The translations under genes were made by a program, and so were the position numbers. Below the pieces are notes generated by a model. That model was not told where the DNA came from and searched no databases. It saw only the letters and a program-made list of their open reading frames with translations. Positions 1-64,000 of a stretch of 64,000 nucleotides of DNA are shown here, one piece after another. The stretch is from Peptococcaceae bacterium BRH_c8a (GTDB lineage Bacteria; Bacillota; Desulfotomaculia; Desulfotomaculales; Desulfallaceae). The DNA is taken from positions 62,001 to 126,000 of the forward strand of contig LADP01000003.1 in the NCBI GenBank assembly GCA_000961575.1, given 5' to 3'. The first letter of the stretch is position 1; each line of letters begins with the position of its first letter.

Positions 1-137
1 TTAATTTCGTCCAGTGGAGTGTTGTAAGCAAGCATCTCACAAAACACGTTGTGTTCGCGGATGCGGCGGGCAATCAGCTGGCTGTACTGGCCGCCGAAGT
101 CCACCACGATAACTAATTCCTGTTCCGGGACAATCAT
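1..137 (-). CDS. guaA: GMP synthase (glutamine-hydrolysing), N-terminal fragment, truncated by window edge
   Basis: Minus-strand translation [45 protein letters not shown] matches the GMP synthase amidotransferase N-terminus. Confidence 0.85.
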
Positions 138-198
138 GGGCTGTTTCCTCCTTAATTTGTGAGCACCATTGAAAAAACCAACATCAGAGGGTGAGCTT

Positions 199-262
199 TT
201 GTTGTCATCCTGAGCGTTAGCGAAGGATCTAGATTCTTCACTGCGTTCAGAATGACAATCCT
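199..262. repeat. REP-like repeat (GTCATCCTGAGC...GAAGGATCTAGATTCTTCACT...TTCAGAATGAC)
   Basis: Palindromic pattern shared with copies at ~20206, 46675, 47852 and a half copy at ~59779. Confidence 0.85.
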
Positions 263-304
263 AGATTTTCATCCTCTAATGGTGCCGCGTTAGCGGCCTG
301 GGGT

Positions 305-850
305 CTACTTGGTTATTTTATATACTTCCTGTTTCAACACATAAATCTCCGGCAGGTTGCGGTACATTTCATTGTAATCCAGCCCGTAGCCCACCACAAA
401 TTCGTCCGGGATAGAAAAACCGTTGAAATCAACCGGCACTTTTACTTCCCGGCGAGACGGTTTATCCAGCAGCGCACAAATGCGCACACTGGCCGGTTCA
501 CGCGCCTTCAGGATGTCCAGCAGGTAATTAAGGGTCAGTCCGGTGTCCACAATATCCTCAACCACCAGGATGTGACGGCCCTGAATGTTTTGATCCAGGT
601 CTTTTATTATGCGCACCACGCCTGTGGATTTGCTGGATGAACCGTAGCTGGATACCGCCATAAAGTCAAACTGTACGTCTATGGATATGGCCCGTACCAA
701 GTCGGCCATGAAAATCATGGCCCCTTTTAGGATCCCGACAATTAACAGGTTCTTGCCGTGATACTCCTCGGAAATGGCCAGAGCCATCTCGTTTACTTTT
801 TTGTCTATGTCTGCTCTCGAGATTAAAACTCTTTCTACGCCCTGATGCAA
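305..850 (-). CDS. hpt: Hypoxanthine phosphoribosyltransferase
   Basis: PRPP-binding motif VVEDIVDTGLTL; full-length type I PRTase. Confidence 0.95.
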   Translation of the reverse strand: MHQGVERVLISRADIDKKVNEMALAISEEYHGKNLLIVGILKGAMIFMADLVRAISIDVQFDFMAVSSYGSSSKSTGVVRIIKDLDQNIQGRHILVVEDIVDTGLTLNYLLDILKAREPASVRICALLDKPSRREVKVPVDFNGFSIPDEFVVGYGLDYNEMYRNLPEIYVLKQEVYKITK

Positions 851-982
851 TTTAATTCCCCCTCGTCAAAATCTGGGTTATTATAACAAGATGCGGTAAC
901 AGGTGTCAATATAGGTTGTCCTGGCGGCTGTAGTGATGATAACATAATAATGGTGAATTAGTACCATAAAGGAGTGGTTTTA

Positions 983-2080
983 ATGGCAGAAGTCTATTTT
1001 ACCGACCTGCGTACAAGCAGCAAGGAAAACCTGCTGGACAAGCTGTCCCGGCTTTGTGAACAAGTTGGCCTTAAAGATGTTGTAAAAAAGAATGACCTGG
1101 TGGCTCTCAAAATACACTTTGGCGAAAAGGGTAATCTGGCTTATGTCAGGCCCCAGTTCGTGCGGTTAATCGTAGACAAAGTCAGGGCGGCAGGCGGTAA
1201 ACCGTTTCTTACCGATGCCAACACCCTGTACGTGGGCTCCAGGGCTAATGCCGTAGACCATTTGGAAACGGCCGTATTAAACGGTTTCGATTTTGCAGTG
1301 GTGGGCGCTCCGCTGGTCATTGCCGATGGGCTTAGCGGTAAAGATTACATTAATGTGCCCATTGAAGGTAAGCATTTTAAAGATGTCAAAATCGGCAGCG
1401 CTGCCGTCCATGCCGGTGCATTGGTTTCGATAACCCATTTCAAGGGTCACGAACTAACCGGATTTGGCGGGGTGTTAAAAAACATCGGCATGGGACTGGG
1501 CAGCCGCAGCGGTAAACAGATGATGCACTCGGACGTACTGCCAAAGGTCAAAGAAGAAAAATGCCTGGCCTGTGGCATGTGTTCAGACTGGTGCCCGGCC
1601 GGAGCCATCAGCGTTGAAGAGCGCGCCTTCATCGACGAACAGGTCTGCTGGGGCTGCGGCGAGTGCACGGTTACCTGTCCCGAGGGGGCTATCGGGATCA
1701 ACTGGAGATCCAGGCCCAATGTGGTGCAGGAAAAAATAGTCGAATATGCTATAGGTGTATTAAAAAACAAGCACGATAAGGCGATACACATTTCATTTGT
1801 CATGAACGTATCACCCGAATGCGACTGCTGCTCATTTAACGACGCCCCGGTGGTACGGGATATCGGTATCCTGGCTTCCCGGGATCCGGTGGCCCTGGAT
1901 CAGGCCTGTATCGACCTGGTGAACGGAGAAAAAGTACTACCAGGTTCCCGCCTGGGAGAATCCCCGGATATCCAGGACAAATTCGGGGCGCTGCACAAAA
2001 ACATCGACTGGTCGGTGCAGTTGGCTTACGGGGAAGAAATAGGCCTGGGCACCAGGGAGTACCGGTTGATTAAAGTGTAA
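983..2080 (+). CDS. DUF362 domain-containing 4Fe-4S protein
   Basis: Two CxxCxxCxxxCP ferredoxin motifs within a DUF362-type protein; RBS aaaggagtgg before ATG 983. Confidence 0.85.
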   Translation: MAEVYFTDLRTSSKENLLDKLSRLCEQVGLKDVVKKNDLVALKIHFGEKGNLAYVRPQFVRLIVDKVRAAGGKPFLTDANTLYVGSRANAVDHLETAVLNGFDFAVVGAPLVIADGLSGKDYINVPIEGKHFKDVKIGSAAVHAGALVSITHFKGHELTGFGGVLKNIGMGLGSRSGKQMMHSDVLPKVKEEKCLACGMCSDWCPAGAISVEERAFIDEQVCWGCGECTVTCPEGAIGINWRSRPNVVQEKIVEYAIGVLKNKHDKAIHISFVMNVSPECDCCSFNDAPVVRDIGILASRDPVALDQACIDLVNGEKVLPGSRLGESPDIQDKFGALHKNIDWSVQLAYGEEIGLGTREYRLIKV

Positions 2081-2139
2081 CCCGGCTTCGTGGTACGCTA
2101 CCTAAAATAGTATTGGTGCGAGACTTGATGCCAAGATAT

Positions 2140-2175
2140 CCGACCTGCTTAAGAACTGGAGCGGGTCGTTTTTTA
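2140..2175 (+). terminator. Intrinsic terminator after DUF362 gene
   Basis: cgacctgc...gcgggtcg followed by ttttttatt. Confidence 0.7.
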
Positions 2176-2179
2176 TTAC

Positions 2180-2273
2180 CCCCTGAAAAAATAAGCATAA
2201 CTGGGGTTTGGTGTTAATCGGAGGGTTACCCGGAGATTAACACCAAACCCCTTACCAAGACTTTTTCAGGAGA
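2180..2273. repeat. Composite palindromic element, solo (core-less) copy 1
   Basis: Outer arms cctgaaaaa/tttttcagg, inner perfect 16-bp arms ggggtttggtgttaat/attaacaccaaacccc; shared with 44358-44586 and about 51801-52042. Confidence 0.85.
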
Positions 2274-2435
2274 CCATACCTAATATTACATCGTTATTAT
2301 GTGAAATAAGCAACGTGCAAAAAAGACCTTTCAAGTGTAAATTCTGTTATCAGGGCTCCCAAGTATTGCCGATTAAGAGATTTGAGTATATTACTAAGAT
2401 AAGTAATAAAACTGCTTACGGAGGAGGTCATTATA

Positions 2436-2897
2436 ATGCCTAGTGAAGCAAAAATAAAGGATTTTATGATTTCAATGTCTGATTATCCCACCATTAGCAT
2501 CAACAAAACCCTGGGTCAAGCCGTTAAAATAATGAGTAACATGGCCAAAGAAAAAGGCTACCGTTGGGTTATCGTGTTGGATGAAAGCGGCAGACTGGCT
2601 GGTTTTTTAACCATGCGCAACGTCTTTGAATGCATTAACGATTTAATTCCCGAATTAAGTGACTGGATGGCCATATATACTAAGGCGCAGCTAATTAAAC
2701 ATACCACCCTCGATCAATGCATTCACCCGCTGGTAAACATTTCAGTTCAGGAGTCCGATCACCCGGTAAAAGCCGCAGATATGATTTTAAAACACCGGGT
2801 CACTATACTGCCCGTGCTCAATGAACATTCGGAGGTTGTAGGCATCATCAGACCGGTAGATATAATGCAGTTTATTGATAAACTATTTAACGATTAA
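2436..2897 (+). CDS. CBS domain-containing protein
   Basis: Paired CBS-like repeats (WVIVLDESGRLAGFLTMRNV; ILPVLNEHSEVVGIIRPVDI); RBS ggaggt. Confidence 0.8.
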   Translation: MPSEAKIKDFMISMSDYPTISINKTLGQAVKIMSNMAKEKGYRWVIVLDESGRLAGFLTMRNVFECINDLIPELSDWMAIYTKAQLIKHTTLDQCIHPLVNISVQESDHPVKAADMILKHRVTILPVLNEHSEVVGIIRPVDIMQFIDKLFND

Positions 2898-2959
2898 CGG
2901 TTTAATGATTAAACAATAATAATATCTAATCATGTAAATTATAGTACATGACCTATGCG

Positions 2960-4117
2960 TTAGGGACTGTCCCCAACTTGGGCTGTTTTACGGGCCTGGC
3001 TTTGGGATAAAACCAAAAATGCGACCACCGATACCAGGGCCAGTATTGAACAGGAAGTATACAGGAAACGGGCGCCAAAGCCATCCATGATGTACCCGCC
3101 CAGCAGTGAACCCATGATACCAGCCACACCTCCCGAGAATGTGGAAAGCAGTCCTTGCCCGCTGGCCCGCAAGTGTTGGGGCACAATTTTACCGATATAG
3201 GAAACCGCCGAAACGTAAAATAAACCAAATGACAGCCCGTGCATGACCTGAATTGCCGTCACCAGCGCGGGGTCAGTGGTAATGGAAAATAAAAACCAAC
3301 GTAAAGAATATATTGCCGCTGCCAGCGCCAGTAAAGTCAGTTCATTAAACCTGACCAAAAATAAAAATGAAAAGGCAAATACCGGCACCTCACTAAGGGG
3401 CCCGATGGTCCAGGCCAAACCAACATCGGCCTCTGAACCACCAATCCCGCGCATAAAAATACCCATGAAAGCGTCGTTGACCTTGTTGGTTGTATTGAGC
3501 AGGGCGATTAAAAGCAGGAACAGCAGCACTTCCTTGCGGGTAACCAGTTTTTTGAGCTGGTCAAAACCGACCGGTTGGGCCGCCTGCGGGGCATCCTGGG
3601 CCAGAGCTGCAAATAGCAAAGCAAGCAGCAGCAACCCCTGGTAAATACGATCCACTCTTTCGATACCCACTACAGCCAGCACTGAGCCGGCCACCAGCGC
3701 GGTAACGGCAAACCCCAGCGATCCCCAAAGGCGGTAACTGCCGAAACTACCGCCTTTTTCCCTGGCAATGGCCAGGGTTAGACAGTCAATAAGCGGCAAG
3801 GGTGGCCAGGCGAAGGCAAAAAACAGAAATGCCGCCGGTAAAAGCAGGTAAAAAGAATCCAGGCTAAATAGCAAAAAACTCAATAAAAAAGCCATCATGA
3901 TTTGGAACATCACCACTTTTTTTACTGTGCGCAGCCGATCGCTCAGGTAACCCCAGGGGGATTGCACCAGCATGGAAACCAGCGGGCCGATGGCCATCAA
4001 CATGCCGATTTGACCGTTGGTAAGCCCCCGGGACTGAAACAGCAGGGGCAAAAAGGGCAGAATGATACCAATGGATGCCAGGTAAAAAAAACTGAGTAAT
4101 TTAATTCGCCATTTCAT
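2960..4117 (-). CDS. MFS transporter
   Basis: 12-TM-like hydrophobic protein, MFS_1-like signature near N-terminus (GPLVSMLVQSPWGYLSDRL). Confidence 0.85.
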   Translation of the reverse strand: MKWRIKLLSFFYLASIGIILPFLPLLFQSRGLTNGQIGMLMAIGPLVSMLVQSPWGYLSDRLRTVKKVVMFQIMMAFLLSFLLFSLDSFYLLLPAAFLFFAFAWPPLPLIDCLTLAIAREKGGSFGSYRLWGSLGFAVTALVAGSVLAVVGIERVDRIYQGLLLLALLFAALAQDAPQAAQPVGFDQLKKLVTRKEVLLFLLLIALLNTTNKVNDAFMGIFMRGIGGSEADVGLAWTIGPLSEVPVFAFSFLFLVRFNELTLLALAAAIYSLRWFLFSITTDPALVTAIQVMHGLSFGLFYVSAVSYIGKIVPQHLRASGQGLLSTFSGGVAGIMGSLLGGYIMDGFGARFLYTSCSILALVSVVAFLVLSQSQARKTAQVGDSP

Positions 4118-4259
4118 ATCTAAAAACTCCCTGCAGCTAATCCGCCCTTATAACAATCTTCATAGAGAATACATTCTTATATTGTAATGATTTTTTGCAC
4201 TTCAGGAAAGAGTATCCTTTGGCATATTTAAGGTCAGCAATGAAAGTGCCTGCAGACAC

Positions 4260-4286
4260 AAAAAAACCGCCCGGGGGCGGTTTTGT
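4260..4286. terminator. Bidirectional intrinsic terminator
   Basis: aaaaaaaccgcccgggggcggtttt. Confidence 0.75.
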
Positions 4287-4318
4287 CTATTTGCCATGCT
4301 TTTTATTAATTTATAGGA

Positions 4319-5089
4319 TTAATAAGTAAAGGTAAATGCGTCTAATTTTACGCTTACCGGCCGGGCTTTTAGATATTTATTGGTTATCCAGTGTTCCCAG
4401 AAGTACAAAGCGCCGTTTGAGGGATCCCAGCCGTTAAGTGCGTCCTTGGCTGCTTTTTTGGCGGTCTCGTTGGCCGGCCTGTTGATCCAGCCGTTGAGTA
4501 CTGGCTCGAACTGGTACTTCCCGCCGGAGTCAACTTGGTATACAACTCCGCGGATGGTATTGGGGAACAGCGGGCTATCTACCCGGTTCAGGACAACGGC
4601 TCCAACCGCTACCTGGGTGATATAGGATTCCGAAGCGGCCTCGGCGGTGATGATCCGAGCCAGCGCATCGATTTCAGCCCAGTTAAAACTACCCCTGCTG
4701 GTGGTGTTGACTGCCCGCCCAATAGGTACATAAAGAGTTTGGCCCGGGTTTATGGAGTTGACTTTGAGGTTGCTGGCAGCCTTTATGCGGTTGTAATCCA
4801 CACCAAACTTTTTGCCAATCAGGAACAGGGTGTCCCCTTTTTGCACAGTGTATCTCTGTGGTATGGTCAGGTTTTGGCCTGGATAGATACTGTCGGTCCA
4901 TACATTGTTGGTATAGCGCAGGGCGAACTGGCTGACATTGTAACTGCCTGCTATTTTATGTATAGTATCTCCCTTGCTTACCGAATGTACCTGGCCCATC
5001 GCTATACCTGGTAGCACTACTAGCGCCATGATCAAGAACAAAAAAACTAGCTTACCTTTGGTGATTTTACCCCTGATGTCCAAAAACAT
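4319..5089 (-). CDS. LysM-domain cell wall hydrolase (SleB-type catalytic domain)
   Basis: Signal peptide, two LysM repeats (HSVSKGDTIHKIAG; YTVQKGDTLFLIGK), SleB/Hydrolase_2 domain (DALARIITAEAASESYITQVAVGAVVLNR). Confidence 0.9.
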   Translation of the reverse strand: MFLDIRGKITKGKLVFLFLIMALVVLPGIAMGQVHSVSKGDTIHKIAGSYNVSQFALRYTNNVWTDSIYPGQNLTIPQRYTVQKGDTLFLIGKKFGVDYNRIKAASNLKVNSINPGQTLYVPIGRAVNTTSRGSFNWAEIDALARIITAEAASESYITQVAVGAVVLNRVDSPLFPNTIRGVVYQVDSGGKYQFEPVLNGWINRPANETAKKAAKDALNGWDPSNGALYFWEHWITNKYLKARPVSVKLDAFTFTY

Positions 5090-5169
5090 TACCTCCCTGG
5101 TCTTAAGTTGTCGGCTTTATTATACAAGCCTGCCGATTAAATAACCAAGGAGTAAATTATGTCAGGTTT

Positions 5170-5508
5170 TTAGTGTTCTCTTTTTACCGACCGTCCGTAC
5201 ATTTTAGCGTTGATATGCTCCACCAGAAACATGGTTGAAAAAACATGGAAAATGCGATTGGCCACGCTTTCCAGAGGGCAGTCAAGTTTATGCAGCTCGC
5301 CTTTAAGCAGTGGGCGGAAGCCGAATTTCATCTCCAGATCATCCAGAAATGAGCTGATTATTTCCTGTCGCAGGGCTTCTTCACCCACGCTGTGCCATTG
5401 AGCCAAAGGATTGTTAGCGTTACCCGGGGAGTGCCGGTCCACCGCTTCCAAAAACCAGTCCCTAAACTGATTAAATGTTGGGCGTGTGCGGCTGAAACTT
5501 TTAGACAT
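5170..5508 (-). CDS. Hypothetical protein
   Basis: 112-aa ORF colinear with and just downstream of apgM; no family recognised. Confidence 0.5.
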   Translation of the reverse strand: MSKSFSRTRPTFNQFRDWFLEAVDRHSPGNANNPLAQWHSVGEEALRQEIISSFLDDLEMKFGFRPLLKGELHKLDCPLESVANRIFHVFSTMFLVEHINAKMYGRSVKREH

Positions 5509-5527
5509 AGAATGCCCCTCCTTGTTT

Positions 5528-6736
5528 TTACATCCCTAAAAATTTGCGCATCAGTGCCGGTCCGTCGGGAACATGTATGCCAGTAGATGCAGCGTCTGCT
5601 TCGCTGTACCCAATGCCGGATGCAGCATTGTCCGTGCTGCTCATGATGGCGTAGGGTACCGGTTCGGATGTATGGGTTCGAATATTTAAAGGTGTAGGGT
5701 GATCCGGCAGCAGTAGAATTTTGTAATCGCCAATGTCGTCCAATCCCTCCAGCAGAGTTCCCAGTACCTGGCGGTCTATTTCCTCAATGGCCCGGACTTT
5801 GGTTTCAGTATCTCCTTGATGACCTGCTTCATCCGGGGCTTCTACATGTAAGTATATAAAATCAGCTCGCCTCTGCAGCGCTTCCAGAGCGGCTTGGGCC
5901 TTGCCGTGGAAATTGGTGTGGATGTTACCGGTGGCACCCGGTACTTTTAGCACTTCCAGGCCGGCACAGATGCCGATGCCCATAAGTAGGTCAACGGCAG
6001 AAACCACCGCCCCTTCCAGCCCGTATAAATCCTTAAAAAGAGGCAGGGCCGGCTTTTTACCCTGGCCCCATAACCAAATCGAGTTGGCCGGATTTTGTTT
6101 TTTAGCCCGCCGGGCCAGGTTAACGGGATGGTTGTTTAGCATGTTGTTACTCTGCCGCATTAAATCCAGCAGTGCTTCGCCGCCCTTGCCACGGGGCAGG
6201 TATTCGGTCACCTGCCGGCCGGAGATGTCGTGGGGCGGGGTTAGCTCGGGATGCTCCGGGCCATCGCTCCATACCATCAGGTGGCGGTAGCTGATGCCCG
6301 GGTAAAAATGTTTGTCGCCGCCGCCAAAAAGCGATTCGACCGCCAAAATTAGCTCTCGGGCTTCCTCGCTGGTTATCTCCCCGGCACTATAATCGATCAT
6401 TTGTTTGTCTGAATACACGGTATCATCTGAAAGGGTAACCAGATTACAGCGAAAAGCTACGTCGTCGACCGCTAAATTAACCCCCATGCTTACAGCCTCC
6501 AGGGGTGAGCGACCGGTATAGTACTGCTGCGGCGCGTAGCCCATAACCGATAAGTTGGCCACGTCACTGCCCGGGGGGTAGCCTTCCGGCACGGTTTTAA
6601 CCAGGCCGGTTTCCCCCCGGGAGACCAGGATGTCCATGTTCGGGGTACGGGCAAACTGCAGTGGTGTCTTATTGTCCAGTTCCGGGCGGGGATCATCGGC
6701 CATGCCGTCCCCCACCAGCACAATATACTTCATCAC
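5528..6736 (-). CDS. apgM: Cofactor-independent phosphoglycerate mutase, archaeal/ApgM type
   Basis: YIVLVGDGMADDPRPELDNKTPLQFARTPNMD; alkaline-phosphatase superfamily motifs DEAGHQGD and LLLPDHPTP. Confidence 0.9.
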   Translation of the reverse strand: MMKYIVLVGDGMADDPRPELDNKTPLQFARTPNMDILVSRGETGLVKTVPEGYPPGSDVANLSVMGYAPQQYYTGRSPLEAVSMGVNLAVDDVAFRCNLVTLSDDTVYSDKQMIDYSAGEITSEEARELILAVESLFGGGDKHFYPGISYRHLMVWSDGPEHPELTPPHDISGRQVTEYLPRGKGGEALLDLMRQSNNMLNNHPVNLARRAKKQNPANSIWLWGQGKKPALPLFKDLYGLEGAVVSAVDLLMGIGICAGLEVLKVPGATGNIHTNFHGKAQAALEALQRRADFIYLHVEAPDEAGHQGDTETKVRAIEEIDRQVLGTLLEGLDDIGDYKILLLPDHPTPLNIRTHTSEPVPYAIMSSTDNAASGIGYSEADAASTGIHVPDGPALMRKFLGM

Positions 6737-6827
6737 AAACCTCCAAATATTTCACAAGCCATATCCCCACATGATCCTATGTTTTCGTCGGTTTTCTAAT
6801 TCTGACTCCTGACTACTGACTCCTGAC

Positions 6828-8063
6828 TTATGCGCAGCAGTTGCAATTGGTTGCTTCGGCCAGGGCAAATCTACGGTGCAGTACGTTCATGGCTTTTTCA
6901 GCTTCACCGTTCTTGATGATGCAGGAAATTTTGATGTCGGAGGTGGAGATCATATCGATATTAATCTCTTCGTCGGCCAGCGCGCCAAAAGTCATGGCGG
7001 CCACCCCGGGGTTGCCGTTCATGCCCGCACCCACCACGGAAACCATGGCTACATGGGCATTATGCGTATAACCGGTGGCTCCCACCACTTTAATAATTTC
7101 TTCTATAGTTTCCAGGGATTTGCGTAGTTCGTCCTGGCTGACGGTAAAAGAAATATCATTTACGCCGTCACGCATGGAACTTTGCACGATCATATCCACG
7201 CTAATATTACGGTCGGCCAACATTTTAAATACCATATAGGCCACGCCGGGTTGATCCGGTACACCAAAAATGCCTAATTTAGCCACGTTTTTGTTGCAGG
7301 TGACACCGGTGACAATCAGGTTTTTTTCCATATCGCATTCCTCCTTGACAATGGTTCCGGGATTATCGTTAAAACTGCACCGTACATGCAGCGGGATATT
7401 GTAAATTTTGGCGCATTCCACTGCTCTGGGATGCAGTACCGCCGCTCCCAGATGGGCCAGTTCCAACATTTCGTCATAGGTAATGGAATCTAGCTTGCGG
7501 GCGTCGGGTACCACTCGCGGATCCGTGGTGTATACGCCGTCCACGTCGGTATATATCTCACACATGTCGGCCTTCACTGCTGCAGCCAGCGCCACCGCGG
7601 TGGTGTCTGATCCACCCCGGCCCAGGGTGGTAATGTCGCCGCTGTCACAAAGTCCCTGGAAACCGGCCACCACTATTATTTTACCTGCCTCAAGCTCGGC
7701 AATTAACCTGGAGTTGTCGATATCAGTAATCCGTGCCCTGGAATGTATGCTCTCAGTTTTAATCCCCGCCTGGGGGCCGGTAAGGGAGACCACGTCAGGT
7801 CCCAAACTCTTGATAGCAATAGCCAGCAGGGCAATAGATACCTGTTCACCGGTGGACATGAGCATGTCCATTTCCCGGGGGGACGGGTTGTTGGTGATCT
7901 CCCGGGCCAGCTTAATCAGATCATCGGTGGTATCGCCCATAGCTGATACCACGACCATCATTTGATGCCCCTCACGATACTTGTTGACCACCCGCCTGGC
8001 CACGTTTTTTATGCGGCCTGCATCACCCACGGATGTGCCGCCGTACTTTTGGACAATCAACAT
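6828..8063 (-). CDS. lysC: Aspartate kinase with C-terminal ACT domains
   Basis: IVQKYGGTSVGDAGRIKNVARRV; ACT repeats at C-terminus. Confidence 0.95.
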   Translation of the reverse strand: MLIVQKYGGTSVGDAGRIKNVARRVVNKYREGHQMMVVVSAMGDTTDDLIKLAREITNNPSPREMDMLMSTGEQVSIALLAIAIKSLGPDVVSLTGPQAGIKTESIHSRARITDIDNSRLIAELEAGKIIVVAGFQGLCDSGDITTLGRGGSDTTAVALAAAVKADMCEIYTDVDGVYTTDPRVVPDARKLDSITYDEMLELAHLGAAVLHPRAVECAKIYNIPLHVRCSFNDNPGTIVKEECDMEKNLIVTGVTCNKNVAKLGIFGVPDQPGVAYMVFKMLADRNISVDMIVQSSMRDGVNDISFTVSQDELRKSLETIEEIIKVVGATGYTHNAHVAMVSVVGAGMNGNPGVAAMTFGALADEEINIDMISTSDIKISCIIKNGEAEKAMNVLHRRFALAEATNCNCCA

Positions 8064-8087
8064 TGCTACCACTCCCGTTTCACTTAT

Positions 8088-9002
8088 CTACATTATCTTC
8101 AGCGACCTTGCACCCACCGGACTGGGTGTTAGAACCAGGGAACGGGCATTGACGCCGCTTTCCCTGAAGGTGTCTCTCATTACATCGGCAATCAGTTTAA
8201 AGTTTTTATCCGCTAGCGCTATTATGGAAGGCCCGGCTCCGCTTAACGCCACACCCCGGGCACCGGCCAGACGGGCTGCGGAAATAACTTTTTTAAAGCC
8301 TGTTATAGCACCGGCCCGGAACGGTTGATGCAACCTGTCATCCATGGCGGTGCCCAGTACGGTCAGGTCGCCTTTTTGCAATGCCGCTACCAGCAGCGCC
8401 ACCCGGCCGAGGTTATATACTGCATCCCGCATGGTTACCAATTGCGGCAGGGATTCCCGGGAATCCCTGGTATTCAAGGCAAAGTCAGGTATGGCCACCA
8501 CGGCTTTAAGACCTGGCGGTAGATTAACCTTAAACCAGGTTATGTCTCCGTCAACGGCGGTATAAATAACCAGACCGCCCAGCAATGCCGGTGCTACGTT
8601 ATCCGGGTGCCCTTCCAGTGAACAGGCCAGGTTAAGGATTTCCCTTTGGCTAAGCCCGGCACCGGACATAGCATCTGCCGCGATAATGCCGCCGATAACA
8701 GCTGCGGCACTACTGCCCAGGCCCCGGCCCGGGGGTATACCGTTAACCAACCTGATGCGCAGGCCCGGCGGCTTAAACCCTTGGCGTTCAAAAACCAGCC
8801 TGGCTGCCCGGTAGACCAGGTTGCTTTCATCCCTTGGAAGCCCATCTGCTCCTTCCCCCTCGACTTCAATAAAAATTCCTTTGGGGGTGGCACTAAACTC
8901 CACACTGTTATAAAGCTCCAGAGCTATGCCCAGGCAGTCAAAACCTGGTCCCAGGTTGGCAGAGGTGGCGGGAACCTGTACTCTTATCAATGGGTTATTC
9001 AC
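8088..9002 (-). CDS. thrB: Homoserine kinase (GHMP family)
   Basis: VPATSANLGPGFDCLGIAL and PPGRGLGSSAAA. Confidence 0.95.
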   Translation of the reverse strand: MNNPLIRVQVPATSANLGPGFDCLGIALELYNSVEFSATPKGIFIEVEGEGADGLPRDESNLVYRAARLVFERQGFKPPGLRIRLVNGIPPGRGLGSSAAAVIGGIIAADAMSGAGLSQREILNLACSLEGHPDNVAPALLGGLVIYTAVDGDITWFKVNLPPGLKAVVAIPDFALNTRDSRESLPQLVTMRDAVYNLGRVALLVAALQKGDLTVLGTAMDDRLHQPFRAGAITGFKKVISAARLAGARGVALSGAGPSIIALADKNFKLIADVMRDTFRESGVNARSLVLTPSPVGARSLKIM

Positions 9003-10287
9003 CTTCTACACGAATTACATTGGAAACCGCACTTACCGAGGAAAGATGATTAATAATCTTCAGTGCATCTTGCATATTTCCTTCCCTTACGGTATGGGTA
9101 ACCACTACAATTTCGGCGGTGGCCAGGTCTGTCTGTTTTTGTAGTACCGAGGCCAGGCTGACATCTTTGTCACCAAAAGCATAGGCGATGGAAGCCAGCA
9201 CACCCGGTTTGTCGGCTACCTGTAAACGCACGTAATATTTACAGGCCACTTCCTGCATGCTTTTAACCGGTTTTTCTTCAAAACAAGTGCAAGATATAAT
9301 GCCCTGTACATTACGCAGCAGATCCCGGGCCGCATCCATTATATCAGCCGTTACCGCGCTGGCTGTAGGCATTTCTCCGGCGCCTCGCCCATAAAACATG
9401 GTGTCCCCAACGGCGTCTCCGGATACATAAATCGCGTTATATACATCGTTTACTGCTGCCAGTGGATGGTCCAGCGGTATTAATGAAGGGTGCACCCGGG
9501 CTTCGATACCAGCTTCGGTTTCTTTGGCAATGGCCAGCAGTTTAACAATATAGTTTAGCTCACTGGCGTAGGCGATATCGGCAGCGGTGATCTTGGTAAT
9601 TCCCTCCACATAAATATCGTCCGGTAACACCCGCGAATTAAAGGCAATAGAGGCTAGGATAGCCAGTTTGCGGGCGGCGTCAAACCCGCCTATGTCGGCG
9701 GTGGGGTCAGCTTCGGCATAGCCCAGGGACTGAGCCTCCTGCAGCGCCTCGTTAAAGTCTGAGCCTTCCCGGGTCATTTTGGTCAACATGTAGTTAGTGG
9801 TGCCGTTGACAATGCCTATGATTTGAGAAAGACGGTTTCCTGCCAGGCATTGCTTAAGCGGTCTAATGATGGGTATACCACCGGCCACGCTGGCTTCGAA
9901 TAAAAGGTCGGCATTGTTGGCCTCAGCTATCTCAAACAGCATTTTGCCGTGGGAGGCGATCATATCTTTGTTGGCGGTGACTACGCTTTTGCCGTTTTTA
10001 AGCGCCCTAACCACGTAGTCCAGGGTCGGTTCCAGACCGCCCATTACCTCCACCACTATTCTTATTTCGGGGTCACTAATTATATCCTCGGGGTTGGTGG
10101 TAAATACAGCCGGGTTTAGATCAAGACCGCGATCCTTGGCCGTGTCCCGCACCAGTATTCTTTTAACTTCAATACCGGCACCGATTTTGCGTTTGATGCT
10201 TTCGCTATTGCCGGTAATGATGCGGTACACTCCCCTGCCCACCGTACCCAGGCCCAGCAAACCTATTTTAAGGTTGTCATCCGACAT
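8995..10287 (-). CDS. hom: Homoserine dehydrogenase with ACT domain
   Basis: IGLLGLGTVGRGVYRI, VNGTTNYML, C-terminal ACT; start taken at MSDDN because upstream codons overlap a repeat fragment. Confidence 0.93.
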   Translation of the reverse strand: MSDDNLKIGLLGLGTVGRGVYRIITGNSESIKRKIGAGIEVKRILVRDTAKDRGLDLNPAVFTTNPEDIISDPEIRIVVEVMGGLEPTLDYVVRALKNGKSVVTANKDMIASHGKMLFEIAEANNADLLFEASVAGGIPIIRPLKQCLAGNRLSQIIGIVNGTTNYMLTKMTREGSDFNEALQEAQSLGYAEADPTADIGGFDAARKLAILASIAFNSRVLPDDIYVEGITKITAADIAYASELNYIVKLLAIAKETEAGIEARVHPSLIPLDHPLAAVNDVYNAIYVSGDAVGDTMFYGRGAGEMPTASAVTADIMDAARDLLRNVQGIISCTCFEEKPVKSMQEVACKYYVRLQVADKPGVLASIAYAFGDKDVSLASVLQKQTDLATAEIVVVTHTVREGNMQDALKIINHLSSVSAVSNVIRVEGE

Positions 10288-10335
10288 GCTCCATGCCTTC
10301 TTTCCTGTAAATTGGGGACATTCCACCGTTCCCCT

Positions 10336-10779
10336 TTATGCACCTAAAAGCTTGGCCCGCTTGACGCCGATAGTATTATGCAGTAATTTTAGCAGCTTTT
10401 CCGGATCACAGCTCAGGCCCGAGGTTTCTATGGTCACAGTAGCTGAAGCAACCCCCTGCTGAGGTAGATTCTGGTTAATAGTTACAATGTTGCCTCCTAC
10501 CGCAGCGATGCTGCTGAGTACCGATGACAGCACCCCGGAACGGTGCTCCAGTATAATTTCCAAGGTCATGGTCTGATCCCGGTTCCAGCGGTTGAATGGG
10601 TATACTTTATCCTTATATTTATAAAATGCACTGCGGCTTAAATTAACCTTGTCTACTGCTTCGGCAACGGTTAATACCTTACCGGCCAGCAGCAGTTCTT
10701 TAGCCTGTACCGTTTTGCTGATTGCTTCAGGCAGAATGTCCTCTTGTACCAAAAAAAACCGAGATTCTTTGCCTGCCAC
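10336..10779 (-). CDS. ACT domain-containing protein, PheB-like
   Basis: N-terminal HTH-like region and ACT domain (LEIILEHRSGVLSSVLSSIAAVGGNIVTINQ). Confidence 0.85.
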   Translation of the reverse strand: MAGKESRFFLVQEDILPEAISKTVQAKELLLAGKVLTVAEAVDKVNLSRSAFYKYKDKVYPFNRWNRDQTMTLEIILEHRSGVLSSVLSSIAAVGGNIVTINQNLPQQGVASATVTIETSGLSCDPEKLLKLLHNTIGVKRAKLLGA

Positions 10780-11033
10780 TCAGTTGCACCTCCCGGGCAG
10801 TCCACTTAGTGCGGATATAAATCCATGCACGATAGACATTATATCATTGGCCGGTATATCTGGCAATCATTTACCTGTAAAAAAAACAAAGAAAAACCAT
10901 TAAAAATGGGATGTTGTTTGCGCCCCAACGCAAAAAAAAGAATAGCCCTTTAGCACAAGATAAAAGGTGCATTCTTTTTTTGCCTAACCCAAATTAAGAA
11001 ACAATTCAGTTATAATTGTTTTGGATATTTGAA

Positions 11034-11066
11034 CAAAAAAAAAACCGAGCCTTGCGGCCGGTTTTA
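11034..11066 (-). terminator. Terminator overlapping spoIVA stop
   Basis: Minus strand ctaaaaccggccgcaaggctcggttttttttt. Confidence 0.75.
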
Positions 11067-12545
11067 GATGATGATACAGATTAAACCTCCACTACCTTCA
11101 TTAACAATGCGTTGTACTGTCTCCTGCAGTTTATCCTGCGCGTTTTCCGGCATCCGCGTTAATTTGTTCTGAATGCCTTCCCGCACCAGGTCACTGACAG
11201 ATTTGCCGAAGATTTCCGAATCCCAAATTTTGCGTGGATTCTCTTCGAATTCGTTAAGCATATAACGGACCAGTTCCTCGCACTGCTTTTCGGTGCCGAT
11301 GATGGGGGTAATTTCAGTATTGATATTGGCATTAATCATATGGATGGAGGGGGCACTCGCTTTAAGCTTAACGCCAAAACGGCTGCCCTGCCTGATTAAT
11401 TCAGGTTCCTCCAGGAGCATATCATCCACGGCAGGGTTGACTACCCCGTACCCGTTTTCGCGCACCTCCATCAGGGCGGCGGACACTTTATCGTACTCGC
11501 GCTTGGCAACGGCCAGTTCCCTGACCAGTCTGAACAACTGGTGATCCCCTTCCAGTTGGAACCCCGTTTCTTCTTGCAGTACCCGGTAAAATAGTTCGGG
11601 CTTGGATATAATCTCTATGGCTGCAGTACCGGTGCCCAGGTCCATGTTTTTCAGGTTAACCTGTTGCACCATCTCATACCCGCCTAGTCTTTCCACTGCC
11701 CCGTCAATGTCCCTGAGGCGCCTTACCTGCTGTACCGTTTCCTGTACCGCTCCGTCAAACTGATCCCGCAGCCAGTGTTTCGGTTCCAATTCCTCCACCC
11801 AAAGTGGCATAGAAATAGACACTTCGTTAACCGGGAATTCAAACAGTGCCTTTTCCATTACCAGCAGGATATCCTGCTGATTCATCTCGGCGCAGTTAAC
11901 CGGCACAACCGGAACATCGTACTTTTCAGCCAATTCGTCTGCCAGCATAAGCGTATCCTCGCCATCAGGTTCGGTGCTGTTCAGTACTAGTAAGAATGGC
12001 CGGCTGATTTCCTTAAGCTCCTGGACTACCCTTTCCTCGGCGGGGACAAAATCGTCCCTATCAATATCGGTGGTAGTGCCGTCGGTGGTGACCACAATGC
12101 CGATGGTGGAGTGCTCACTGATAACTTTTCTGGTACCAATCTCGGCGGCTTCCTCGAACGGGATCGGATCGTCAAACCATGGAGTGGATACCATGCGCGG
12201 GTTGCCTTCTTCATCCTCGTAACCCAGAGCCCCTTCCACCCGGTAGCCCACGCAGTCTACCAAGCGTACTTTGACCTTTAAATTGGGGCTGATTTCAACT
12301 TCCACTGCTTCGTTTGGTACAAACTTTGGTTCAGTGGTCATGATGGTTTTGCCGTTCCCGCTTTGGGGCAATTCATCCCTGGCTCTTTCTTTTTCGTAGT
12401 CGTTTTCAATGTTCGGTATAACCATTAGTTCCATAAACCGCTTGATGAAAGTTGATTTCCCCGTCCTTACGCCGCCGCTTACACCCAAGTAAATATCGCC
12501 TTCGGTGCGTTCCGCTATATCGCGGAAAATATCATACTTTTCCAT
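11064..12545 (-). CDS. spoIVA: Stage IV sporulation protein A (morphogenetic ATPase)
   Basis: MEKYDIFRDIAERTEGDIYLGVSGGVRTGKSTFIKRFMELMVIPNI; C-terminus GGLICIII. Confidence 0.97.
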   Translation of the reverse strand: MEKYDIFRDIAERTEGDIYLGVSGGVRTGKSTFIKRFMELMVIPNIENDYEKERARDELPQSGNGKTIMTTEPKFVPNEAVEVEISPNLKVKVRLVDCVGYRVEGALGYEDEEGNPRMVSTPWFDDPIPFEEAAEIGTRKVISEHSTIGIVVTTDGTTTDIDRDDFVPAEERVVQELKEISRPFLLVLNSTEPDGEDTLMLADELAEKYDVPVVPVNCAEMNQQDILLVMEKALFEFPVNEVSISMPLWVEELEPKHWLRDQFDGAVQETVQQVRRLRDIDGAVERLGGYEMVQQVNLKNMDLGTGTAAIEIISKPELFYRVLQEETGFQLEGDHQLFRLVRELAVAKREYDKVSAALMEVRENGYGVVNPAVDDMLLEEPELIRQGSRFGVKLKASAPSIHMINANINTEITPIIGTEKQCEELVRYMLNEFEENPRKIWDSEIFGKSVSDLVREGIQNKLTRMPENAQDKLQETVQRIVNEGSGGLICIII

Positions 12546-12935
12546 GAACGCACTCCTCCTTTAAAAAAAGTGCAAAATTTATCTGCAACTTGTTAAAACC
12601 CGTTTAGAGCATCCCCCCCACCGTCTGGAAGGACGGTGATATAAGCCGTTGTTACGGCGAGTGAACATTTTTTTCCAGTGGCATACAGTAACAATATATA
12701 TATATGAGGTATATTACCGTTTATTACTAAATATAAAAAATTATTTAGCCGCAAGATGAGGTATTTAAATTTTAAATCTAGAAGGAAAACTTGTCCTCGT
12801 GTCGAATATTTTGGCATTAAGGAAAGGGGACACCCCTCAGCTTAAGGGTAAGGGCTTTGGGGTCGAGGAATGTCCCCAACGTATGAAAGGGGACACACCT
12901 TACCTGACAAAACCTAAACAACGAAAGGAGTATTT

Positions 12936-13562
12936 ATGGGCAAAAGATTATTATTGGTTTTGTGCAGTTCCTTAATTATTCTAACTATGGTTTCCGGTGA
13001 GGCGCTGGCTGTTCCCATGCAACGCACTGTTACTGTAGTTGACGGCAGGGATAATATTGTCTTCCAGGAAAATATCCTATACAGCAATACATATAAAAAA
13101 CCTGAAACAAAAATTACTGCAAATACTGTAGTAACAACAGAAAACGTTATTAAAGAACGTAGCCCTGTACCGGCAACTTCCCGGGGTGGCACGGATGTGC
13201 GCCAGGTCTTAAAGACTGCCTCCGATTTGCTGGGTAAATCATATATTTACGGAGCCAGCGGTCCAAACAGTTTTGACTGTTCGGGGTTTACCATGTATGT
13301 GTATCAAAAACATGGCGTTAATCTGCCGCACAACGCTGCGGCTCAGTTTAGTTACGGCGTGAAGGTAGCACGCGGGGATCTGGTAGCCGGCGATCTGGTA
13401 TTCTTCGGTTATTACGGCAGTGCCGGCATCAATCACGTGGGTATTTACACCGGTGAAGGAAAATTTATTCATTCTTCAACTAAACAGGGAGTAATAATAA
13501 CAGCGCTGGATTCGGCCTATTACGCCAGCAATTATAAAGGCGCGGTGCGCGTACTGCGTTAG
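12936..13562 (+). CDS. NlpC/P60 family secreted cell-wall peptidase
   Basis: Signal peptide; NlpC/P60 catalytic motif NSFDCSGFTMYVYQKHG and NHVGIYTGEGKFIH. Confidence 0.9.
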   Translation: MGKRLLLVLCSSLIILTMVSGEALAVPMQRTVTVVDGRDNIVFQENILYSNTYKKPETKITANTVVTTENVIKERSPVPATSRGGTDVRQVLKTASDLLGKSYIYGASGPNSFDCSGFTMYVYQKHGVNLPHNAAAQFSYGVKVARGDLVAGDLVFFGYYGSAGINHVGIYTGEGKFIHSSTKQGVIITALDSAYYASNYKGAVRVLR

Positions 13563-13595
13563 CTAACCGGGAATTAAAAACCGCAAAAACGTACA

Positions 13596-13632
13596 AAATG
13601 CCACTGGGACGAGCTGTCCGGTGGCATTTTTA
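13596..13632 (+). terminator. Intrinsic terminator
   Basis: aaaatgccac...gtggcattttt. Confidence 0.75.
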
Positions 13633-13674
13633 ATCATTGCTCAAGTTGTCATCGACTAAATATACATATGTACC

Positions 13675-14745
13675 TTACGCTTTGTCCCCTTTGTCACAGT
13701 CGGCCCACCAAGTGACCCTGGTCAAAGCCACTTCCTCCACCTCGTGTGTTTTGGTGCGGGTCATCAGGTTTTTTACCGTCTGGGAAGGATGCAACCCTTC
13801 AAACAAAACCCGGTATATTTGCTCGGTGATGGGCATTTCCACGCCCCATTTCTTGGCCAGCCCGCGGGTGGCTCTAGTTGTGCGTACACCCTCCACTACC
13901 ATGTCTACATCTTCAAGCGCTTCATAAAGTTTCTTGCCCCGGCCGATTTCAATACCGGCCCGGCGGTTACGGCTATGCATACTGGTACAGGTTACAATAA
14001 GATCCCCCAATCCGGCCAGTCCGGCAAAGGTTAACGGATTGGCGTGCATAGCCAGGCCCAGACGAGTGATTTCGGTCAGGCCTCTGGTCATCAACGCTGC
14101 CTTGGCATTGTCACTGCCGATTAACCCGTCGATGATACCGGTGCCCAGGGCAATAATGTTTTTTAATGCACCGCCAATTTCCACTCCAGTTATATCAGGG
14201 TTAGTGTACACCCTGAATTTTTCCCCCATAAAAAGATCCTGAGCAGATTGGGCATATTCTAGGGAAGCCGATGCGATCACCACCGCCGTGGGCATTTTTT
14301 GCGCTACCTCTTCGGCATGACTGGGGCCGGAAAGCACAGCGTAATCACCGGCCCGTTCTGCTCCCGCGACCTGGGTAAATACCTCGGACATTCTAAGCAA
14401 TGTATCTTCCTCAATGCCCTTGGCTGTGTTGACCACCAGGGTGCCGGGAGTGATTAAGGGGATGGCTAATTCAAGCACCTCTCTGAAGCTGTGCGACGGT
14501 GCACTAGATATCACCGCCACCGAGCCCGCCAGGGTTTCTTCAATATCGGCCGTTACTATAACTTGTTTGGGTAACCGGATCCCCGGCAGGTAACGCGTGT
14601 TTTCCCCGGTTGTAATTATCTTTTCGACCTGCTGTAGCCGCCTGGACCACAGGTACACAACATTATCGAGGGAGGCCAGGTGGCAGGCCAGAGCAGTGCC
14701 CCAACTACCGGCGCCCAGGACTGCGACCTTGTTCTTAACCGTCAT
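13675..14745 (-). CDS. gpsA: Glycerol-3-phosphate dehydrogenase (NAD(P)+)
   Basis: [38 protein letters not shown]. Confidence 0.95.
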
Positions 14746-14747
14746 AT

Positions 14748-15347
14748 TTATTTACGCCCCCCCTTCGTTACTTTAAACTCTGTCCCGTCTAGTATTCTGC
14801 TGATATTGGCCCGGTGTTTATACACCGCCAGCACCGCCATGGCTGCGCCGAAGGTGATGTGCCACGGGCTCATTTTTATTATTGCCATGGTTACCGGTAT
14901 CGACACGGCGGCCAAAATGGAGCCCAGTGACACGTATCTGGTGACGGCAACCGTGGTGATCCAAACGACAAAACCTACTAAAACCAATATCGGTGACATA
15001 GCCAAAACAACTCCACCGCCGGTGGCAATCATCTTGCCGCCTTTAAAGCGCAGGAACACAGACCAACTGTGACCACATATGGCGGCTATGGCAGCCAGCA
15101 GTTCAGTTTCAATGCCGCCTAAGTATTTCCCGATTAAAACGGCAGCCGCTCCCTTGCCCATATCCAACAGCAGCACCGCCAGCCCCGGCACCGGCCCCAT
15201 GTTGCGCCACACGTTAGTGGCGCCGATGTTCCCGCTGCCATGTTCCATAATGTCGATCCCTTTTAACCTGGCCAGCAAGTAGCCAAAGGGAATTGAACCA
15301 ATTAGGTAGCTAATAACGACAGCTAGAAAAGTGTCCAAAAACTTCAC
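14748..15347 (-). CDS. plsY: Acyl-phosphate glycerol-3-phosphate acyltransferase
   Basis: [28 protein letters not shown]. Confidence 0.95.
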
Positions 15348-15370
15348 TTCCTTAATTGGGTCTTAGAGGT

Positions 15371-16693
15371 TTAGTATTTACTATCCCTCTTGCGCATTAC
15401 CAACCGTATCGGTGTGCCTTCGAAACCGTATGCATCACGCAGGCGGTTTTCAAGGTAGCGCAGGTAGGAAAAATGCATCAGTTCTGGTTCATTTACAAAA
15501 AGGATAAAAGTGGGGGGCTTTACTCCAGCCTGGGTGATGTAAAATATCTTTAACCGGTGGCCCTTATCGGTTGGCGCCGGGTTGCGCAACACGGCATCCC
15601 TTAATAAATCATTCAAACCGCTGGTAGAAACGCGCATGTTTTGCTGCTCGCTGACATAATCAACCAGTTCCAGAACCCGGTGGATGCGCTGCCGGGTCAA
15701 AGCGCTGGCAAACAGCACCGGAGCGTACTGCATAAAGCCCAGCCCTTCCCGCAGATCTTCCACATAACGGTTAGAGGTCTTATCATCCTTTTCCACCAAA
15801 TCCCACTTGTTAACAATTAGTATTATACCTTTACCTTTTTCATGAACATAGCCGGCAATTTTTTTGTCCTGCTCGGTAAGGCGTTCTACCGCATCAATCA
15901 TCATCAAGGCTACGTCGCCACGGTCTATGGCACGCAGCGAACGAATGACACTGTATTTTTCGGTGGATTGATCAATACGGCTGCGGCGCCGCATACCTGC
16001 GGTATCGATAAGTGTATACGCCTTATCGCCACGCACTACGCGGGTGTCAATAGCATCCCGGGTGGTGCCGGGGATGTCGCTGACAATAACCCGTTCCTCG
16101 CCCAAGATGGCATTAACCAAAGAAGATTTGCCTACGTTGGGGCGACCCACCACGGTAATTTTAACTAGATCTTCTTCCTCTTCCGGTTCTTCCGGAGGCG
16201 GCAGTTCATCCAGAACCATGTCCAGCAAGTCACCGGTGTTCCTGCCCTCCATGGCAGAAATGGGCAGCGGCTCACCCAACCCCAGGCGGTAAAAGTCGTA
16301 AAGGAGGCTTTTATTATCAAAGTTCTCCACCTTGTTGGCCACCAAAATGACGGGCTTTTCGGATTTGCGCAGTACCTGCCCCACTTCCTCATCAATCCCG
16401 GTTAGCCCGGCCCGGGCATCCACTATGAACAGCACCAGGTCAGCGTCACGGATGGCCAGTTCAGCTTGGCCGCGCACACGCGAAGCAAACACTCCTTCGT
16501 CCTGGTAGTCCAAACCGCCGGTATCAACCAGCGTAAAACTCCGGCCGTTCCATTCGGCATTCTGGTAGAGCCGGTCTCTGGTTATGCCGGGCAGACCTTC
16601 AACAATAGCCACCCGGCCTCCTACAATGCGGTTAAATAAGGTTGATTTGCCCACGTTTGGTCGTCCTATAATAGCTACAATTGGTTCGGCCAT
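15371..16693 (-). CDS. der: Ribosome biogenesis GTPase Der
   Basis: Tandem G domains ([28 protein letters not shown]). Confidence 0.97.
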
Positions 16694-16694
16694 T

Positions 16695-18002
16695 TTAACG
16701 CACCATCTCTCTCACAATATCTTTTGGCCCGTCCACAGGTATAACCGGTACCCCAAACCGGCGGGAAAGCTCCTCTACGGTAACGTCGTCCAGAAAGGTT
16801 GACTCACCCTCCCGTAACATCACCGAGGGAATAAATACTTTATCGCCCAGTTCATGCCCGGTTAACCCATCGATTAGATCCTGGCCGGTAAGCAGTCCGG
16901 CTACAGTAACATTATGGCCGAAAAAGTTGTTCTTCAAAACATAAAGCACTGCTTCCACTTCATCTATACAGTTAAGCTCGTCCACCACCTGCTGTAACAG
17001 CGGTCCGGCCAGTGAACCGGTAACTACTGCCAACCGTAACGGTTTAGTGACAGCCCCGGGCAGTTGGCGCCGGGCTCTGCTCCATTGATCTTTGAAAATC
17101 CGAACCAGGCCGACACCGTTCTCGGTTTGAGGAAAACCGCCATAACGGGCAGCCGAGGGTACAGTGACGCCGGCGGTGAGGTAGAACTCGTCACTGGCAA
17201 AAACCAGTGGGTATTCGTACTGGGATTGGAAGATTTTTTGCCAACGGTGCACCTGATCAACTACCACCCTGGCTTCTTCAGGCTGGTACGGGCGCAGGTG
17301 AAACAGCCCCCGCCGGTAGGCAGTGAGACCCACCGGAACCACCGCCAGCGAGCGAACCGCCGGCCAAAGGGAACCGAGATCCCCAATGGTGCGCTCCAGT
17401 TCGTCACCGTCGTTTATACCAGGACACAAAACAGCCTGGGTGTGCATTTCAATACCGGCTTGGGCTAGGAATTGTAATTGATCCATCACGCGGCCGGCCC
17501 GGGCATGACCCATCATTTTTTGGCGCAAATCCGGGTTGGTGGTATGTATTGAAACATACATCGGACTCATCCGCATGCGGGCTATGCGGTCTAGTTCAGC
17601 GGTTCCGGTGTTGGTCAGGGTGATAAAGTTACCTTGGGCGAAGGACAGGCGATAATCATCGTCCTTTACATATAGGGATGGGCGCATCTTGGCAGGCATC
17701 TGATCAACAAAACAAAAAATGCACTTATTCTGGCAGCGGCGGGTACGTCCGATGCCCTCACTGTCAAAATTAACCCCCAAAGTTTCGTCAAAATCCTTTT
17801 CGATTTCTAGTAGCCACTGCTCACCGTTATTTTTTTGCACCAGTACCTGCAGGTTTTCATCAGCGCAGTAAAATTTGTAATCAATGATGTCTTCAATATC
17901 TGTTCCGTTGACTTGCAGGATGGTATCACCTTGCTCCACGCCCATTTCCGCGGCGATACTGTCATGGTCAACGTCTTTAACTACCAACCCCCGGGTCTGC
18001 AT
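16695..18002 (-). CDS. DUF512 family protein (PDZ-like N-terminus, radical-SAM-like cysteine cluster)
   Basis: PDZ-like N-term; [18 protein letters not shown] cluster. Confidence 0.85.
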
Positions 18003-18059
18003 GGGAATATTTCCTCCAATGGTATTATTGCTTGTTACATTATCTGATAGCCGGGGGAG

Positions 18060-18509
18060 TTAGTCAAGACAGGCCTGTTTAATTAGTCTGGCGTCCTTGA
18101 TAAGGCCGTCGTAAATGTCTTCAATGCTGCGGTGAATCAGACCCAGACCGGTGTCGCGCAGTAAGGGCAGTTTGGTCAGCCATGTCCCGACTGTCATTAC
18201 AGGCGTCTTTTCATAATCAAGCTTGACCAGTGTGTAGTTTTCAATTTGGTAAAGACCCAAAAAGCTGGTTATAGCCCTTTGCACCATGTCGCCTTGCCCG
18301 TGGGTCCACAGGGCCAGACATTTTTCACCGTCTGCTTCTTTTTCAAAACTATATATGCTGGCGTCACCCTTACCCATCCCGTGGTGCAGAACACTTGCCA
18401 ATTCTTCTATTTGCGGGCGTCTGTCGGCCGGAAGCCGGCCGGTGCGGATAGCTGCTGCCAGGATTGAGAACGGAAAACCGGTATCGCTGTAAAATATCAA
18501 TTGTTTCAC
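18060..18509 (-). CDS. DUF3189 family protein (copy 1)
   Basis: Short protein with LIFYSDTGFPFSILAAAIRTGRLP; paralogous architecture to the adjacent DUF3189 copy. Confidence 0.65.
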   Translation of the reverse strand: MKQLIFYSDTGFPFSILAAAIRTGRLPADRRPQIEELASVLHHGMGKGDASIYSFEKEADGEKCLALWTHGQGDMVQRAITSFLGLYQIENYTLVKLDYEKTPVMTVGTWLTKLPLLRDTGLGLIHRSIEDIYDGLIKDARLIKQACLD

Positions 18510-18970
18510 TAACCGTTGCTCTCCTCAGCTAATACGTTGCGCACTAGCTTAATTATTTCCGGGTAAGCCCAAACCGTCCCCAGAGTGACCAGCGGGCGGC
18601 CGGTTTTAATCCACCGGAATCGACGGGATAAGAAACCGCCTATTTTCATGCTGATGTTAACCTTGTGCATTACATTAACCAGCCGGTAGCTGTCTGCCGG
18701 AAGGTTAAAATTTTGAGCCAATCCGTTAACAACGTTTTCCAGGATGTAAGGCTTACCTCTCTGCCCGGCAAAATATACCTCGTTTCCCATGCTGTCCACA
18801 CCCAACAATGTAATATCGCCATGATCGTTACCTTCCCGGGTATCGAAGAATGGCAAAGACAACAATTCCCGGGGGCTTGGTGATCGATCACGGGATAAAC
18901 GGCCCAAGTGAGCGGAGGCAGCGGTAACAGAGGAGTGTGTACCTCCAAAACAATGGTAAATTATTTTCAT
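18509..18970 (-). CDS. DUF3189 family protein (copy 2)
   Basis: MKIIYHCFGGTHSSVTAASAHLGRLSRDRSPS. Confidence 0.75.
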   Translation of the reverse strand: MKIIYHCFGGTHSSVTAASAHLGRLSRDRSPSPRELLSLPFFDTREGNDHGDITLLGVDSMGNEVYFAGQRGKPYILENVVNGLAQNFNLPADSYRLVNVMHKVNISMKIGGFLSRRFRWIKTGRPLVTLGTVWAYPEIIKLVRNVLAEESNG

Positions 18971-18980
18971 TTTGCATCAC

Positions 18981-19169
18981 CTAGTGTTTGACGATGTAAT
19001 ATACTCCGTTTTCCAGGTCGTGCACCATGGCGTCCAGGGTGCTGGCCAGGTACCGGGCAACTTTTTCTTTTTCCTCTTCACTGTCGGCTATGAAAATCGG
19101 CACGGCCCCGGTGACCTTATTTCTATCGGTGGTGATCACGGCCAGGATTCCCTTGGCTGCTTCGCTCAT
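18981..19169 (-). CDS. Small protein, 'capping complex subunit for YIEGIA'-like
   Basis: 62-aa ORF immediately downstream of the YIEGIA gene; ILAVITTDRNKVTGAVPIFIADSEEEKEKVARYLA. Confidence 0.7.
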   Translation of the reverse strand: MSEAAKGILAVITTDRNKVTGAVPIFIADSEEEKEKVARYLASTLDAMVHDLENGVYYIVKH

Positions 19170-19198
19170 TTATTCACCCCCATCGCAACGGTGCCGGA

Positions 19199-20122
19199 TT
19201 AATCCGATGCAATCCGTCCGGCCTGGGTTTTTAATGGTTTAAGGCGGGCACTTTCTAGCAAAGGTGTCCTTCTTACCGCAGCCAGAAGCGCCTCGATATC
19301 CTTTTCCATGGGCACTATGTAAAGCGCTACTGCTCCGGTGTCGATGTTTTTGCGCACCAGCGGGGTAAATTCCGGCATGTCTACTTCGTTTTTGCTGCCC
19401 ATAATCACCGCCGCGGTGTGCGAGATGGCCATGCGCTGGCCCATGTCGTGCAATGTGGCCCGGGAATTGTCATTTAAAGGTTTAATCATTACTCCCAGCG
19501 CGTCATGCAATATTTTTTCTCTGGATTCCCGCAAGCCCACCGTCATGATGTTAATATCACCGACAAAAAGAAGGGTATCTTTGAAATGAATTTTGGCCGG
19601 CGCAACCTCGCAGATGTCGCCAACTACTTCGCCGGCCATAAACCTGACGCTGGCGAGCAGTAGAACCACAGCTGCTGCCAAGGCCTGCCAAACTCCGGCC
19701 AGGGCGACGGCGCTGGTGATAAAAGATGTGGCCATTACCAGGTAGTTACGGGCTTCAAATGTTCTGGCAATACCTTCAATATAGTCTTTGCCTCGCTTTT
19801 CCAGCCTCATTTCCTCAAGGTTTTGCAGGGTTTCCCGTTCAATGTTTCTAATTTCCCGAAACTGTTGGGCGGCCAGGGCCAAAAAAGTGAAAGCGGTAAA
19901 ATCTTTATTCATCAGGGCGGGCACCGCGACGGCACCCAGGGCAGCCGCAATGGCCCCCAGTGAAAGGTGCGATATTAACCCGTGGGGGTAACCCGGATAC
20001 TGGCGATAATCCAATCGCATCAGAAAAATGCGTGTAATTATCCCGGCCAGACTACCGGCGATTATGTTAAATAGGTATGGTTCCAACCGGCTCACACCTT
20101 CAATTCCTCTATTTGGGGACAT
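19199..20122 (-). CDS. YIEGIA family membrane protein
   Basis: Contains the literal GKDYIEGIARTFEARNY motif; multiple TM segments. Confidence 0.85.
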   Translation of the reverse strand: MSPNRGIEGVSRLEPYLFNIIAGSLAGIITRIFLMRLDYRQYPGYPHGLISHLSLGAIAAALGAVAVPALMNKDFTAFTFLALAAQQFREIRNIERETLQNLEEMRLEKRGKDYIEGIARTFEARNYLVMATSFITSAVALAGVWQALAAAVVLLLASVRFMAGEVVGDICEVAPAKIHFKDTLLFVGDINIMTVGLRESREKILHDALGVMIKPLNDNSRATLHDMGQRMAISHTAAVIMGSKNEVDMPEFTPLVRKNIDTGAVALYIVPMEKDIEALLAAVRRTPLLESARLKPLKTQAGRIASD

Positions 20123-20199
20123 ACAAAAAGTAATGAAAGGCGCGCGCGATGGAAAACTAATTATAACGGCGCCTTTCTTATAATGGTAATTTAATAGGT

Positions 20200-20650
20200 T
20201 TATGTCATTTTGAACGAAGTGAAGAATCTAGATCCTTCGATACGCCCAGGATGACAAAGCCCAAAGTCTATTTTAGGGTAGACCACCATGCCGCTATGCG
20301 GCGCCATCAGTAGGATGAAAAACCACCTTCGCGGCGATCCGGTGATATCCGGAGCGAACGGTGCACCTGGATGCGTTGAATAGTGCAGCAACGCAAAAGC
20401 AAGTAAGAACCTACTTTAAACTTAAAACCTTGGATGCTTTTGCGTTAAAGCTGCACGTTTTAATCATGGCATGCGCCGCAGGCGCTTGCCTCGTCATAGC
20501 CCCGAATTCATAGCTGCTTAGGGCGTAGCCAAACGGGTATGCAGTTTGTGCCGTGCGGTAACAATAACCCGCTCCGATCACAACAATAAGAATTGCAAGA
20601 GAGAGCGGAGCGATATCACCGGAGCGCAGCGTCCACTACAACCCACATTA
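20200..20650. other. Structured intergenic region of unknown function
   Basis: Long bulged hairpin 20383-20401/20435-20456, 12-bp inverted repeat 20338-20349/20612-20623, small GC hairpins at 20290-20302 and ~20471-20491; no credible ORF. Confidence 0.5.
20206..20256. repeat. REP-like repeat copy
   Basis: gtcattttgaacgaagtgaagaatctagatccttcgatacgcccaggatgac. Confidence 0.85.
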
Positions 20651-20694
20651 AATGTATTTTCAGGGTAACTAAGGTTATTTTTTAACAACAATGC

Positions 20695-21915
20695 TTACTG
20701 TTCGCCGTCCGGTTTATCCCGCTTCTCTTCGCCGGGCTTTCTAGCCGGTGCGCCAAGTCCGGAAATCTCCTGCCCCCAAAACTTGCTCATCCGCTGCCTG
20801 GCCTTGTCCCAGCCACCGGAACTGATTAACAGGAACGCCCCGCCGCCCAGAATCAATACGCCCAGGATCCAAGCCAAGGTTATCCACCCCGAAGGCGTTT
20901 GTGAGGTAGGGCCATAACCTCCACCACCCGGTGTTGTTCCGGCCACACCCAGTATAGTCGGCAGGGCATCGGCAAACAGGGCCGCGCCTTTTTCTGCCTC
21001 TTCACGGGAATTGGTGTGGGTGCCGACTTCTATGAGCATGGCACTGGACATCAAGTCCTGGTTGTAATTACCCCGGGCAACAAATATCTCCTTGATAATG
21101 CCCGGTTGTATCTTATTTGCCGAGGCCATCACCCGTTTGGCAAATTCCATATTGGACTGCATTTTGGGGTTCTGTCTACCCACCACCAGCCGCAGTTGCG
21201 TAACTTTTTCTCCGGCAACGTCCTTCGTGTAGAATTCGGGATCTGGTATGCCGTCACGGTGCACATCCACCAAAGCGACCGGGTTTTGTTTCATCATGTC
21301 CGCAGCGGTACGCCTGGAACGGTAATACGCGTTGCTGTCCCTGGGCTCATGAGGGGTTTTATCATGCAGAACCTTAACCCCTTTTTTGCGCAACTCTTCA
21401 GCAAAGACATCACCAACCGCAAAAATACCGCCTTGATAGGGCTTACTTTCAGTTCCGTCTGAAGGGACGTATGATTCGGCGCTGTGCGTATGATAAACGG
21501 CTATGGGCCTATTTTTCCATTCCTCTTGTCCGGCCTGCTTGGTTTGACCTGCCGTCGGTAGAGACAGGTTGTCATATTCGTCAATCATGGCCAATAGTTC
21601 CCGATCCATACCGATAAATTCTGCCTGGGCATCGAATTTGTTCACCGTTTTAACCTTGTAGCGCCGCCCGTCTCCACGAACCAGTTCATCACCCACGTTA
21701 ATAGATCGGGACATTTTGCTCAACATTTTGTTGCTGCTGTCCATGATGGTGAAAACCTGACCGTCGGTATGATCCGCCTCCGCTGAACTGTTAAATAGAC
21801 CCCCGGGAGACCAGGCCGGGTAATCCTGACCCAGCACCGTGAAATACGCCAACAGGGAAATGCCCAGGGCCAGGATCCCGGCACCGATTGCTATCTTATA
21901 GCGGTTCCTGTTCAT
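20695..21915 (-). CDS. spoIIP: Stage II sporulation protein P
   Basis: IAVYHTHSAESYVPSDG and ALVDVHRDGIPDPEFY. Confidence 0.93.
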   Translation of the reverse strand: MNRNRYKIAIGAGILALGISLLAYFTVLGQDYPAWSPGGLFNSSAEADHTDGQVFTIMDSSNKMLSKMSRSINVGDELVRGDGRRYKVKTVNKFDAQAEFIGMDRELLAMIDEYDNLSLPTAGQTKQAGQEEWKNRPIAVYHTHSAESYVPSDGTESKPYQGGIFAVGDVFAEELRKKGVKVLHDKTPHEPRDSNAYYRSRRTAADMMKQNPVALVDVHRDGIPDPEFYTKDVAGEKVTQLRLVVGRQNPKMQSNMEFAKRVMASANKIQPGIIKEIFVARGNYNQDLMSSAMLIEVGTHTNSREEAEKGAALFADALPTILGVAGTTPGGGGYGPTSQTPSGWITLAWILGVLILGGGAFLLISSGGWDKARQRMSKFWGQEISGLGAPARKPGEEKRDKPDGEQ

Positions 21916-22691
21916 GAGCGCTCCTCCTCCCTGTCTTTTACTTCATTTTCTTTCGCTTTAATACCAGCTTCATTACTATCTTCATTACCAGCTGTTTGGT
22001 GCTCCACCGGTTTACGCAACCCTTCCATTAGTTCATGGGGCCGTTCACCTGACGGTCCACCCTGCAGCCTTTCTCTGGTTTCGCCGATTACCTCGGCCAA
22101 TAAAACAGCCACAATACCGGCCAGCACAATGCCGTCAAAGGCACCTGCACCACCGATGGCTACCGTACCCGCCGGGGCGCCGGTGTTGACCAGCCAAACC
22201 AAATACGCTACGTCAACCAGCACTAGTCCCAAAGTGGCGGCAATAAATGCGGAACGCCTGGATCTTCCGGCCAGGTAGGCCACTAGGCCGCCGATAATGG
22301 GATACATCCACAGGGAGTCCAGGTAACCAAAAAACCGCCCGCCGGGTTCTGCATCACCGCGACCAATAAAATTACCTACCCCGTAGATTACGGCACCAGT
22401 AATTACCGCCGCCGCCAGAGCCCGGCCCCACTCCTTGGATGTTCCCGCCTTGTACAACAGATAAGCGGCCACCCCCAACGGAACCAGGGCACCACCCACA
22501 TTAACGGACACATCGAAGCGCCCGGTAGAAAGGGGGATATCGATAAAACTTCCCACTATCAGTAAAACGATGATGGCCAGGGCAGCTCGGTCAGACAACC
22601 GCATCCGGTCAAGGACACGTTGAGCCAGTCCGAAGTAAATCAGTGCCGAGACCACCAGAAGTACGATGATACCAATAGGCAGCGTCGTCAT
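21912..22691 (-). CDS. DUF1614 family membrane protein
   Basis: Multi-TM protein with GGALVPLGVAAYLLYKAG; directly upstream of spoIIP. Confidence 0.75.
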   Translation of the reverse strand: MTTLPIGIIVLLVVSALIYFGLAQRVLDRMRLSDRAALAIIVLLIVGSFIDIPLSTGRFDVSVNVGGALVPLGVAAYLLYKAGTSKEWGRALAAAVITGAVIYGVGNFIGRGDAEPGGRFFGYLDSLWMYPIIGGLVAYLAGRSRRSAFIAATLGLVLVDVAYLVWLVNTGAPAGTVAIGGAGAFDGIVLAGIVAVLLAEVIGETRERLQGGPSGERPHELMEGLRKPVEHQTAGNEDSNEAGIKAKENEVKDREEERS

Positions 22692-22784
22692 GGTACTCCT
22701 CCTCGGGCAAATTTAGTATTAATACGTAGCATTATGCTTCCCCGCCGGATGGTAAATATGCAAAATCAGTAATCAGAATTCAGA

Positions 22785-22887
22785 GGCAGGGAGACCAGAC
22801 AAGGGGACAGGGACTCAGACAAGGGGACAGGGACTTGTCTGGTCAAAGACCAGACAAGTCCCTGTCCCCTTGTCTGGTCTCCCTGCC
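22785..22887. repeat. Long inverted repeat, GGGGACAG type, with internal tandem duplication
   Basis: 29-bp perfect arms 22816-22844/22848-22876 with aaa loop; outer arms ggcagggagac/gtctccctgcc; extra 20-bp unit in left arm only. Confidence 0.95.
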
Positions 22888-22896
22888 GCTTTGCAA

Positions 22897-22925
22897 AAAA
22901 AAGAGACTGTTTCCAGTCTCTTTAA
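22897..22925 (-). terminator. Intrinsic terminator of the ispH-S1 gene
   Basis: Minus strand aaagagactggaaacagtctcttttttt. Confidence 0.8.
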
Positions 22926-22963
22926 TGGTTAAATTTAATTGATAAGGTAAAAACCTTAATAAA

Positions 22964-25114
22964 TTACTCTTTCTTTTCGTCGAATATATCCCCAAACATC
23001 TCACCGATGGTAACCGACCCACCGTCGCTGGTTGGCTGTTCAGGCTGTTTGGGTGTGTTTTCCCGGATTTGGGGCTTACGGGGTTCTCTGTTAACTTCCC
23101 TATTTACTTCCCTGATGGAAAGACGGATCCGCTTATCATCGGGTTCAACGCTGAGAACCTTAACTTCAATTTCTTCCCCCTCCTGAACCACTTCATCCGG
23201 GGTTGCCACGTGGCGATCAGCCAGGTGGGATATATGGATTAAGCCCTCTACACCAGGTTCAAGCTGTACGAAAGCGCCGAAGGGAGCCAGACGCACGACC
23301 TTGGCCCGGACAACGCTACCCACCGGATACTTGCCTTCTACCTCATCCCATGGGTTGGCCAATACCTGCTTAAGGCCTAAGGATACTTTTTCGTTCTCCC
23401 GGTCTACCCGCAGCACCATTACTTCAAGCTCATCACCAACCTGGACAACATCGGATGGGTGATTAATGCGGTACCAGGCCATTTCAGAAATATGCATTAA
23501 TCCATCCACGCCGCCGATATCCACAAAAGCGCCAAAGTTGGTTAGCCGCCTGACCACGCCTTTGACCACTTGGCCTTCTTCCAGATTTTCAAGCAACTCT
23601 TCCCGATTACGGGAATATTCTTCTTCCAAAACAGCCTTGCGGGAAAGAATAACCTTGCGCTTGCCACGGTTTAGTTCAATAACACGGGCTTCAATATCCA
23701 GGTTCAGATATTTGCTCAGGTCTTCAACATATCCCATCTCCACCAGTGAGGCGGGCAGGAATGCTCGCACACCCACATCCACCAACAGACCGCCCTTTAC
23801 TACTTCGCGGACGATTCCCGTGACCGGTTCGCCACTTTCTTTTAGTTCGTCCAGGCTGGCCCATGATTTTTCTGCGTCGGCCCTTTCCTTGGAAAGGATT
23901 AGCTTACCCTCGTTGTCTTCAGACTTGAGGACAAAAACATCTATTTCATCACCCACTTTTACTACTGACTGTGGGTCATTGACGGTATAGCAGGTTAGTT
24001 CCCGCAGGGGGATGACACCTTCGGTTTTAGCGCCCACATCAACCAGCACTTCGTCCTGGTTAACTTGAACTACAACACCTCTGACGACTTCACCATGTTT
24101 GAGAGTTCTAACCTCCATAGATTCATCCATTTCTTGAGATTCATCGTTTTCTTGTGAATCATCACTTTCTTGCTGCATCTCTTCCTCAGGAGCTGTTTCA
24201 ACTACGGTTTCAGTTTGCTCTTCTCCCTCGGACTGCTGTTCGACCACTTCTTCCGTCATGTCCTTTTCGCTGTTTTCGTTAAAATCATTCATTCTACAGT
24301 GAACCTCCTCTATAATCCAGCCGGGTGTTGAAGCACCAGCCGTAATTCCGACTGCTGAAAGACCTTTAATCCACGCCGGATCCAGTTCCGCTGCGGTTTC
24401 TATCCAATATACAGGAATTCCGCAGCCACGGCAAATTTGCACCAGCTTTGAAGTGTTGGCACTGTTCTTGCCGCCAAGCACCAGCATGGCATCCACCTGA
24501 CCGGCTAGTTCCAGCGTTTCTTTTTGCCTTTCAGCTGTGGCCAGGCAAATGGTGTTAAACACTTGTACCCGGCTTCCGCTTTCTTGCAAGACTTCGACCA
24601 CAGCATTTAAATTTTCCAGGCGCTGGGTCGTTTGGGCAACTACGCCTACCCGGGGGAGAAATTTCATGGCCCGGGCCTGCTCTGGATCCCTAATCACTTC
24701 GGCCATGTTCTCGGACCACCCTACAATGCCTCGTACTTCGGGGTGCTCCGGGTCTCCCACAACCACCACGGGCATGTTCTCACGTACTAGGTTGTGAACA
24801 GTTTTTTGCACTTTGCGTACAAAAGGGCAGGTGGCGTCGACTATATTCAGCCCTTTTTCCCTGGCCCGTTGTACAACATCGGGCGCAACTCCGTGGGAGC
24901 GGATGATTAAAGTCCCGGGCCCGGACAAATCATCCAGGTCATTTACCACCGTTATCCCTTCCCGTGACAACAGATCGGTTACTTGGCGGTTATGGATAAT
25001 TGGACCCAGGGTAAACACTGGTTTAGCACGGCTTTTTAAACACTCGCGGGCAATATCGACAGCTCGTTTTACACCAAAGCAAAAACCCGCTCTGGCAGCA
25101 ACTTTCACCTTCAT
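22964..25114 (-). CDS. ispH: Bifunctional 4-hydroxy-3-methylbut-2-enyl diphosphate reductase / S1 RNA-binding domain protein
   Basis: N-term IspH (ARAGFCFGVKRAVDIA, IIRSHGVAPDV, DATCPFVRKVQ) fused in frame via an acidic linker to four S1 domains. Confidence 0.93.
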   Translation of the reverse strand: MKVKVAARAGFCFGVKRAVDIARECLKSRAKPVFTLGPIIHNRQVTDLLSREGITVVNDLDDLSGPGTLIIRSHGVAPDVVQRAREKGLNIVDATCPFVRKVQKTVHNLVRENMPVVVVGDPEHPEVRGIVGWSENMAEVIRDPEQARAMKFLPRVGVVAQTTQRLENLNAVVEVLQESGSRVQVFNTICLATAERQKETLELAGQVDAMLVLGGKNSANTSKLVQICRGCGIPVYWIETAAELDPAWIKGLSAVGITAGASTPGWIIEEVHCRMNDFNENSEKDMTEEVVEQQSEGEEQTETVVETAPEEEMQQESDDSQENDESQEMDESMEVRTLKHGEVVRGVVVQVNQDEVLVDVGAKTEGVIPLRELTCYTVNDPQSVVKVGDEIDVFVLKSEDNEGKLILSKERADAEKSWASLDELKESGEPVTGIVREVVKGGLLVDVGVRAFLPASLVEMGYVEDLSKYLNLDIEARVIELNRGKRKVILSRKAVLEEEYSRNREELLENLEEGQVVKGVVRRLTNFGAFVDIGGVDGLMHISEMAWYRINHPSDVVQVGDELEVMVLRVDRENEKVSLGLKQVLANPWDEVEGKYPVGSVVRAKVVRLAPFGAFVQLEPGVEGLIHISHLADRHVATPDEVVQEGEEIEVKVLSVEPDDKRIRLSIREVNREVNREPRKPQIRENTPKQPEQPTSDGGSVTIGEMFGDIFDEKKE

Positions 25115-25139
25115 AGTCTTCACCGCATTATAACTGCTA

Positions 25140-25730
25140 TTATTTTTCAACTACCGCCAGCAGCCGGCCTATTTCTTCCATAGCCTTCCGGCTGACCGAT
25201 TCCATTTCGGCCCTGGAGACTTTGCGCCGGTTAGGGGTGTCAAAATACAATGGTTTGCCGATAACAACTTTTACCTGGCCCCAAAACCCTTTAGTCCCGC
25301 TGACCGCTACCGGCAACAAAGGAACACCCCCTTTTAACGCCAACATGGCAGCTCCAAGATGGGGGTTTAACAGTTCGCCAGTTTTACTGCGCGTACCCTC
25401 CGGAAAAATGCCGACCACATTGCCTCTTTCAACCAGTTCCAGCGCTCTTTTAATAGATGTCCGGCCCCCCCCGCTCCTTTGAGCGGGAAAAGCACCAAGT
25501 TTTTTAACCAACCAGGCCAGCCCGGGAATGTGAAACAGTTCTGCTTTGGCCATAAAAAAGATATTTCTATCTATGGCACAGCCGATGACCACCGGATCCC
25601 AGTAACTGACGTGGTTGGCGACCAGTATTAGGCCTTGCCCCGGGGGCAAATGGGGGTCACCAATAACCTTCCAGCGGCGGATGACCAAAAGCACTGTCCG
25701 GCAAATAAACTTGGCCACTATGTAAATCAT
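25140..25730 (-). CDS. plsC: 1-acyl-sn-glycerol-3-phosphate acyltransferase
   Basis: ANHVSYWDP and FPEGTRSKTG. Confidence 0.93.
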   Translation of the reverse strand: MIYIVAKFICRTVLLVIRRWKVIGDPHLPPGQGLILVANHVSYWDPVVIGCAIDRNIFFMAKAELFHIPGLAWLVKKLGAFPAQRSGGGRTSIKRALELVERGNVVGIFPEGTRSKTGELLNPHLGAAMLALKGGVPLLPVAVSGTKGFWGQVKVVIGKPLYFDTPNRRKVSRAEMESVSRKAMEEIGRLLAVVEK

Positions 25731-26407
25731 TATTTTATCCCCCCCGAAACCCGGGCCAGCATAATTTCAATTACCCGGTCTGCACAGAAATCGGAACAAT
25801 CAATGATTTCCGCGTCCGGGGCCGGTTTCAGAGGCGCTAATGACCTATTGGAATCGATTTCATCGCGTTGCCTAATATCTCTAATTACTTCACTTAGCTG
25901 AATTTGATAACCACGCTGTTTAAGTTCCTCATGCCTGCGACGGGCTCGTTCCTCTACAGATGCGGTCAGGAAAAACTTAGCCTCTGCATCAGGCAGCACA
26001 TGAGTGCCTATGTCTCTACCTTCCATTACCACGCCGCCCCGGGAGGCCAGCTCTCTTTGCATACTGGACATCTTATATCGCACACCCGGTATTCGGGAGA
26101 CAAGGGAAACATATCTTGAAACCTGCGGTGATCTAATCTGCCGGGTTACGTCCCGGTCGTCTAAAAACAGCCTGGTAATGCCGGTATCATCTGCCTTAAA
26201 CTCTAACTTGGCATCCTCGGTAATTCGGGCAATCGCCGTTTCATCGTCCATATTTATTTTATCCATTAAAGCCTTTAATGTTACGGCTCTGTACATGGCA
26301 CCGGTATCAATGTATATAAAGCCCAGTCTTGCGGCTAAGAGCCTGGCTGCGGTGCTTTTGCCCGCGCCTGCCGGGCCGTCGATGGCAATATTTGGTTGGC
26401 GTTTCAT
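25730..26407 (-). CDS. cmk: Cytidylate kinase
   Basis: IAIDGPAGAGKSTAARLLA; start at MKRQPN with RBS ggagtgg. Confidence 0.95.
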   Translation of the reverse strand: MKRQPNIAIDGPAGAGKSTAARLLAARLGFIYIDTGAMYRAVTLKALMDKINMDDETAIARITEDAKLEFKADDTGITRLFLDDRDVTRQIRSPQVSRYVSLVSRIPGVRYKMSSMQRELASRGGVVMEGRDIGTHVLPDAEAKFFLTASVEERARRRHEELKQRGYQIQLSEVIRDIRQRDEIDSNRSLAPLKPAPDAEIIDCSDFCADRVIEIMLARVSGGIK

Positions 26408-26518
26408 GCCAGTTCCACTCCATGATTTAAACGAATACCATAACTTTTTCGACATGTCGAGTTAATATCCTCTTTTATATAAAAAATAAACCGCTAAAGG
26501 CAAACTACTCCAAAAGTA

Positions 26519-27805
26519 TTATTTCACAATTATACCATTTAATGTATCAAAGAAATCGGGAAATGATACATCAACGCATTCCGCACCGTTAATGGTGGTT
26601 GATCCATGGGCCGATAACCCTGCTACGGCGGCAGCCATAGCCATCCGGTGATCACCAAAACTGTCGCAGGGTGCTCCTTTGAGCTGCCGTCCGCCCCGCA
26701 CTACAAACCCGTCAGGACTTTCACTGACGTCAGCTCCCAGAGCACCAAGCAGGCGTACCACAGCGGTGATGCGATCCGATTCCTTGTGGCGCAGTTCAGC
26801 AGCGTCCCGAACCACGGTTTCGCCCTCTGCCAGTGCGGCCACCACAGCCAGCACCGGGATCTCGTCAATTAGCTTGGGGATGATCTCGCCGCCGATAACC
26901 GTGCCTTTAAGCTGGCTGCCGCGCACTTTCAGGTCGGCCACCGGCTCACCATTAACTTCCCTCCGGTTATGCAGTGTTATATCGGCACCCATATCCTTTA
27001 GTATGGCCAGTGCGCCGGTACGGGTGGGGTTAATCCCTACGTTTAATATATCCAGCTTAGCCCCGGGCACGGTTATTCCGGCGGCGATAAAAAACATAGC
27101 CGAGGAGATATCGCCGGGAATAGTTATTTTTTTGCCGGTCAGGTTCGGTCTGCCCCAAATGGAAACCCGTTGGCCGTCAACTTCCACCCGCGCACCAAAA
27201 TACTTAAGCATGCGTTCGGTATGATCCCTGGAACGGGCCGGCTCAATTACCGTGGTTACTCCCGCGGTAAACAAACCAGCCAGCATAACCGCCGATTTAA
27301 CTTGGGCGCTGGCCACCGGCGAACAGTATTCCATAGCCTGCAGCTTGCCGCCCTGGATAGCCAGGGGAGCCAGGGAATTGCCTTTGCGGGCTGTAATCCG
27401 GGCCCCCATTGCGGTGAGCGGTTTAATTACCCGGCCCATAGGCCGCTGGCGCAGCGAGTTGTCTCCGGTAAGCACCGAAAAAAAGGGACAGCCCGACAGC
27501 ACTCCGGCCATCAGGCGCATGGTGGTGCCGGAATTGCCTGCATCCAGCATGTTTTCAGGTTCTAGCAGCGCGTCCATACCACCGCTGCGCACAACCACCC
27601 GATTTTTTTCTGTAAATACCTGCACGCCCAGGGCACGGATGATCTCAATAGTAGACAGACAATCCGCGCCAAACAGGAAATGATCAATTTCTGTTTCACC
27701 GTAGGCCAGAGCACCTAGCATTACAGCCCGGTGAGAGATTGACTTGTCACCCGGCACCCGCACCTGACCGCGCAGTTCCTTGGTCGGTAGAATGGTTACT
27801 TCCAA
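26519..27805 (-). CDS. aroA: 3-phosphoshikimate 1-carboxyvinyltransferase
   Basis: VPGDKSISHRAVMLGALA; LDAGNSGTTMRL. Confidence 0.96.
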   Translation of the reverse strand: MEVTILPTKELRGQVRVPGDKSISHRAVMLGALAYGETEIDHFLFGADCLSTIEIIRALGVQVFTEKNRVVVRSGGMDALLEPENMLDAGNSGTTMRLMAGVLSGCPFFSVLTGDNSLRQRPMGRVIKPLTAMGARITARKGNSLAPLAIQGGKLQAMEYCSPVASAQVKSAVMLAGLFTAGVTTVIEPARSRDHTERMLKYFGARVEVDGQRVSIWGRPNLTGKKITIPGDISSAMFFIAAGITVPGAKLDILNVGINPTRTGALAILKDMGADITLHNRREVNGEPVADLKVRGSQLKGTVIGGEIIPKLIDEIPVLAVVAALAEGETVVRDAAELRHKESDRITAVVRLLGALGADVSESPDGFVVRGGRQLKGAPCDSFGDHRMAMAAAVAGLSAHGSTTINGAECVDVSFPDFFDTLNGIIVK

Positions 27806-27824
27806 ATAAGTACACTCCTATACT

Positions 27825-28919
27825 TTACGCCTTGGGTCGGCATTTGATATTCTTGGCTCGGAACAAATCGCAGGCCCGATTTTGCTCGTCAGAGGTGGCA
27901 AAACCCACCCTGATAGTACCGCCGTATCCTTCCCTAGCATGCAGGATCTCAATTTCTGATATATTTATCCCGGCGTCCCCCAAAAGACTGGCCAGTGTGG
28001 CAATAATTCCGGGCCGATCCGGGACGGTTACCACCACCTCATAAACATAAGGCAGGTACCCCCTGGGCTTGATGGGCAATTCCCGGCGTACTTTACTGGC
28101 TTCGCTCAAAGTGTGATAAATGCGTTCGCCTTCCCCCGCCCGAATAGCCTCTTCCAGTTCTTCAACAGCGGCCCGGAAAAAGGCTAGCGAGTCCAATACG
28201 CGATCCCGGTTGGTGATGAATATATCCCGCCACATTTGCGGGCTGCCCGCAGCAATGCGGGTGGTATCCCTAAAACCTCCGGCAGAAAGGGCCAGGGCCC
28301 TGTCTGCAACGGGCATATTGGTTACCGCGTTGACCAGGGCCACCGCTACAAAATGAGGCAAGTGGCTAATTGCCGCCGTGATAAACTCGTGTTCATCCGG
28401 CGGTATTTCCATCACCAGCGCCCCAATGCCTTCTACTACCCCGCGTACCAGATCCATGGCGGCAGGGCTTGTCTCGGGGGTGGGGGTCAACAAGTAAAAG
28501 GCGTTTTCAAACAGGTACGAGTCAGCGCCGGCAAAACCCGAAGCCTCTGAACCGGCCATCGGGTGACCGCCCACAAAGTGGATGTCCGGTCTGAGTATGC
28601 TTTTCGCTTCGTCCACAATGGCTTGCTTGGTACTGCCCACATCGGTCACCACGGTGCCTGGTTTTAGCCAACCGTTTATTTTACTAAGCAGGTCGGGGAT
28701 GGCCCCCACCGGGACGGATATAATCACCAGATCGGCGTCAATTACGGCTGCTTTTAAATCGACTGCCTCATGCACAGCTTCGGCAGCTAGCGCCATGGCA
28801 AGGTTCTCCCGGTTGGTATCCACCCCATAAATATGCCTGGCCAGCTTACGTTCGTTCATAGCTAGGCCCAGTGAGCCGCCGATCAGGCCCAAACCGATGA
28901 TGGCGCACCGGTTAATCAT
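27825..28919 (-). CDS. tyrA: Prephenate dehydrogenase with C-terminal ACT domain
   Basis: CAIIGLGLIGGSLGLAM; FVGGHPMAGSEASGF; ACT at C-term. Confidence 0.95.
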   Translation of the reverse strand: MINRCAIIGLGLIGGSLGLAMNERKLARHIYGVDTNRENLAMALAAEAVHEAVDLKAAVIDADLVIISVPVGAIPDLLSKINGWLKPGTVVTDVGSTKQAIVDEAKSILRPDIHFVGGHPMAGSEASGFAGADSYLFENAFYLLTPTPETSPAAMDLVRGVVEGIGALVMEIPPDEHEFITAAISHLPHFVAVALVNAVTNMPVADRALALSAGGFRDTTRIAAGSPQMWRDIFITNRDRVLDSLAFFRAAVEELEEAIRAGEGERIYHTLSEASKVRRELPIKPRGYLPYVYEVVVTVPDRPGIIATLASLLGDAGINISEIEILHAREGYGGTIRVGFATSDEQNRACDLFRAKNIKCRPKA

Positions 28920-29950
28920 TACAAGGTACCCATTTTGCGATCCATTACCCCGGCCATATGTTCAAGTTTGTGCATCAAATTATAGAAATTATCCGGCGTA
29001 AGCGATTGAGGCCCGTCACAAAGTGCTTCCTCGGGATGGGGATGCACCTCAATCAGCAAGCCGTCGGCACCGGCGGCGATAGCGGCCTGAGCCATGGGCT
29101 CAACGAAACGCCATTTGCCGATGGCATGGCTGGGGTCTACAATAACAGGCAGGTGACTAAGGTATTTGACCACCGGCACTGCTGTAAGATCCAGGGTGTT
29201 ACGGGTGTAGTTTTCAAAAGTCCTGATGCCCCGTTCACAAAGGACTACGTCCCGGTTACCCTCGGCCAGGATATACTCAGCCGCCAAAAGCCACTCTTCG
29301 ATGGTAGCCGAAGCCCCGCGTTTTAACAGTACCGGCTTGCCGGCCCGGGCCACTTCCCGCAGCAGAAAAAAGTTCTGCATATTACGGGCTCCAATTTGGA
29401 GCATATCGGCGTATTCCGCCACCATGTCCAGGTTCCGGGGATCCATCACCTCGGTAACTATCTGCAGGCCGGTTTTCTCCCTGGCTTCAGCCAACAGTTC
29501 CAAACCTTTTTGCTCCAACCCCTGAAATGAGTACGGTGATGTGCGGGGTTTGAACGCACCACCCCGCAGTAATGTAGCGCCGGCCCGGCGGACTATTTCC
29601 GCCGCTTCCAGCAACTGTTCCCTGCTTTCTACCGCGCAGGGGCCGGCCATTACCTGGATACTATCGCCGCCAATTTCTACATTGCCAACTTTAACCACAG
29701 TGGGGCCATCCATGTAGGCCTTGCTGACCAGTTTATAAGGTTGAAGTATGGGGACCACTTTTTCCACTCCCGGCATGGCTTCCACAGCCAAATCATTCAA
29801 CCTGGTCTTGTCGCCGATGGCGCCTATAATCGTTCTTTCAACGCCCTGGGAGAGGTGAATTTGAAATCCGGCGTCTTCCAATTTAGCCAACACCCGGTCT
29901 ATTTCTATCTCACTGGCTTTATGTGCCATTACGACTATCATAGTATACAT
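28919..29950 (-). CDS. aroF: 3-deoxy-7-phosphoheptulonate synthase
   Basis: VMAGPCAVESREQL, GAFKPRTSPYSFQG, VDPSHAIGKW. Confidence 0.95.
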   Translation of the reverse strand: MYTMIVVMAHKASEIEIDRVLAKLEDAGFQIHLSQGVERTIIGAIGDKTRLNDLAVEAMPGVEKVVPILQPYKLVSKAYMDGPTVVKVGNVEIGGDSIQVMAGPCAVESREQLLEAAEIVRRAGATLLRGGAFKPRTSPYSFQGLEQKGLELLAEAREKTGLQIVTEVMDPRNLDMVAEYADMLQIGARNMQNFFLLREVARAGKPVLLKRGASATIEEWLLAAEYILAEGNRDVVLCERGIRTFENYTRNTLDLTAVPVVKYLSHLPVIVDPSHAIGKWRFVEPMAQAAIAAGADGLLIEVHPHPEEALCDGPQSLTPDNFYNLMHKLEHMAGVMDRKMGTL

Positions 29951-30022
29951 ACCTCCGCTTTGCTATCTTAAATTCAGTCAAAAGCCTAATGAATAATGTT
30001 CTTGCTTAATAAAACGCTTAAA

Positions 30023-30048
30023 AAAGCAAAAAACTCCCCCTTGGGAGT
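30023..30048 (-). terminator. Putative attenuator terminator in aroF leader
   Basis: Minus strand actcccaagggggagttttttgctttttt, ~75 nt upstream of aroF ATG. Confidence 0.7.
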
Positions 30049-30195
30049 GCTTATGTAAACATAGTCCAACGCCCCCTACCATCCTACCGTCCTGTTTTAC
30101 GCCGGCATCGTGCCGTCGATCCTAGTACCCACCAACTACCATACTAAACCATTCTACCGTATTGACATGATAACACCTTTTATAATCTGGTGCAA
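30049..30195 (-). promoter_or_regulatory. aroF promoter and leader with UAG-triplet repeats
   Basis: Minus-strand -35 TTGCAC (30190-30195), 17-nt spacer, -10 TATCAT (30167-30172), then repeats of GGTAGRATGGT carrying six UAG triplets, then terminator. Confidence 0.6.
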
Positions 30196-30257
30196 TATGC
30201 CTTTCCTTTTAAAACCTAACCCATTCGGCCGTGGTCAGGTATCCGTCGATACCTGCT

Positions 30258-30635
30258 TCATGCTTTAATGGGTGGTGGGTTACCGAGATCCGGGCGTAAT
30301 TTTACAGCCTCTCCCAGGTAAACGTGCTTGATATCGCGCTGGTTTTTATTAGTGTTTGCCAGCATCAGCACTCTAATACATTTACCCATGCTCCCTGGTA
30401 CGTCCACTTCCACGGCGCACAGCATGGGCACCAGATTCCAGCCCTGAATTTGTCTGGCTGAAGCGGCTGGAAAGGCTGCATTTAGGTCCTTGGTCATGGT
30501 GAACATAACGCTGATGATATCCTTTGTATCGGCTTCATTTTCCAACATCATGGCCAGGAGCAGTTTCCTGGTGGCTTCACCGATGGCCGCCGCGGTGTTT
30601 TCCGGCACGTTTACTGCTCCCCTAATACCGCGCAT
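30258..30635 (-). CDS. aroH: Chorismate mutase, AroH type
   Basis: RGIRGAVNVPENTAAAIGEATRKLLLAMM; VPMLCAVEVDVPGSMGKCIRVL. Confidence 0.93.
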   Translation of the reverse strand: MRGIRGAVNVPENTAAAIGEATRKLLLAMMLENEADTKDIISVMFTMTKDLNAAFPAASARQIQGWNLVPMLCAVEVDVPGSMGKCIRVLMLANTNKNQRDIKHVYLGEAVKLRPDLGNPPPIKA

Positions 30636-30698
30636 CCTTAAAATACCCCCGTTTTAATCAAGGTTAAAAACTGTTGATTTTGTTAGCGGATAAAAAAA

Positions 30699-31133
30699 TT
30701 AGGACGAAACAGCCCGGTGGCCCATTCCTATGGCGACTTCATCCAAGTGCAGTAATCCAACGCCAAAGAATACAGCTACACTAATATGATCTTGGTACCT
30801 GGCAATACCGATCTTTCCTCCCACGTTGAGGCCAAGGGCTTTGGGCATCACCTGAGTCAAAGCTTCCCTGGTGGCACCGGCCACCGCTCCCTCATCGGCA
30901 TGCACCTCGCGTATAACGCCTTCCCTCTTCGCTGCCACCACAGCTCGTTCGGTGATCTTGTTTACCGAAGCGATAAAGTCACCACCGTGATCCACTGCTG
31001 CGGTTCTGATACCATCTTTAAAAAATCGGGCCTTAAATTCTCTTTCCTGTTCCCGGGTTTCGGAAATGGCCATCTTTATGGCTGCCCGGGCTACTTCTCT
31101 GCTGCCCACGGGTGTCAAGTATATCCCTCCCAA
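30699..31133 (-). CDS. HutP family protein
   Basis: C-terminal AVFFGVGLLHLDEVAIGMGHRAVSS resembles the HutP C-terminal region. Confidence 0.75.
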   Translation of the reverse strand: MGGIYLTPVGSREVARAAIKMAISETREQEREFKARFFKDGIRTAAVDHGGDFIASVNKITERAVVAAKREGVIREVHADEGAVAGATREALTQVMPKALGLNVGGKIGIARYQDHISVAVFFGVGLLHLDEVAIGMGHRAVSS

Positions 31134-31141
31134 AATTCTAG

Positions 31142-31594
31142 CTATCGCGAGCTGTATTTTCTCTCCAGACGGTTAATGTAACTCCTAAATTCCTCGTGCA
31201 TTTTAAACAACAGGCGCTCCATATCATACTTGGTCAGGTACTGGTGCCCCGGTTCAATCACTTCTATTTTGCGGAATTCTTCCCGGGCAATAAACCGCAG
31301 CAGGTCAACCATGCTTTCAACTGTAACGGTCAGGATTACGGGCGCGAATGCCGCATCACTGTTGCTCAATTCATCCCAAACAGTGTACACATCCGTGCTC
31401 ATTTCGATATCCTCTATATGAACGCCCTGAAAGGGAACATTTCTAAACAGTGCCACCTGCTGCTCGCGTATTTCCTCAGCTACTTTATCCACCGGCTTAC
31501 CGCCAAATAAAAAGCGTCCGGGCCGGGCCTGGCCTCTAAAATCCAACCTTATTTTAACTTTTAATTCGCTGGTTTCGTTTAAATCTACCTTCAT
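31142..31594 (-). CDS. Hypothetical protein
   Basis: MKVDLNETSELKVKIRLDFRG...; start reset to 31594 because longer ORF overlaps terminator and rluB. Confidence 0.65.
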   Translation of the reverse strand: MKVDLNETSELKVKIRLDFRGQARPGRFLFGGKPVDKVAEEIREQQVALFRNVPFQGVHIEDIEMSTDVYTVWDELSNSDAAFAPVILTVTVESMVDLLRFIAREEFRKIEVIEPGHQYLTKYDMERLLFKMHEEFRSYINRLERKYSSR

Positions 31595-31633
31595 TGCGGC
31601 GCACCTCCGGTCGGAGTTTGTTTTTCTAATTTC

Positions 31634-31662
31634 TACTGGCAGGATAAAATATCCTGCCAGTA
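31634..31662. terminator. Perfect hairpin between rluB and hypothetical gene
   Basis: tactggcaggata-aaa-tatcctgccagta, 13-bp perfect stem. Confidence 0.7.
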
Positions 31663-31674
31663 GTGCGCCTTCGC

Positions 31675-32394
31675 TTATATTTTTGCTATTTTTTTCAATT
31701 GCACTAATTCCCCGGTGTTCAGGTACCGGAACTGGCCTGGTTGCATCTGTCCCAAATGCAAGGGCCCGATACTCTCCCGGCGTAGATGTTGCACTTGGTG
31801 ACCGATGTGCTCGCACATACGGCGTACCTGTCTGTTCCGTCCTTCATGAATGGTAATTTGTAAAATACCTGCCCCGTTTTGGGTGCCAACCAGGGTTACT
31901 TTGGCCGGGGCGGTGAGGCCGTCCTCCAGTTCAATCCCCCGGGTCAGTGCCTTCAGCTTGTCCGGTCCGGGAACGCCTGCCACCCAGGCCCGGTATGTTT
32001 TAGGTACTTCATGACTGGGATGGGTCAGGGCGTAGGTTAGTGCGCCGTCGTTGGTCAGCAAAAGCAGTCCTTCGGAGTCGTAATCCAGTCGCCCTACCGG
32101 GTAAACCCGCTGTTTAATGCCGTGCAAAAGGTCGGTAACCTTGCGACGCCCCTCGGGATCGCTGACCGTAGATACACAGCCCACAGGTTTATAAAGCAGA
32201 ATGTAAACCAAATCCTCGGTTTTTTTTAATACCTGCCCCTTTACCTCTACCCGGTCGGACAGCGGGTCAATTTTTAACCCCGGCGTGCTAACGGTCTGAC
32301 CGTTAACCTTCACCAATCCCCTGGCGATAAGTTCCTCACTCTGCCGGCGCGAAGCCACTCCGGCCCGGGCCATGTACTTTTGTAACCGCTCCAT
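31675..32394 (-). CDS. rluB: 23S rRNA pseudouridine synthase, RluB/RsuA family
   Basis: S4-domain N-term (MERLQKYMARAGVASRRQSEELI) and PVGRLDYDSEGLLLLTNDG. Confidence 0.92.
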   Translation of the reverse strand: MERLQKYMARAGVASRRQSEELIARGLVKVNGQTVSTPGLKIDPLSDRVEVKGQVLKKTEDLVYILLYKPVGCVSTVSDPEGRRKVTDLLHGIKQRVYPVGRLDYDSEGLLLLTNDGALTYALTHPSHEVPKTYRAWVAGVPGPDKLKALTRGIELEDGLTAPAKVTLVGTQNGAGILQITIHEGRNRQVRRMCEHIGHQVQHLRRESIGPLHLGQMQPGQFRYLNTGELVQLKKIAKI

Positions 32395-32443
32395 ATATAA
32401 TCACCTGCATAGATTTTACCACTAATCCCGTAAAAAGCAAAAA

Positions 32444-32515
32444 GGGGGTCAGGCCTTAACTAATTAACTAACTTCTGAATTACGCAGTTAGTTAATTAGT
32501 TAAGGCCTGCCCCCC
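32444..32515. repeat. Long inverted repeat, GGGGTCAG type
   Basis: ~30-bp near-perfect arms gggggtcaggccttaactaattaactaact / agttagttaattagttaaggcctgcccccc. Confidence 0.95.
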
Positions 32516-32523
32516 TCTTAAAC

Positions 32524-33060
32524 CTAGCTGCCGAATACTTTGTGGCACACGTAAATGGAGGCAATTAAGGTGGTAAAGTCGGCAGTCAGTCCCGAGAATA
32601 TAGAGTAGCGGTAGCGGCTGATGCCAACTGAGCCAAAGTACAGGGTCAGCACATAAAATGTAGTATCAGAACTGCCTTGCATGGTGGAAACCAGGCGGCC
32701 GATAAAGCTGTCGGGACCATTGGTTTTAACCACATCGGTAGCGATACCAAGGGCTGCGCCACCGGACAGAGGCCGCATAATAGCGTGGGGTAAAACTTCG
32801 GCCGGCATACCAATCGCGCTGAGTACAGGTGAAAATAGCACTACCATGTAATCAAGTGCTCCGGAGGCCCTGAAAACACTAACAGCCACCAACATAGCCA
32901 CCAAGTAGGGAATTGTTTTAATAGCCGTGGCAAAACCGGCCTCCGCACCTTCCACAAAAGTTTCGAAAACGTTGACTTTCCTGGCTGCGGCAATAAGAGG
33001 CACTAATAGTAAAACAATTGGGATGGCCCAGCGGGACAAATCGGATACGATACCAAACAT
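32524..33060 (-). CDS. spmB: Spore maturation protein B
   Basis: Nucleoside-recognition-type membrane protein; MRPLSGGAALGIATDVVKTNGPDS; paired with spmA. Confidence 0.9.
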   Translation of the reverse strand: MFGIVSDLSRWAIPIVLLLVPLIAAARKVNVFETFVEGAEAGFATAIKTIPYLVAMLVAVSVFRASGALDYMVVLFSPVLSAIGMPAEVLPHAIMRPLSGGAALGIATDVVKTNGPDSFIGRLVSTMQGSSDTTFYVLTLYFGSVGISRYRYSIFSGLTADFTTLIASIYVCHKVFGS

Positions 33061-33064
33061 TAGT

Positions 33065-33655
33065 TTACCTCCCCCGGGAATAAATGTACCGGAACAGCCT
33101 GTCCGCACTAATGGCCACCGTCATGCCGGCTGCAGTGGCAAAAACGGTGGTGCCGACTATCTCCGTCGGATCCGCCGAACCGTAAATTAGCCTGATGCCG
33201 ATAATAGTGGTGGGGATTAGGGTAATACAGGAAGTATTAAGGGCTAGGAATGTGCACATGGCGTCGCTGGCCGTTTTAGGGTCGCCCCGGTTGAGCTTTT
33301 GCAGTTCCTGCATGGCTATCAGTCCCATGGGCGTGGCCGCGTTGCCCAGGCCCAGTATATTGGCGCTCAAATTCATTACAATGGCACCCATGGCAGGATG
33401 TTCCCTGGGTACGCTGGGGAAGAGAAAGGTGGTAACGGGCTGTACCAGACGGGCCAAAGCCCGCACCAACCCCGCGGCTTCAGCAAGTTTCATGATGCCC
33501 AACCAAAAGGTGATGATGGCGATCAGGTCTAAAGCGACCTGCACACCTATTTGCGCGCCTTCCAGGGCCGCCTTGGTGACCACCTCGATATGTCCGTTAA
33601 AGCCTGCTACTAAAACGCCGATAACCATCATGCCAAGCCAGACAAAGTTGACCAT
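33065..33655 (-). CDS. spmA: Spore maturation protein A
   Basis: MVNFVWLGMMVIGVLVAGFNG; LSANILGLGNAATPMGLIAMQELQ. Confidence 0.92.
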   Translation of the reverse strand: MVNFVWLGMMVIGVLVAGFNGHIEVVTKAALEGAQIGVQVALDLIAIITFWLGIMKLAEAAGLVRALARLVQPVTTFLFPSVPREHPAMGAIVMNLSANILGLGNAATPMGLIAMQELQKLNRGDPKTASDAMCTFLALNTSCITLIPTTIIGIRLIYGSADPTEIVGTTVFATAAGMTVAISADRLFRYIYSRGR

Positions 33656-33737
33656 ACCAATTTCCTCCAAAAGGTTACTAATAAAAAGGTATGATCAACC
33701 TGTAGTTATTATGTAAAAAATTACTAAATACCCATTA

Positions 33738-33805
33738 GACCAGACAAGGGGACAGGGATTTGTCTGTTATGTCTAACAGACAAATCCCTGTCCCCTTGTC
33801 TGGTC
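33738..33805. repeat. Long perfect inverted repeat, GGGGACAG type
   Basis: 32-bp perfect arms gaccagacaaggggacagggatttgtctgtta with 4-nt loop tgtc. Confidence 0.97.
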
Positions 33806-33816
33806 TGCCCTGTCCA

Positions 33817-34242
33817 CTAATCTAATTCCGGTTTTTTATCCTTTTTGGCTTTTTCAAACATACCCTGTATTTGGCTGAGCAACTGCGGTGTCATATCCAT
33901 CAATCGATCCAGCAGCGCGTTACCGTCTACCGGGAGCATGCGCACATGACCGTTGCCGGCAACCAGAAAGCCCACCGGTTTCACCGACATGCCGGCACCA
34001 CTGCCTCCGCCAAAGGCCGGAGACATTTGTTCGTCTTCGTTCCCGCCTTTGCTTTTACCGGCTATCTCAAACTCGCTGCCCCCGGCCCCAAAACCGCAGG
34101 AAACCCTGGAAACCGGTATAATTACACTACCATCCGGCGTTTCCACCGGTTCACCCACCACCGAGTTTACAGATACCATTTCCTGAATAGCTTCCATGGC
34201 GGTTCTCATTAAGCCTTCTATTGGGTGCTGTTGTTCATCCAT
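33817..34242 (-). CDS. ytfJ: GerW family sporulation protein (YtfJ)
   Basis: MDEQQHPIEGLMRTAMEAIQEMVSVNSVVGEPVETPDGSVIIPVSRVSCGFGAGG. Confidence 0.93.
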   Translation of the reverse strand: MDEQQHPIEGLMRTAMEAIQEMVSVNSVVGEPVETPDGSVIIPVSRVSCGFGAGGSEFEIAGKSKGGNEDEQMSPAFGGGSGAGMSVKPVGFLVAGNGHVRMLPVDGNALLDRLMDMTPQLLSQIQGMFEKAKKDKKPELD

Positions 34243-34351
34243 TTTATCACCCTCATTTTTAATGTTATTCTTTTATATAACCGGAAGATGCCTCTTATAT
34301 GGGTCTCATGAATTTCCCTGTTTTTAGGTCAACGGAACACCTTACTTAAAC

Positions 34352-35026
34352 TCAGAATTTACGCCGGTTTATTAAAAAAAACCAGCCTACCAGTATGCCT
34401 GTATAAATAATATGACCGCTCCTAAGGCTAAATATGCAATCGAAATTAACCCGCAGTAACTGACCGTCAAACACCGGCACCACTTCCAGTTCTGGCATGG
34501 GGGCTTGCCGGTCTAGCATCCGGTAAAGAAAAGAAGTAGTATTGCTTTTGATAACCCACAGCGCCCCCACCGCCATACCGGTTTGCCCGGCTTCCGGCAG
34601 ACCCAAGCCGGTGCTCCACTTGAAATGATGTAGTGTTGTTCTGGATAGCATAAACCGGTATGCAGGCTTGGTGGCCCGGTAAAATTTTAGCGCTTGCCTG
34701 TAAAGCTCAATAGCGCGGCCCGCTGTGAGCCTGGTTTTTTCCTTGGCCAGTGTAGCCCCGGAGCGTTTGCTAAACCTGGCCCGAAGCTTCAAAACCGGGG
34801 TAAACGCCTGGTGAGCCAGTTTGAAGTAAGAAAGCTTCAGGCGCAAGTTAATGAGACCCCAAAGCAGGGAAAAACGAACGCCCCTGTCCGGCACATATTC
34901 CTGTGGTGTGCCGGACAGGGGGGCATTGAACCTATAGTAGGTGTACTTAATTTCCACTTTTACCGGTGATAGTAATATAATCACGAACACCAAAACAGTA
35001 ACCATAATTACAGCTGCGAGCCACAT
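34352..35026 (-). CDS. DUF2953 domain-containing membrane protein
   Basis: Adjacent to ytfJ, N-term TM and C-term pattern typical of DUF2953 (YtfI). Confidence 0.75.
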   Translation of the reverse strand: MWLAAVIMVTVLVFVIILLSPVKVEIKYTYYRFNAPLSGTPQEYVPDRGVRFSLLWGLINLRLKLSYFKLAHQAFTPVLKLRARFSKRSGATLAKEKTRLTAGRAIELYRQALKFYRATKPAYRFMLSRTTLHHFKWSTGLGLPEAGQTGMAVGALWVIKSNTTSFLYRMLDRQAPMPELEVVPVFDGQLLRVNFDCIFSLRSGHIIYTGILVGWFFLINRRKF

Positions 35027-35093
35027 GCTACACCCCGTCCCTTATTCTGCCAAGGTGGGTGTATAAATATACGAACGGAGCATTTCTTTACTA

Positions 35094-36155
35094 CTAACTA
35101 CGGTAAAAAAACTCCATTTTGGATAACCCTATTATAGTTCGCACCATCACCAGCAGCCAGATAGCCAGCAGTATTAAAAAACAAAAAAAGCCATATAAAT
35201 CTATGGCCGATGAGTTAATAGAAGAGGCAATCAAATGTGTGGCCACGGTATAGGCCCCCAGGGGGAAAGTAAAGGCCCACCAAGCCAGGGAAAAATGCAA
35301 GCTACCTTCTCTAAGGTAATAAATGGTTAAGCTCACGGCGCAAATTAGCCACCATAAGCCAAACCCCCATATTAAAAGGGCCAGCAGATTGATCACCGGC
35401 AGTACTTGATGGCCTAAAAAAGGCGTGCTGGCCGAGCCCAAGTTATAAAGAGCAATAGTGCCAACACCAATGGGACCCAGGTTTATCCAGGCGGTAGGTG
35501 CCAATGCGCCGGGTAGTGGCGGGCAGCAAAAGAAACGGAATAAACAAATGGCACCTAAAAACAAAAATAGGAAAAAACCACTGCTCCATGAAATGTAATT
35601 AAAAACCAGCAATAATTGCTGCCAACTGTCGGGCCAGTAGGGGATCAGCTTGGCACCGGAGACAGGAATCACGATTAAGCTTACCGGTGGCATAAACCAG
35701 GCCGGGTTAATTTGTTCGATTTTAACCTCCCGGCTGATAAAGTTTAACAGCGGAATGGTCACTGCCAGCAACACAGCCAAAACCACGCCTGTTAACCAGA
35801 ACCCTTTGGCCAGTACAACGGCCAGGTTAATACCCAAATGCTGACTGCCAATGATCAGCAAATCGGCTGCCAGCACAAGGCAGGCGATGGGCATGGTGGC
35901 AAAAAACTGTCCAATTACCGGATCCCGCAAATCTTTGTAGCACTCTTGTCGGTGAAGTAAAATCCTCATTACCCAGGGGACAAACAGAACTACAAATAAT
36001 AGCATGTTTAATATCCAGAGCACAGTTGCTAAACTTTGCAACCAGCTCCAGTAATGAGCGTAGTAAAAACTAGCTATTGCCATAATACCTGTGCCCATGA
36101 CACTGGCGAACCAGGAAGGGGCAAAATCTTTTATAACCAAGAAAAATTTATTCAC
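35094..36155 (-). CDS. TDT/SLAC1 family transporter (TehA/malic acid transporter-like)
   Basis: APSWFASVMGTGIMAIASFYY; ten TM-like segments. Confidence 0.85.
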   Translation of the reverse strand: MNKFFLVIKDFAPSWFASVMGTGIMAIASFYYAHYWSWLQSLATVLWILNMLLFVVLFVPWVMRILLHRQECYKDLRDPVIGQFFATMPIACLVLAADLLIIGSQHLGINLAVVLAKGFWLTGVVLAVLLAVTIPLLNFISREVKIEQINPAWFMPPVSLIVIPVSGAKLIPYWPDSWQQLLLVFNYISWSSGFFLFLFLGAICLFRFFCCPPLPGALAPTAWINLGPIGVGTIALYNLGSASTPFLGHQVLPVINLLALLIWGFGLWWLICAVSLTIYYLREGSLHFSLAWWAFTFPLGAYTVATHLIASSINSSAIDLYGFFCFLILLAIWLLVMVRTIIGLSKMEFFYRS

Positions 36156-36171
36156 CGGTAACTACCTCTGG

Positions 36172-36540
36172 TTAATCCATGGTCTTGATATAAACGGTTT
36201 TGCCTTCTTTGGTTCCTGTTAGCAATTCACAGTGACGCAGTACAGCAAAATTTCGTTCCATTTCCCACTCTTTTAAATCAAAATGCTCAGCAATATCCGG
36301 GCGGGTAACCTTGCCCTTTTCTTTTACGAAATCATAGATTTTTTTCTGTAACTCAGTTAACCCATCCGTACCACTCTGACCAGCCATTTTACGGTGAGTT
36401 ACAGCGCTATGTACCGCTGCCACGTCGCAAGTTTTCGGCGGCTGAACGGCAACGATGAAGCAATCTTCACACAAAGTTTCGCCATTCAATTGCATCTCAT
36501 CGCCCACATCAATTTCTTCCCGGCATTTTTCGCAGATCAT
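36172..36540 (-). CDS. Zinc-ribbon plus winged-helix-like small protein
   Basis: CEKCREEIDVGDEMQLNGETLCEDCF followed by a ~60-aa wHTH-like segment. Confidence 0.65.
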   Translation of the reverse strand: MICEKCREEIDVGDEMQLNGETLCEDCFIVAVQPPKTCDVAAVHSAVTHRKMAGQSGTDGLTELQKKIYDFVKEKGKVTRPDIAEHFDLKEWEMERNFAVLRHCELLTGTKEGKTVYIKTMD

Positions 36541-36657
36541 GCCCAGTCACCTCCTGTTTGTCTGTCAACCACATTCTGATAATCAGCACATGATTGTCAA
36601 AGTTATTTTATCATTTTATTGTTAACATGTTAACTAAATATAAGTAGTAATTTTATC

Positions 36658-36702
36658 AAAAAGGCTCAACTAGTAGCTAATACTACGCAGTTGAGCCTTT
36701 TA
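36658..36702. terminator. Bidirectional terminator
   Basis: aaaaggctcaact...agttgagcctttt. Confidence 0.75.
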
Positions 36703-36758
36703 TAAACCAAAATTATAACATTTAAGAAGCTTAACGCCGCTAAATCAAAATCTGTCGA

Positions 36759-37748
36759 TTAGCCCTTAAAAACTTTGGGCCACACCATATCCATGGTCCG
36801 CCGGGCCTCTTCGGTTGCTCTTTTGGTTCCTGCTTCGAGAATATCGTCAATATAGCTCCGATTGTTAATAATAGACTCCCTTTTTTCCCTGATTGGAGCC
36901 ATGAATTCCTCCATGGTGCCGGTTAACATTCTTTTACAGGCTACGCAGCCGATGCCCCCGGCTTTACATTCGGCCTCTAATCCGGACAGCTCGTCCGCCC
37001 GGTAGATACCATGGTACTTATGCACCACGCATACTTCGGGATGTCCGGGGTCTGTCTTGCGGATTCTGGCCGGGTCGGTGACCATTGAGTTAACTCCGGT
37101 TTGCAATTCCTTGGCCGTGGCGGCTAGCTCAATGACATTGGCGTAACTCTTACTCATTTTGCGCCCGTCCACGCCGGGCAGCAGGGGAACTCTGGCCAAC
37201 AGCGCCTGAGGATCGGGAAAGACGTGGCCGTAAATGTGGTTGAAGCGCCTGCCCACTTCGCGGCAAAGTTCCAGGTGGGGTAGTTGGTCTTCACCCACCG
37301 GTACGGCGTTGGCCCGGTACATCAGGATATCCGCGGCCTGCAGCAGCGGGTAGCCCAAAAAGCCGTAGGTGGTGACATCTTTGCCCCTTTCCCGGTGCTG
37401 CAGCACAATGTCCTTATAGGTTGGAACCCGCTCCAACCAACTTAAGGGCGTAATCATAGAAAACAACAGATGCAGTTCGGCATGGTGCGGGATTTTTGAC
37501 TGCAGAAAAATCACGCTTTTTTCTGGGTCTATGCCGGCCGCCAGCCAGTCCGCCAACATCTGCCTGATATTTTCTCGGATGTTTTCGGTTTCATCAAAGG
37601 ATGTAGTCAGCGCGTGCAGATCCGCCACGAAAAAGAAGCATTGGTAGGAATCCTGCAAGCTGGCCCAGTTTTCCAGGACGCTTAAATGCCCGATGTGCAG
37701 GCGCCCGGTGGGCCGCATGCCGCTTAAGATTCTTCCCTTCTTAACCAT
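36759..37748 (-). CDS. trpS: Tryptophanyl-tRNA synthetase
   Basis: SGMRPTGRLHIGHL (HIGH) and GRKMSKSYAN (KMSKS); start at MVKKGR with RBS. Confidence 0.95.
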   Translation of the reverse strand: MVKKGRILSGMRPTGRLHIGHLSVLENWASLQDSYQCFFFVADLHALTTSFDETENIRENIRQMLADWLAAGIDPEKSVIFLQSKIPHHAELHLLFSMITPLSWLERVPTYKDIVLQHRERGKDVTTYGFLGYPLLQAADILMYRANAVPVGEDQLPHLELCREVGRRFNHIYGHVFPDPQALLARVPLLPGVDGRKMSKSYANVIELAATAKELQTGVNSMVTDPARIRKTDPGHPEVCVVHKYHGIYRADELSGLEAECKAGGIGCVACKRMLTGTMEEFMAPIREKRESIINNRSYIDDILEAGTKRATEEARRTMDMVWPKVFKG

Positions 37749-37808
37749 TGTTTTATGGCTCCCTTCTAAACAGTCCAATATATAAGTCTAAGATCCTTCA
37801 ACTAAGTC

Positions 37809-38435
37809 TTAATAAGGTATTCCGCCTATGAACTTAAAAATCCCAACCACTAAATTAACTACCGGCCACAGAACCTTACCGATGAAACCTGTAAACATTA
37901 GCAGGAGCAGTATTACCATACCGTAGGTTTCCATGCCATAAATGAACTTGGCCTGACTGGGAAAAAGTCCAGCCAGTATTTTCGAACCGTCCAGCGGAGG
38001 AACCGGCAACAGGTTGAATATGGCCAGCACTACATTAATCTGAATGATTAAAATAAGCAATATAGCACCGTAACCGTATGGGATTAGGTCATGAATACCC
38101 AGACGCCACAGCAGAGCTGCTGCCAGGGCAACCAAAATGTTGGCTGCCGGGCCGGCCAGCGAAACCATCAACATGCCCTTGGCGGGATCCATACGCAGGT
38201 TATACGGGTTGACGGGGACGGGCTTAGCCCAGCCGAACCGGAACAGAATCAGCATTAAAAATCCCATGGGATCAATATGAGCGATGGGGTTTAAGGTCAG
38301 CCTCCCCTGATTCCTGGCGGTAGAGTCACCCAACCGGTCAGCCACCCAGCCGTGAGCAAATTCGTGAAAGGTCAGTCCGATTAGGATGGCCGGCAGTAAT
38401 AAAGCCAACTCAGTCAGACTTGGTAAATTAAACAT
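37809..38435 (-). CDS. Site-2 protease family (M50) metalloprotease
   Basis: LTFHEFAHGWVADRLGD (HExxH), NLLPVPPLDGSKIL. Confidence 0.93.
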   Translation of the reverse strand: MFNLPSLTELALLLPAILIGLTFHEFAHGWVADRLGDSTARNQGRLTLNPIAHIDPMGFLMLILFRFGWAKPVPVNPYNLRMDPAKGMLMVSLAGPAANILVALAAALLWRLGIHDLIPYGYGAILLILIIQINVVLAIFNLLPVPPLDGSKILAGLFPSQAKFIYGMETYGMVILLLLMFTGFIGKVLWPVVNLVVGIFKFIGGIPY

Positions 38436-41076
38436 TTTTCCCTCCTTCAATTGCCCGGGCCATGTAATCGCGTATAAATGCTTGTTCGTCTGCTTCAGAG
38501 GTTACATTACCATCCAGCCGTTCGTGCCACAGCGCTTCCAGCGCTTGCCGGTAAACAGGGCCGGGACGGTAACCCAATTCCTTGATATACTTGCCGTTAA
38601 TCCTGGGCTTGTTATCCTTAATGGTCACCAAAAGCTGCCTGAACCGGACTTTAATCCAGTCCTCTTCCAGGATGGCCATTAACATGGGGTATGATTCCCG
38701 GGGCATTTTCAACAGCACCTTGGCCAAGTTACTAATTTTGATGTCCTGAGGTGCTTTCCAGATCAGGGACACCGCCTGTCGCCAGCCTTCCAATGCCGCC
38801 AGCACCTTTTCGGTCTGCCTTTTGCTCATATTGTAGCGCTGGCATATTTTTTCGGCTGCTTCGGCATCAGACCAGTGCAGGATGGCAACGATGTAGGGCA
38901 GCCATTTTTCAGTTGGCCCCATCAGCCCCCACTCGTTGATAATTTCCATGGCCTGATGCAGTTCTTTTAATACCGGATCTATTTCCCAGTAATTAATGTC
39001 GGGGAAAAGGTAGGGCCACACCTGGAGTTTTTCCAGACGCAGCAGCATTTTAGCTGCCTCCCTTTCCATCAGTATATGCTTTAACTCCTCCCAAATGCGC
39101 TCCGGGGTCACCTTGCCCAGGACCCCCTGACGCACAGCTTCATTGAGCAGTTTCAAGGTCTGCGGTTCAATACTAAAACCATAACGTTGTTCAAACCGTA
39201 CCGCCCTGAGAATCCGGGTCGGATCTTCAATAAAGCTAAGGTTGTGCAGCACCCTGACCAACCCCTGGTTCAGGTCTTCCCGGCCGCTAAAGAAATCCAC
39301 TAGTTCGCCAAAGTTATCCAAGTTTAAAGAAACGGCCATAGCGTTGATGGTAAAGTCGCGGCGGTATAAATCCTGGTGCAGCGAAGAACTTTCCACCTGC
39401 GGCAGCGCGGCGGGAAAAGCATAAAACTCCACCCTGGCAGTGGCTACATCCACCTTGAACTCGTCGGAATAAACCACTTCTGCGGTACCAAATTTCCAGT
39501 GGGATCTTACCTTGGCCAGGTGGTTTTTACCCAGTTCTTCGGCCAGCAAAATGCCTTCTCCCTCCACCACCAGGTCCACGTCCAAACTTTCCTGGCCCAT
39601 CATTACATCACGAACCAGGCCTCCGGCAGTGTAAACCTTGTAACCCATTTCGTCGGCGATGCGCCCGGCCTCGTCCAGTATATCCAGCACCTTCGGGGTC
39701 AAATTCTGCTGCATCAGCTTTTTAATATGCCGGTGTTGGGTTATTTGTGCTACATTGGCATTATTATAAGTAATATGGTGCCGGCTTTGAACTTCCCCGT
39801 GCAGTGTCCTTAATACGTCGGTGCGCGACACAATGCCCACCAACTTGTCGTTCTCCACCACCGGCACGCGTCCGATATCATGACTAATCATCAATTCCTG
39901 TACTTCGGAAACTGGCATGTCGCTGGGGACACACACCACCCTAACGGTCATAAAACCCTTCACCGGGGCGTGGCCCAGCCCGTGATGCAGCGCTTTTTCC
40001 GCATCCCGACGTGATATGACGCCCATCATTTTTTCTTCTTTGGCTACCGGTAGGCCGGAGTGTCCGTAGCGCAGCATAATATGGCCGGCTTCATCGATGG
40101 TCATCTCCGGTGCCACGGTTTTTACCGGCGCAGACATGATATCTGCCGCGCACAAGGGTGGGCGTATTTTTTTATAGATCTCGTCCAGTAGTTCCCAGAT
40201 CACATCATCCAGGCCAATCTTTTTTACAGTGGCCGAAGCCGCAGAGGCATGACCGCCACCCTTAAAGTGTTTGAGAATATCGCCCACGTTGGCCTGGGGA
40301 ATGCTGCTGCGGGCTACAATATGTACCCGGTCTTCCATTTCGGCCACGACAAAGACCACGTCCAGCCTCTCTATTTCGGAAATGGTATGGGCAATCAGGG
40401 CTAATCCAACAATAAACTCTTCGGTTTTGGCCCTGGCAATGAGAACTTTAGCGCCGCTAATTTGGTGCCGGTCGGCATTGACTAAAAGATCCTTAAGCAG
40501 AGACTTCTGCTCCAGGGTCATGGGCCGGCCCAAAAAATCAGCTACCACCGCCAGATTGGCACCTTGTTGAAGCAGATATGAAACCGCGTCCACGTCTCTA
40601 GAGGTGGTGCTGGTAAATACCAGTGAACCGGTGTCGCCGTATATGCCAAGGCAAAGAATGGAGGCTTCCAGAGGAGTCAGTTCAATGTTGTTTTCCCTAA
40701 TCCTCTCCACTAGTAAGGTGGTTGATGCGCCTACCGGAGCCACCATTTCCACCGAGCCCCGGAGATCCCCGTCCACCCAGGGATGATGATCGTAGATGTG
40801 TATATCCACACCGGGCTTGTCCAGTATTTCAGCAATTTTACCCAGTCGGCGGGGACTCTTGGTATCCACTACGATGACCCTGGTCACCCGGTCCAGATCA
40901 ATTTGTTTAATACTATACAGGTTTAGAGCGTCTTTATGCAGGGAGACGAATTCCTCCACGTTGCGGGAAAGTTTGCCGGGTAATACCGGCCTGGCGTCCG
41001 GATATAGCCTTAGCGCTGCCACCATAGCGGCCAGTCCGTCCATATCTGTATTGGTGTGGGTGGTGATTATCTCCAC
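38428..41076 (-). CDS. DHH/DHHA1 phosphoesterase - CBS pair - CCA/A-adding tRNA nucleotidyltransferase fusion
   Basis: DHH-type N-term (HTNTDMDGLAAMVAAL, YDHHPW), two CBS repeats, class II nucleotidyltransferase (GGLVRDVMMGQESLDVDLVVEG). Confidence 0.92.
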   Translation of the reverse strand: MEIITTHTNTDMDGLAAMVAALRLYPDARPVLPGKLSRNVEEFVSLHKDALNLYSIKQIDLDRVTRVIVVDTKSPRRLGKIAEILDKPGVDIHIYDHHPWVDGDLRGSVEMVAPVGASTTLLVERIRENNIELTPLEASILCLGIYGDTGSLVFTSTTSRDVDAVSYLLQQGANLAVVADFLGRPMTLEQKSLLKDLLVNADRHQISGAKVLIARAKTEEFIVGLALIAHTISEIERLDVVFVVAEMEDRVHIVARSSIPQANVGDILKHFKGGGHASAASATVKKIGLDDVIWELLDEIYKKIRPPLCAADIMSAPVKTVAPEMTIDEAGHIMLRYGHSGLPVAKEEKMMGVISRRDAEKALHHGLGHAPVKGFMTVRVVCVPSDMPVSEVQELMISHDIGRVPVVENDKLVGIVSRTDVLRTLHGEVQSRHHITYNNANVAQITQHRHIKKLMQQNLTPKVLDILDEAGRIADEMGYKVYTAGGLVRDVMMGQESLDVDLVVEGEGILLAEELGKNHLAKVRSHWKFGTAEVVYSDEFKVDVATARVEFYAFPAALPQVESSSLHQDLYRRDFTINAMAVSLNLDNFGELVDFFSGREDLNQGLVRVLHNLSFIEDPTRILRAVRFEQRYGFSIEPQTLKLLNEAVRQGVLGKVTPERIWEELKHILMEREAAKMLLRLEKLQVWPYLFPDINYWEIDPVLKELHQAMEIINEWGLMGPTEKWLPYIVAILHWSDAEAAEKICQRYNMSKRQTEKVLAALEGWRQAVSLIWKAPQDIKISNLAKVLLKMPRESYPMLMAILEEDWIKVRFRQLLVTIKDNKPRINGKYIKELGYRPGPVYRQALEALWHERLDGNVTSEADEQAFIRDYMARAIEGGKNV

Positions 41077-41137
41077 CTTTTTATCCCTCCGCCTGATGAA
41101 TAATGTTGCACTAAGTTCATATTATACCATATAAATT

Positions 41138-41212
41138 GGGGTCAGACTTAAACAAACTATAATAACGTATAAAGCATATAATACGTTTTATAGTTTGTTT
41201 AAGTCTGACCCC
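41138..41212. repeat. Long inverted repeat, GGGGTCAG type
   Basis: 24-bp perfect arms ggggtcagacttaaacaaactata / tatagtttgtttaagtctgacccc plus inner paired segment. Confidence 0.95.
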
Positions 41213-41224
41213 TAATCTCCCAGG

Positions 41225-42565
41225 TTATCTGGCCAGTTTAACTACTTTTTGCTTCTCCTGTAAACGAGCGGGCACCTGGTCGTTTCGTAACAGGTCGTCA
41301 TACGTTTCCCTGGCTACGATAATGTCGGCGTGGCCCTCTTTGACCAGTACCATAGCGGGTCGGGGCAGCCGGTTGTAATTCATGGACATGGAATAATTAT
41401 ATGCGCCGGTAGCGGAAACAGCCAGTATGTCGCCGGGTTGCGGCGAGGGCAGCTTAATGTCCCAGATTAACATATCGCCTGATTCGCAACATCTGCCGGC
41501 AATGGAAACCGTTTCCTGCGGTTCTTCGGAAGCCCGGTTGGCCAGCAGCGCTTCGTAGCGCGACTGGTACATAGCCGGCCTGGGGTTGTCGCCCATGCCG
41601 CCGTCAACCGCCACGTACTTGCGGATGCCGGGAATATCTTTCACTGCGCCCACGGTATATAGTGTGGAACCGGCGGGCCCGCTAATGGAACGGCCGGGTT
41701 CAACCATTAACCTCGGCGCCGGCAGGCCGTACTGGGCGGCTATGCTGCGCACCGCCTGGATGGCTGTATCGGCATAATGTTCTACCGGTTGTGGTTCATC
41801 GCCATGAGCGTAATAGATACCCAACCCGCCGCCCAGATTCAACTCATCCGGTGCCCAACCGGTCTCCCGGTGTACTGCGGCAGCAAAACGCATCATCACA
41901 TCAGCAGCGTGGCTGTATGATTCCAGCTCGAATATCTGTGAGCCGATGTGGCAATGGAATCCTCTCAGACGCACACCCTCGGTGGACAACGCCAGTTGCA
42001 CCGTTTCCAGTGCCTGGCCGTTTTCGATAACAATGCCGAATTTACTGTCAACCTGGCCAGTCTTGATGTATTCGTGGGTATGGGCTTCGACGCCGGGTGT
42101 CAGGCGCAAAATAATATCGGCGGTAACTCCGGATTCCCGGGCCAACCGGCCAAGTAATTTCAGTTCGTATTGGTTATCAACCATAAACCGGCCCACTTTG
42201 TAATCCAGGGCCATCTGTAATTCCTTGGCAGACTTGTTATTGCCGTGGAAGTACACTTTTTCCATGGGGAAACAAGCTTTCCTAGCGGTGTGTAATTCAC
42301 CGCCGGAAACTACATCCAAACCCAGTCCTTCCTGGGCTACCATGTGACACACGGCCAGGGTTAGCAAAGTTTTACCGGCGTAGATTACAATGCCGTCATG
42401 TTTTTCGGTGAAAGCCCGGTAATAATTGCGGCAATTTTGCCGAAAATGAGCTTCGTCCAGCACGTAAAGCGGGGTCTCAAACCGTTCCGCCAACTCGGTG
42501 GTGTCGCATCCGCCAATTTCCAGGTGTCCACTGGCGTTAATCTTCATCGTACCATGCAATTTCAT
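41225..42565 (-). CDS. lysA: Diaminopimelate decarboxylase
   Basis: PLP-lysine region IVIYAGKTLLTLAV; FHCHIGSQIFE; GRCCESGDML. Confidence 0.95.
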   Translation of the reverse strand: MKLHGTMKINASGHLEIGGCDTTELAERFETPLYVLDEAHFRQNCRNYYRAFTEKHDGIVIYAGKTLLTLAVCHMVAQEGLGLDVVSGGELHTARKACFPMEKVYFHGNNKSAKELQMALDYKVGRFMVDNQYELKLLGRLARESGVTADIILRLTPGVEAHTHEYIKTGQVDSKFGIVIENGQALETVQLALSTEGVRLRGFHCHIGSQIFELESYSHAADVMMRFAAAVHRETGWAPDELNLGGGLGIYYAHGDEPQPVEHYADTAIQAVRSIAAQYGLPAPRLMVEPGRSISGPAGSTLYTVGAVKDIPGIRKYVAVDGGMGDNPRPAMYQSRYEALLANRASEEPQETVSIAGRCCESGDMLIWDIKLPSPQPGDILAVSATGAYNYSMSMNYNRLPRPAMVLVKEGHADIIVARETYDDLLRNDQVPARLQEKQKVVKLAR

Positions 42566-42746
42566 GCTACAGTTCCTCCAATTCTGGGCTAAAGTAAAAA
42601 GGATTAAAACATAAACACTCCAGGCGAGTGAAAGGCGGCCTAAAACGCAACACCCTTTCCGGCTCTCCGGTGGATAGCGCCCCTCGTCTCAGATGAGGGG
42701 CGTGTTTTCGTTAATATACTTTAACATGGCTTAAACGCCAAGTCAA
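42566..42746 (-). promoter_or_regulatory. lysA promoter and structured 5' leader
   Basis: Minus -35 TTGACT (42741-42746), 17-nt spacer, -10 TAAAGT (42718-42723); hairpin 42678-42702 and further GC-rich stems before the lysA start. Confidence 0.45.
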
Positions 42747-42760
42747 TTAGAAAAAATAAA

Positions 42761-42798
42761 CGGGGTCAGACTCTTAACAGTTTAAGAGCCAGACCCCG
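42761..42798. repeat. Short inverted repeat, GGGGTCAG type; terminator-like for trpB2
   Basis: cggggtcagactcttaa-cag-tttaagagccagaccccg, followed on minus strand by tttattttttct. Confidence 0.85.
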
Positions 42799-42816
42799 CT
42801 TTAAGTGGTCGTTTCT

Positions 42817-44175
42817 TTATTTCACGTCAGGCAGATTCTGCAGCGACCTGGTCAGGATGTCCTCAGGCAGAGGATAGTCTATCAATTTGCCGGTCAGGTA
42901 TGCCTCGTAGGAGGGCATGTCCAACAGACCGTGTCCGCTAAGGCTAAACAGAATGGTACGGGCCTCGCCCGCTTCCCTGGCTTCCAGTGCTTCAGCGATA
43001 GCGTTCTGGATGGCATGGGATGATTCCGGTGCCGGAACAATACCTTCGCTCCGGGCGAACAGTTTGGCTGCTTCAAAAACCGAGGTTTGATCAATGGCCG
43101 CTGCTTCGATGATGCCGTCGTGTACCAACTGGCAAAGCAGAGGTGAGTCGCCGTGGTAACGCAACCCGCCGGAGTGGATGCCCGGGGGCATGAATTCGGC
43201 GCCCAAGGTGTACATATGAACCAAGGGAGTCAAACCTGCAGTATCGCCGTAATCGTAGGCGAACTTACCGCGGGTCAAGGTGGGGCAGGCCGATGGTTCC
43301 ACGCCGACCAAACGAACTTTGGCCCCGTTAACCAGCTTGTCGTGCACAAACGGGAAGGCGATGCCGCTAAAGTTGCTGCCTCCGCCGCAGCAGCCGATAA
43401 CCACGTCGGGATAGTCGCCGGCTTTGGCCATTTGTGCCTTGGCTTCCAGGCCGATGATGGTCTGGTGCATAATTACGTGGTTCAATACACTGCCCAGAGC
43501 GTAATTAGTGTCTCCACGTTGGGCGGCAATTTCCACCGCTTCACTGATGGCAATGCCCAAGCTGCCCGGAGTGTTCGGGTCGGCGGCCAGTGCTTTGCGA
43601 CCATATTCCGTATCGGTGCTGGGGCTGGGTAACACGCTGCCCCCGAATAATTCCATCATGGTGCGGCGGTAGGGTTTTTGATCATAGCTAACCCTGACCA
43701 TGAATATCCGGCATTCCATGCCGAAAAAGTTGCAAGCCTGGCTAAGAGCGATACCCCACTGGCCGGCGCCGGTTTCAGTGGACAAACGCATAATACCTTC
43801 TTGTTTATTATAGTAGGCCTGGGCCACGGCGGTGTTTAGCTTGTGACTGCCGGCCGGGCTGACACCTTCATACTTATAGTAAATTTTAGCCGGGGTATCC
43901 AGGGCTTTTTCCAGGCGACGGGCCCTGTGCATGGGCGACGGGCGCCATAACCGGTAAATTTCCCGCACCTCGTCGGGGATCTCAATCCAACGTTCCTGGC
44001 TTACTTCCTGTTTGATCAGTTCCATGGGGAAGATGGCCGACAGGTCATCGGGGCCAATGGGCTGCTTGGTACCGGGGTGCAGTGGCGGTTTGGGCAGATT
44101 AGGCATGTCCGCCATTACATTGTACCATTTCTCAGGGATTTCATTTTCCGTGAGCAGAATTTTAACTTCGCTCAT
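42817..44175 (-). CDS. trpB: TrpB-like PLP-dependent enzyme (TrpB2)
   Basis: [29 protein letters not shown], long TrpB2-type N-terminus; no trpA nearby. Confidence 0.9.
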
Positions 44176-44357
44176 CTCTTCTCGCACTCCTCTCTAAGCT
44201 AAACTGTTTTTAAAAACTCATAAAACTATTTTAGACTAAGAGGTTATTTTGCGCAAGGAAAGTTAGTTATTTTTCCCCTTAAAAACTAAATTTCGTATAG
44301 TCCCCACTGAAAAACGACATAACAAACCCCTCACCACAAGATTGGTCTAACTAGTTT

Positions 44358-44586
44358 CCCCTGAAAAACTAAGCATCACTGGGGTTTGGTGTTAATCGGA
44401 GGGTTACGTAGGAGCTTAAATCAAAGAGTGAGAGAGTCCGAGGAAAAGCGCCGGTGCATGTCTGAGCGCCCGCAGGGCGCGAGTTCTCCGGCGCCCGAGG
44501 ACGAACGAGCTCGTTCAAGCATAACGGCGAGTAGTTACCCGGTATTAACACCAAACCCCTTACCAAGACTTTTTCAGGAGACACTA
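44358..44586. repeat. Composite palindromic element copy 2, core-containing
   Basis: Same palindromic arms as copy 1 but with a 131-bp segment (44408-44538) at the hairpin tip; repeated inverted near 51801-52042. Confidence 0.9.
44408..44538 (+). ncRNA. Putative structured RNA-like core of the composite element
   Basis: Nested pairing gcgccgg[...gcgcccgcagggcgc...]ccggcgc and gaacgagctcgttc; conserved in copy 3 with about a dozen substitutions by eye. Confidence 0.4.
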
Positions 44587-45558
44587 ACTGATTTTTTCTT
44601 CATTAGCCAACGCATTGCTCCACCGGCCACAGCGATCACCCCAGCGCGCGATAACCCGGCCGCCCTCCTGAATTTCCACCACTTCACATATGTTGGGACA
44701 GCCGTCACAGGCAAACCCGCCGCTGCAAAAATCGCTATCGGCAACCTGAAAACCTCTGAAGCCGGTCTTTCTGCGGTTGGTGCTTTCCCGGGCCAGCATA
44801 GCTGCGCCAAGGGCACCCATAACGTTGAAATAAGGAGGCACAATTACTTCAATCTCGAGCGCCTTTTCGAAGGCCCATTTCATCCCGGCGTTGGCCGCCA
44901 CACCGCCCTGGAATACCACCGGAGCCAGGATTTCTTTGCCTTTGCCGACATTATTCATATAATTACGTACCAGCGCTTCGCACAGCCCGGCCAGGATGTC
45001 GGGTATGTTATAGCCCATCTGCTGTTTGTGGATCATGTCACTTTCGGCAAACACGGCGCAACGTCCGGCAATCTGTACCGGCACTTTGGACTGCAGCGCC
45101 TGTGGCCCAAAGTCCTCAATATCCAGGTTCAGCCGTGAGGCCTGCTGATCCAAAAATGATCCCGTGCCTGCGGCACACACTGTGTTCATGGCGAAATCGG
45201 ACACCACCCCGTTACGCAGGATAATAATTTTAGAATCCTGCCCGCCAATCTCCAGGATGGTTTGCACACCAGGCACCACATTGGAGGCAGCTATGGCATG
45301 GGTGGTAATCTCATTTTTGACCACATCAGCACCGGTCATTACGCCGGCCAGATGCCGTCCGCTGCCAGTGGTGCCCACGCCGGCCACCTTGGTGCCGGGC
45401 GGCAGCGCTAAATGCATTAGTTTAAGCCCTTTTTGCACCACTTCAATGGGCTTACCGCTGGTGCGCATGTAAATACTGTGCTTTATGGTGCCGTCTTCAC
45501 CGGTGGCCACCAGGTTAGTGCTCACCGAGCCAACGTCAATACCAAGGTATACATACAT
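44584..45558 (-). CDS. Acyl-CoA dehydratase activase (BadF/BadG/BcrA/BcrD ATPase family)
   Basis: YLGIDVGSVSTNLV, GVGTTGSGRHLAG, EIGGQDSKII, AAGTGSFLDQQASRL. Confidence 0.92.
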   Translation of the reverse strand: MYVYLGIDVGSVSTNLVATGEDGTIKHSIYMRTSGKPIEVVQKGLKLMHLALPPGTKVAGVGTTGSGRHLAGVMTGADVVKNEITTHAIAASNVVPGVQTILEIGGQDSKIIILRNGVVSDFAMNTVCAAGTGSFLDQQASRLNLDIEDFGPQALQSKVPVQIAGRCAVFAESDMIHKQQMGYNIPDILAGLCEALVRNYMNNVGKGKEILAPVVFQGGVAANAGMKWAFEKALEIEVIVPPYFNVMGALGAAMLARESTNRRKTGFRGFQVADSDFCSGGFACDGCPNICEVVEIQEGGRVIARWGDRCGRWSNALANEEKIS

Positions 45559-46656
45559 TCAGGCAGTTCCCTCCCTGATTTCTTTTTTCCTATTTAATAA
45601 ATCTACAAATGCCTCCAGCCTAGTAACCATGCCCGCCTCGCCGGATTGTTCGTCCACAATAAGAGTCATCACCGGGATGCCTAAATCAGAACTAACCTGA
45701 GGCAGAATGCTTTGGGCTACTATTTCAGGCATACAGGTGAAGGGCAACAACTGGATAACGCCGTCAAAACCCTGCTCGGCGTAAAGAATAGTGCTCCCTA
45801 CTGTCTCCAAACCGTGACCGCCCACCGTGTGACCCAAGTAAGACAGACCTTTTTCTTTGGCTGGTTTGCTGCTACGCTCATTTTTGACCAAGCCCATAAA
45901 CAGATGGTCGTTAATCCATTCACTCAGATGGATTGAGCGATCCACTTCTACGCCCATCTTACCGAGCTTACGCTCGATTTCCTGGTTGGCGAAGGGTTCC
46001 AACAGGGTAAATATTTCACCCACCAGACCAATCCGTACCACTGGCCGGTGTTGATCAACGGCGACACCATTCATGATTTTTAAAGCCGCATCCAGGGCGG
46101 CAGGCATCTCTTCCGGGGTTTTGGCAGCGATAATGATGGCTAGTGCTTGCTTAAGTGCCCGTTCAGTTTCACCCGGCCTGAGTTCACGGGGTCGGGAGTA
46201 GTAAGCTCGTTGTTCCACATGATCTACGGCACTTGCTTTTAGGTAACCCAATCGGATGCCTTTAATTACCTTAAACCAAGAACGGTTTTGGGTGATGTAC
46301 CGTATTTTGCCGATTAGTTCGGCGATATGTTTTTCAGGCGGTTCCAGCACCACCAACTGGTACCGGTAGCCCAGGTCATTTAGTATGGCGTGTTCCACCT
46401 GGGCGTAGTAACCAAACCGGCAGGGACCGCACCCGCCCGCCATTACCACGGTGTCGGCGCCCATTTGGGCCGCCTCCATAAAATTGCCCAAGTTAAGTTT
46501 CAGGGGCATACAGGCAAATTCGGGGCCGTGCTTGACGCCCAGTTGCATTGTTTTTTTACTGGATGGCGGCGGTATCACCACTTCGACGCCCAGATATTCC
46601 AGCATCCCTTTGATACATATCCACATGTGGCCCATGTGGGGATAAGTGACACGCAA
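45559..46656 (-). CDS. Acyl-CoA dehydratase activase-related protein (2-hydroxyglutaryl-CoA dehydratase activator-like)
   Basis: MAGGCGPCRFGYYAQ, FTCMPEIVAQSILPQVS, TLIVDEQSGEAGMVTRLEAFVD. Confidence 0.85.
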   Translation of the reverse strand: MRVTYPHMGHMWICIKGMLEYLGVEVVIPPPSSKKTMQLGVKHGPEFACMPLKLNLGNFMEAAQMGADTVVMAGGCGPCRFGYYAQVEHAILNDLGYRYQLVVLEPPEKHIAELIGKIRYITQNRSWFKVIKGIRLGYLKASAVDHVEQRAYYSRPRELRPGETERALKQALAIIIAAKTPEEMPAALDAALKIMNGVAVDQHRPVVRIGLVGEIFTLLEPFANQEIERKLGKMGVEVDRSIHLSEWINDHLFMGLVKNERSSKPAKEKGLSYLGHTVGGHGLETVGSTILYAEQGFDGVIQLLPFTCMPEIVAQSILPQVSSDLGIPVMTLIVDEQSGEAGMVTRLEAFVDLLNRKKEIREGTA

Positions 46657-46674
46657 AGGTCATCGCTCCTATCG

Positions 46675-46740
46675 GTACTCATCCTGAGCGCAGCGAAGGA
46701 TCTTATCTTTTAAAGGTTCTTCACTTTGTTCAGAATAACG
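46675..46740. repeat. REP-like repeat (TCATCCTGAGCGCAGCGAAGGATCT...TTCACTTTGTTCAGAATAA)
   Basis: Matches other copies in this window. Confidence 0.8.
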
Positions 46741-46746
46741 TAATAC

Positions 46747-47727
46747 TTATAAAGTGGCGGCTGCATCGGCTAGATTCCGCCGCCAGCGCACCATGTCCAT
46801 AAAGGCCTCCAGGCGGGTGACCATGCCCGCTTCCCCGGTGTGCTCGTCAACGGTCAGGCTTAACATGGGTTTGTGGGAGCCGCAGCGGGCGCATCTTTCA
46901 ATTAACTCTCCGGTGAAGGAATCGGTGCCACAGCCGAAAGAGGCCACGTGGATTAACCCGTGCACATCCTCCCGGCCGAAATAATGGTAGGCTGCTCCCA
47001 CCATGCGTTGGTTGATTGTCCAGAACATTTTTTTAGGCAGCCTGAAAGCCTCTTCCCGAACCACCGATTCCGGCAGGTGATCCGCGGTTAGCACCCGGGC
47101 TCCGCTATCCCTTAATCGTTTAACCATGTTCATGCTGATGTAATTGTCGTAAATAACGTAAGGGTGGCCGATGACTGCTATATTAATACCGTTACAATTA
47201 CCGACCCCGTCGGCGGCATGCTCCTGTCGTACCGGCAGGCACTCCGATTGCATGTCCAAATTGTGTTTTTCCAACGCCGCCTTGGAAGCGTTATAAGCCA
47301 TGATTATTTTAGCCGGGTTGCGGGTGAAAAACTTACCGACCTGGAAATAAAAATCCGCCGGGCTGCTGCCCTTGTGGTATAAGTTAAAATTGCAATCAAT
47401 AATAGGCGGCAGGTTATTGATGGTATGCCGAACCATATCGGGAAAACCGAGAAACTTGGGGCAAATATATTCTTTCCGGGCGGTACTTACGATGCGGGGT
47501 AAAAATATATAGTCGACCCGGTCGCGTAAATCCAGTACATGGCCCACCGCCAATTTGACGGGCAAACAGGCCTCGTCCACTGTGGATTTCAAACCCTTAT
47601 CCAGTAAACCCCGGGTGGTTTCCCGCGAGACTACGGTTTCTACTCCCAACCGGCGGAAAAAAGTAACCCACTGGGGATGGTAATAATAATAAAGCAGAGC
47701 CCTTGGTATGCCCACTTTAATTGACAT
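46747..47727 (-). CDS. Acyl-CoA dehydratase activase-related protein (DUF2229-like)
   Basis: VGIPRALLYYYYHPQWVTFFRRLGVETVVS; LTVDEHTGEAGMVTRLEAFMD. Confidence 0.85.
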   Translation of the reverse strand: MSIKVGIPRALLYYYYHPQWVTFFRRLGVETVVSRETTRGLLDKGLKSTVDEACLPVKLAVGHVLDLRDRVDYIFLPRIVSTARKEYICPKFLGFPDMVRHTINNLPPIIDCNFNLYHKGSSPADFYFQVGKFFTRNPAKIIMAYNASKAALEKHNLDMQSECLPVRQEHAADGVGNCNGINIAVIGHPYVIYDNYISMNMVKRLRDSGARVLTADHLPESVVREEAFRLPKKMFWTINQRMVGAAYHYFGREDVHGLIHVASFGCGTDSFTGELIERCARCGSHKPMLSLTVDEHTGEAGMVTRLEAFMDMVRWRRNLADAAATL

Positions 47728-47851
47728 GCTGATATCAGCCCCCGTTCAATGCTGCTGTTCATACCAATTTAGTATGACCAAAAAAAGGATAGATATACGG
47801 GAACTGCTCAGGAGTCAGAATTCAGGATAAAAAAACGATTCATCGTCGCGT

Positions 47852-47918
47852 GTGTCATTCTGAACACAGTGAAGAACCTTAAAGGATAAGATCCTTCGCT
47901 GCGCTCAGGATGACACTT
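47852..47918. repeat. REP-like repeat (inverted orientation)
   Basis: gtcattctgaacacagtgaagaacc...gatccttcgctgcgctcaggatgac. Confidence 0.85.
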
Positions 47919-47942
47919 CCCAAAGCTATTTTTTAAATACAA

Positions 47943-47985
47943 ACAGCACCGGGGAACGGTGTCCCGACGGTGCTGTTTGGCAGGT
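47943..47985 (-). terminator. Terminator after spoVAF
   Basis: aacagcaccg...cggtgctgttt. Confidence 0.65.
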
Positions 47986-47994
47986 TGCAGGTCA

Positions 47995-49548
47995 TTATTT
48001 TGCCTTTTTGTTGGTCGCCCTGGTGGCATTTTGTCCAGGTTTGCGGGCCGGGACGGGTGTGGCTTGGCGGCTGGCATCCCGGGGTTTTAACATACTGGGC
48101 CTGATATTGGATGTGGGCACCGGGCGGCGCACCAGTATGGACATCAAGGCCTTGCCGTTAAACGGAATCAGCGGCCACATGTAAGGAACCCCGAAGGAAC
48201 GGGTAAATATCATCAAGGCCAGGGTTAGCGCCAGCGCGATGAGAAATCCCGGCAGGCCGAGTAGTCCCACCGCAATCAGCAAAAACAGGCGGATTAGGCG
48301 GTTGGCCAAACCCAGCTCGTAACTGGGAGTCATAAAAGTGCCCACTACGGCGGCCGCGGTATACATAACCACCTCGGCATTGAACAGGCCTACAGTTACC
48401 GCCAAATCGCCGATTAACAGGGCGGCAATCAGACCCAGAGCGGTGGCCAGCGCCGTGGGCGTGTGGATAGTAGCCATACGCACCATATCCACCGCCAGTT
48501 CGGCAAAAAGAAACTGGACAAAAATTGGTATGGCACCCACTTTATCAGGCCCGATAAATTTCAATGCCGGGGGCAAGATTTGCGGCTGCAGTACTGCTAG
48601 AAGCCACAGTGGCAGCAGGAAAATGGATATAAAAACGCCGGCGAACCTCACCCATCTTAAATATACTCCGGCGACGGGGTTTTGCCTGTATTCTTCGGCG
48701 TGTTGCAAGTGGTGAAAATAAGTGGCCGGCGTAATCATAATGCTGGGCGATGTGTCCACCATCACCAGCACGTGACCTTCCAGCAGGTGGATCGCTGCCA
48801 CATCAGGCCGCTCAGTGTAGCGCACTCGTGGAAGCGGGTTCCAGTAATTGCCCGGCATAATCAGCTCTTCCACTGCCTTTTCAGCCATTGGCAAGCCGTC
48901 CAGGTTAATGCTGGATATTTTTTCCCGGATACTGTCCACCAGGTTTTCGTTGGCGATGTCTTCGATGTAGCAAATTACGATATCGGTCTTGGAGCGGTTG
49001 CCTGCCTGAGCGTATTCCATACGCAACTTGGGATCCCGAATCCGCCGGCGAATTAAGGCGGTGTTGAACACCAGCGTTTCGGTAAAACCGTCCCGGGAAC
49101 CCCGCACCACTTTTTCCAAATCCGGTTCTGCAGGACTGCGCGCCGGGTAAGTACGTACATCCAGCAGGATGGCCTTTTCAGAACCGTCAATGAGCAACGC
49201 CAGCGGACCCGAAAGCATTTTTTCCACCAGTACCTCAAGGTGCTCGGACTCTTCCACTTCGACGTAATTAATGTGCCGGTCAAATAATTTCCGAAAGGCG
49301 TCCACCGAGAGGTCTTCTCGATCCAGTGCCGTCAGGTTGCGCAATATTTCAGTCATCAGGTCGGCGTTGGCAAAAGCGTCTACGAAGACCATCATCATCT
49401 TGCGGCCGCCAATAATCATTTCCCGCCTGACGATGTCAAAATTTTTATCAAAGGCCAGCTTTTCATCAAGCAGGTCTTTGTTAGTGGCCAGGTCCTTGCT
49501 CAGCCTTGTTTGGTGTTCAATGGCCGCAGGCCCCATTACTGTATCCAC
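47995..49548 (-). CDS. spoVAF: Spore germination protein, SpoVAF/GerA family
   Basis: GPLALLIDGSEKAILLDVRTYPARSPAEPDLEKVVRGSRDGFTETLVFNTALIRRRIRDP. Confidence 0.93.
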   Translation of the reverse strand: MDTVMGPAAIEHQTRLSKDLATNKDLLDEKLAFDKNFDIVRREMIIGGRKMMMVFVDAFANADLMTEILRNLTALDREDLSVDAFRKLFDRHINYVEVEESEHLEVLVEKMLSGPLALLIDGSEKAILLDVRTYPARSPAEPDLEKVVRGSRDGFTETLVFNTALIRRRIRDPKLRMEYAQAGNRSKTDIVICYIEDIANENLVDSIREKISSINLDGLPMAEKAVEELIMPGNYWNPLPRVRYTERPDVAAIHLLEGHVLVMVDTSPSIMITPATYFHHLQHAEEYRQNPVAGVYLRWVRFAGVFISIFLLPLWLLAVLQPQILPPALKFIGPDKVGAIPIFVQFLFAELAVDMVRMATIHTPTALATALGLIAALLIGDLAVTVGLFNAEVVMYTAAAVVGTFMTPSYELGLANRLIRLFLLIAVGLLGLPGFLIALALTLALMIFTRSFGVPYMWPLIPFNGKALMSILVRRPVPTSNIRPSMLKPRDASRQATPVPARKPGQNATRATNKKAK

Positions 49549-50110
49549 TCCTTCTGATTATTTCGCGCAGCGCCTTAGTTGTTAGCGGTGCGCCCGTAGT
49601 GAAGTCATCAGCACCGTCCATCTTGCCCACATCACCGATGCCAATCACCACCTGCAGATTTAGGCTGTCCAGCAATTCCACGGTGTCACCGCTCAGTTCG
49701 TCGCCCAGGAGCGCGTCGGTGCGGCCAAGTTTATCCACTGGGCCGTCCACCAGTTTGCCCCGGCGGTCAATCGAAAAATTAACATGAGCTCCTTCATCGA
49801 AGCCGCTGTTGGAGGCCACGGCCAGCACACCCAGGATATTAATATCAGGGTGCCTGGCCAGGCAGGCCAGCGCCGATTCCCCGCGTCCCTGCCCCTCATA
49901 GCCCCGGTCGTCCAGCATCACTACCACTGGTTCGTGGGCGGCCTTTTTAACCAGATCTACAATTTGTTCCCCGGTGAGCGCAGTGGGGTTTCCGGCCGAG
50001 GCGGATATGCACCTGGCCCCCACGTTGTGTGCAGCCGTTTCCACCGTCCTGCGCGCCACCTGGTCTCCGTCGGTAACAACGATTACACTTACGGGTGTGT
50101 TAACGGACAT
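49517..50110 (-). CDS. spoVAE: Stage V sporulation protein AE (SpoVAEa type)
   Basis: VIVVTDGDQVARRTVETAAHNVGARCISASAGNPT; overlaps start of spoVAF. Confidence 0.9.
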   Translation of the reverse strand: MSVNTPVSVIVVTDGDQVARRTVETAAHNVGARCISASAGNPTALTGEQIVDLVKKAAHEPVVVMLDDRGYEGQGRGESALACLARHPDINILGVLAVASNSGFDEGAHVNFSIDRRGKLVDGPVDKLGRTDALLGDELSGDTVELLDSLNLQVVIGIGDVGKMDGADDFTTGAPLTTKALREIIRRSGYSNGACGH

Positions 50111-50220
50111 ATGTAACCTCCGTATTAATCTTGGTTTAGGGGGTTGGTATTATTAATTGATGATAAAAGTAAAGACACCGCTTAAGGTGTCCTTACAACA
50201 GAGAATTCTGAAAAAATCAA

Positions 50221-50415
50221 TTAACTTGTGTGAGCTATCTTAACGTTGGCTTTGTATTCGACTACTTTGCCGTTTTCTACGTTGGCAGTAAAGTTTACCA
50301 CTTCGACCGCAACGATGTTATTTGTTGTACTACTGGCTTCAGTGATTGCAGATTGTACGGCGCTACGCCAACCGTCCGCTGATTCGCCTACCATCTCCAT
50401 AACCTTAACGTGCAT
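50221..50415 (-). CDS. Dodecin family protein
   Basis: 64 aa MHVKVMEMVGESADGWRSAVQSAITEASSTTNNIVAVEVVNFTANVENGKVVEYKANVKIAHTS; start reset to 50415. Confidence 0.9.
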   Translation of the reverse strand: MHVKVMEMVGESADGWRSAVQSAITEASSTTNNIVAVEVVNFTANVENGKVVEYKANVKIAHTS

Positions 50416-50526
50416 AACAAAGACCTCCTTTGCTAAATATCTTGCAGCAATTGTATTATTTGTACTGCATCGATTTTTATGCAACGTATTCAAGTCGGGG
50501 ACGGTTCTTGTCTTGAATGATTTAGG

Positions 50527-51303
50527 CTAATTGGATATTTCCATCATCTCCCGCAGTTTTTTCAGAGCTTGTCGTTCCAGGCGGGAAACCTGCACCTGAG
50601 AAAGGCCCAGTTTGGCGGCAATCTCCCCTTGGGTTTTATCGGCAAAAAACCTCCACAGTAGGATCATCCTGTCCCGGTCGGGAAGCTGTTTAAGTATCTC
50701 TTTAACTGCTATAGTGTCCAGGTGGGGCAGCATGGCTCCGTCGTCTTCGCTTAGCTGGTCCAACAGATATATGGGATCCCCGTCGTCTTGGTGCAGCGTT
50801 TCGTAAATAGAGGTGGGAGGCTGTAGGGCTTCCAGCGCGGTTACCACCTCTTCGCGAGACATGCCGATTTCGGTCGCGATTTCACTAATCGTTGGTTCAC
50901 GGCCCATTTTTGAGGTTAAAGCTTCTCTGCCCTGCTGCACCTTATAGGCAGTCTCTTTAATTGACCTACTCACTTTTACCGGGTTGTCGTCTCTTAAAAA
51001 ACGTCGGATTTCTCCCACAATCATAGGTACGGCATAGGTGGAAAACCGCACATTAAAATCAAGGTTGAACTTGTCAATAGCCTTCATTAAGCCGATACAG
51101 CCGATTTGAAACAGGTCCTCCAGTTCGTAACCCCGGTTATGAAAGCGCTTGACCAGGTTGAAAACCAGCTTGAGGTTGCAGTTAATCAGACGCTCCCTGG
51201 CATGGGCGTCCCCTTTTTGGGCGCGGGCCAGCAAGTCTTTCATTTCCGCATCTTTGAGCAGAGGGAACCGGGGCAGGTTCATATCCGTTAATTTACCGCT
51301 CAT
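50527..51303 (-). CDS. sigF: Sporulation sigma factor F
   Basis: Sigma70-family regions 2-4 (HNRGYELEDLFQIGCIGLMKAIDKFNLDFNVRFSTYAVPMIVGEIRR); adjacent to spoIIAB. Confidence 0.96.
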   Translation of the reverse strand: MSGKLTDMNLPRFPLLKDAEMKDLLARAQKGDAHARERLINCNLKLVFNLVKRFHNRGYELEDLFQIGCIGLMKAIDKFNLDFNVRFSTYAVPMIVGEIRRFLRDDNPVKVSRSIKETAYKVQQGREALTSKMGREPTISEIATEIGMSREEVVTALEALQPPTSIYETLHQDDGDPIYLLDQLSEDDGAMLPHLDTIAVKEILKQLPDRDRMILLWRFFADKTQGEIAAKLGLSQVQVSRLERQALKKLREMMEISN

Positions 51304-51315
51304 TTTCCCTACCCC

Positions 51316-51756
51316 CTATTGTTCCGGCACTGCCGCCCGACGGGTCGCTCCCGCCCTCCTACTCATTTTTACCCGGGTACCTTGGCCCGGTTCGGACTGC
51401 ACATTGAACTTGTCCATAAATGACTGCATGAATGAAAAACCCAGTCCCATTCGTTCCGGATCTGTGGAGAATGCTGGCTCCAGCGCTTTTTCAATATCCT
51501 CAATGCCTATGCCCCGGTCTATTACCACCAGTTCCATGTATTCATCGGCAATGCTGATTTCCAGGCGGACTACCTGGTCGGGGTTGTTCTCGTAACCATG
51601 AATGATGGCGTTGGACACCGCTTCGGATACAGCTACCTTGATTTCTTCAAGGTCCGGCAGGGTGAAGTCAACCTGGGACACGAAGGTAGCCACCGTCACC
51701 CGGGCAAAGGCCACGTTTTCAGCCCGGCTGGAAAATTCAAGCACCGCTTTGTTCAT
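51316..51756 (-). CDS. spoIIAB: Anti-sigma F factor
   Basis: HATPase fold: EAVSNAIIHGYENN, VIDRGIGIEDIEKALEPAFSTDPERMGLGFSFMQSFMDKF. Confidence 0.96.
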   Translation of the reverse strand: MNKAVLEFSSRAENVAFARVTVATFVSQVDFTLPDLEEIKVAVSEAVSNAIIHGYENNPDQVVRLEISIADEYMELVVIDRGIGIEDIEKALEPAFSTDPERMGLGFSFMQSFMDKFNVQSEPGQGTRVKMSRRAGATRRAAVPEQ

Positions 51757-51800
51757 TTTATATAAACCTCCTTCGAGCAAGTTGGTTAATTAAAATCGCT

Positions 51801-52042
51801 CAGTTAGTGTTTCCTGGGTAAGTCTGGGAGGGGTTTGGTGTTATCTCCAGGATGCAACTCGCCATTACACTTGAACGAGCCCGTTCGCCTTCGGGCGCCG
51901 GAGAACTCGCACCCTGCGGGCGCTCAGACATGCACCGGCGCTTTTCCTCAAGCTCTCTCGCTCTTTGAACTAAGCTCCTACGCATCCTTCCAATAACACC
52001 AAACCCCGCTAAGGCTCGTTTTTAAGAGAGAACTAGCTGATT
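51801..52042. repeat. Composite palindromic element copy 3 (minus orientation relative to copy 2), between spoIIAA and spoIIAB
   Basis: Inner arms 51830-51844/51993-52007 (ggggtttggtgttat / ataacaccaaacccc) around a ~125-bp core homologous to copy 2. Confidence 0.9.
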
Positions 52043-52371
52043 TTGCTGATGACGTGTTCTACAGACGGGTGTTCTTCCATCAGTGTTAACAAACCGGACA
52101 GTTCCAGAACCTTTCTAACCTGGGGGGCGGCGCCGGTCAAAAAAACTCTGCCTCCCGCCGCAGTAACCTTTTTATACCGGCCCAAAATTACTCCCAGACC
52201 GGAACTGTCCACAAAACTGACCCCGGCCAGGTCAAATACAATATTAAAAACTTCGTTTTGCTGCAACGCACGATCCACGTCACGGCGCAGGGCATCAGTA
52301 ATGCTCATATCAATTTCGCCCATCGGTACAACCACCAGGCAGTTATTTTCTTTTTTAATTGTATAGTTCAT
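52033..52371 (-). CDS. spoIIAA: Anti-sigma F factor antagonist (STAS domain)
   Basis: FDLAGVSFVDSSGLGVILGRYKKVTAAGGRVFLTG. Confidence 0.95.
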   Translation of the reverse strand: MNYTIKKENNCLVVVPMGEIDMSITDALRRDVDRALQQNEVFNIVFDLAGVSFVDSSGLGVILGRYKKVTAAGGRVFLTGAAPQVRKVLELSGLLTLMEEHPSVEHVISKIS

Positions 52372-52509
52372 GCTTGTCACCCCGGTTAACAATAAATTCA
52401 ATTACATGGCCCATAAGTTCTACGTGCCGTTATTTGTTAGATTCTACCATATATTTACTTGGTAATCAAACATGTAACTTTATGATTAAAAGCATCCTGC
52501 CAAAGAAAT

Positions 52510-52537
52510 GGGGTCAGACTCTTTTGGAGCCTGACCC
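52510..52537. repeat. Short inverted repeat, GGGGTCAG type
   Basis: gggtcagactc-ttttg-gagcctgaccc. Confidence 0.8.
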
Positions 52538-52556
52538 TGTAGGGTTGAAGCCCCGG

Positions 52557-53723
52557 TTACTTGGTTAGGGCCTGGTCCAGAACTTTGTACATTTGCTGTA
52601 GTACCGAGGCCCGTTCGACATCATTTTGAGCCAGCAGCGGCACTTTCATAACTTCTTTATTTTCTAAAGTCACCACAAATTCGCCTACTTTTTGCCCCTT
52701 CTTCACCGGGGCCACCACTTCTTCAGGCAATGCCGCCCGGCCTATGTATTTATCTTTTTTACCTTTGGGTACAGCCATGGCGATGTCGGCACTCGAGATT
52801 ACGTTAACCTGATCCAGGGCGCCCTTGCTAACCTTGATGGTGTTTATTTTATCACCCTGCCTGGCCAGGTTTACCGCTTCGTAACGGGCAAACCCGTAAT
52901 TATAAATTTTTATTGATTCCCTAAAGTGGCTTCTTACTTCGGGGGTGCCAAGCACTACGGTAATCAAGCGTAATCCGTCTCTTTCAGCGGTGGAGGCCAG
53001 GCAGTACTTTGCTTCGTTTGTCCAGCCGGTTTTACCCGCATCAACCCCCCGGTACCACTTAAGCAGCTTGTTGGTATTCCAAAGTACAAAATCGCCACCC
53101 CGCAGGTCATACCTGTACATAGATGAATACTCCTTGAAAATAGGGTGTTTTAGTGCCTCACGGAGTATAACGGCCATATCGTAAGCCGAGGTGTAATGGG
53201 GAGTTTCCGCGGGCAGGCCGTTACAGTTGGCAAACCGGGTGTGCTTAAGGCCCAGTTCTTTAGCACGACGGTTCATCAACTCCACGAACGCTTCCTCCGA
53301 GCCGGCGATGTGTTCGGCCACCGCCACGCTGGCGTCATTGGCCGAGCCCACGGCTACGGCAATGAGCATTTCCTTCATACTCATCTCCTCGCCCGGTTCC
53401 AGGTAAATTTGCGAGCCTCCCATTTTCCACGCATTTTCGGTTACCGTAACCCGATCTTGCAGGCTTATTTCACCTTTTTCCAGTGCTTCATTGGCTAACA
53501 GCTGGGTCATGATTTTAGTTACACTGGCCATCGGCAATTCTTTATCCGGTTCCTTGGCCCAAAGTACGGCGCCTGTGGCTGCGTCCATCAGCATCGCCGA
53601 TTCGGCGGTGGTCTCCAGACCGGCGACAGCACCACTGCTATCTTCAGCAGCCAGCGCCATCGTTGCACCCACCGGGAAAAAGCACATTGACAATCCAAGC
53701 AATAAAACCAATATGTAATTCAT
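52557..53723 (-). CDS. dacF: D-alanyl-D-alanine carboxypeptidase DacF
   Basis: SxxK motif MASVTKIMTQLL, SAND(A), DAGKTGWTNEAKYCLA. Confidence 0.95.
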   Translation of the reverse strand: MNYILVLLLGLSMCFFPVGATMALAAEDSSGAVAGLETTAESAMLMDAATGAVLWAKEPDKELPMASVTKIMTQLLANEALEKGEISLQDRVTVTENAWKMGGSQIYLEPGEEMSMKEMLIAVAVGSANDASVAVAEHIAGSEEAFVELMNRRAKELGLKHTRFANCNGLPAETPHYTSAYDMAVILREALKHPIFKEYSSMYRYDLRGGDFVLWNTNKLLKWYRGVDAGKTGWTNEAKYCLASTAERDGLRLITVVLGTPEVRSHFRESIKIYNYGFARYEAVNLARQGDKINTIKVSKGALDQVNVISSADIAMAVPKGKKDKYIGRAALPEEVVAPVKKGQKVGEFVVTLENKEVMKVPLLAQNDVERASVLQQMYKVLDQALTK

Positions 53724-53916
53724 TTTATTTTCCTCCCCCGTTTTTTACTGGTTCAAAATATTATGTGAAGCAAAATAAAAGTTATACGAAAAAGAAGTGT
53801 ATAGGAATGTACACATGTTATTAACAAATGTAACAAAACCCTGCCAACATACAATCTAAAAGGCTGCAGATGCGGCATTTCCGGCTTGTAATTTTTACAA
53901 ATCGGACCCAAAAGAG

Positions 53917-53933
53917 CTGGTATATATTTTGCT
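53917..53933 (+). promoter_or_regulatory. Candidate sigma-54 (-24/-12) promoter
   Basis: cTGGtatatattTTGCTt: GG (53919-20) - N10 - GC (53931-32), ~50 bp upstream of ATG 53984. Confidence 0.5.
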
Positions 53934-53983
53934 TGAATTATCAGAAAGATTGAATTAATCAGAATATAATAGGGGGTATTGAC

Positions 53984-55423
53984 ATGTTAATGAGCGGCGC
54001 TCAGTACATGGAAAGCATGAAAAAATACAACCCGCGCATTTTCCTGGGCGGACAGCAGGTAAAACTATTGGAGAACCCCACCACAATGACGGTGATTAGG
54101 GCCAATGCGGCGGTTTACGACCTAGCCTTGGAACAACAGCACAAAGATGTAATGACGGTATATTCGGATTACACAGACGCCGTGGTTAACCGCAACCTGC
54201 ATATTGCCCGCAGTGCGGCCGACCTGGAAAAAAGAGCGGAAATGGCATTGTTAACCAGCCAGGTACTGGGGACTTGTAATTACCGCTGCGTGGGTGCGGA
54301 TATCCTAAACGCGATTGCCGGGGTAACCTGGGAGATGGATCGTGAACTGGGTACCGATTACCACCAGCGATTTACCAAACACCTGAAGTATCTCCAGGAA
54401 AACGACCTGGCCTGCAGCGGCGCTGTTACCGACCCCAAGGGCGACCGGCTTAAAAGGCCGGGCCAGCAGGAAGACCCCGATGTTTATGTGCACATTAAGG
54501 AAAAAAGAGCAGACGGCATTGTGGTGCGGGGGGCCAAGGTGTCACAAAGCGGGGCCATCGGCGCACACGAAACTATGGTTATCCCCACCATGGGCATGAA
54601 ACCCGGCGAAGAAGATTTTGCGGTTGCCTTTGCAGTACCCAATGGCGCCGAAGGTATTACTTATATATCCCAGTACACACCGTTTACTGCCGAACGCGAG
54701 CTTAACGACCCCAAGTACCTGGGGAACCCGCAATACGGCCAGCGGGAAACCTGTATTATGGTGTTTGATGACGTGTTTATTCCTTGGGAAAAAGTGTTCC
54801 TGTGTGGAGAGACCAAGTACTGCGGCAAACTGATTGCCCGGTTTGCCAAAACCCACCGCATGAACTGCGGCGGTGCCTGCAAGGTTGGTTTCGCCGACAT
54901 CATCATTGGTGCTACGCAATTAATGGCGGAATACTCGGGGGTGCATAAGGCCCCCCACATCGTAGATAAAATTACCGATATGGTGCGCATCTGTGAAACG
55001 GCCCGGGCTTGCAGCGTAGCAGCAGCACTTAAAGGCCGGGAAGAACCGGTGGGCTCAGGTTTCTACCAACCTGACGACGTTTTCGGTAATGCCGCCAAGC
55101 TTACAGTGGCTGAAGGTTTCTGGGATTTAATGAAGTGGGCGGGCGACATCGGCGGCGGCATGGCGGTAACCATGCCTTCGGAAAAAGAGCTGGATAATCC
55201 CGAAACAGGGGAATATGTACGCAAGTTCATGAAGGCTTCGGCTCCCGCCGAGGCGAGGCTGCGGATAGGTAAAGTAATCCAAAACTGGTGTGCCGGACTG
55301 CACGGCGCCGGCACCTGGCACGGGGCCGGCTCACCAATGGCCCAGAAGATGGCCCTTTACCACCTGGCCAACCTGGATGAAAAGAAAGCCCTGGCGAAGA
55401 AAATAGCCGGGTTGGAAGAGTAA
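53984..55423 (+). CDS. 4-hydroxyphenylacetate 3-hydroxylase family protein, probably 4-hydroxybutyryl-CoA dehydratase/vinylacetyl-CoA isomerase-like
   Basis: Full-length family member; CNYRC (C-x3-C) and THRMNCGGACKVGFADI near positions of Fe-S ligands known in 4HB-CoA dehydratases. Confidence 0.8.
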   Translation: MLMSGAQYMESMKKYNPRIFLGGQQVKLLENPTTMTVIRANAAVYDLALEQQHKDVMTVYSDYTDAVVNRNLHIARSAADLEKRAEMALLTSQVLGTCNYRCVGADILNAIAGVTWEMDRELGTDYHQRFTKHLKYLQENDLACSGAVTDPKGDRLKRPGQQEDPDVYVHIKEKRADGIVVRGAKVSQSGAIGAHETMVIPTMGMKPGEEDFAVAFAVPNGAEGITYISQYTPFTAERELNDPKYLGNPQYGQRETCIMVFDDVFIPWEKVFLCGETKYCGKLIARFAKTHRMNCGGACKVGFADIIIGATQLMAEYSGVHKAPHIVDKITDMVRICETARACSVAAALKGREEPVGSGFYQPDDVFGNAAKLTVAEGFWDLMKWAGDIGGGMAVTMPSEKELDNPETGEYVRKFMKASAPAEARLRIGKVIQNWCAGLHGAGTWHGAGSPMAQKMALYHLANLDEKKALAKKIAGLEE

Positions 55424-55438
55424 AAAACTAGGATCGGG

Positions 55439-55469
55439 GTGTGTCAGGGGGACGGTTCCTTTGACACAC
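55439..55469. terminator. Hairpin between convergent genes, carries gggggacggttcc motif
   Basis: gtgtgtca...tgacacac followed by ttttt. Confidence 0.6.
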
Positions 55470-55475
55470 TTTTTC

Positions 55476-56780
55476 CTACACCACGGTTTCCAGTATCAGC
55501 GGGGCTGGGTTTGGTGGGGTGTCGCTGACGGTGAATGCCCCGGCAATTACCGCCGCTGCTTCAGCAAGTGTATGCTGCCGGTTGGTGTATAAAACGGCCA
55601 CGGGTTCTCCTGCCTTGACGGGATCCCCGGGCTTTTTTTTCAGCTCAATGCCGGCGGCATGGTCTATTTGATCTTCCTTGGTCATCCGGCCGGCGCCCAG
55701 CAGCATGGCCGAGCGGCCCACCTGCATGGCGTCGATGGAAACCACGTATCCTGCACGGGGTGCCGGCACTTCCAGCTTGATAGACGCCTCCGGTAATACC
55801 GCCGGGTCATCGACAACCGTAGGATCTCCCCCCTGCGCCTGAACCAGATCTTTAAACTTTTGTAGTGCCTCTCCGTTATCCAGTAGCTCTTCCAGCTTGG
55901 CCCGGGCAGTTTCATAGGAGCTGGTTATTTTCCCCAGTACCAGCATGTGCGAGCCCAGAGTGAGACATAATTCCCGCAGATCATCCGGGCCCTGTCCCCG
56001 CAACGTATCCAGAGCTTCGCGCACTTCCAGGGCATTGCCCACGAAATGGCCCAGGGGGCGGCTCATGTCAGTCACCACGGCCATCATTTCCCGGCCCACC
56101 TGGCGGCCGATGTCCACCATAGCCCTGGCCAGGGCTGCGGCGTCCTCACGTGTCTTCATGAACGCTCCGCTGCCGCACTTGACGTCCAGCAGGATGGCGT
56201 TGGCCCCCGAAGCAATTTTTTTAGACGTCACGCTGGAAGCGATGAGCGGTATACTGTCCACCGTGGCAGTTACGTCCCGCAGCGCGTACAGCTTCTTATC
56301 GGCCGGGGCCAGCGCACCGGTCTGGGCCATCAGGGCTATGTTAATCTCCCTGACCTGCCTAATGAATGCGCCCGGTTCCAGTGCGGCATTGAAGCCGGGG
56401 ATGGATTCCAATTTATCGATGGTACCGCCGGTATGACCCAGTCCCCGGCCGCTCATTTTGGCCACTGGCACACCGGCGGCCGCCGCCAGGGGGCCCAGCA
56501 CCAGGGTAGTCTTGTCCCCTACCCCGCCGGTGCTGTGCTTGTCCACCTTTATCCCGGGTATTTCGGCCAGGTCAATCCTGGTGCCGGAGTTGACAATGGC
56601 CATAGTCAGTTCGGCGGTTTCACGGCTGTTCATGCCTTGAAAGTATACCGCCATTAGCAGTGCCGCCACTTGGTAATCCGGTATCTCATCCCGGGTATAA
56701 CCGGAGATAATAAAATCAATCTCAGCCCCGGATAGTTCGCCGCCGTTCCTTTTTTTCAAAATCAGGTCATACATCTGCAT
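55476..56780 (-). CDS. pdp: Pyrimidine-nucleoside (thymidine) phosphorylase
   Basis: [47 protein letters not shown]. Confidence 0.95.
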
Positions 56781-57970
56781 TAGGCGTCACCGGCCGGAAG
56801 AATTTCTTGCGCAAAACTGGTGCCGATATTAAATTCCAGGCCGAACAATTCAGCCACTGTTGCCGCCACATCGCTGAAACTGGCCCGTACCCCCAGGTTT
56901 ACACCCTGTTTTAAGCCGGGCCCGTAAACCAGTAGGGGCACGTATTCCCGACTGTGATCGGTGCTGGGGGTGGTAGGGTCGGTGCCGTGGTCGGCGGTGA
57001 TAATAAGCCCGTCTTGCTCCCCCAGGACGCCCATTATTTCCGGCAGTCTCCGGTCAAATTCCTCCAGCGCGTCAGCGTAGCCCCTGGGATCGTTGCGATG
57101 ACCGTACATCTGGTCAAAGTCTACCAGGTTAGTAAACAAAAGACCGCTGAAGTCCTCTTTCATTAAGGTCAAGGTTTGATTCACCCCGTCGGTATTGCCT
57201 CTGGTATGTATAGCTCTGGAGACACCCACGCCGGCAAAGATGTCCTGGATTTTACCAACCCCTACCACTTCCAACCCGTTTGCCAAAAGCAAATCTAAAA
57301 CCGTGGGAGCCGGCGGCTTAACCGAAAAATCATGGCGGTTGGGCGTGCGTTCAAAGGCTCCTGGAGTGCCGACAAAGGGCCGGGCTATGACCCTGCCCAC
57401 TTCGTGCTTGCCGGTGAGCAATTCCCTGGCTGTGCGGCACATGCTGTACAGCTCTTCCAGCGGAATCACTTCCTCATGGGCAGCGATTTGAAATACGCTG
57501 TCGGCCGAGGTGTAAACGATGGGGGAACCCGTTTGCATATGCAGTTCACCAAGCTCATCAATGATGCCGGTGCCCGAGGCCGCTTTATTGCCCAGGATGT
57601 CCCTGCCGATCCGTTGTTTAAATGGGGCTATGATTTCAGGTGGAAAACCAGCGGGGTAAACGGGAAACGGTTTTTCCAGGATGATACCGGCCAGTTCCCA
57701 GTGGCCGGTGGTGGTGTCCTTACCAGGTGAGCGTTCGATCATTTTACCGTAACTGGCCAGAGGCTTGTCCGCCACGGGTACGCCGGCCAGATTTGTAAGC
57801 AGGCCCAGTCCCAGCCTGCCCAGGTAGGGCACTTTCAGGCCACCTACGGCCATCGAGCAGTTGCGTAAAGTGTTGCACCCTTCATCGCCGTATTCCTCGG
57901 CATCAGGTAGGGCCCCAATCCCCGCACTGTCCAAAACGATAATGGTTATTTTTCTATGTGGCTGTTTCAA
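56780..57970 (-). CDS. deoB: Phosphopentomutase
   Basis: [50 protein letters not shown]; likely TTG start near 57970 (ORF extends to 58036). Confidence 0.93.
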
Positions 57971-58004
57971 TGTTAGTAAGCAACCTCCTTGATAGCCATG
58001 TTCT

Positions 58005-58892
58005 TCAAGCCCTGGGGTGGTATTTCTTAAACTCATCCCTCAATCTAGTGTCGGTAAGGTGAGTGTATATCTGGGTGGTGGAAATGTCTGCATGGCCGAG
58101 CATTTCCTGCACCGAGCGCAGGTCGGCACCGTTTTCCAAAAGATGAGTAGCAAAGGAGTGGCGCAGGGTATGCGGATTGATTTCAATATTAATACCGGCA
58201 GCCCGGGCGTGTTTTTTTAATATTTTCCAAAAGCCCTGTCTGGTAAGTCTCTTGCCCCGCATATTTAGAAAAAGGGCTTTTTGACCGGTGCTGGTTTTTA
58301 TTTTAGCCCTGCCGCGCCGCAGGTATTCCGAAATGTATTTGGTCGCTATGGTACCCACGGGCACAATTCGCTCCTTGGAGCCTTTACCCATACAGCGCAC
58401 ATAGCCGTGTTCACAGTCCACGTGGTTTACATCCAGAGACAGCAGTTCGGTCACTCGCATGCCGGTGGCGTACATTAGCTCAAACATGGCTTTATCGCGC
58501 AGTCCGGGAGTGTTTCCCACCCGGGGTTGTTCCAGCAGCCTGGCCACTTCCTCCTGGTCAAGTACGGCGGGCAATTTTTTCTTTACCCCCGGCGATTCCA
58601 TGTTTTCAGTGGGTTCTGTCTCCAACCATCCTTCATCCACCAGGTAACGGCTAAACACCTTTAGGGCGGCCATCTGCCTAGCAATAGTGGCGGTAGAGCG
58701 CCCCTTTTTCTTAAGATCCAATATATAATTCATAATTACGACCCGATCCAGAGACTCGACATCGCTTATTTGCCGCTGCATGCAAAAATTTTTAAATTGT
58801 TTCAAATCCAAGGCATAAGATGTCACAGTATTAGCGGCCAGCCCTCTTTCCACGGCCAGGTAGTTAATAAAATTTTTAATATGCCTGTCCAT
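58005..58892 (-). CDS. xerD: Site-specific tyrosine recombinase XerD
   Basis: [38 protein letters not shown]. Confidence 0.95.
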
Positions 58893-58952
58893 TTAAAATA
58901 CCTCCGGATTTAGTGTTTTTTCCACGGACCACGTGGTAATTCCTGCAACTCC

Positions 58953-59585
58953 TCACCACCCAGCAAGAAAGGTAGCCGAAAAACGAGTCAGTTCAGGAGT
59001 GATATACGCTTCAGTCAGGGCAGCGATGAAGAATACAACCATCACGCCGGCCATAATCAGGGTATAACTTAAAAAGCCGGGCCAGACTGTGATTTGTGAA
59101 TTATAAAACCTTCTGATTAACAGAATGGAAAACGACAGCGAAGCTGTACCACCAATGATCAAGGCGGGCACAAAAAAGATATTGTGTGGCAGCATGGACA
59201 TCAATACGATAAAAAAACCCTGCATTTGATGCTGCGTGGCTAAAAAACCAACGGTAAACCCAAGCACGAAGCCGCGGATAAAAATAAAAGCCAGCACTAG
59301 TGGCAGGCAGATAATGGTCAACCCCAGGATATACATAATCGCTCCCGCCAGCAGGTTGTCATATAATGCGCTTCTAGCCATCTGCGCCCGATCTAAATCA
59401 ATATCTGAGACCTGGGCCAGGAAAGTCTGTATATAACGGTGCAACTCCGCCGCCTGCTCTGGCTGCAGCGAATTGGCTCCCAGCGAACCCGTTAATATGC
59501 CCAGGCTCAAGATGCCGGTTACTGCCAGATACAGCGGCCAGCCCTGCCGGAGGGAAGCGGAAATTAACCGACGCGGGTATACCAT
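58953..59585 (-). CDS. spoIIM: Stage II sporulation protein M
   Basis: SpoIIM-family membrane protein (LPHNIFFVPALIIGGTASLSFS); upstream of xerD as expected. Confidence 0.9.
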   Translation of the reverse strand: MVYPRRLISASLRQGWPLYLAVTGILSLGILTGSLGANSLQPEQAAELHRYIQTFLAQVSDIDLDRAQMARSALYDNLLAGAIMYILGLTIICLPLVLAFIFIRGFVLGFTVGFLATQHQMQGFFIVLMSMLPHNIFFVPALIIGGTASLSFSILLIRRFYNSQITVWPGFLSYTLIMAGVMVVFFIAALTEAYITPELTRFSATFLAGW

Positions 59586-59778
59586 AGTAACCGCTCCCTT
59601 TAAATCACACTCAATAAGGTATGTCCATGTCTAATTTATATGAGCGGTGCCGTACCGGTTATAACCCTTTTTACATAAATGTTTCTGTAATAACATTTGG
59701 GTAGTCAGGAGTCAGGAGTCAGTATTCAGAATACTAAAGACGATAAACCGTATCTCATTGCTATAAATACAACTAACC

Positions 59779-59807
59779 TGAGATCCTTCGCTGCGCTCAG
59801 GATGACA
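59779..59807. repeat. REP-like repeat, half copy
   Basis: gagatccttcgctgcgctcaggatgacaa. Confidence 0.7.
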
Positions 59808-60158
59808 AGCTTAGTCTGGGGTACCGCCAACAAAACACGGCTTTAGGTAAATATAAGCTGCATAAGGCTCATATCGCTGTATCATATCGCTGTAAAATTG
59901 TTAGAACCGGGGCGAAACCATTGAATATAACGCCTCAATAATAAGTAGCCGGTTTTAAATTTACAACATATAGTGGTAAATAATGTTCGCCAATTATTTT
60001 AACTTGGCAAGCAGCTTATCTCAGTGCCAATAACCCCGGGGCATGGCCGCTGGTTGGAACTAAACCGTTTCACGCTTCTAACAACGGGGAGACTCCCGGT
60101 GGAATGATGACCAGGTTTATTTATCAGTAGAATAAATGAGGAATAAGGATGGGTTTAT

Positions 60159-61529
60159 ATGAATGAGCGATATTACGATCCCTGTTACTATTCCGGGCGG
60201 GTGCCCGTTCGGCCAGGGGATTTTTATCTGCAGAGCGGCTACCGGCTGGAACCTGTAATTACAGGATTAACTTACCCGACCAGCGTTACATTTGACAACG
60301 CCGGCAATATTTACGTTGGTGAGGCCGGATATTCCTATGGACCTGCGAAAGCCGACGGGCAGGGACGCATCCTGGCTGTTGGTCCCGGTGGCCGGGTCAA
60401 AGAGGTGGCCAGGGGTTTCCGCGGCCCGATGACCAGCGTTAAGTGGCACAAGGGATACTTTTACGTGGCCGAAGGGGCTTTCCCCGGGCGAATCTACCGG
60501 GTAGCCAGGGATGGCCGCAGGGTTGAACTGGTCAGCGGTTTACGTTCCGGTGGGGACCATTTTACCACGGAAATAGTTTTTGGACCGGATGAAGCAATGT
60601 ACTTTGGGGTAGGGACATTTACCAATTCGGCCGTGGTCGGTATAGATAATTTCTTTTACGGATGGCTTGCCGAACTGCCCAACCAGCACGATGTGCCATG
60701 CCGGGATATTGTTTTAAGAGGGATTAATTTTGCGAGTATTGATCCTTTCGCCCTGACCGAAGGAGAAGTAAAGATTGTTGAAACCGGGGCCTTTAAACCT
60801 TTTGGCACGGTAAGTTATCCCGGTGAAGTTGTCAAAGGTGAGCTTTATTGCAACGGTGTTATTTACCGGTGTGCCCCGGATGGTTCAGGGCTGGCGCCTT
60901 TTGCAGATGGCTTTAGAAACCCCTTTGGGCTGGGTTTTTCACCCTCCGGAAGGTTTTATGCCATTGACCAGGGTTATGATGCGCGGGGCAGCCGCCCGGT
61001 GACAAATTCGCTGGACCCCATGTGGGAGGTTATCCCCGGAGGCTGGTATGGATGGCCAGATTTTGTTGGTGGAGAACCGATAACTAAACCCGAATTCAGC
61101 GCAGAGGGGAAACCGCCGCATCAATTTGTCATGAAATATCATCCTCCCCTAGCCGGAAGGCCCATATTGCAGTTTGCCCACCACTCGGCAACAATGAAAT
61201 TTGATTTCTCGACCAACCCCTATTTCGGATATCCAAACCAGGCTTTTGCAGCCCAGTTTGGCTCGGCCGCCCCGATTACCGGTCACCCGCATGGAAGGCC
61301 TGGATTCAGGGTTGTCCGCTTTGACCCGCAAGTAGGCCAAGTGCATGATTTCCTGGTTAGTAACAACCCCGGGCCGGATGGCACGGGTCCCGCCCGGCCG
61401 GTGGATGTCAAGTTTGACCCCCGGGGGGAAAACCTGTATATTGTGGATTTTGGGGTCATGCAGGCAAACCAGGGGGCCATTATCCCTTGGTCCGGAACCG
61501 GGTCCCTGTGGAAAGTTTCCAGGATTTAA
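60159..61529 (+). CDS. PQQ-dependent-sugar-dehydrogenase-like beta-propeller protein (glucose/sorbosone dehydrogenase fold)
   Basis: GLTYPTSVTFDNAGNIYVGEAG, FADGFRNPFGLGFSPSGRFYAIDQGYDARGSRPV. Confidence 0.75.
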   Translation: MNERYYDPCYYSGRVPVRPGDFYLQSGYRLEPVITGLTYPTSVTFDNAGNIYVGEAGYSYGPAKADGQGRILAVGPGGRVKEVARGFRGPMTSVKWHKGYFYVAEGAFPGRIYRVARDGRRVELVSGLRSGGDHFTTEIVFGPDEAMYFGVGTFTNSAVVGIDNFFYGWLAELPNQHDVPCRDIVLRGINFASIDPFALTEGEVKIVETGAFKPFGTVSYPGEVVKGELYCNGVIYRCAPDGSGLAPFADGFRNPFGLGFSPSGRFYAIDQGYDARGSRPVTNSLDPMWEVIPGGWYGWPDFVGGEPITKPEFSAEGKPPHQFVMKYHPPLAGRPILQFAHHSATMKFDFSTNPYFGYPNQAFAAQFGSAAPITGHPHGRPGFRVVRFDPQVGQVHDFLVSNNPGPDGTGPARPVDVKFDPRGENLYIVDFGVMQANQGAIIPWSGTGSLWKVSRI

Positions 61530-61538
61530 TAAAGTGCG

Positions 61539-62117
61539 ATGATGTTCTTACTTGACGACATAACCGTAAATGCCAGGGAAATTCACCAACGTTTTATCCA
61601 GGAATCAAACCGTTTTAGGGAAATTGCGCTTGTGGCCCAGCTTTGCGTACTGGCGGCCATATTGCAGTCTGCCGGTGGATTCTATCCCGGGGTGGGTTAT
61701 CTGGTGAGCGCTATGTCCACGGGGCCGGTGGTCATAGCCTCTGTTTTTTCCCTGCGGTGCGGGTTTCAAACCTACTTGGCGGCGTGCATGCTGCTCTTAT
61801 TTTTCCATCCCGGAGAAATAATCATATTTGCCTTTACCACCGGGCCATTGGGGTTGGGGTTGGGCGTGGCGTTCCTGACCATTAGAAAAAGGTTGGCCGT
61901 AGTTGTTTTAACTTCGTTGTTTTTACTAACTGGCATAGTGATTCTTTTATACGGACTCAAGTTTCCCGTTTTAGGCCCGGTGGTAACTAAAGACGCTGTT
62001 TTATCCAGCATAGTGCCTGTCTATGGTTTTTGTTTTATCTATTCTTGCTTCTGGGCCGAAGCCTGTCGCCTTTTCTTTAAACGTTACAAAAATATTTTTC
62101 AAACCAGGATAACTTAA
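61539..62117 (+). CDS. Hypothetical multi-TM membrane protein
   Basis: Several hydrophobic segments; same strand and close behind 60159-61529. Confidence 0.6.
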   Translation: MMFLLDDITVNAREIHQRFIQESNRFREIALVAQLCVLAAILQSAGGFYPGVGYLVSAMSTGPVVIASVFSLRCGFQTYLAACMLLLFFHPGEIIIFAFTTGPLGLGLGVAFLTIRKRLAVVVLTSLFLLTGIVILLYGLKFPVLGPVVTKDAVLSSIVPVYGFCFIYSCFWAEACRLFFKRYKNIFQTRIT

Positions 62118-62340
62118 AATAGACTGGTGATTACTACCAATGCGATAAATTCATAGGTTACATCCAGAACGGTCGTTATCAGTTCTGAGAAATAACCTAC
62201 TAAAAAAAGATGCTGTTAGGAGGTTACGGCAAATTTTAGCGCAGGTCTTTAAATAAAAAGTATAAGCTTGCATAAGGTTTTTATTGTTGTAAATAATAAA
62301 TCCGATCAGCTAACGATTGATTTTGATGGAGGTGCAACAC

Positions 62341-62583
62341 ATGTTATCTCAGATGGACGTAGCGCTGATGAAAAGCCATTTGATGGATCACCAGGCCGGC
62401 ATCAACAAACTAAACGCCTACCTTGGCCAGGTGCGTGACCCACAACTTGCCCAGGCGCTACAACTGCAGCAGCAAACCATGCAAAGGCACTATCAAATTA
62501 TGGTCGGTTTATTGCAAAACAGCGGCGGAACCCAGTATGCCATGAACCAACCCGTCACCCAAAGGAGTGGATTTTATGCTTGA
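62341..62583 (+). CDS. Spore coat (CotF-like) small protein
   Basis: MLSQMDVALMKSHLMDHQAGINKLNAYLGQVRDPQLAQALQLQQQTMQRHYQIMVGLL; RBS ggaggtg. Confidence 0.6.
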   Translation: MLSQMDVALMKSHLMDHQAGINKLNAYLGQVRDPQLAQALQLQQQTMQRHYQIMVGLLQNSGGTQYAMNQPVTQRSGFYA

Positions 62584-62833
62584 TGAACGCACCATTGCCA
62601 TCGACGTTATGACGATGGCCAAATATACCGCTGTTCTTAACCTGGAATCGGCCTTGAACATGAGTGATCCTCAAGCAAGACAGGCCCATCAAAGAATGAG
62701 CCAGGATGATGCCCAAGTTGCAGACCAGCTGCATCAAATTCTGGTACAGCGGGGTTGGGATCAGCCTCTCCCAGCCAATCCTCAACAAACCCTGCAAGTT
62801 GCCCAACAGTTTGCGGCCATGCCGCCCGCGTAA
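62576..62833 (+). CDS. Spore coat protein, CotF family-like
   Basis: MLDERTIAIDVMTMAKYTAVLNLESALNMSDPQARQAHQRMSQDDAQVADQLHQIL; RBS aaaggag; overlaps previous gene. Confidence 0.7.
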   Translation: MLDERTIAIDVMTMAKYTAVLNLESALNMSDPQARQAHQRMSQDDAQVADQLHQILVQRGWDQPLPANPQQTLQVAQQFAAMPPA

Positions 62834-62950
62834 ATTTTTTTTAGTGCTGGCACTTATGAATCCCGTTCCGTTTACCGATTGCTTGAACATCGGTGGCAAG
62901 TGGTAGGCAATAAGTGATTATTCTATGGTTCAACCATATTAGTAAGGCCA

Positions 62951-63022
62951 CACATCACCAGGCCCGGATTTGGTAATAACCTTTCGGGTTAGGCCTGGTC
63001 GTCATGTGTGGCTTTATTGTTA
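62951..63022. terminator. Long bidirectional terminator hairpin between convergent genes
   Basis: aaggccacacatcaccaggcc ... ggcctggtcgtcatgtgtggcttt. Confidence 0.75.
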
Positions 63023-63064
63023 CATGCCCCGAATCCAGGTAAATTTGCTCCTTGGAGGGTGAGT

Positions 63065-64000
63065 TTATGGTTGTTGAGATTTCTGCATGCGGGTTTCATC
63101 GCTTTGTTCTATTTGGTGCTGCATGGTGAAGGGTTCCGCTTGAATGTTATCTTCTTGGTCATATTCATGTTTCCCCTCCATCACGGACGTGTCATTTGTA
63201 AGTGAATTGCCAGGGGTATTCATCATACCTCGCTGAGTCTCGGTATTCATATCCGGGTGCACTTGGACCATGCCCAAAAGCTCCTCCGGTGTAGTCCCTG
63301 CCCCTTCTAACGCCAATCTGATAGATGTATTCTTCAGCTGCTCGGCAGTAAGGGATAAACCATTGGACTTGCTTTGTTCCAGCACATAATACTGGCTGGC
63401 CGAAAGACCCAATTCACCGGCCTTCGCTATAAAACCCTTGTCATGGCGCGACATGACCATGAAAGGGGTTTTTTCACCGCTGTTCATACTGCTCAAAATA
63501 GCCTCTTTAAGTTTCTCCTCATCAATGTAGTGACTGCCGTCCTTTGTCATATCGGCAAAACTCATAATTATAATGCCATTGCCGTAATCATCCAGAACAC
63601 TTGCTTTGGATGCAATTACCGAAACCGCCTGGTATATATCATTGCCTTTAATGTCCGGTGCTGTCAGTTGACTGGTTCCTTTATATTTCATATCAGTGAC
63701 TCTGTTATCTCTGTCCAGCCAGAACTCTGCGCTGCTCTTATCCAGGTCTAAACTGAAATAGGCTTCCGCTGGTTGGGAAATAAGCGGGTTGGCCAATCCG
63801 AAAACTAAAAGCACAATTGCTGCGGCCGCAATCATCGTTTTCCACCCGGAAATGTTCCAGTGACGGGCTGAAGATAGGTTTTTGAGAAATAATACCTGGC
63901 CGACCTGATGACTTTTTCTGCGGGGTATGTAAATAAATTGCCCGTCTTCCGCATAAGTTACAGAACTGCGGCCATTAAACGACACGATAATTACTCTGGT
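63065..64000 (-). CDS. RsgI-type anti-sigma factor domain protein, truncated at window edge
   Basis: SSVTYAEDGQFIYIPRR N-terminal segment, single TM, extracytoplasmic AYFSLDLDKSSAEFWLDRDNRV; reading frame stays open to 64000 (TRVIIVSFNGRSSV). Confidence 0.65.
   Translation of the reverse strand, partial: TRVIIVSFNGRSSVTYAEDGQFIYIPRRKSHQVGQVLFLKNLSSARHWNISGWKTMIAAAAIVLLVFGLANPLISQPAEAYFSLDLDKSSAEFWLDRDNRVTDMKYKGTSQLTAPDIKGNDIYQAVSVIASKASVLDDYGNGIIIMSFADMTKDGSHYIDEEKLKEAILSSMNSGEKTPFMVMSRHDKGFIAKAGELGLSASQYYVLEQSKSNGLSLTAEQLKNTSIRLALEGAGTTPEELLGMVQVHPDMNTETQRGMMNTPGNSLTNDTSVMEGKHEYDQEDNIQAEPFTMQHQIEQSDETRMQKSQQP

Follow-up and report, generated by a model that had tools for sequence, protein, structure and literature searches.

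A structured core carried by MITEs of ISNCY_1-type ISs is a candidate new RNA class

MITEs are usually regarded as transposon remnants, and their interiors as unimportant. In the element described here the interior is instead the conserved part, shared by at least 19 families and found with differing transposon ends. BOX, RUP, Correia/NEMIS and ERIC are small, non-autonomous intergenic repeats whose transcripts form strong hairpins (PMC10969869, PMC2229807). Our element is likewise a small, non-autonomous repeat placed between genes, and like BOX it has variable inner modules. To our knowledge, BOX, RUP, Correia/NEMIS and ERIC are limited to one or a few genera; in contrast, the core here extends over at least 19 families and shows covariation in almost every pair, and its conservation exceeds that of its arms.

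In IStrons, one class of structured RNA has repeatedly been partnered with several transposon types, which makes the insertions less harmful (PMC4227781). A probable structured RNA is similarly joined to several transposon types here, but it has no group I intron match and no transposase, and the element lies between genes rather than inside them. HEARO/omega RNAs (RF02033) are also structured, associated with mobile elements and present in many copies per genome; however, the core matches them neither in sequence nor in structure and shows no link to IscB. The put RNA of phage HK022 suppresses termination in cis, in the sense orientation and without a dedicated adjacent gene (PMC9378689). This RNA and other cis-acting antitermination RNAs can be compared with the core by functional analogy only: there is no sequence link between them, and an antitermination-like function of the core is hypothetical. 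The outer parts of the element resemble ISNCY-family MITEs (NF033593), with which the copies share outer inverted repeats, 6-bp TANNTA duplications, freedom from genes and presence in multiple copies. The ISs of that family differ in lacking the structured core, conserved across the phylum, that our copies carry.

The 64-kb stretch of DNA analysed here (the window, C5:62001-126000) belongs to a source genome (G000) of 4.17 Mb in 48 contigs. A sequence-only reading of the window had named three copies of the repeat, and all three proved real when the sequence was read directly (Table 1). The arms common to copy 1 (2180-2274) and copy 2 are 90-96% identical over 50-52 nt. Copies 2 and 3 form an inverted pair (length 179 nt, 83% complementarity), and their cores differ at 17 positions rather than the 13 or so first counted by eye. 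Searching the genome with copy 2 and with a covariance model built from 11 source-genome copies (R1) yielded 13 core-bearing copies, 11 of them full-length; one copy (L011) is split by another hairpin and one (L013) has no 5' arm. Three copies (L017-L019) have about 84 nt of the core deleted, and a solo hairpin occurs once, as copy 1 of the window (L020), along with some fragments. The elements fall into subfamilies A and B, in which P2 is GGGTTAC/GTAACCC and GGATGC/GCATCC, respectively; this difference is a clean compensatory change.

Table 1. Element copies in the window and the parts of copy 2 (positions count from the first base of the window)
Feature	Position	Strand	Remarks
Copy 1	2176-2276	+	solo hairpin; derived from subfamily A by deletion of the core; no target duplication
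Probable remnant of another left end	44294-44314	+	CGTATAGTCCCCACTGAAAAA; just upstream of copy 2
Left target duplication of copy 2	44348-44353		TAACTA; TAACTAGTTTCCCCTGAAAAA at C5:106348-106368
Copy 2	44354-44584	+	complete MITE with core, 231 bp
Left terminal inverted repeat	44354-44368	+	GTTTCCCCTGAAAAA; ends as in ISNCY_1-family ISs
P1 5' arm	44381-44397	+	GGGGTTTGGTGTTAATC
P2 5' strand	44401-44407	+	GGGTTAC (subfamily B: GGATGC, compensatory change)
Structured core	44408-44538	+	131 bp; phylum-conserved part
Core helix	44448-44494	+	GCGCCGG (44448-44454)/CCGGCGC (44488-44494)
Tip hairpin	44466-44480	+	GCGCCC-GCA-GGGCGC, inside the GCGCCGG/CCGGCGC helix
P2 3' strand	44534-44540	+	GTTACCC (sister copies: GTAACCC)
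P1 3' arm	44544-44559	+	ATTAACACCAAACCCC
Right terminal inverted repeat	44570-44584	+	TTTTTCAGGAGACAC
Right target duplication	44585-44590		TAACTG, 5/6 matching
Copy 3	51804-52026	-	subfamily B, inverted; separates the spoIIAA and spoIIAB genes, with its structured strand in the operon sense
Core of copy 3	51856-51981	-	

Copy 2 is larger than the unit first described, extending outward to the inverted ends, which are flanked by TAACTA and TAACTG. The insert recognised in it measures exactly 131 bp, as had been read, beginning with GTAGGAGC and ending with GTAGTTAC. The GTTAC that had been noted on both sides of this insert is present, at 44403-44407 and as the last five bases of the insert (44534-44538), in copy 2 only. 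However, it is not a duplication left by insertion of the core but a point change in copy 2, because the other subfamily-A copies read GTAGTAACC.

The copies end in the inverted sequences GTTTCCCCTGAAAAA and GTGTCTCCTGAAAAA, and those of f7, the family of G021, in GATTCCGCTGAAAAA. Identical 6-mers, nearly all of them TANNTA, flank 10 of the 22 copies with recognisable ends in f7 and in f1, the family that takes in the source genome. Both sets of ends match those of ISs in three other genomes: G022 (ends GTGTCCCCTGAAAAAATC, duplications TAATTA and TATCTA), G035 (ends GATTCTGCTGAAAAACTC, duplications TATCTA and TAGGTA) and G009, where the IS is decayed (ends GTTTCCCCTGAAAAAC) and its transposase piece also matches Pfam DDE_Tnp_1. 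The intact transposases of G022 and G035, 465/466 aa in length, are assigned to NCBIfam NF033593 (transpos_ISNCY_1) with 509 and 498 bits, respectively, against a cut-off of 325 bits. Since these ISs of relatives have the same ends and duplications, and their own transposases are ISNCY_1, the copies are MITEs of that family. The MITE-like carrier suspected earlier is thereby borne out by inverted ends, target duplications and the lack of a gene: the 231-bp element holds no transposase, and its reading frames are due to chance.

A helper transposase active in the same genome is usual for a MITE, though not required. The source genome yielded only ISNCY_1 fragments scoring under the cut-off and no functional transposase; its copies may therefore be fossils or may have been moved by an IS since lost, and are perhaps immobile now. 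No IS was found beside the single ends on C2, C19 and C20 of the source genome, and no matching ends were found for the ISNCY-like fragments on its C19 and on C69 of G001. A 3.7-kb interval between end-like sites in G021 (C6:743887-747582) was considered as an autonomous element and rejected, as it holds housekeeping transporter genes.

Several derivatives have lost the core, with differing junctions that fall at short matches (GAGCT in L017; ACG in L018 and L019). Further examples are L020 in the window, L122 and the 63-bp L150 in G001, and a 68-bp copy in G004. Exact duplications are kept by L017 (TAAATA), L150 (TAAATA) and L154 (68 bp, TAGTTA), and L018 and L019, which occupy two different sites, have a deletion junction in common. 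Core-less elements have therefore moved, and the whole core is not needed for the mobility of ISNCY-type elements. The solo hairpin had been taken for the empty state of the element. However, it lacks a target duplication and belongs with several internal deletions whose break points differ (L017, L018/L019, L020, L122), so that it is most simply read as a deletion product.

That the core is structured, as had been proposed, was confirmed by very strong covariation. In 50 diverse copies, two-sided changes were found in 52 of 54 pairs, and the cells with such changes numbered 698; shuffling gave 219, and sliding the partners no more than 130. The core is highly conserved and represents a single family of structured nucleic acid. 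Its sequence likeness between families is 55-83%; that of the arms is only 30-62%, and despite this 95% of arm cells are paired. The pairing of GCGCCGG with CCGGCGC around GCGCCC-GCA-GGGCGC had been read correctly at the outset. However, the GAACGAGCTCGTTC palindrome proposed with it is not the best-supported arrangement, as across families the pairing of GARC with GYUC places 90.9% of cells in pairs, versus 76.9% for the way the first model paired this segment. The refined structure that includes this pairing is 90.3% paired overall, and its helices are separated by 5'-GA/5'-GA loops, with GA on both strands in 32, 23 and 30 of the 50 copies. Some unpaired stretches are conserved too, among them UUCAAAGA, GAGGAnnAGCG and UGUYUGAGC...GCGAGUU, and a short UCAAA/UUUGA pseudoknot candidate is conserved without supporting covariation. 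Copy 2 folds with -86.3 kcal/mol (z = -4.3 against dinucleotide shuffles) and copy 3 with z = -3.3.

Model R1 matched other families of the order over its full length and at constant length. Within the order, a second model, R2, made from 44 copies, matched 30 of 102 genomes; in a sample of 400 genomes from across the phylum it matched 36. Together these represent 19 families, the weakest with an E-value of 0.0006. Carriers identified by an exact-motif scan include Ca. Desulfopertinax cowenii, Desulfallas sp. Bu1-1, Ca. Syntrophopropionicum ammoniitolerans, and Desulfotomaculum and Pelotomaculum MAGs. Rfam 15 gave no match to the window, to the core with lax filters, or to ten diverse loci. 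Phage, plasmid and viral collections held no match to the core, and no earlier description of the element was found in the open-access literature. We regard the core as a candidate new RNA class, absent from Rfam 15.

In family f15 the core lies between other ends, the left one longer and with a small hairpin of its own (TAGACATCCATGCCGCTAAAGCGGCGCCAGCAGAAGGATGAAAAT), the right one TTTTCAGGATAG. The fold of an f15 copy reproduces the consensus exactly (z = -6.8). The two types of end may have a distant common origin, given the likeness of the innermost part of the f15 ends (TGAAAATT) to the ISNCY-type TIR. In G091 the role of ends seems to fall to the P1 arms themselves. At least 19 bacterial families of the phylum thus contain the core, which travels as cargo with two or more kinds of transposon end. 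Because it is conserved across these families, on different ends, and dispensable for movement, something besides transposition must keep it. The suggestion that arms and core are separable modules agrees with the greater likeness of cores than of arms between families, with the different ends, and with the target duplications of core-less copies; covariation among further copies and a solo copy were both found. In L276 (G082:C50), a second MITE of about 330 bp, the f15 ends surround a payload that is unrelated to the core but looks structured as well.

The + strand forms the more stable fold in 104 of 110 copies, so that the element combines strand-specific structure with covariation across diverged sequences, as is expected of a structured RNA family. 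With DNA parameters the + strand is also favoured (106 of 110), and the strand preference therefore does not decide between RNA and single-stranded DNA. Mismatches in the arms are more often G-T than A-C (54 vs 27). Between genes of the same direction, the + strand is sense in 47 cases and antisense in 18 (p = 0.0004, the sampled copies being partly related), and the ratio is 21:4 where the gaps on both sides are shorter than 100 bp. This orientation bias could reflect leading-strand effects. Copy 3 has the sense orientation within the spoIIAA-spoIIAB-sigF sporulation operon of the source genome: the genes on either side of it encode a SpoIIAA-like (STAS) and a SpoIIAB-like (HATPase) protein, and the sigma-F gene comes next. 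Copy 2 is antisense to both neighbouring genes, and neither a terminator nor a promoter was found in it. A role as terminator was rejected on the grounds that T-runs are no commoner after the + strand (19 vs 21 of 109). No gene family recurs beside the core copies, and no dedicated neighbour gene was found.

The explanation we favour, and think probably right, is that a MITE carries a portable core that is most likely a structured RNA of one strand, acting at the level of the transcript. The MITE encloses P1, a pair of long palindromic arms, together with a structured core of about 130 nt, predicted to form a rod of short helices between tandem G-A/A-G loops and conserved A-rich loops. Covariation, strand polarity and operon sense together argue that the core functions as RNA, which we consider quite likely. 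Transcription of the host operon would read through into a copy, and the core RNA of that copy would act in cis. The effect most likely to be selected may be that an insertion between operon genes is made harmless, for example by avoiding polarity or by protecting the mRNA, although we advance such a cis effect only tentatively. It is possible, but doubtful, that the core is an undescribed RNA class repeatedly taken up by independent transposons, in which the sense core modifies the transcribing polymerase or the mRNA in cis so that insertions between operon genes are non-polar. If true, MITEs would spread a 'harmless insertion' module that needs no protein. The covariation of the core suffices to design tests, and some genomes hold tens of copies. 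One question that becomes testable is whether small transposons earn their place in operons through RNA that they carry.

The core might alternatively be a hairpin of folded single-stranded DNA, comparable to attC sites or IS200-type ends, that aids excision, integration or persistence, with its polarity set by which DNA strand folds. The preference for the + strand under DNA parameters, the frequency of GNA triloops, stable in DNA, as tip loops, and the palindromic arms of every family agree with such a role. However, it is made unlikely by the core-deleted copies with their own target duplications, which mean that ISNCY-type elements move without the core, by the association of the core with at least two kinds of end, and by the sense bias in tight gene pairs, which points to transcripts. 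An integron attC site in particular was rejected: RYYYAAC/GTTRRRY ends are absent, and GTTAC/GTAAC occurs in subfamily A only, subfamily B having GGATGC/GCATCC. Could the core then be an ordinary MITE payload, conserved through few masters and horizontal spread and merely tolerated as a hairpin, as many ERIC, Correia and BOX copies are? The MITE anatomy is clear, there is no partner gene, and copies decay and drop the core. Against this, cores resemble each other between families far more than arms do and compensatory changes occur in nearly every pair; neutral cargo would not hold both pairing and loop sequence over 19 families while its carriers readily lose the core, and we therefore think this origin improbable.

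A self-splicing or self-cleaving RNA that removes the insertion from transcripts, as in IStrons, would account for a conserved structured RNA within a transposon and for the sense bias in operons. Catalysis of this kind is nonetheless very unlikely: no known ribozyme family matches, and the copies sampled are intergenic, none being clearly inserted within a reading frame, where splicing would pay. The sequence-only reading had likened the core to standalone HEARO/omega RNA, and an RNA that serves a nuclease (IscB, IsrB or TnpB) in trans could well be mobile, structured, present in multiple copies and furnished with IS ends. We reject HEARO/omega RNA and give guide-type RNA in general hardly any weight, as RF02033 gave no match at gathering or lax thresholds, nor did any other Rfam model at lax ones. 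IscB (PF14239) is absent from the source genome despite its 13 core copies and shows no association with the core in 111 genomes (7 of 30 core-bearing genomes versus 19 of 81 others), and no gene, nuclease or other, recurs as a neighbour.

Smaller features were seen among the copies and elsewhere in the window. A segment of the inner loop (44457-44466 in copy 2) alternates between ATGTCTGAG and TAGACTTTC, setting L005, L009, L010 and L012 apart from the other copies in both subfamilies; the switch suggests recombination or gene conversion between copies. Near the same inner helix, a hairpin GGGGACATTCCC...GTGTCCCC interrupts the core in two species (L011; L110 at G001:C140:8377-8903), and two copies interrupted in this way stand in tandem in G001. 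That genome also has a head-to-tail array of four core elements with a period of about 229 bp (L111, G001:C45:16919-17781). In the window, a separate hairpin repeat CAGACAAGTCCCTGTCCCCTTGTCTGGTCTCCC occurs at 22782-22890 and 33737-33809, and more dispersed repeats with AAGGATCT and CTGCGCTCAG motifs are found at 218-257, 20203-20242, 46679-46713 and 47879-47913.

Follow-up and report, generated by a model that had tools for sequence, protein, structure and literature searches.

A probable MITE with ISNCY-type ends and a widely conserved structured core between spoIIAA and spoIIAB of Peptococcaceae bacterium BRH_c8a

The insertion between spoIIAA and spoIIAB

In the 64,000-nt stretch of Peptococcaceae bacterium BRH_c8a DNA analysed here (the window), the genes for the anti-anti-sigma factor SpoIIAA and the anti-sigma F factor SpoIIAB both lie on the minus strand. 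The spoIIAA reading frame is listed as 52033-52401 and spoIIAB occupies 51316-51756; by the window sequence and its list of open reading frames, about 276 nt separate the end of the first gene (52033) from the start of the second (51756). The true start of SpoIIAA is likely the ATG of MNYTIKKEN, slightly downstream of 52401. Comparison with homologues indicates that the ...KIS C-terminus is native: those of the congener G001 and of G004 share this end and have no MITE, which rules out the element described below as its source. The ribosome-binding site of spoIIAB, GAAGGAGG, is retained and matches that of G001, and the element leaves both coding regions untouched. Past the 5' end of spoIIAA, at 52508-52545, there is a short hairpin (GGGGTCAGACTC...GAGCCTGACCC), possibly another dispersed repeat.

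The initial annotation had placed a palindrome with an enclosed core in this gap, and its coordinates were right: a near-palindromic shell surrounds a structured core. An inverted-repeat search finds the shell as a 35-nt inverted repeat, 77% complementary, around 126 nt. Its inner 15 bp, GGGGTTTGGTGTTAT (51830-51844, plus strand) and ATAACACCAAACCCC (51993-52007, plus strand), pair perfectly, and the core between them is GC-rich. When copies from the same genome are aligned with their flanks, the element is seen to continue past these inner arms to termini of the form G(T/A)NTCNCCTGAAAAA, which are terminal inverted repeats at either end of family copies. The ends of better-preserved copies place the spoIIA copy at 51807-52033 (minus strand, 227 bp); the only open reading frames listed within it are short and overlap it by chance. 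Outside it lie the hexamers CAGTTA (51801-51806) and TAGCTG (52034-52039), which, in the light of the 6-bp TANNTA duplications of the family, we read as a worn target duplication. The two are equal at three of six bases, and the terminal repeats are worn as well; the worn hexamers suggest that the insertion is an old event. The spoIIAA stop codon overlaps the element. It is contained in the hexamer 52034-52039 together with base 52033, the TA of the TAG belonging to the duplication and the G being the last base of the element.

The conserved core occupies 51869-51970 on the minus strand and runs in the direction of the spoIIA transcript. It scores 112.7 bits with model R2 (E 5.4e-30 in the window); the copy is itself one of the sequences in the R2 alignment. 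RNA folding of the copy gives -93 kcal/mol in the sense direction (z -2.9) and -87 kcal/mol in antisense (z -3.25), with 0 of 200 shuffles as good in either case, while folding as DNA is less distinctive (z -2.1).

Copies and target duplications

BLAST finds the repeat at 24 places in the bacterium's own genome, 11 of them full length and about a dozen partial; because it is dispersed in this way, the repeat at spoIIA is not due to chance. Full copies in the window measure 227-231 bp. The second of these lies at 44354-44584 (plus strand, core 44419-44520), between the hexamers TAACTA (44348-44353) and TAACTG (44585-44590), and sits on the stop codon of the reading frame 44584-45558. The homology to 44408-44538 reported in the initial annotation is real and reaches over all of this copy (86% identity over a 181-bp query), and the idea of a composite element with an RNA-like core common to both places is borne out by the genome search and by the core alignments discussed below. 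A third copy (2175-2276, ends approximate) keeps arms and ends with the core deleted, and such shortened, core-less copies are common in the family. A candidate further core at 7146-7229 scored 16.7 bits (E 0.046) and was treated as noise.

Several arrangements of copies may be recorded here. In G001 four copies stand in tandem with a 229-bp period and 93% matches (L245, C45, 4209-5156). A second small repeat (TTGGGGACATTCCCGAC...GTGTCCCCTGACCGCT) occurs within or beside the core in G000 and G001 (L012, L016, L248), and in three genomes a third (GACTTTCACCGCAACGGCTA...TAGCCGTTGCCGTA or a similar one) breaks into the core at much the same position (L013/L022 in G000, C33; L042 in G008; L059 in G004).

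When the ends detected in four genomes were paired, 17 elements emerged, 63-291 bp long; 12 of these are flanked by hexamers that form exact TANNTA direct repeats. The central dinucleotide, which was free in the search pattern, is equal in 16 of the 17, against 3.5 expected on permutation. These clear 6-bp duplications speak against a palindrome of the REP/RAYT type (Y1 transposase, no target duplication). Plasmid and phage collections yielded no match.

An ISNCY insertion sequence with matching ends

Pairs of such ends were used to look for an autonomous partner; within the element's own family they yielded mini-elements only. In G021 one pair of ends spans 3.7 kb and was considered for this role, but it encloses ordinary transporter-type genes and was rejected. 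An insertion sequence with matching ends was traced via contig ends of G045 and then G035, the latter a genome from another family of the same order. In G035 this insertion sequence is 1657 bp long and present in four copies, with ends GATTCTGCTGAAAAACTC/GATTCTGCTGAAAAAAGC and duplications of TAGGTA or TATCTA, and its 464-aa transposase belongs to the ISNCY family (NCBIfam NF033593: 498.7 bits, with the cut-off at 325). Its end equals the MITE end at 17 of 21 bases, a level that only the MITE end at 44354 reaches among the 127,958 21-mers of the window. Having like ends and duplications to those around an ISNCY insertion sequence, the element is therefore a MITE with ISNCY-type ends. Since the genome to which the window belongs contains no intact relative of the G035 ISNCY transposase, we infer mobilisation in trans, perhaps long past.

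Three of the G035 copies, at C1:1900882-1902538 (L318), 1904399-1906055 (L319) and 1912111-1913767 (L320), have one or both ends within a CRISPR repeat (...CCCTCGTAGGTA followed directly by the insertion sequence), and a TANNTA target is present in this repeat. As the insertion sequence interrupts the CRISPR repeat published for Candidatus Desulforudis audaxviator MP104C (PMC5217627), G035 is probably that strain; the paper refers to Ca. Desulforudis solely in connection with CRISPR motifs.

History of the insertion

Alignment of the junction across relatives agrees with the earlier proposal that the spacer is an insertion, as in the closest relative, G001, whose SpoIIAB is 93% identical, the junction measures 49 nt and lacks the MITE. 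Another congener, G002, has a 43-bp core-less element at the same junction. The G001 junction keeps GTTCCCTC past the stop codon, and for this reason it may have arisen by deletion rather than never having been occupied. Across the family the gap is between 37 and about 180 nt long. In G007 (L265), G008 (L253) and G010 (L261) it holds other, unrelated repeat-like sequence, and from these differing inserts the junction seems tolerant of insertions. Among the 13 copies with long flanks, six coincide exactly with the stop codon of a flanking reading frame, compared with 6 of 67 non-coding TANNTA sites in the window, although few copies entered this test, which was set up after the first cases had been seen.

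The reading we favour, to which we give a probability of roughly 0.87, is that the spoIIA spacer represents a MITE copy with ISNCY-type ends, now worn, which was mobilised in trans and is near-neutral at this place. On insertion, six bases of a TANNTA-like target at the spoIIAA stop codon would have been duplicated, and the stop codon would have been re-formed from the duplication and the terminal G of the MITE, leaving both proteins therefore intact. Inside its ISNCY-type ends the MITE has complementary arms and a conserved folded core of about 100 nt; this module is common to differently armed elements of other lineages and probably acts in folded form as a single strand, whether of DNA or of RNA. 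Against this reading stand the worn ends and hexamers of the spoIIA copy, the absence of an intact partner transposase from this genome, the possible scar in G001 and the occurrence of the matching insertion sequence in another family of the order. Near-neutrality at spoIIA is the simplest reading, and the core's role is probably in the element's own life cycle and not in spoIIA.

Regulation of spoIIA

The initial annotation had proposed that hairpin and core could affect termination, processing or translational coupling and thereby the SpoIIAA:SpoIIAB ratio, which would make the element a co-opted cis-regulator. A strong hairpin does separate spoIIAA from spoIIAB, the core is in the sense direction, and an element occupies the junction in two of the three congeners examined. 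The ribosome-binding site and the coding regions, however, are unaltered, G001 has no element, and both the length and the content of the gap vary freely in the family. The main palindrome (52007-51830, minus strand) was considered as an intrinsic terminator and rejected, as it is followed by TCCCAGACTT, with no T-tract; a terminator scan found only a small stem at 52018-52000 with the tail GTGTTATTGG. Elsewhere, copies occupy many unrelated gaps in either orientation and with no gene preference: between co-directional genes 28 are sense and 16 antisense, a weak bias, with a further 10 between divergent and 7 between convergent genes. Because copies occur in all of these arrangements, it is unlikely that they serve the adjoining mRNAs in a fixed way. 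With the genes and the spoIIAB ribosome-binding site kept, the T-tract absent and the gap variable, a changed SpoIIAA:SpoIIAB ratio is not supported, and we regard a regulatory role of the element at spoIIA as very improbable.

Distribution and structure of the core

The MITE's core was modelled twice, as R1 from alignment A1 (22 copies) and as R2 from alignment A2 (52 copies). R1 detects it in 33 of the 114 genomes of the class, and R2 in 37 of the 399 genomes of the phylum. An exact consensus pattern matched 96 stretches among GTDB species genomes, some of them in MAGs with the names Desulfatitalea, Desulfobacterales, Deltaproteobacteria and Acidobacteria; CP070652.1, a Deltaproteobacteria entry labelled as a chromosome, contains 31 matches. 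The core is thus common to at least three bacterial phyla, with Desulfobacterota and Acidobacteria genomes among its carriers. Contamination of MAGs might explain single matches in other phyla, but not 31 matches on one chromosome record or arms that are lineage-specific.

The paired positions of the core covary. In A2, an alignment fitted to its model, both sides have changed in 20 of 23 pairs, and the share of cells that pair is 91.5%, compared with 31-47% when the partner is slid. A1 was not fitted, although its structure was drawn by eye from its own sequences; there 11 of 23 pairs have changed on both sides and 87.6% of cells pair. A separate alignment of 12 Desulfobacterota copies has 72 predicted pairs, 33 of them with double changes. 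What stays constant in the core is, for the most part, sequence that is unpaired or mismatched, namely GAGGAWAAG, TGTYTGAG, CGAGTT and recurrent G-A mismatches. The apex occurs in two versions, ATGTCTGAGCG and TAGACTTTCG, both found in more than one genus on copies that are otherwise lineage-specific (loci L004, L005, L009 and L011 in G000 and L065 in G004).

Rfam gave no match at gathering score for the window and related copies, and we found no description in the open-access literature searched of the core, of ISDol1 MITEs or of Desulfotomaculum/Pelotomaculum repeats like these. The core family thus seems to be undescribed. MITEs are a known kind of element, and the spoIIA copy is one; what appears to be new is the cross-phylum structured core inside it. 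We propose tentatively, at close to even odds, that it belongs to an undescribed class of structured mobile hairpins, extending from Desulfotomaculia to Desulfobacterota and Acidobacteria genomes, in which a folded module of about 100 nt, of single-stranded DNA or of RNA, is combined with interchangeable arms that change fast yet always stay complementary and, in one lineage, with ISNCY ends.

RNA or DNA

The arms that enclose the core vary from lineage to lineage, and in the Desulfobacterota even between copies of one genome. Nonetheless 65 of 84 copies have arms that pair with their own partner above the 99% shuffle level, compared with 36 of 995 cross-pairings. Double changes of the arms comprise 43 transversions and 28 transitions, and only 3% of pairs are G-U. 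Such substitutions hint at pairing at the DNA level or correction by template switching, rather than at stepwise compensation in RNA.

That core and arms together form a folded DNA hairpin or cruciform, for instance a recognition site, with arms corrected by template switching and no function as RNA, is a reasonable possibility, if one that we place below even odds. It accommodates arms that vary from copy to copy yet pair with their own partner, the prevalence of transversions and scarcity of G-U pairs, and the near-indifference of orientation to the genes. Template switching alone, however, leaves the constancy of the core's unpaired motifs across phyla unexplained; the test by substitution type is indirect and has no calibrated control, and it is as DNA that the spoIIA copy folds less distinctively. 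The constancy of those unpaired motifs and the covarying helices around them, held over several phyla, would on the other hand suit a functional structured RNA used by element or host, in the manner of a bacterial SINE or a small-RNA gene on transposon ends, and the slight excess of sense copies points the same way. We consider this rather unlikely, given the few G-U pairs, the copies found antisense or between divergent genes, and the lack of an Rfam family.

Relation to known elements and meaning

The core described here spans phyla, in contrast to the bcr1 repeat of Bacillus cereus, whose host range is narrow and whose duplications are 5 bp long. Likened by description, the present element resembles bcr1 in its multiple copies, intergenic location, size of 150-200 bp, conserved secondary structure and traits of mobility. 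Further stem-loop repeat families have been documented (PMC2267715). Chunjie, a prokaryotic MITE of Geobacter uraniireducens, was found inside an operon (reviewed in PMC10969869), as is the spoIIA element; with MITEs of that type ours also shares its non-coding nature, a length below 300 bp, multiple copies, inverted-repeat ends, target duplications and many shortened copies. It differs from them in its ISNCY-type ends and TANNTA duplications, and in an interior that, beyond the ends alone, is conserved far outside the family. With the ISNCY insertion sequences (NF033593) it has in common the ends, at 17 of 21 bases, and the 6-bp TANNTA duplications, but the MITE has no transposase gene and the insertion sequence no such core.

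MITEs usually keep their ends and lose their interior. Here it is the interior that is conserved across phyla, while the arms change freely and yet stay paired, which suggests that the folded module, absent from Rfam, performs some task as DNA or as RNA. The frequent location of surviving copies on stop codons offers a way for a mobile element to enter operons with the genes unbroken. As a natural insertion in the well-studied spoIIA operon, the element also makes the tolerance of spoIIAA-spoIIAB spacing testable.
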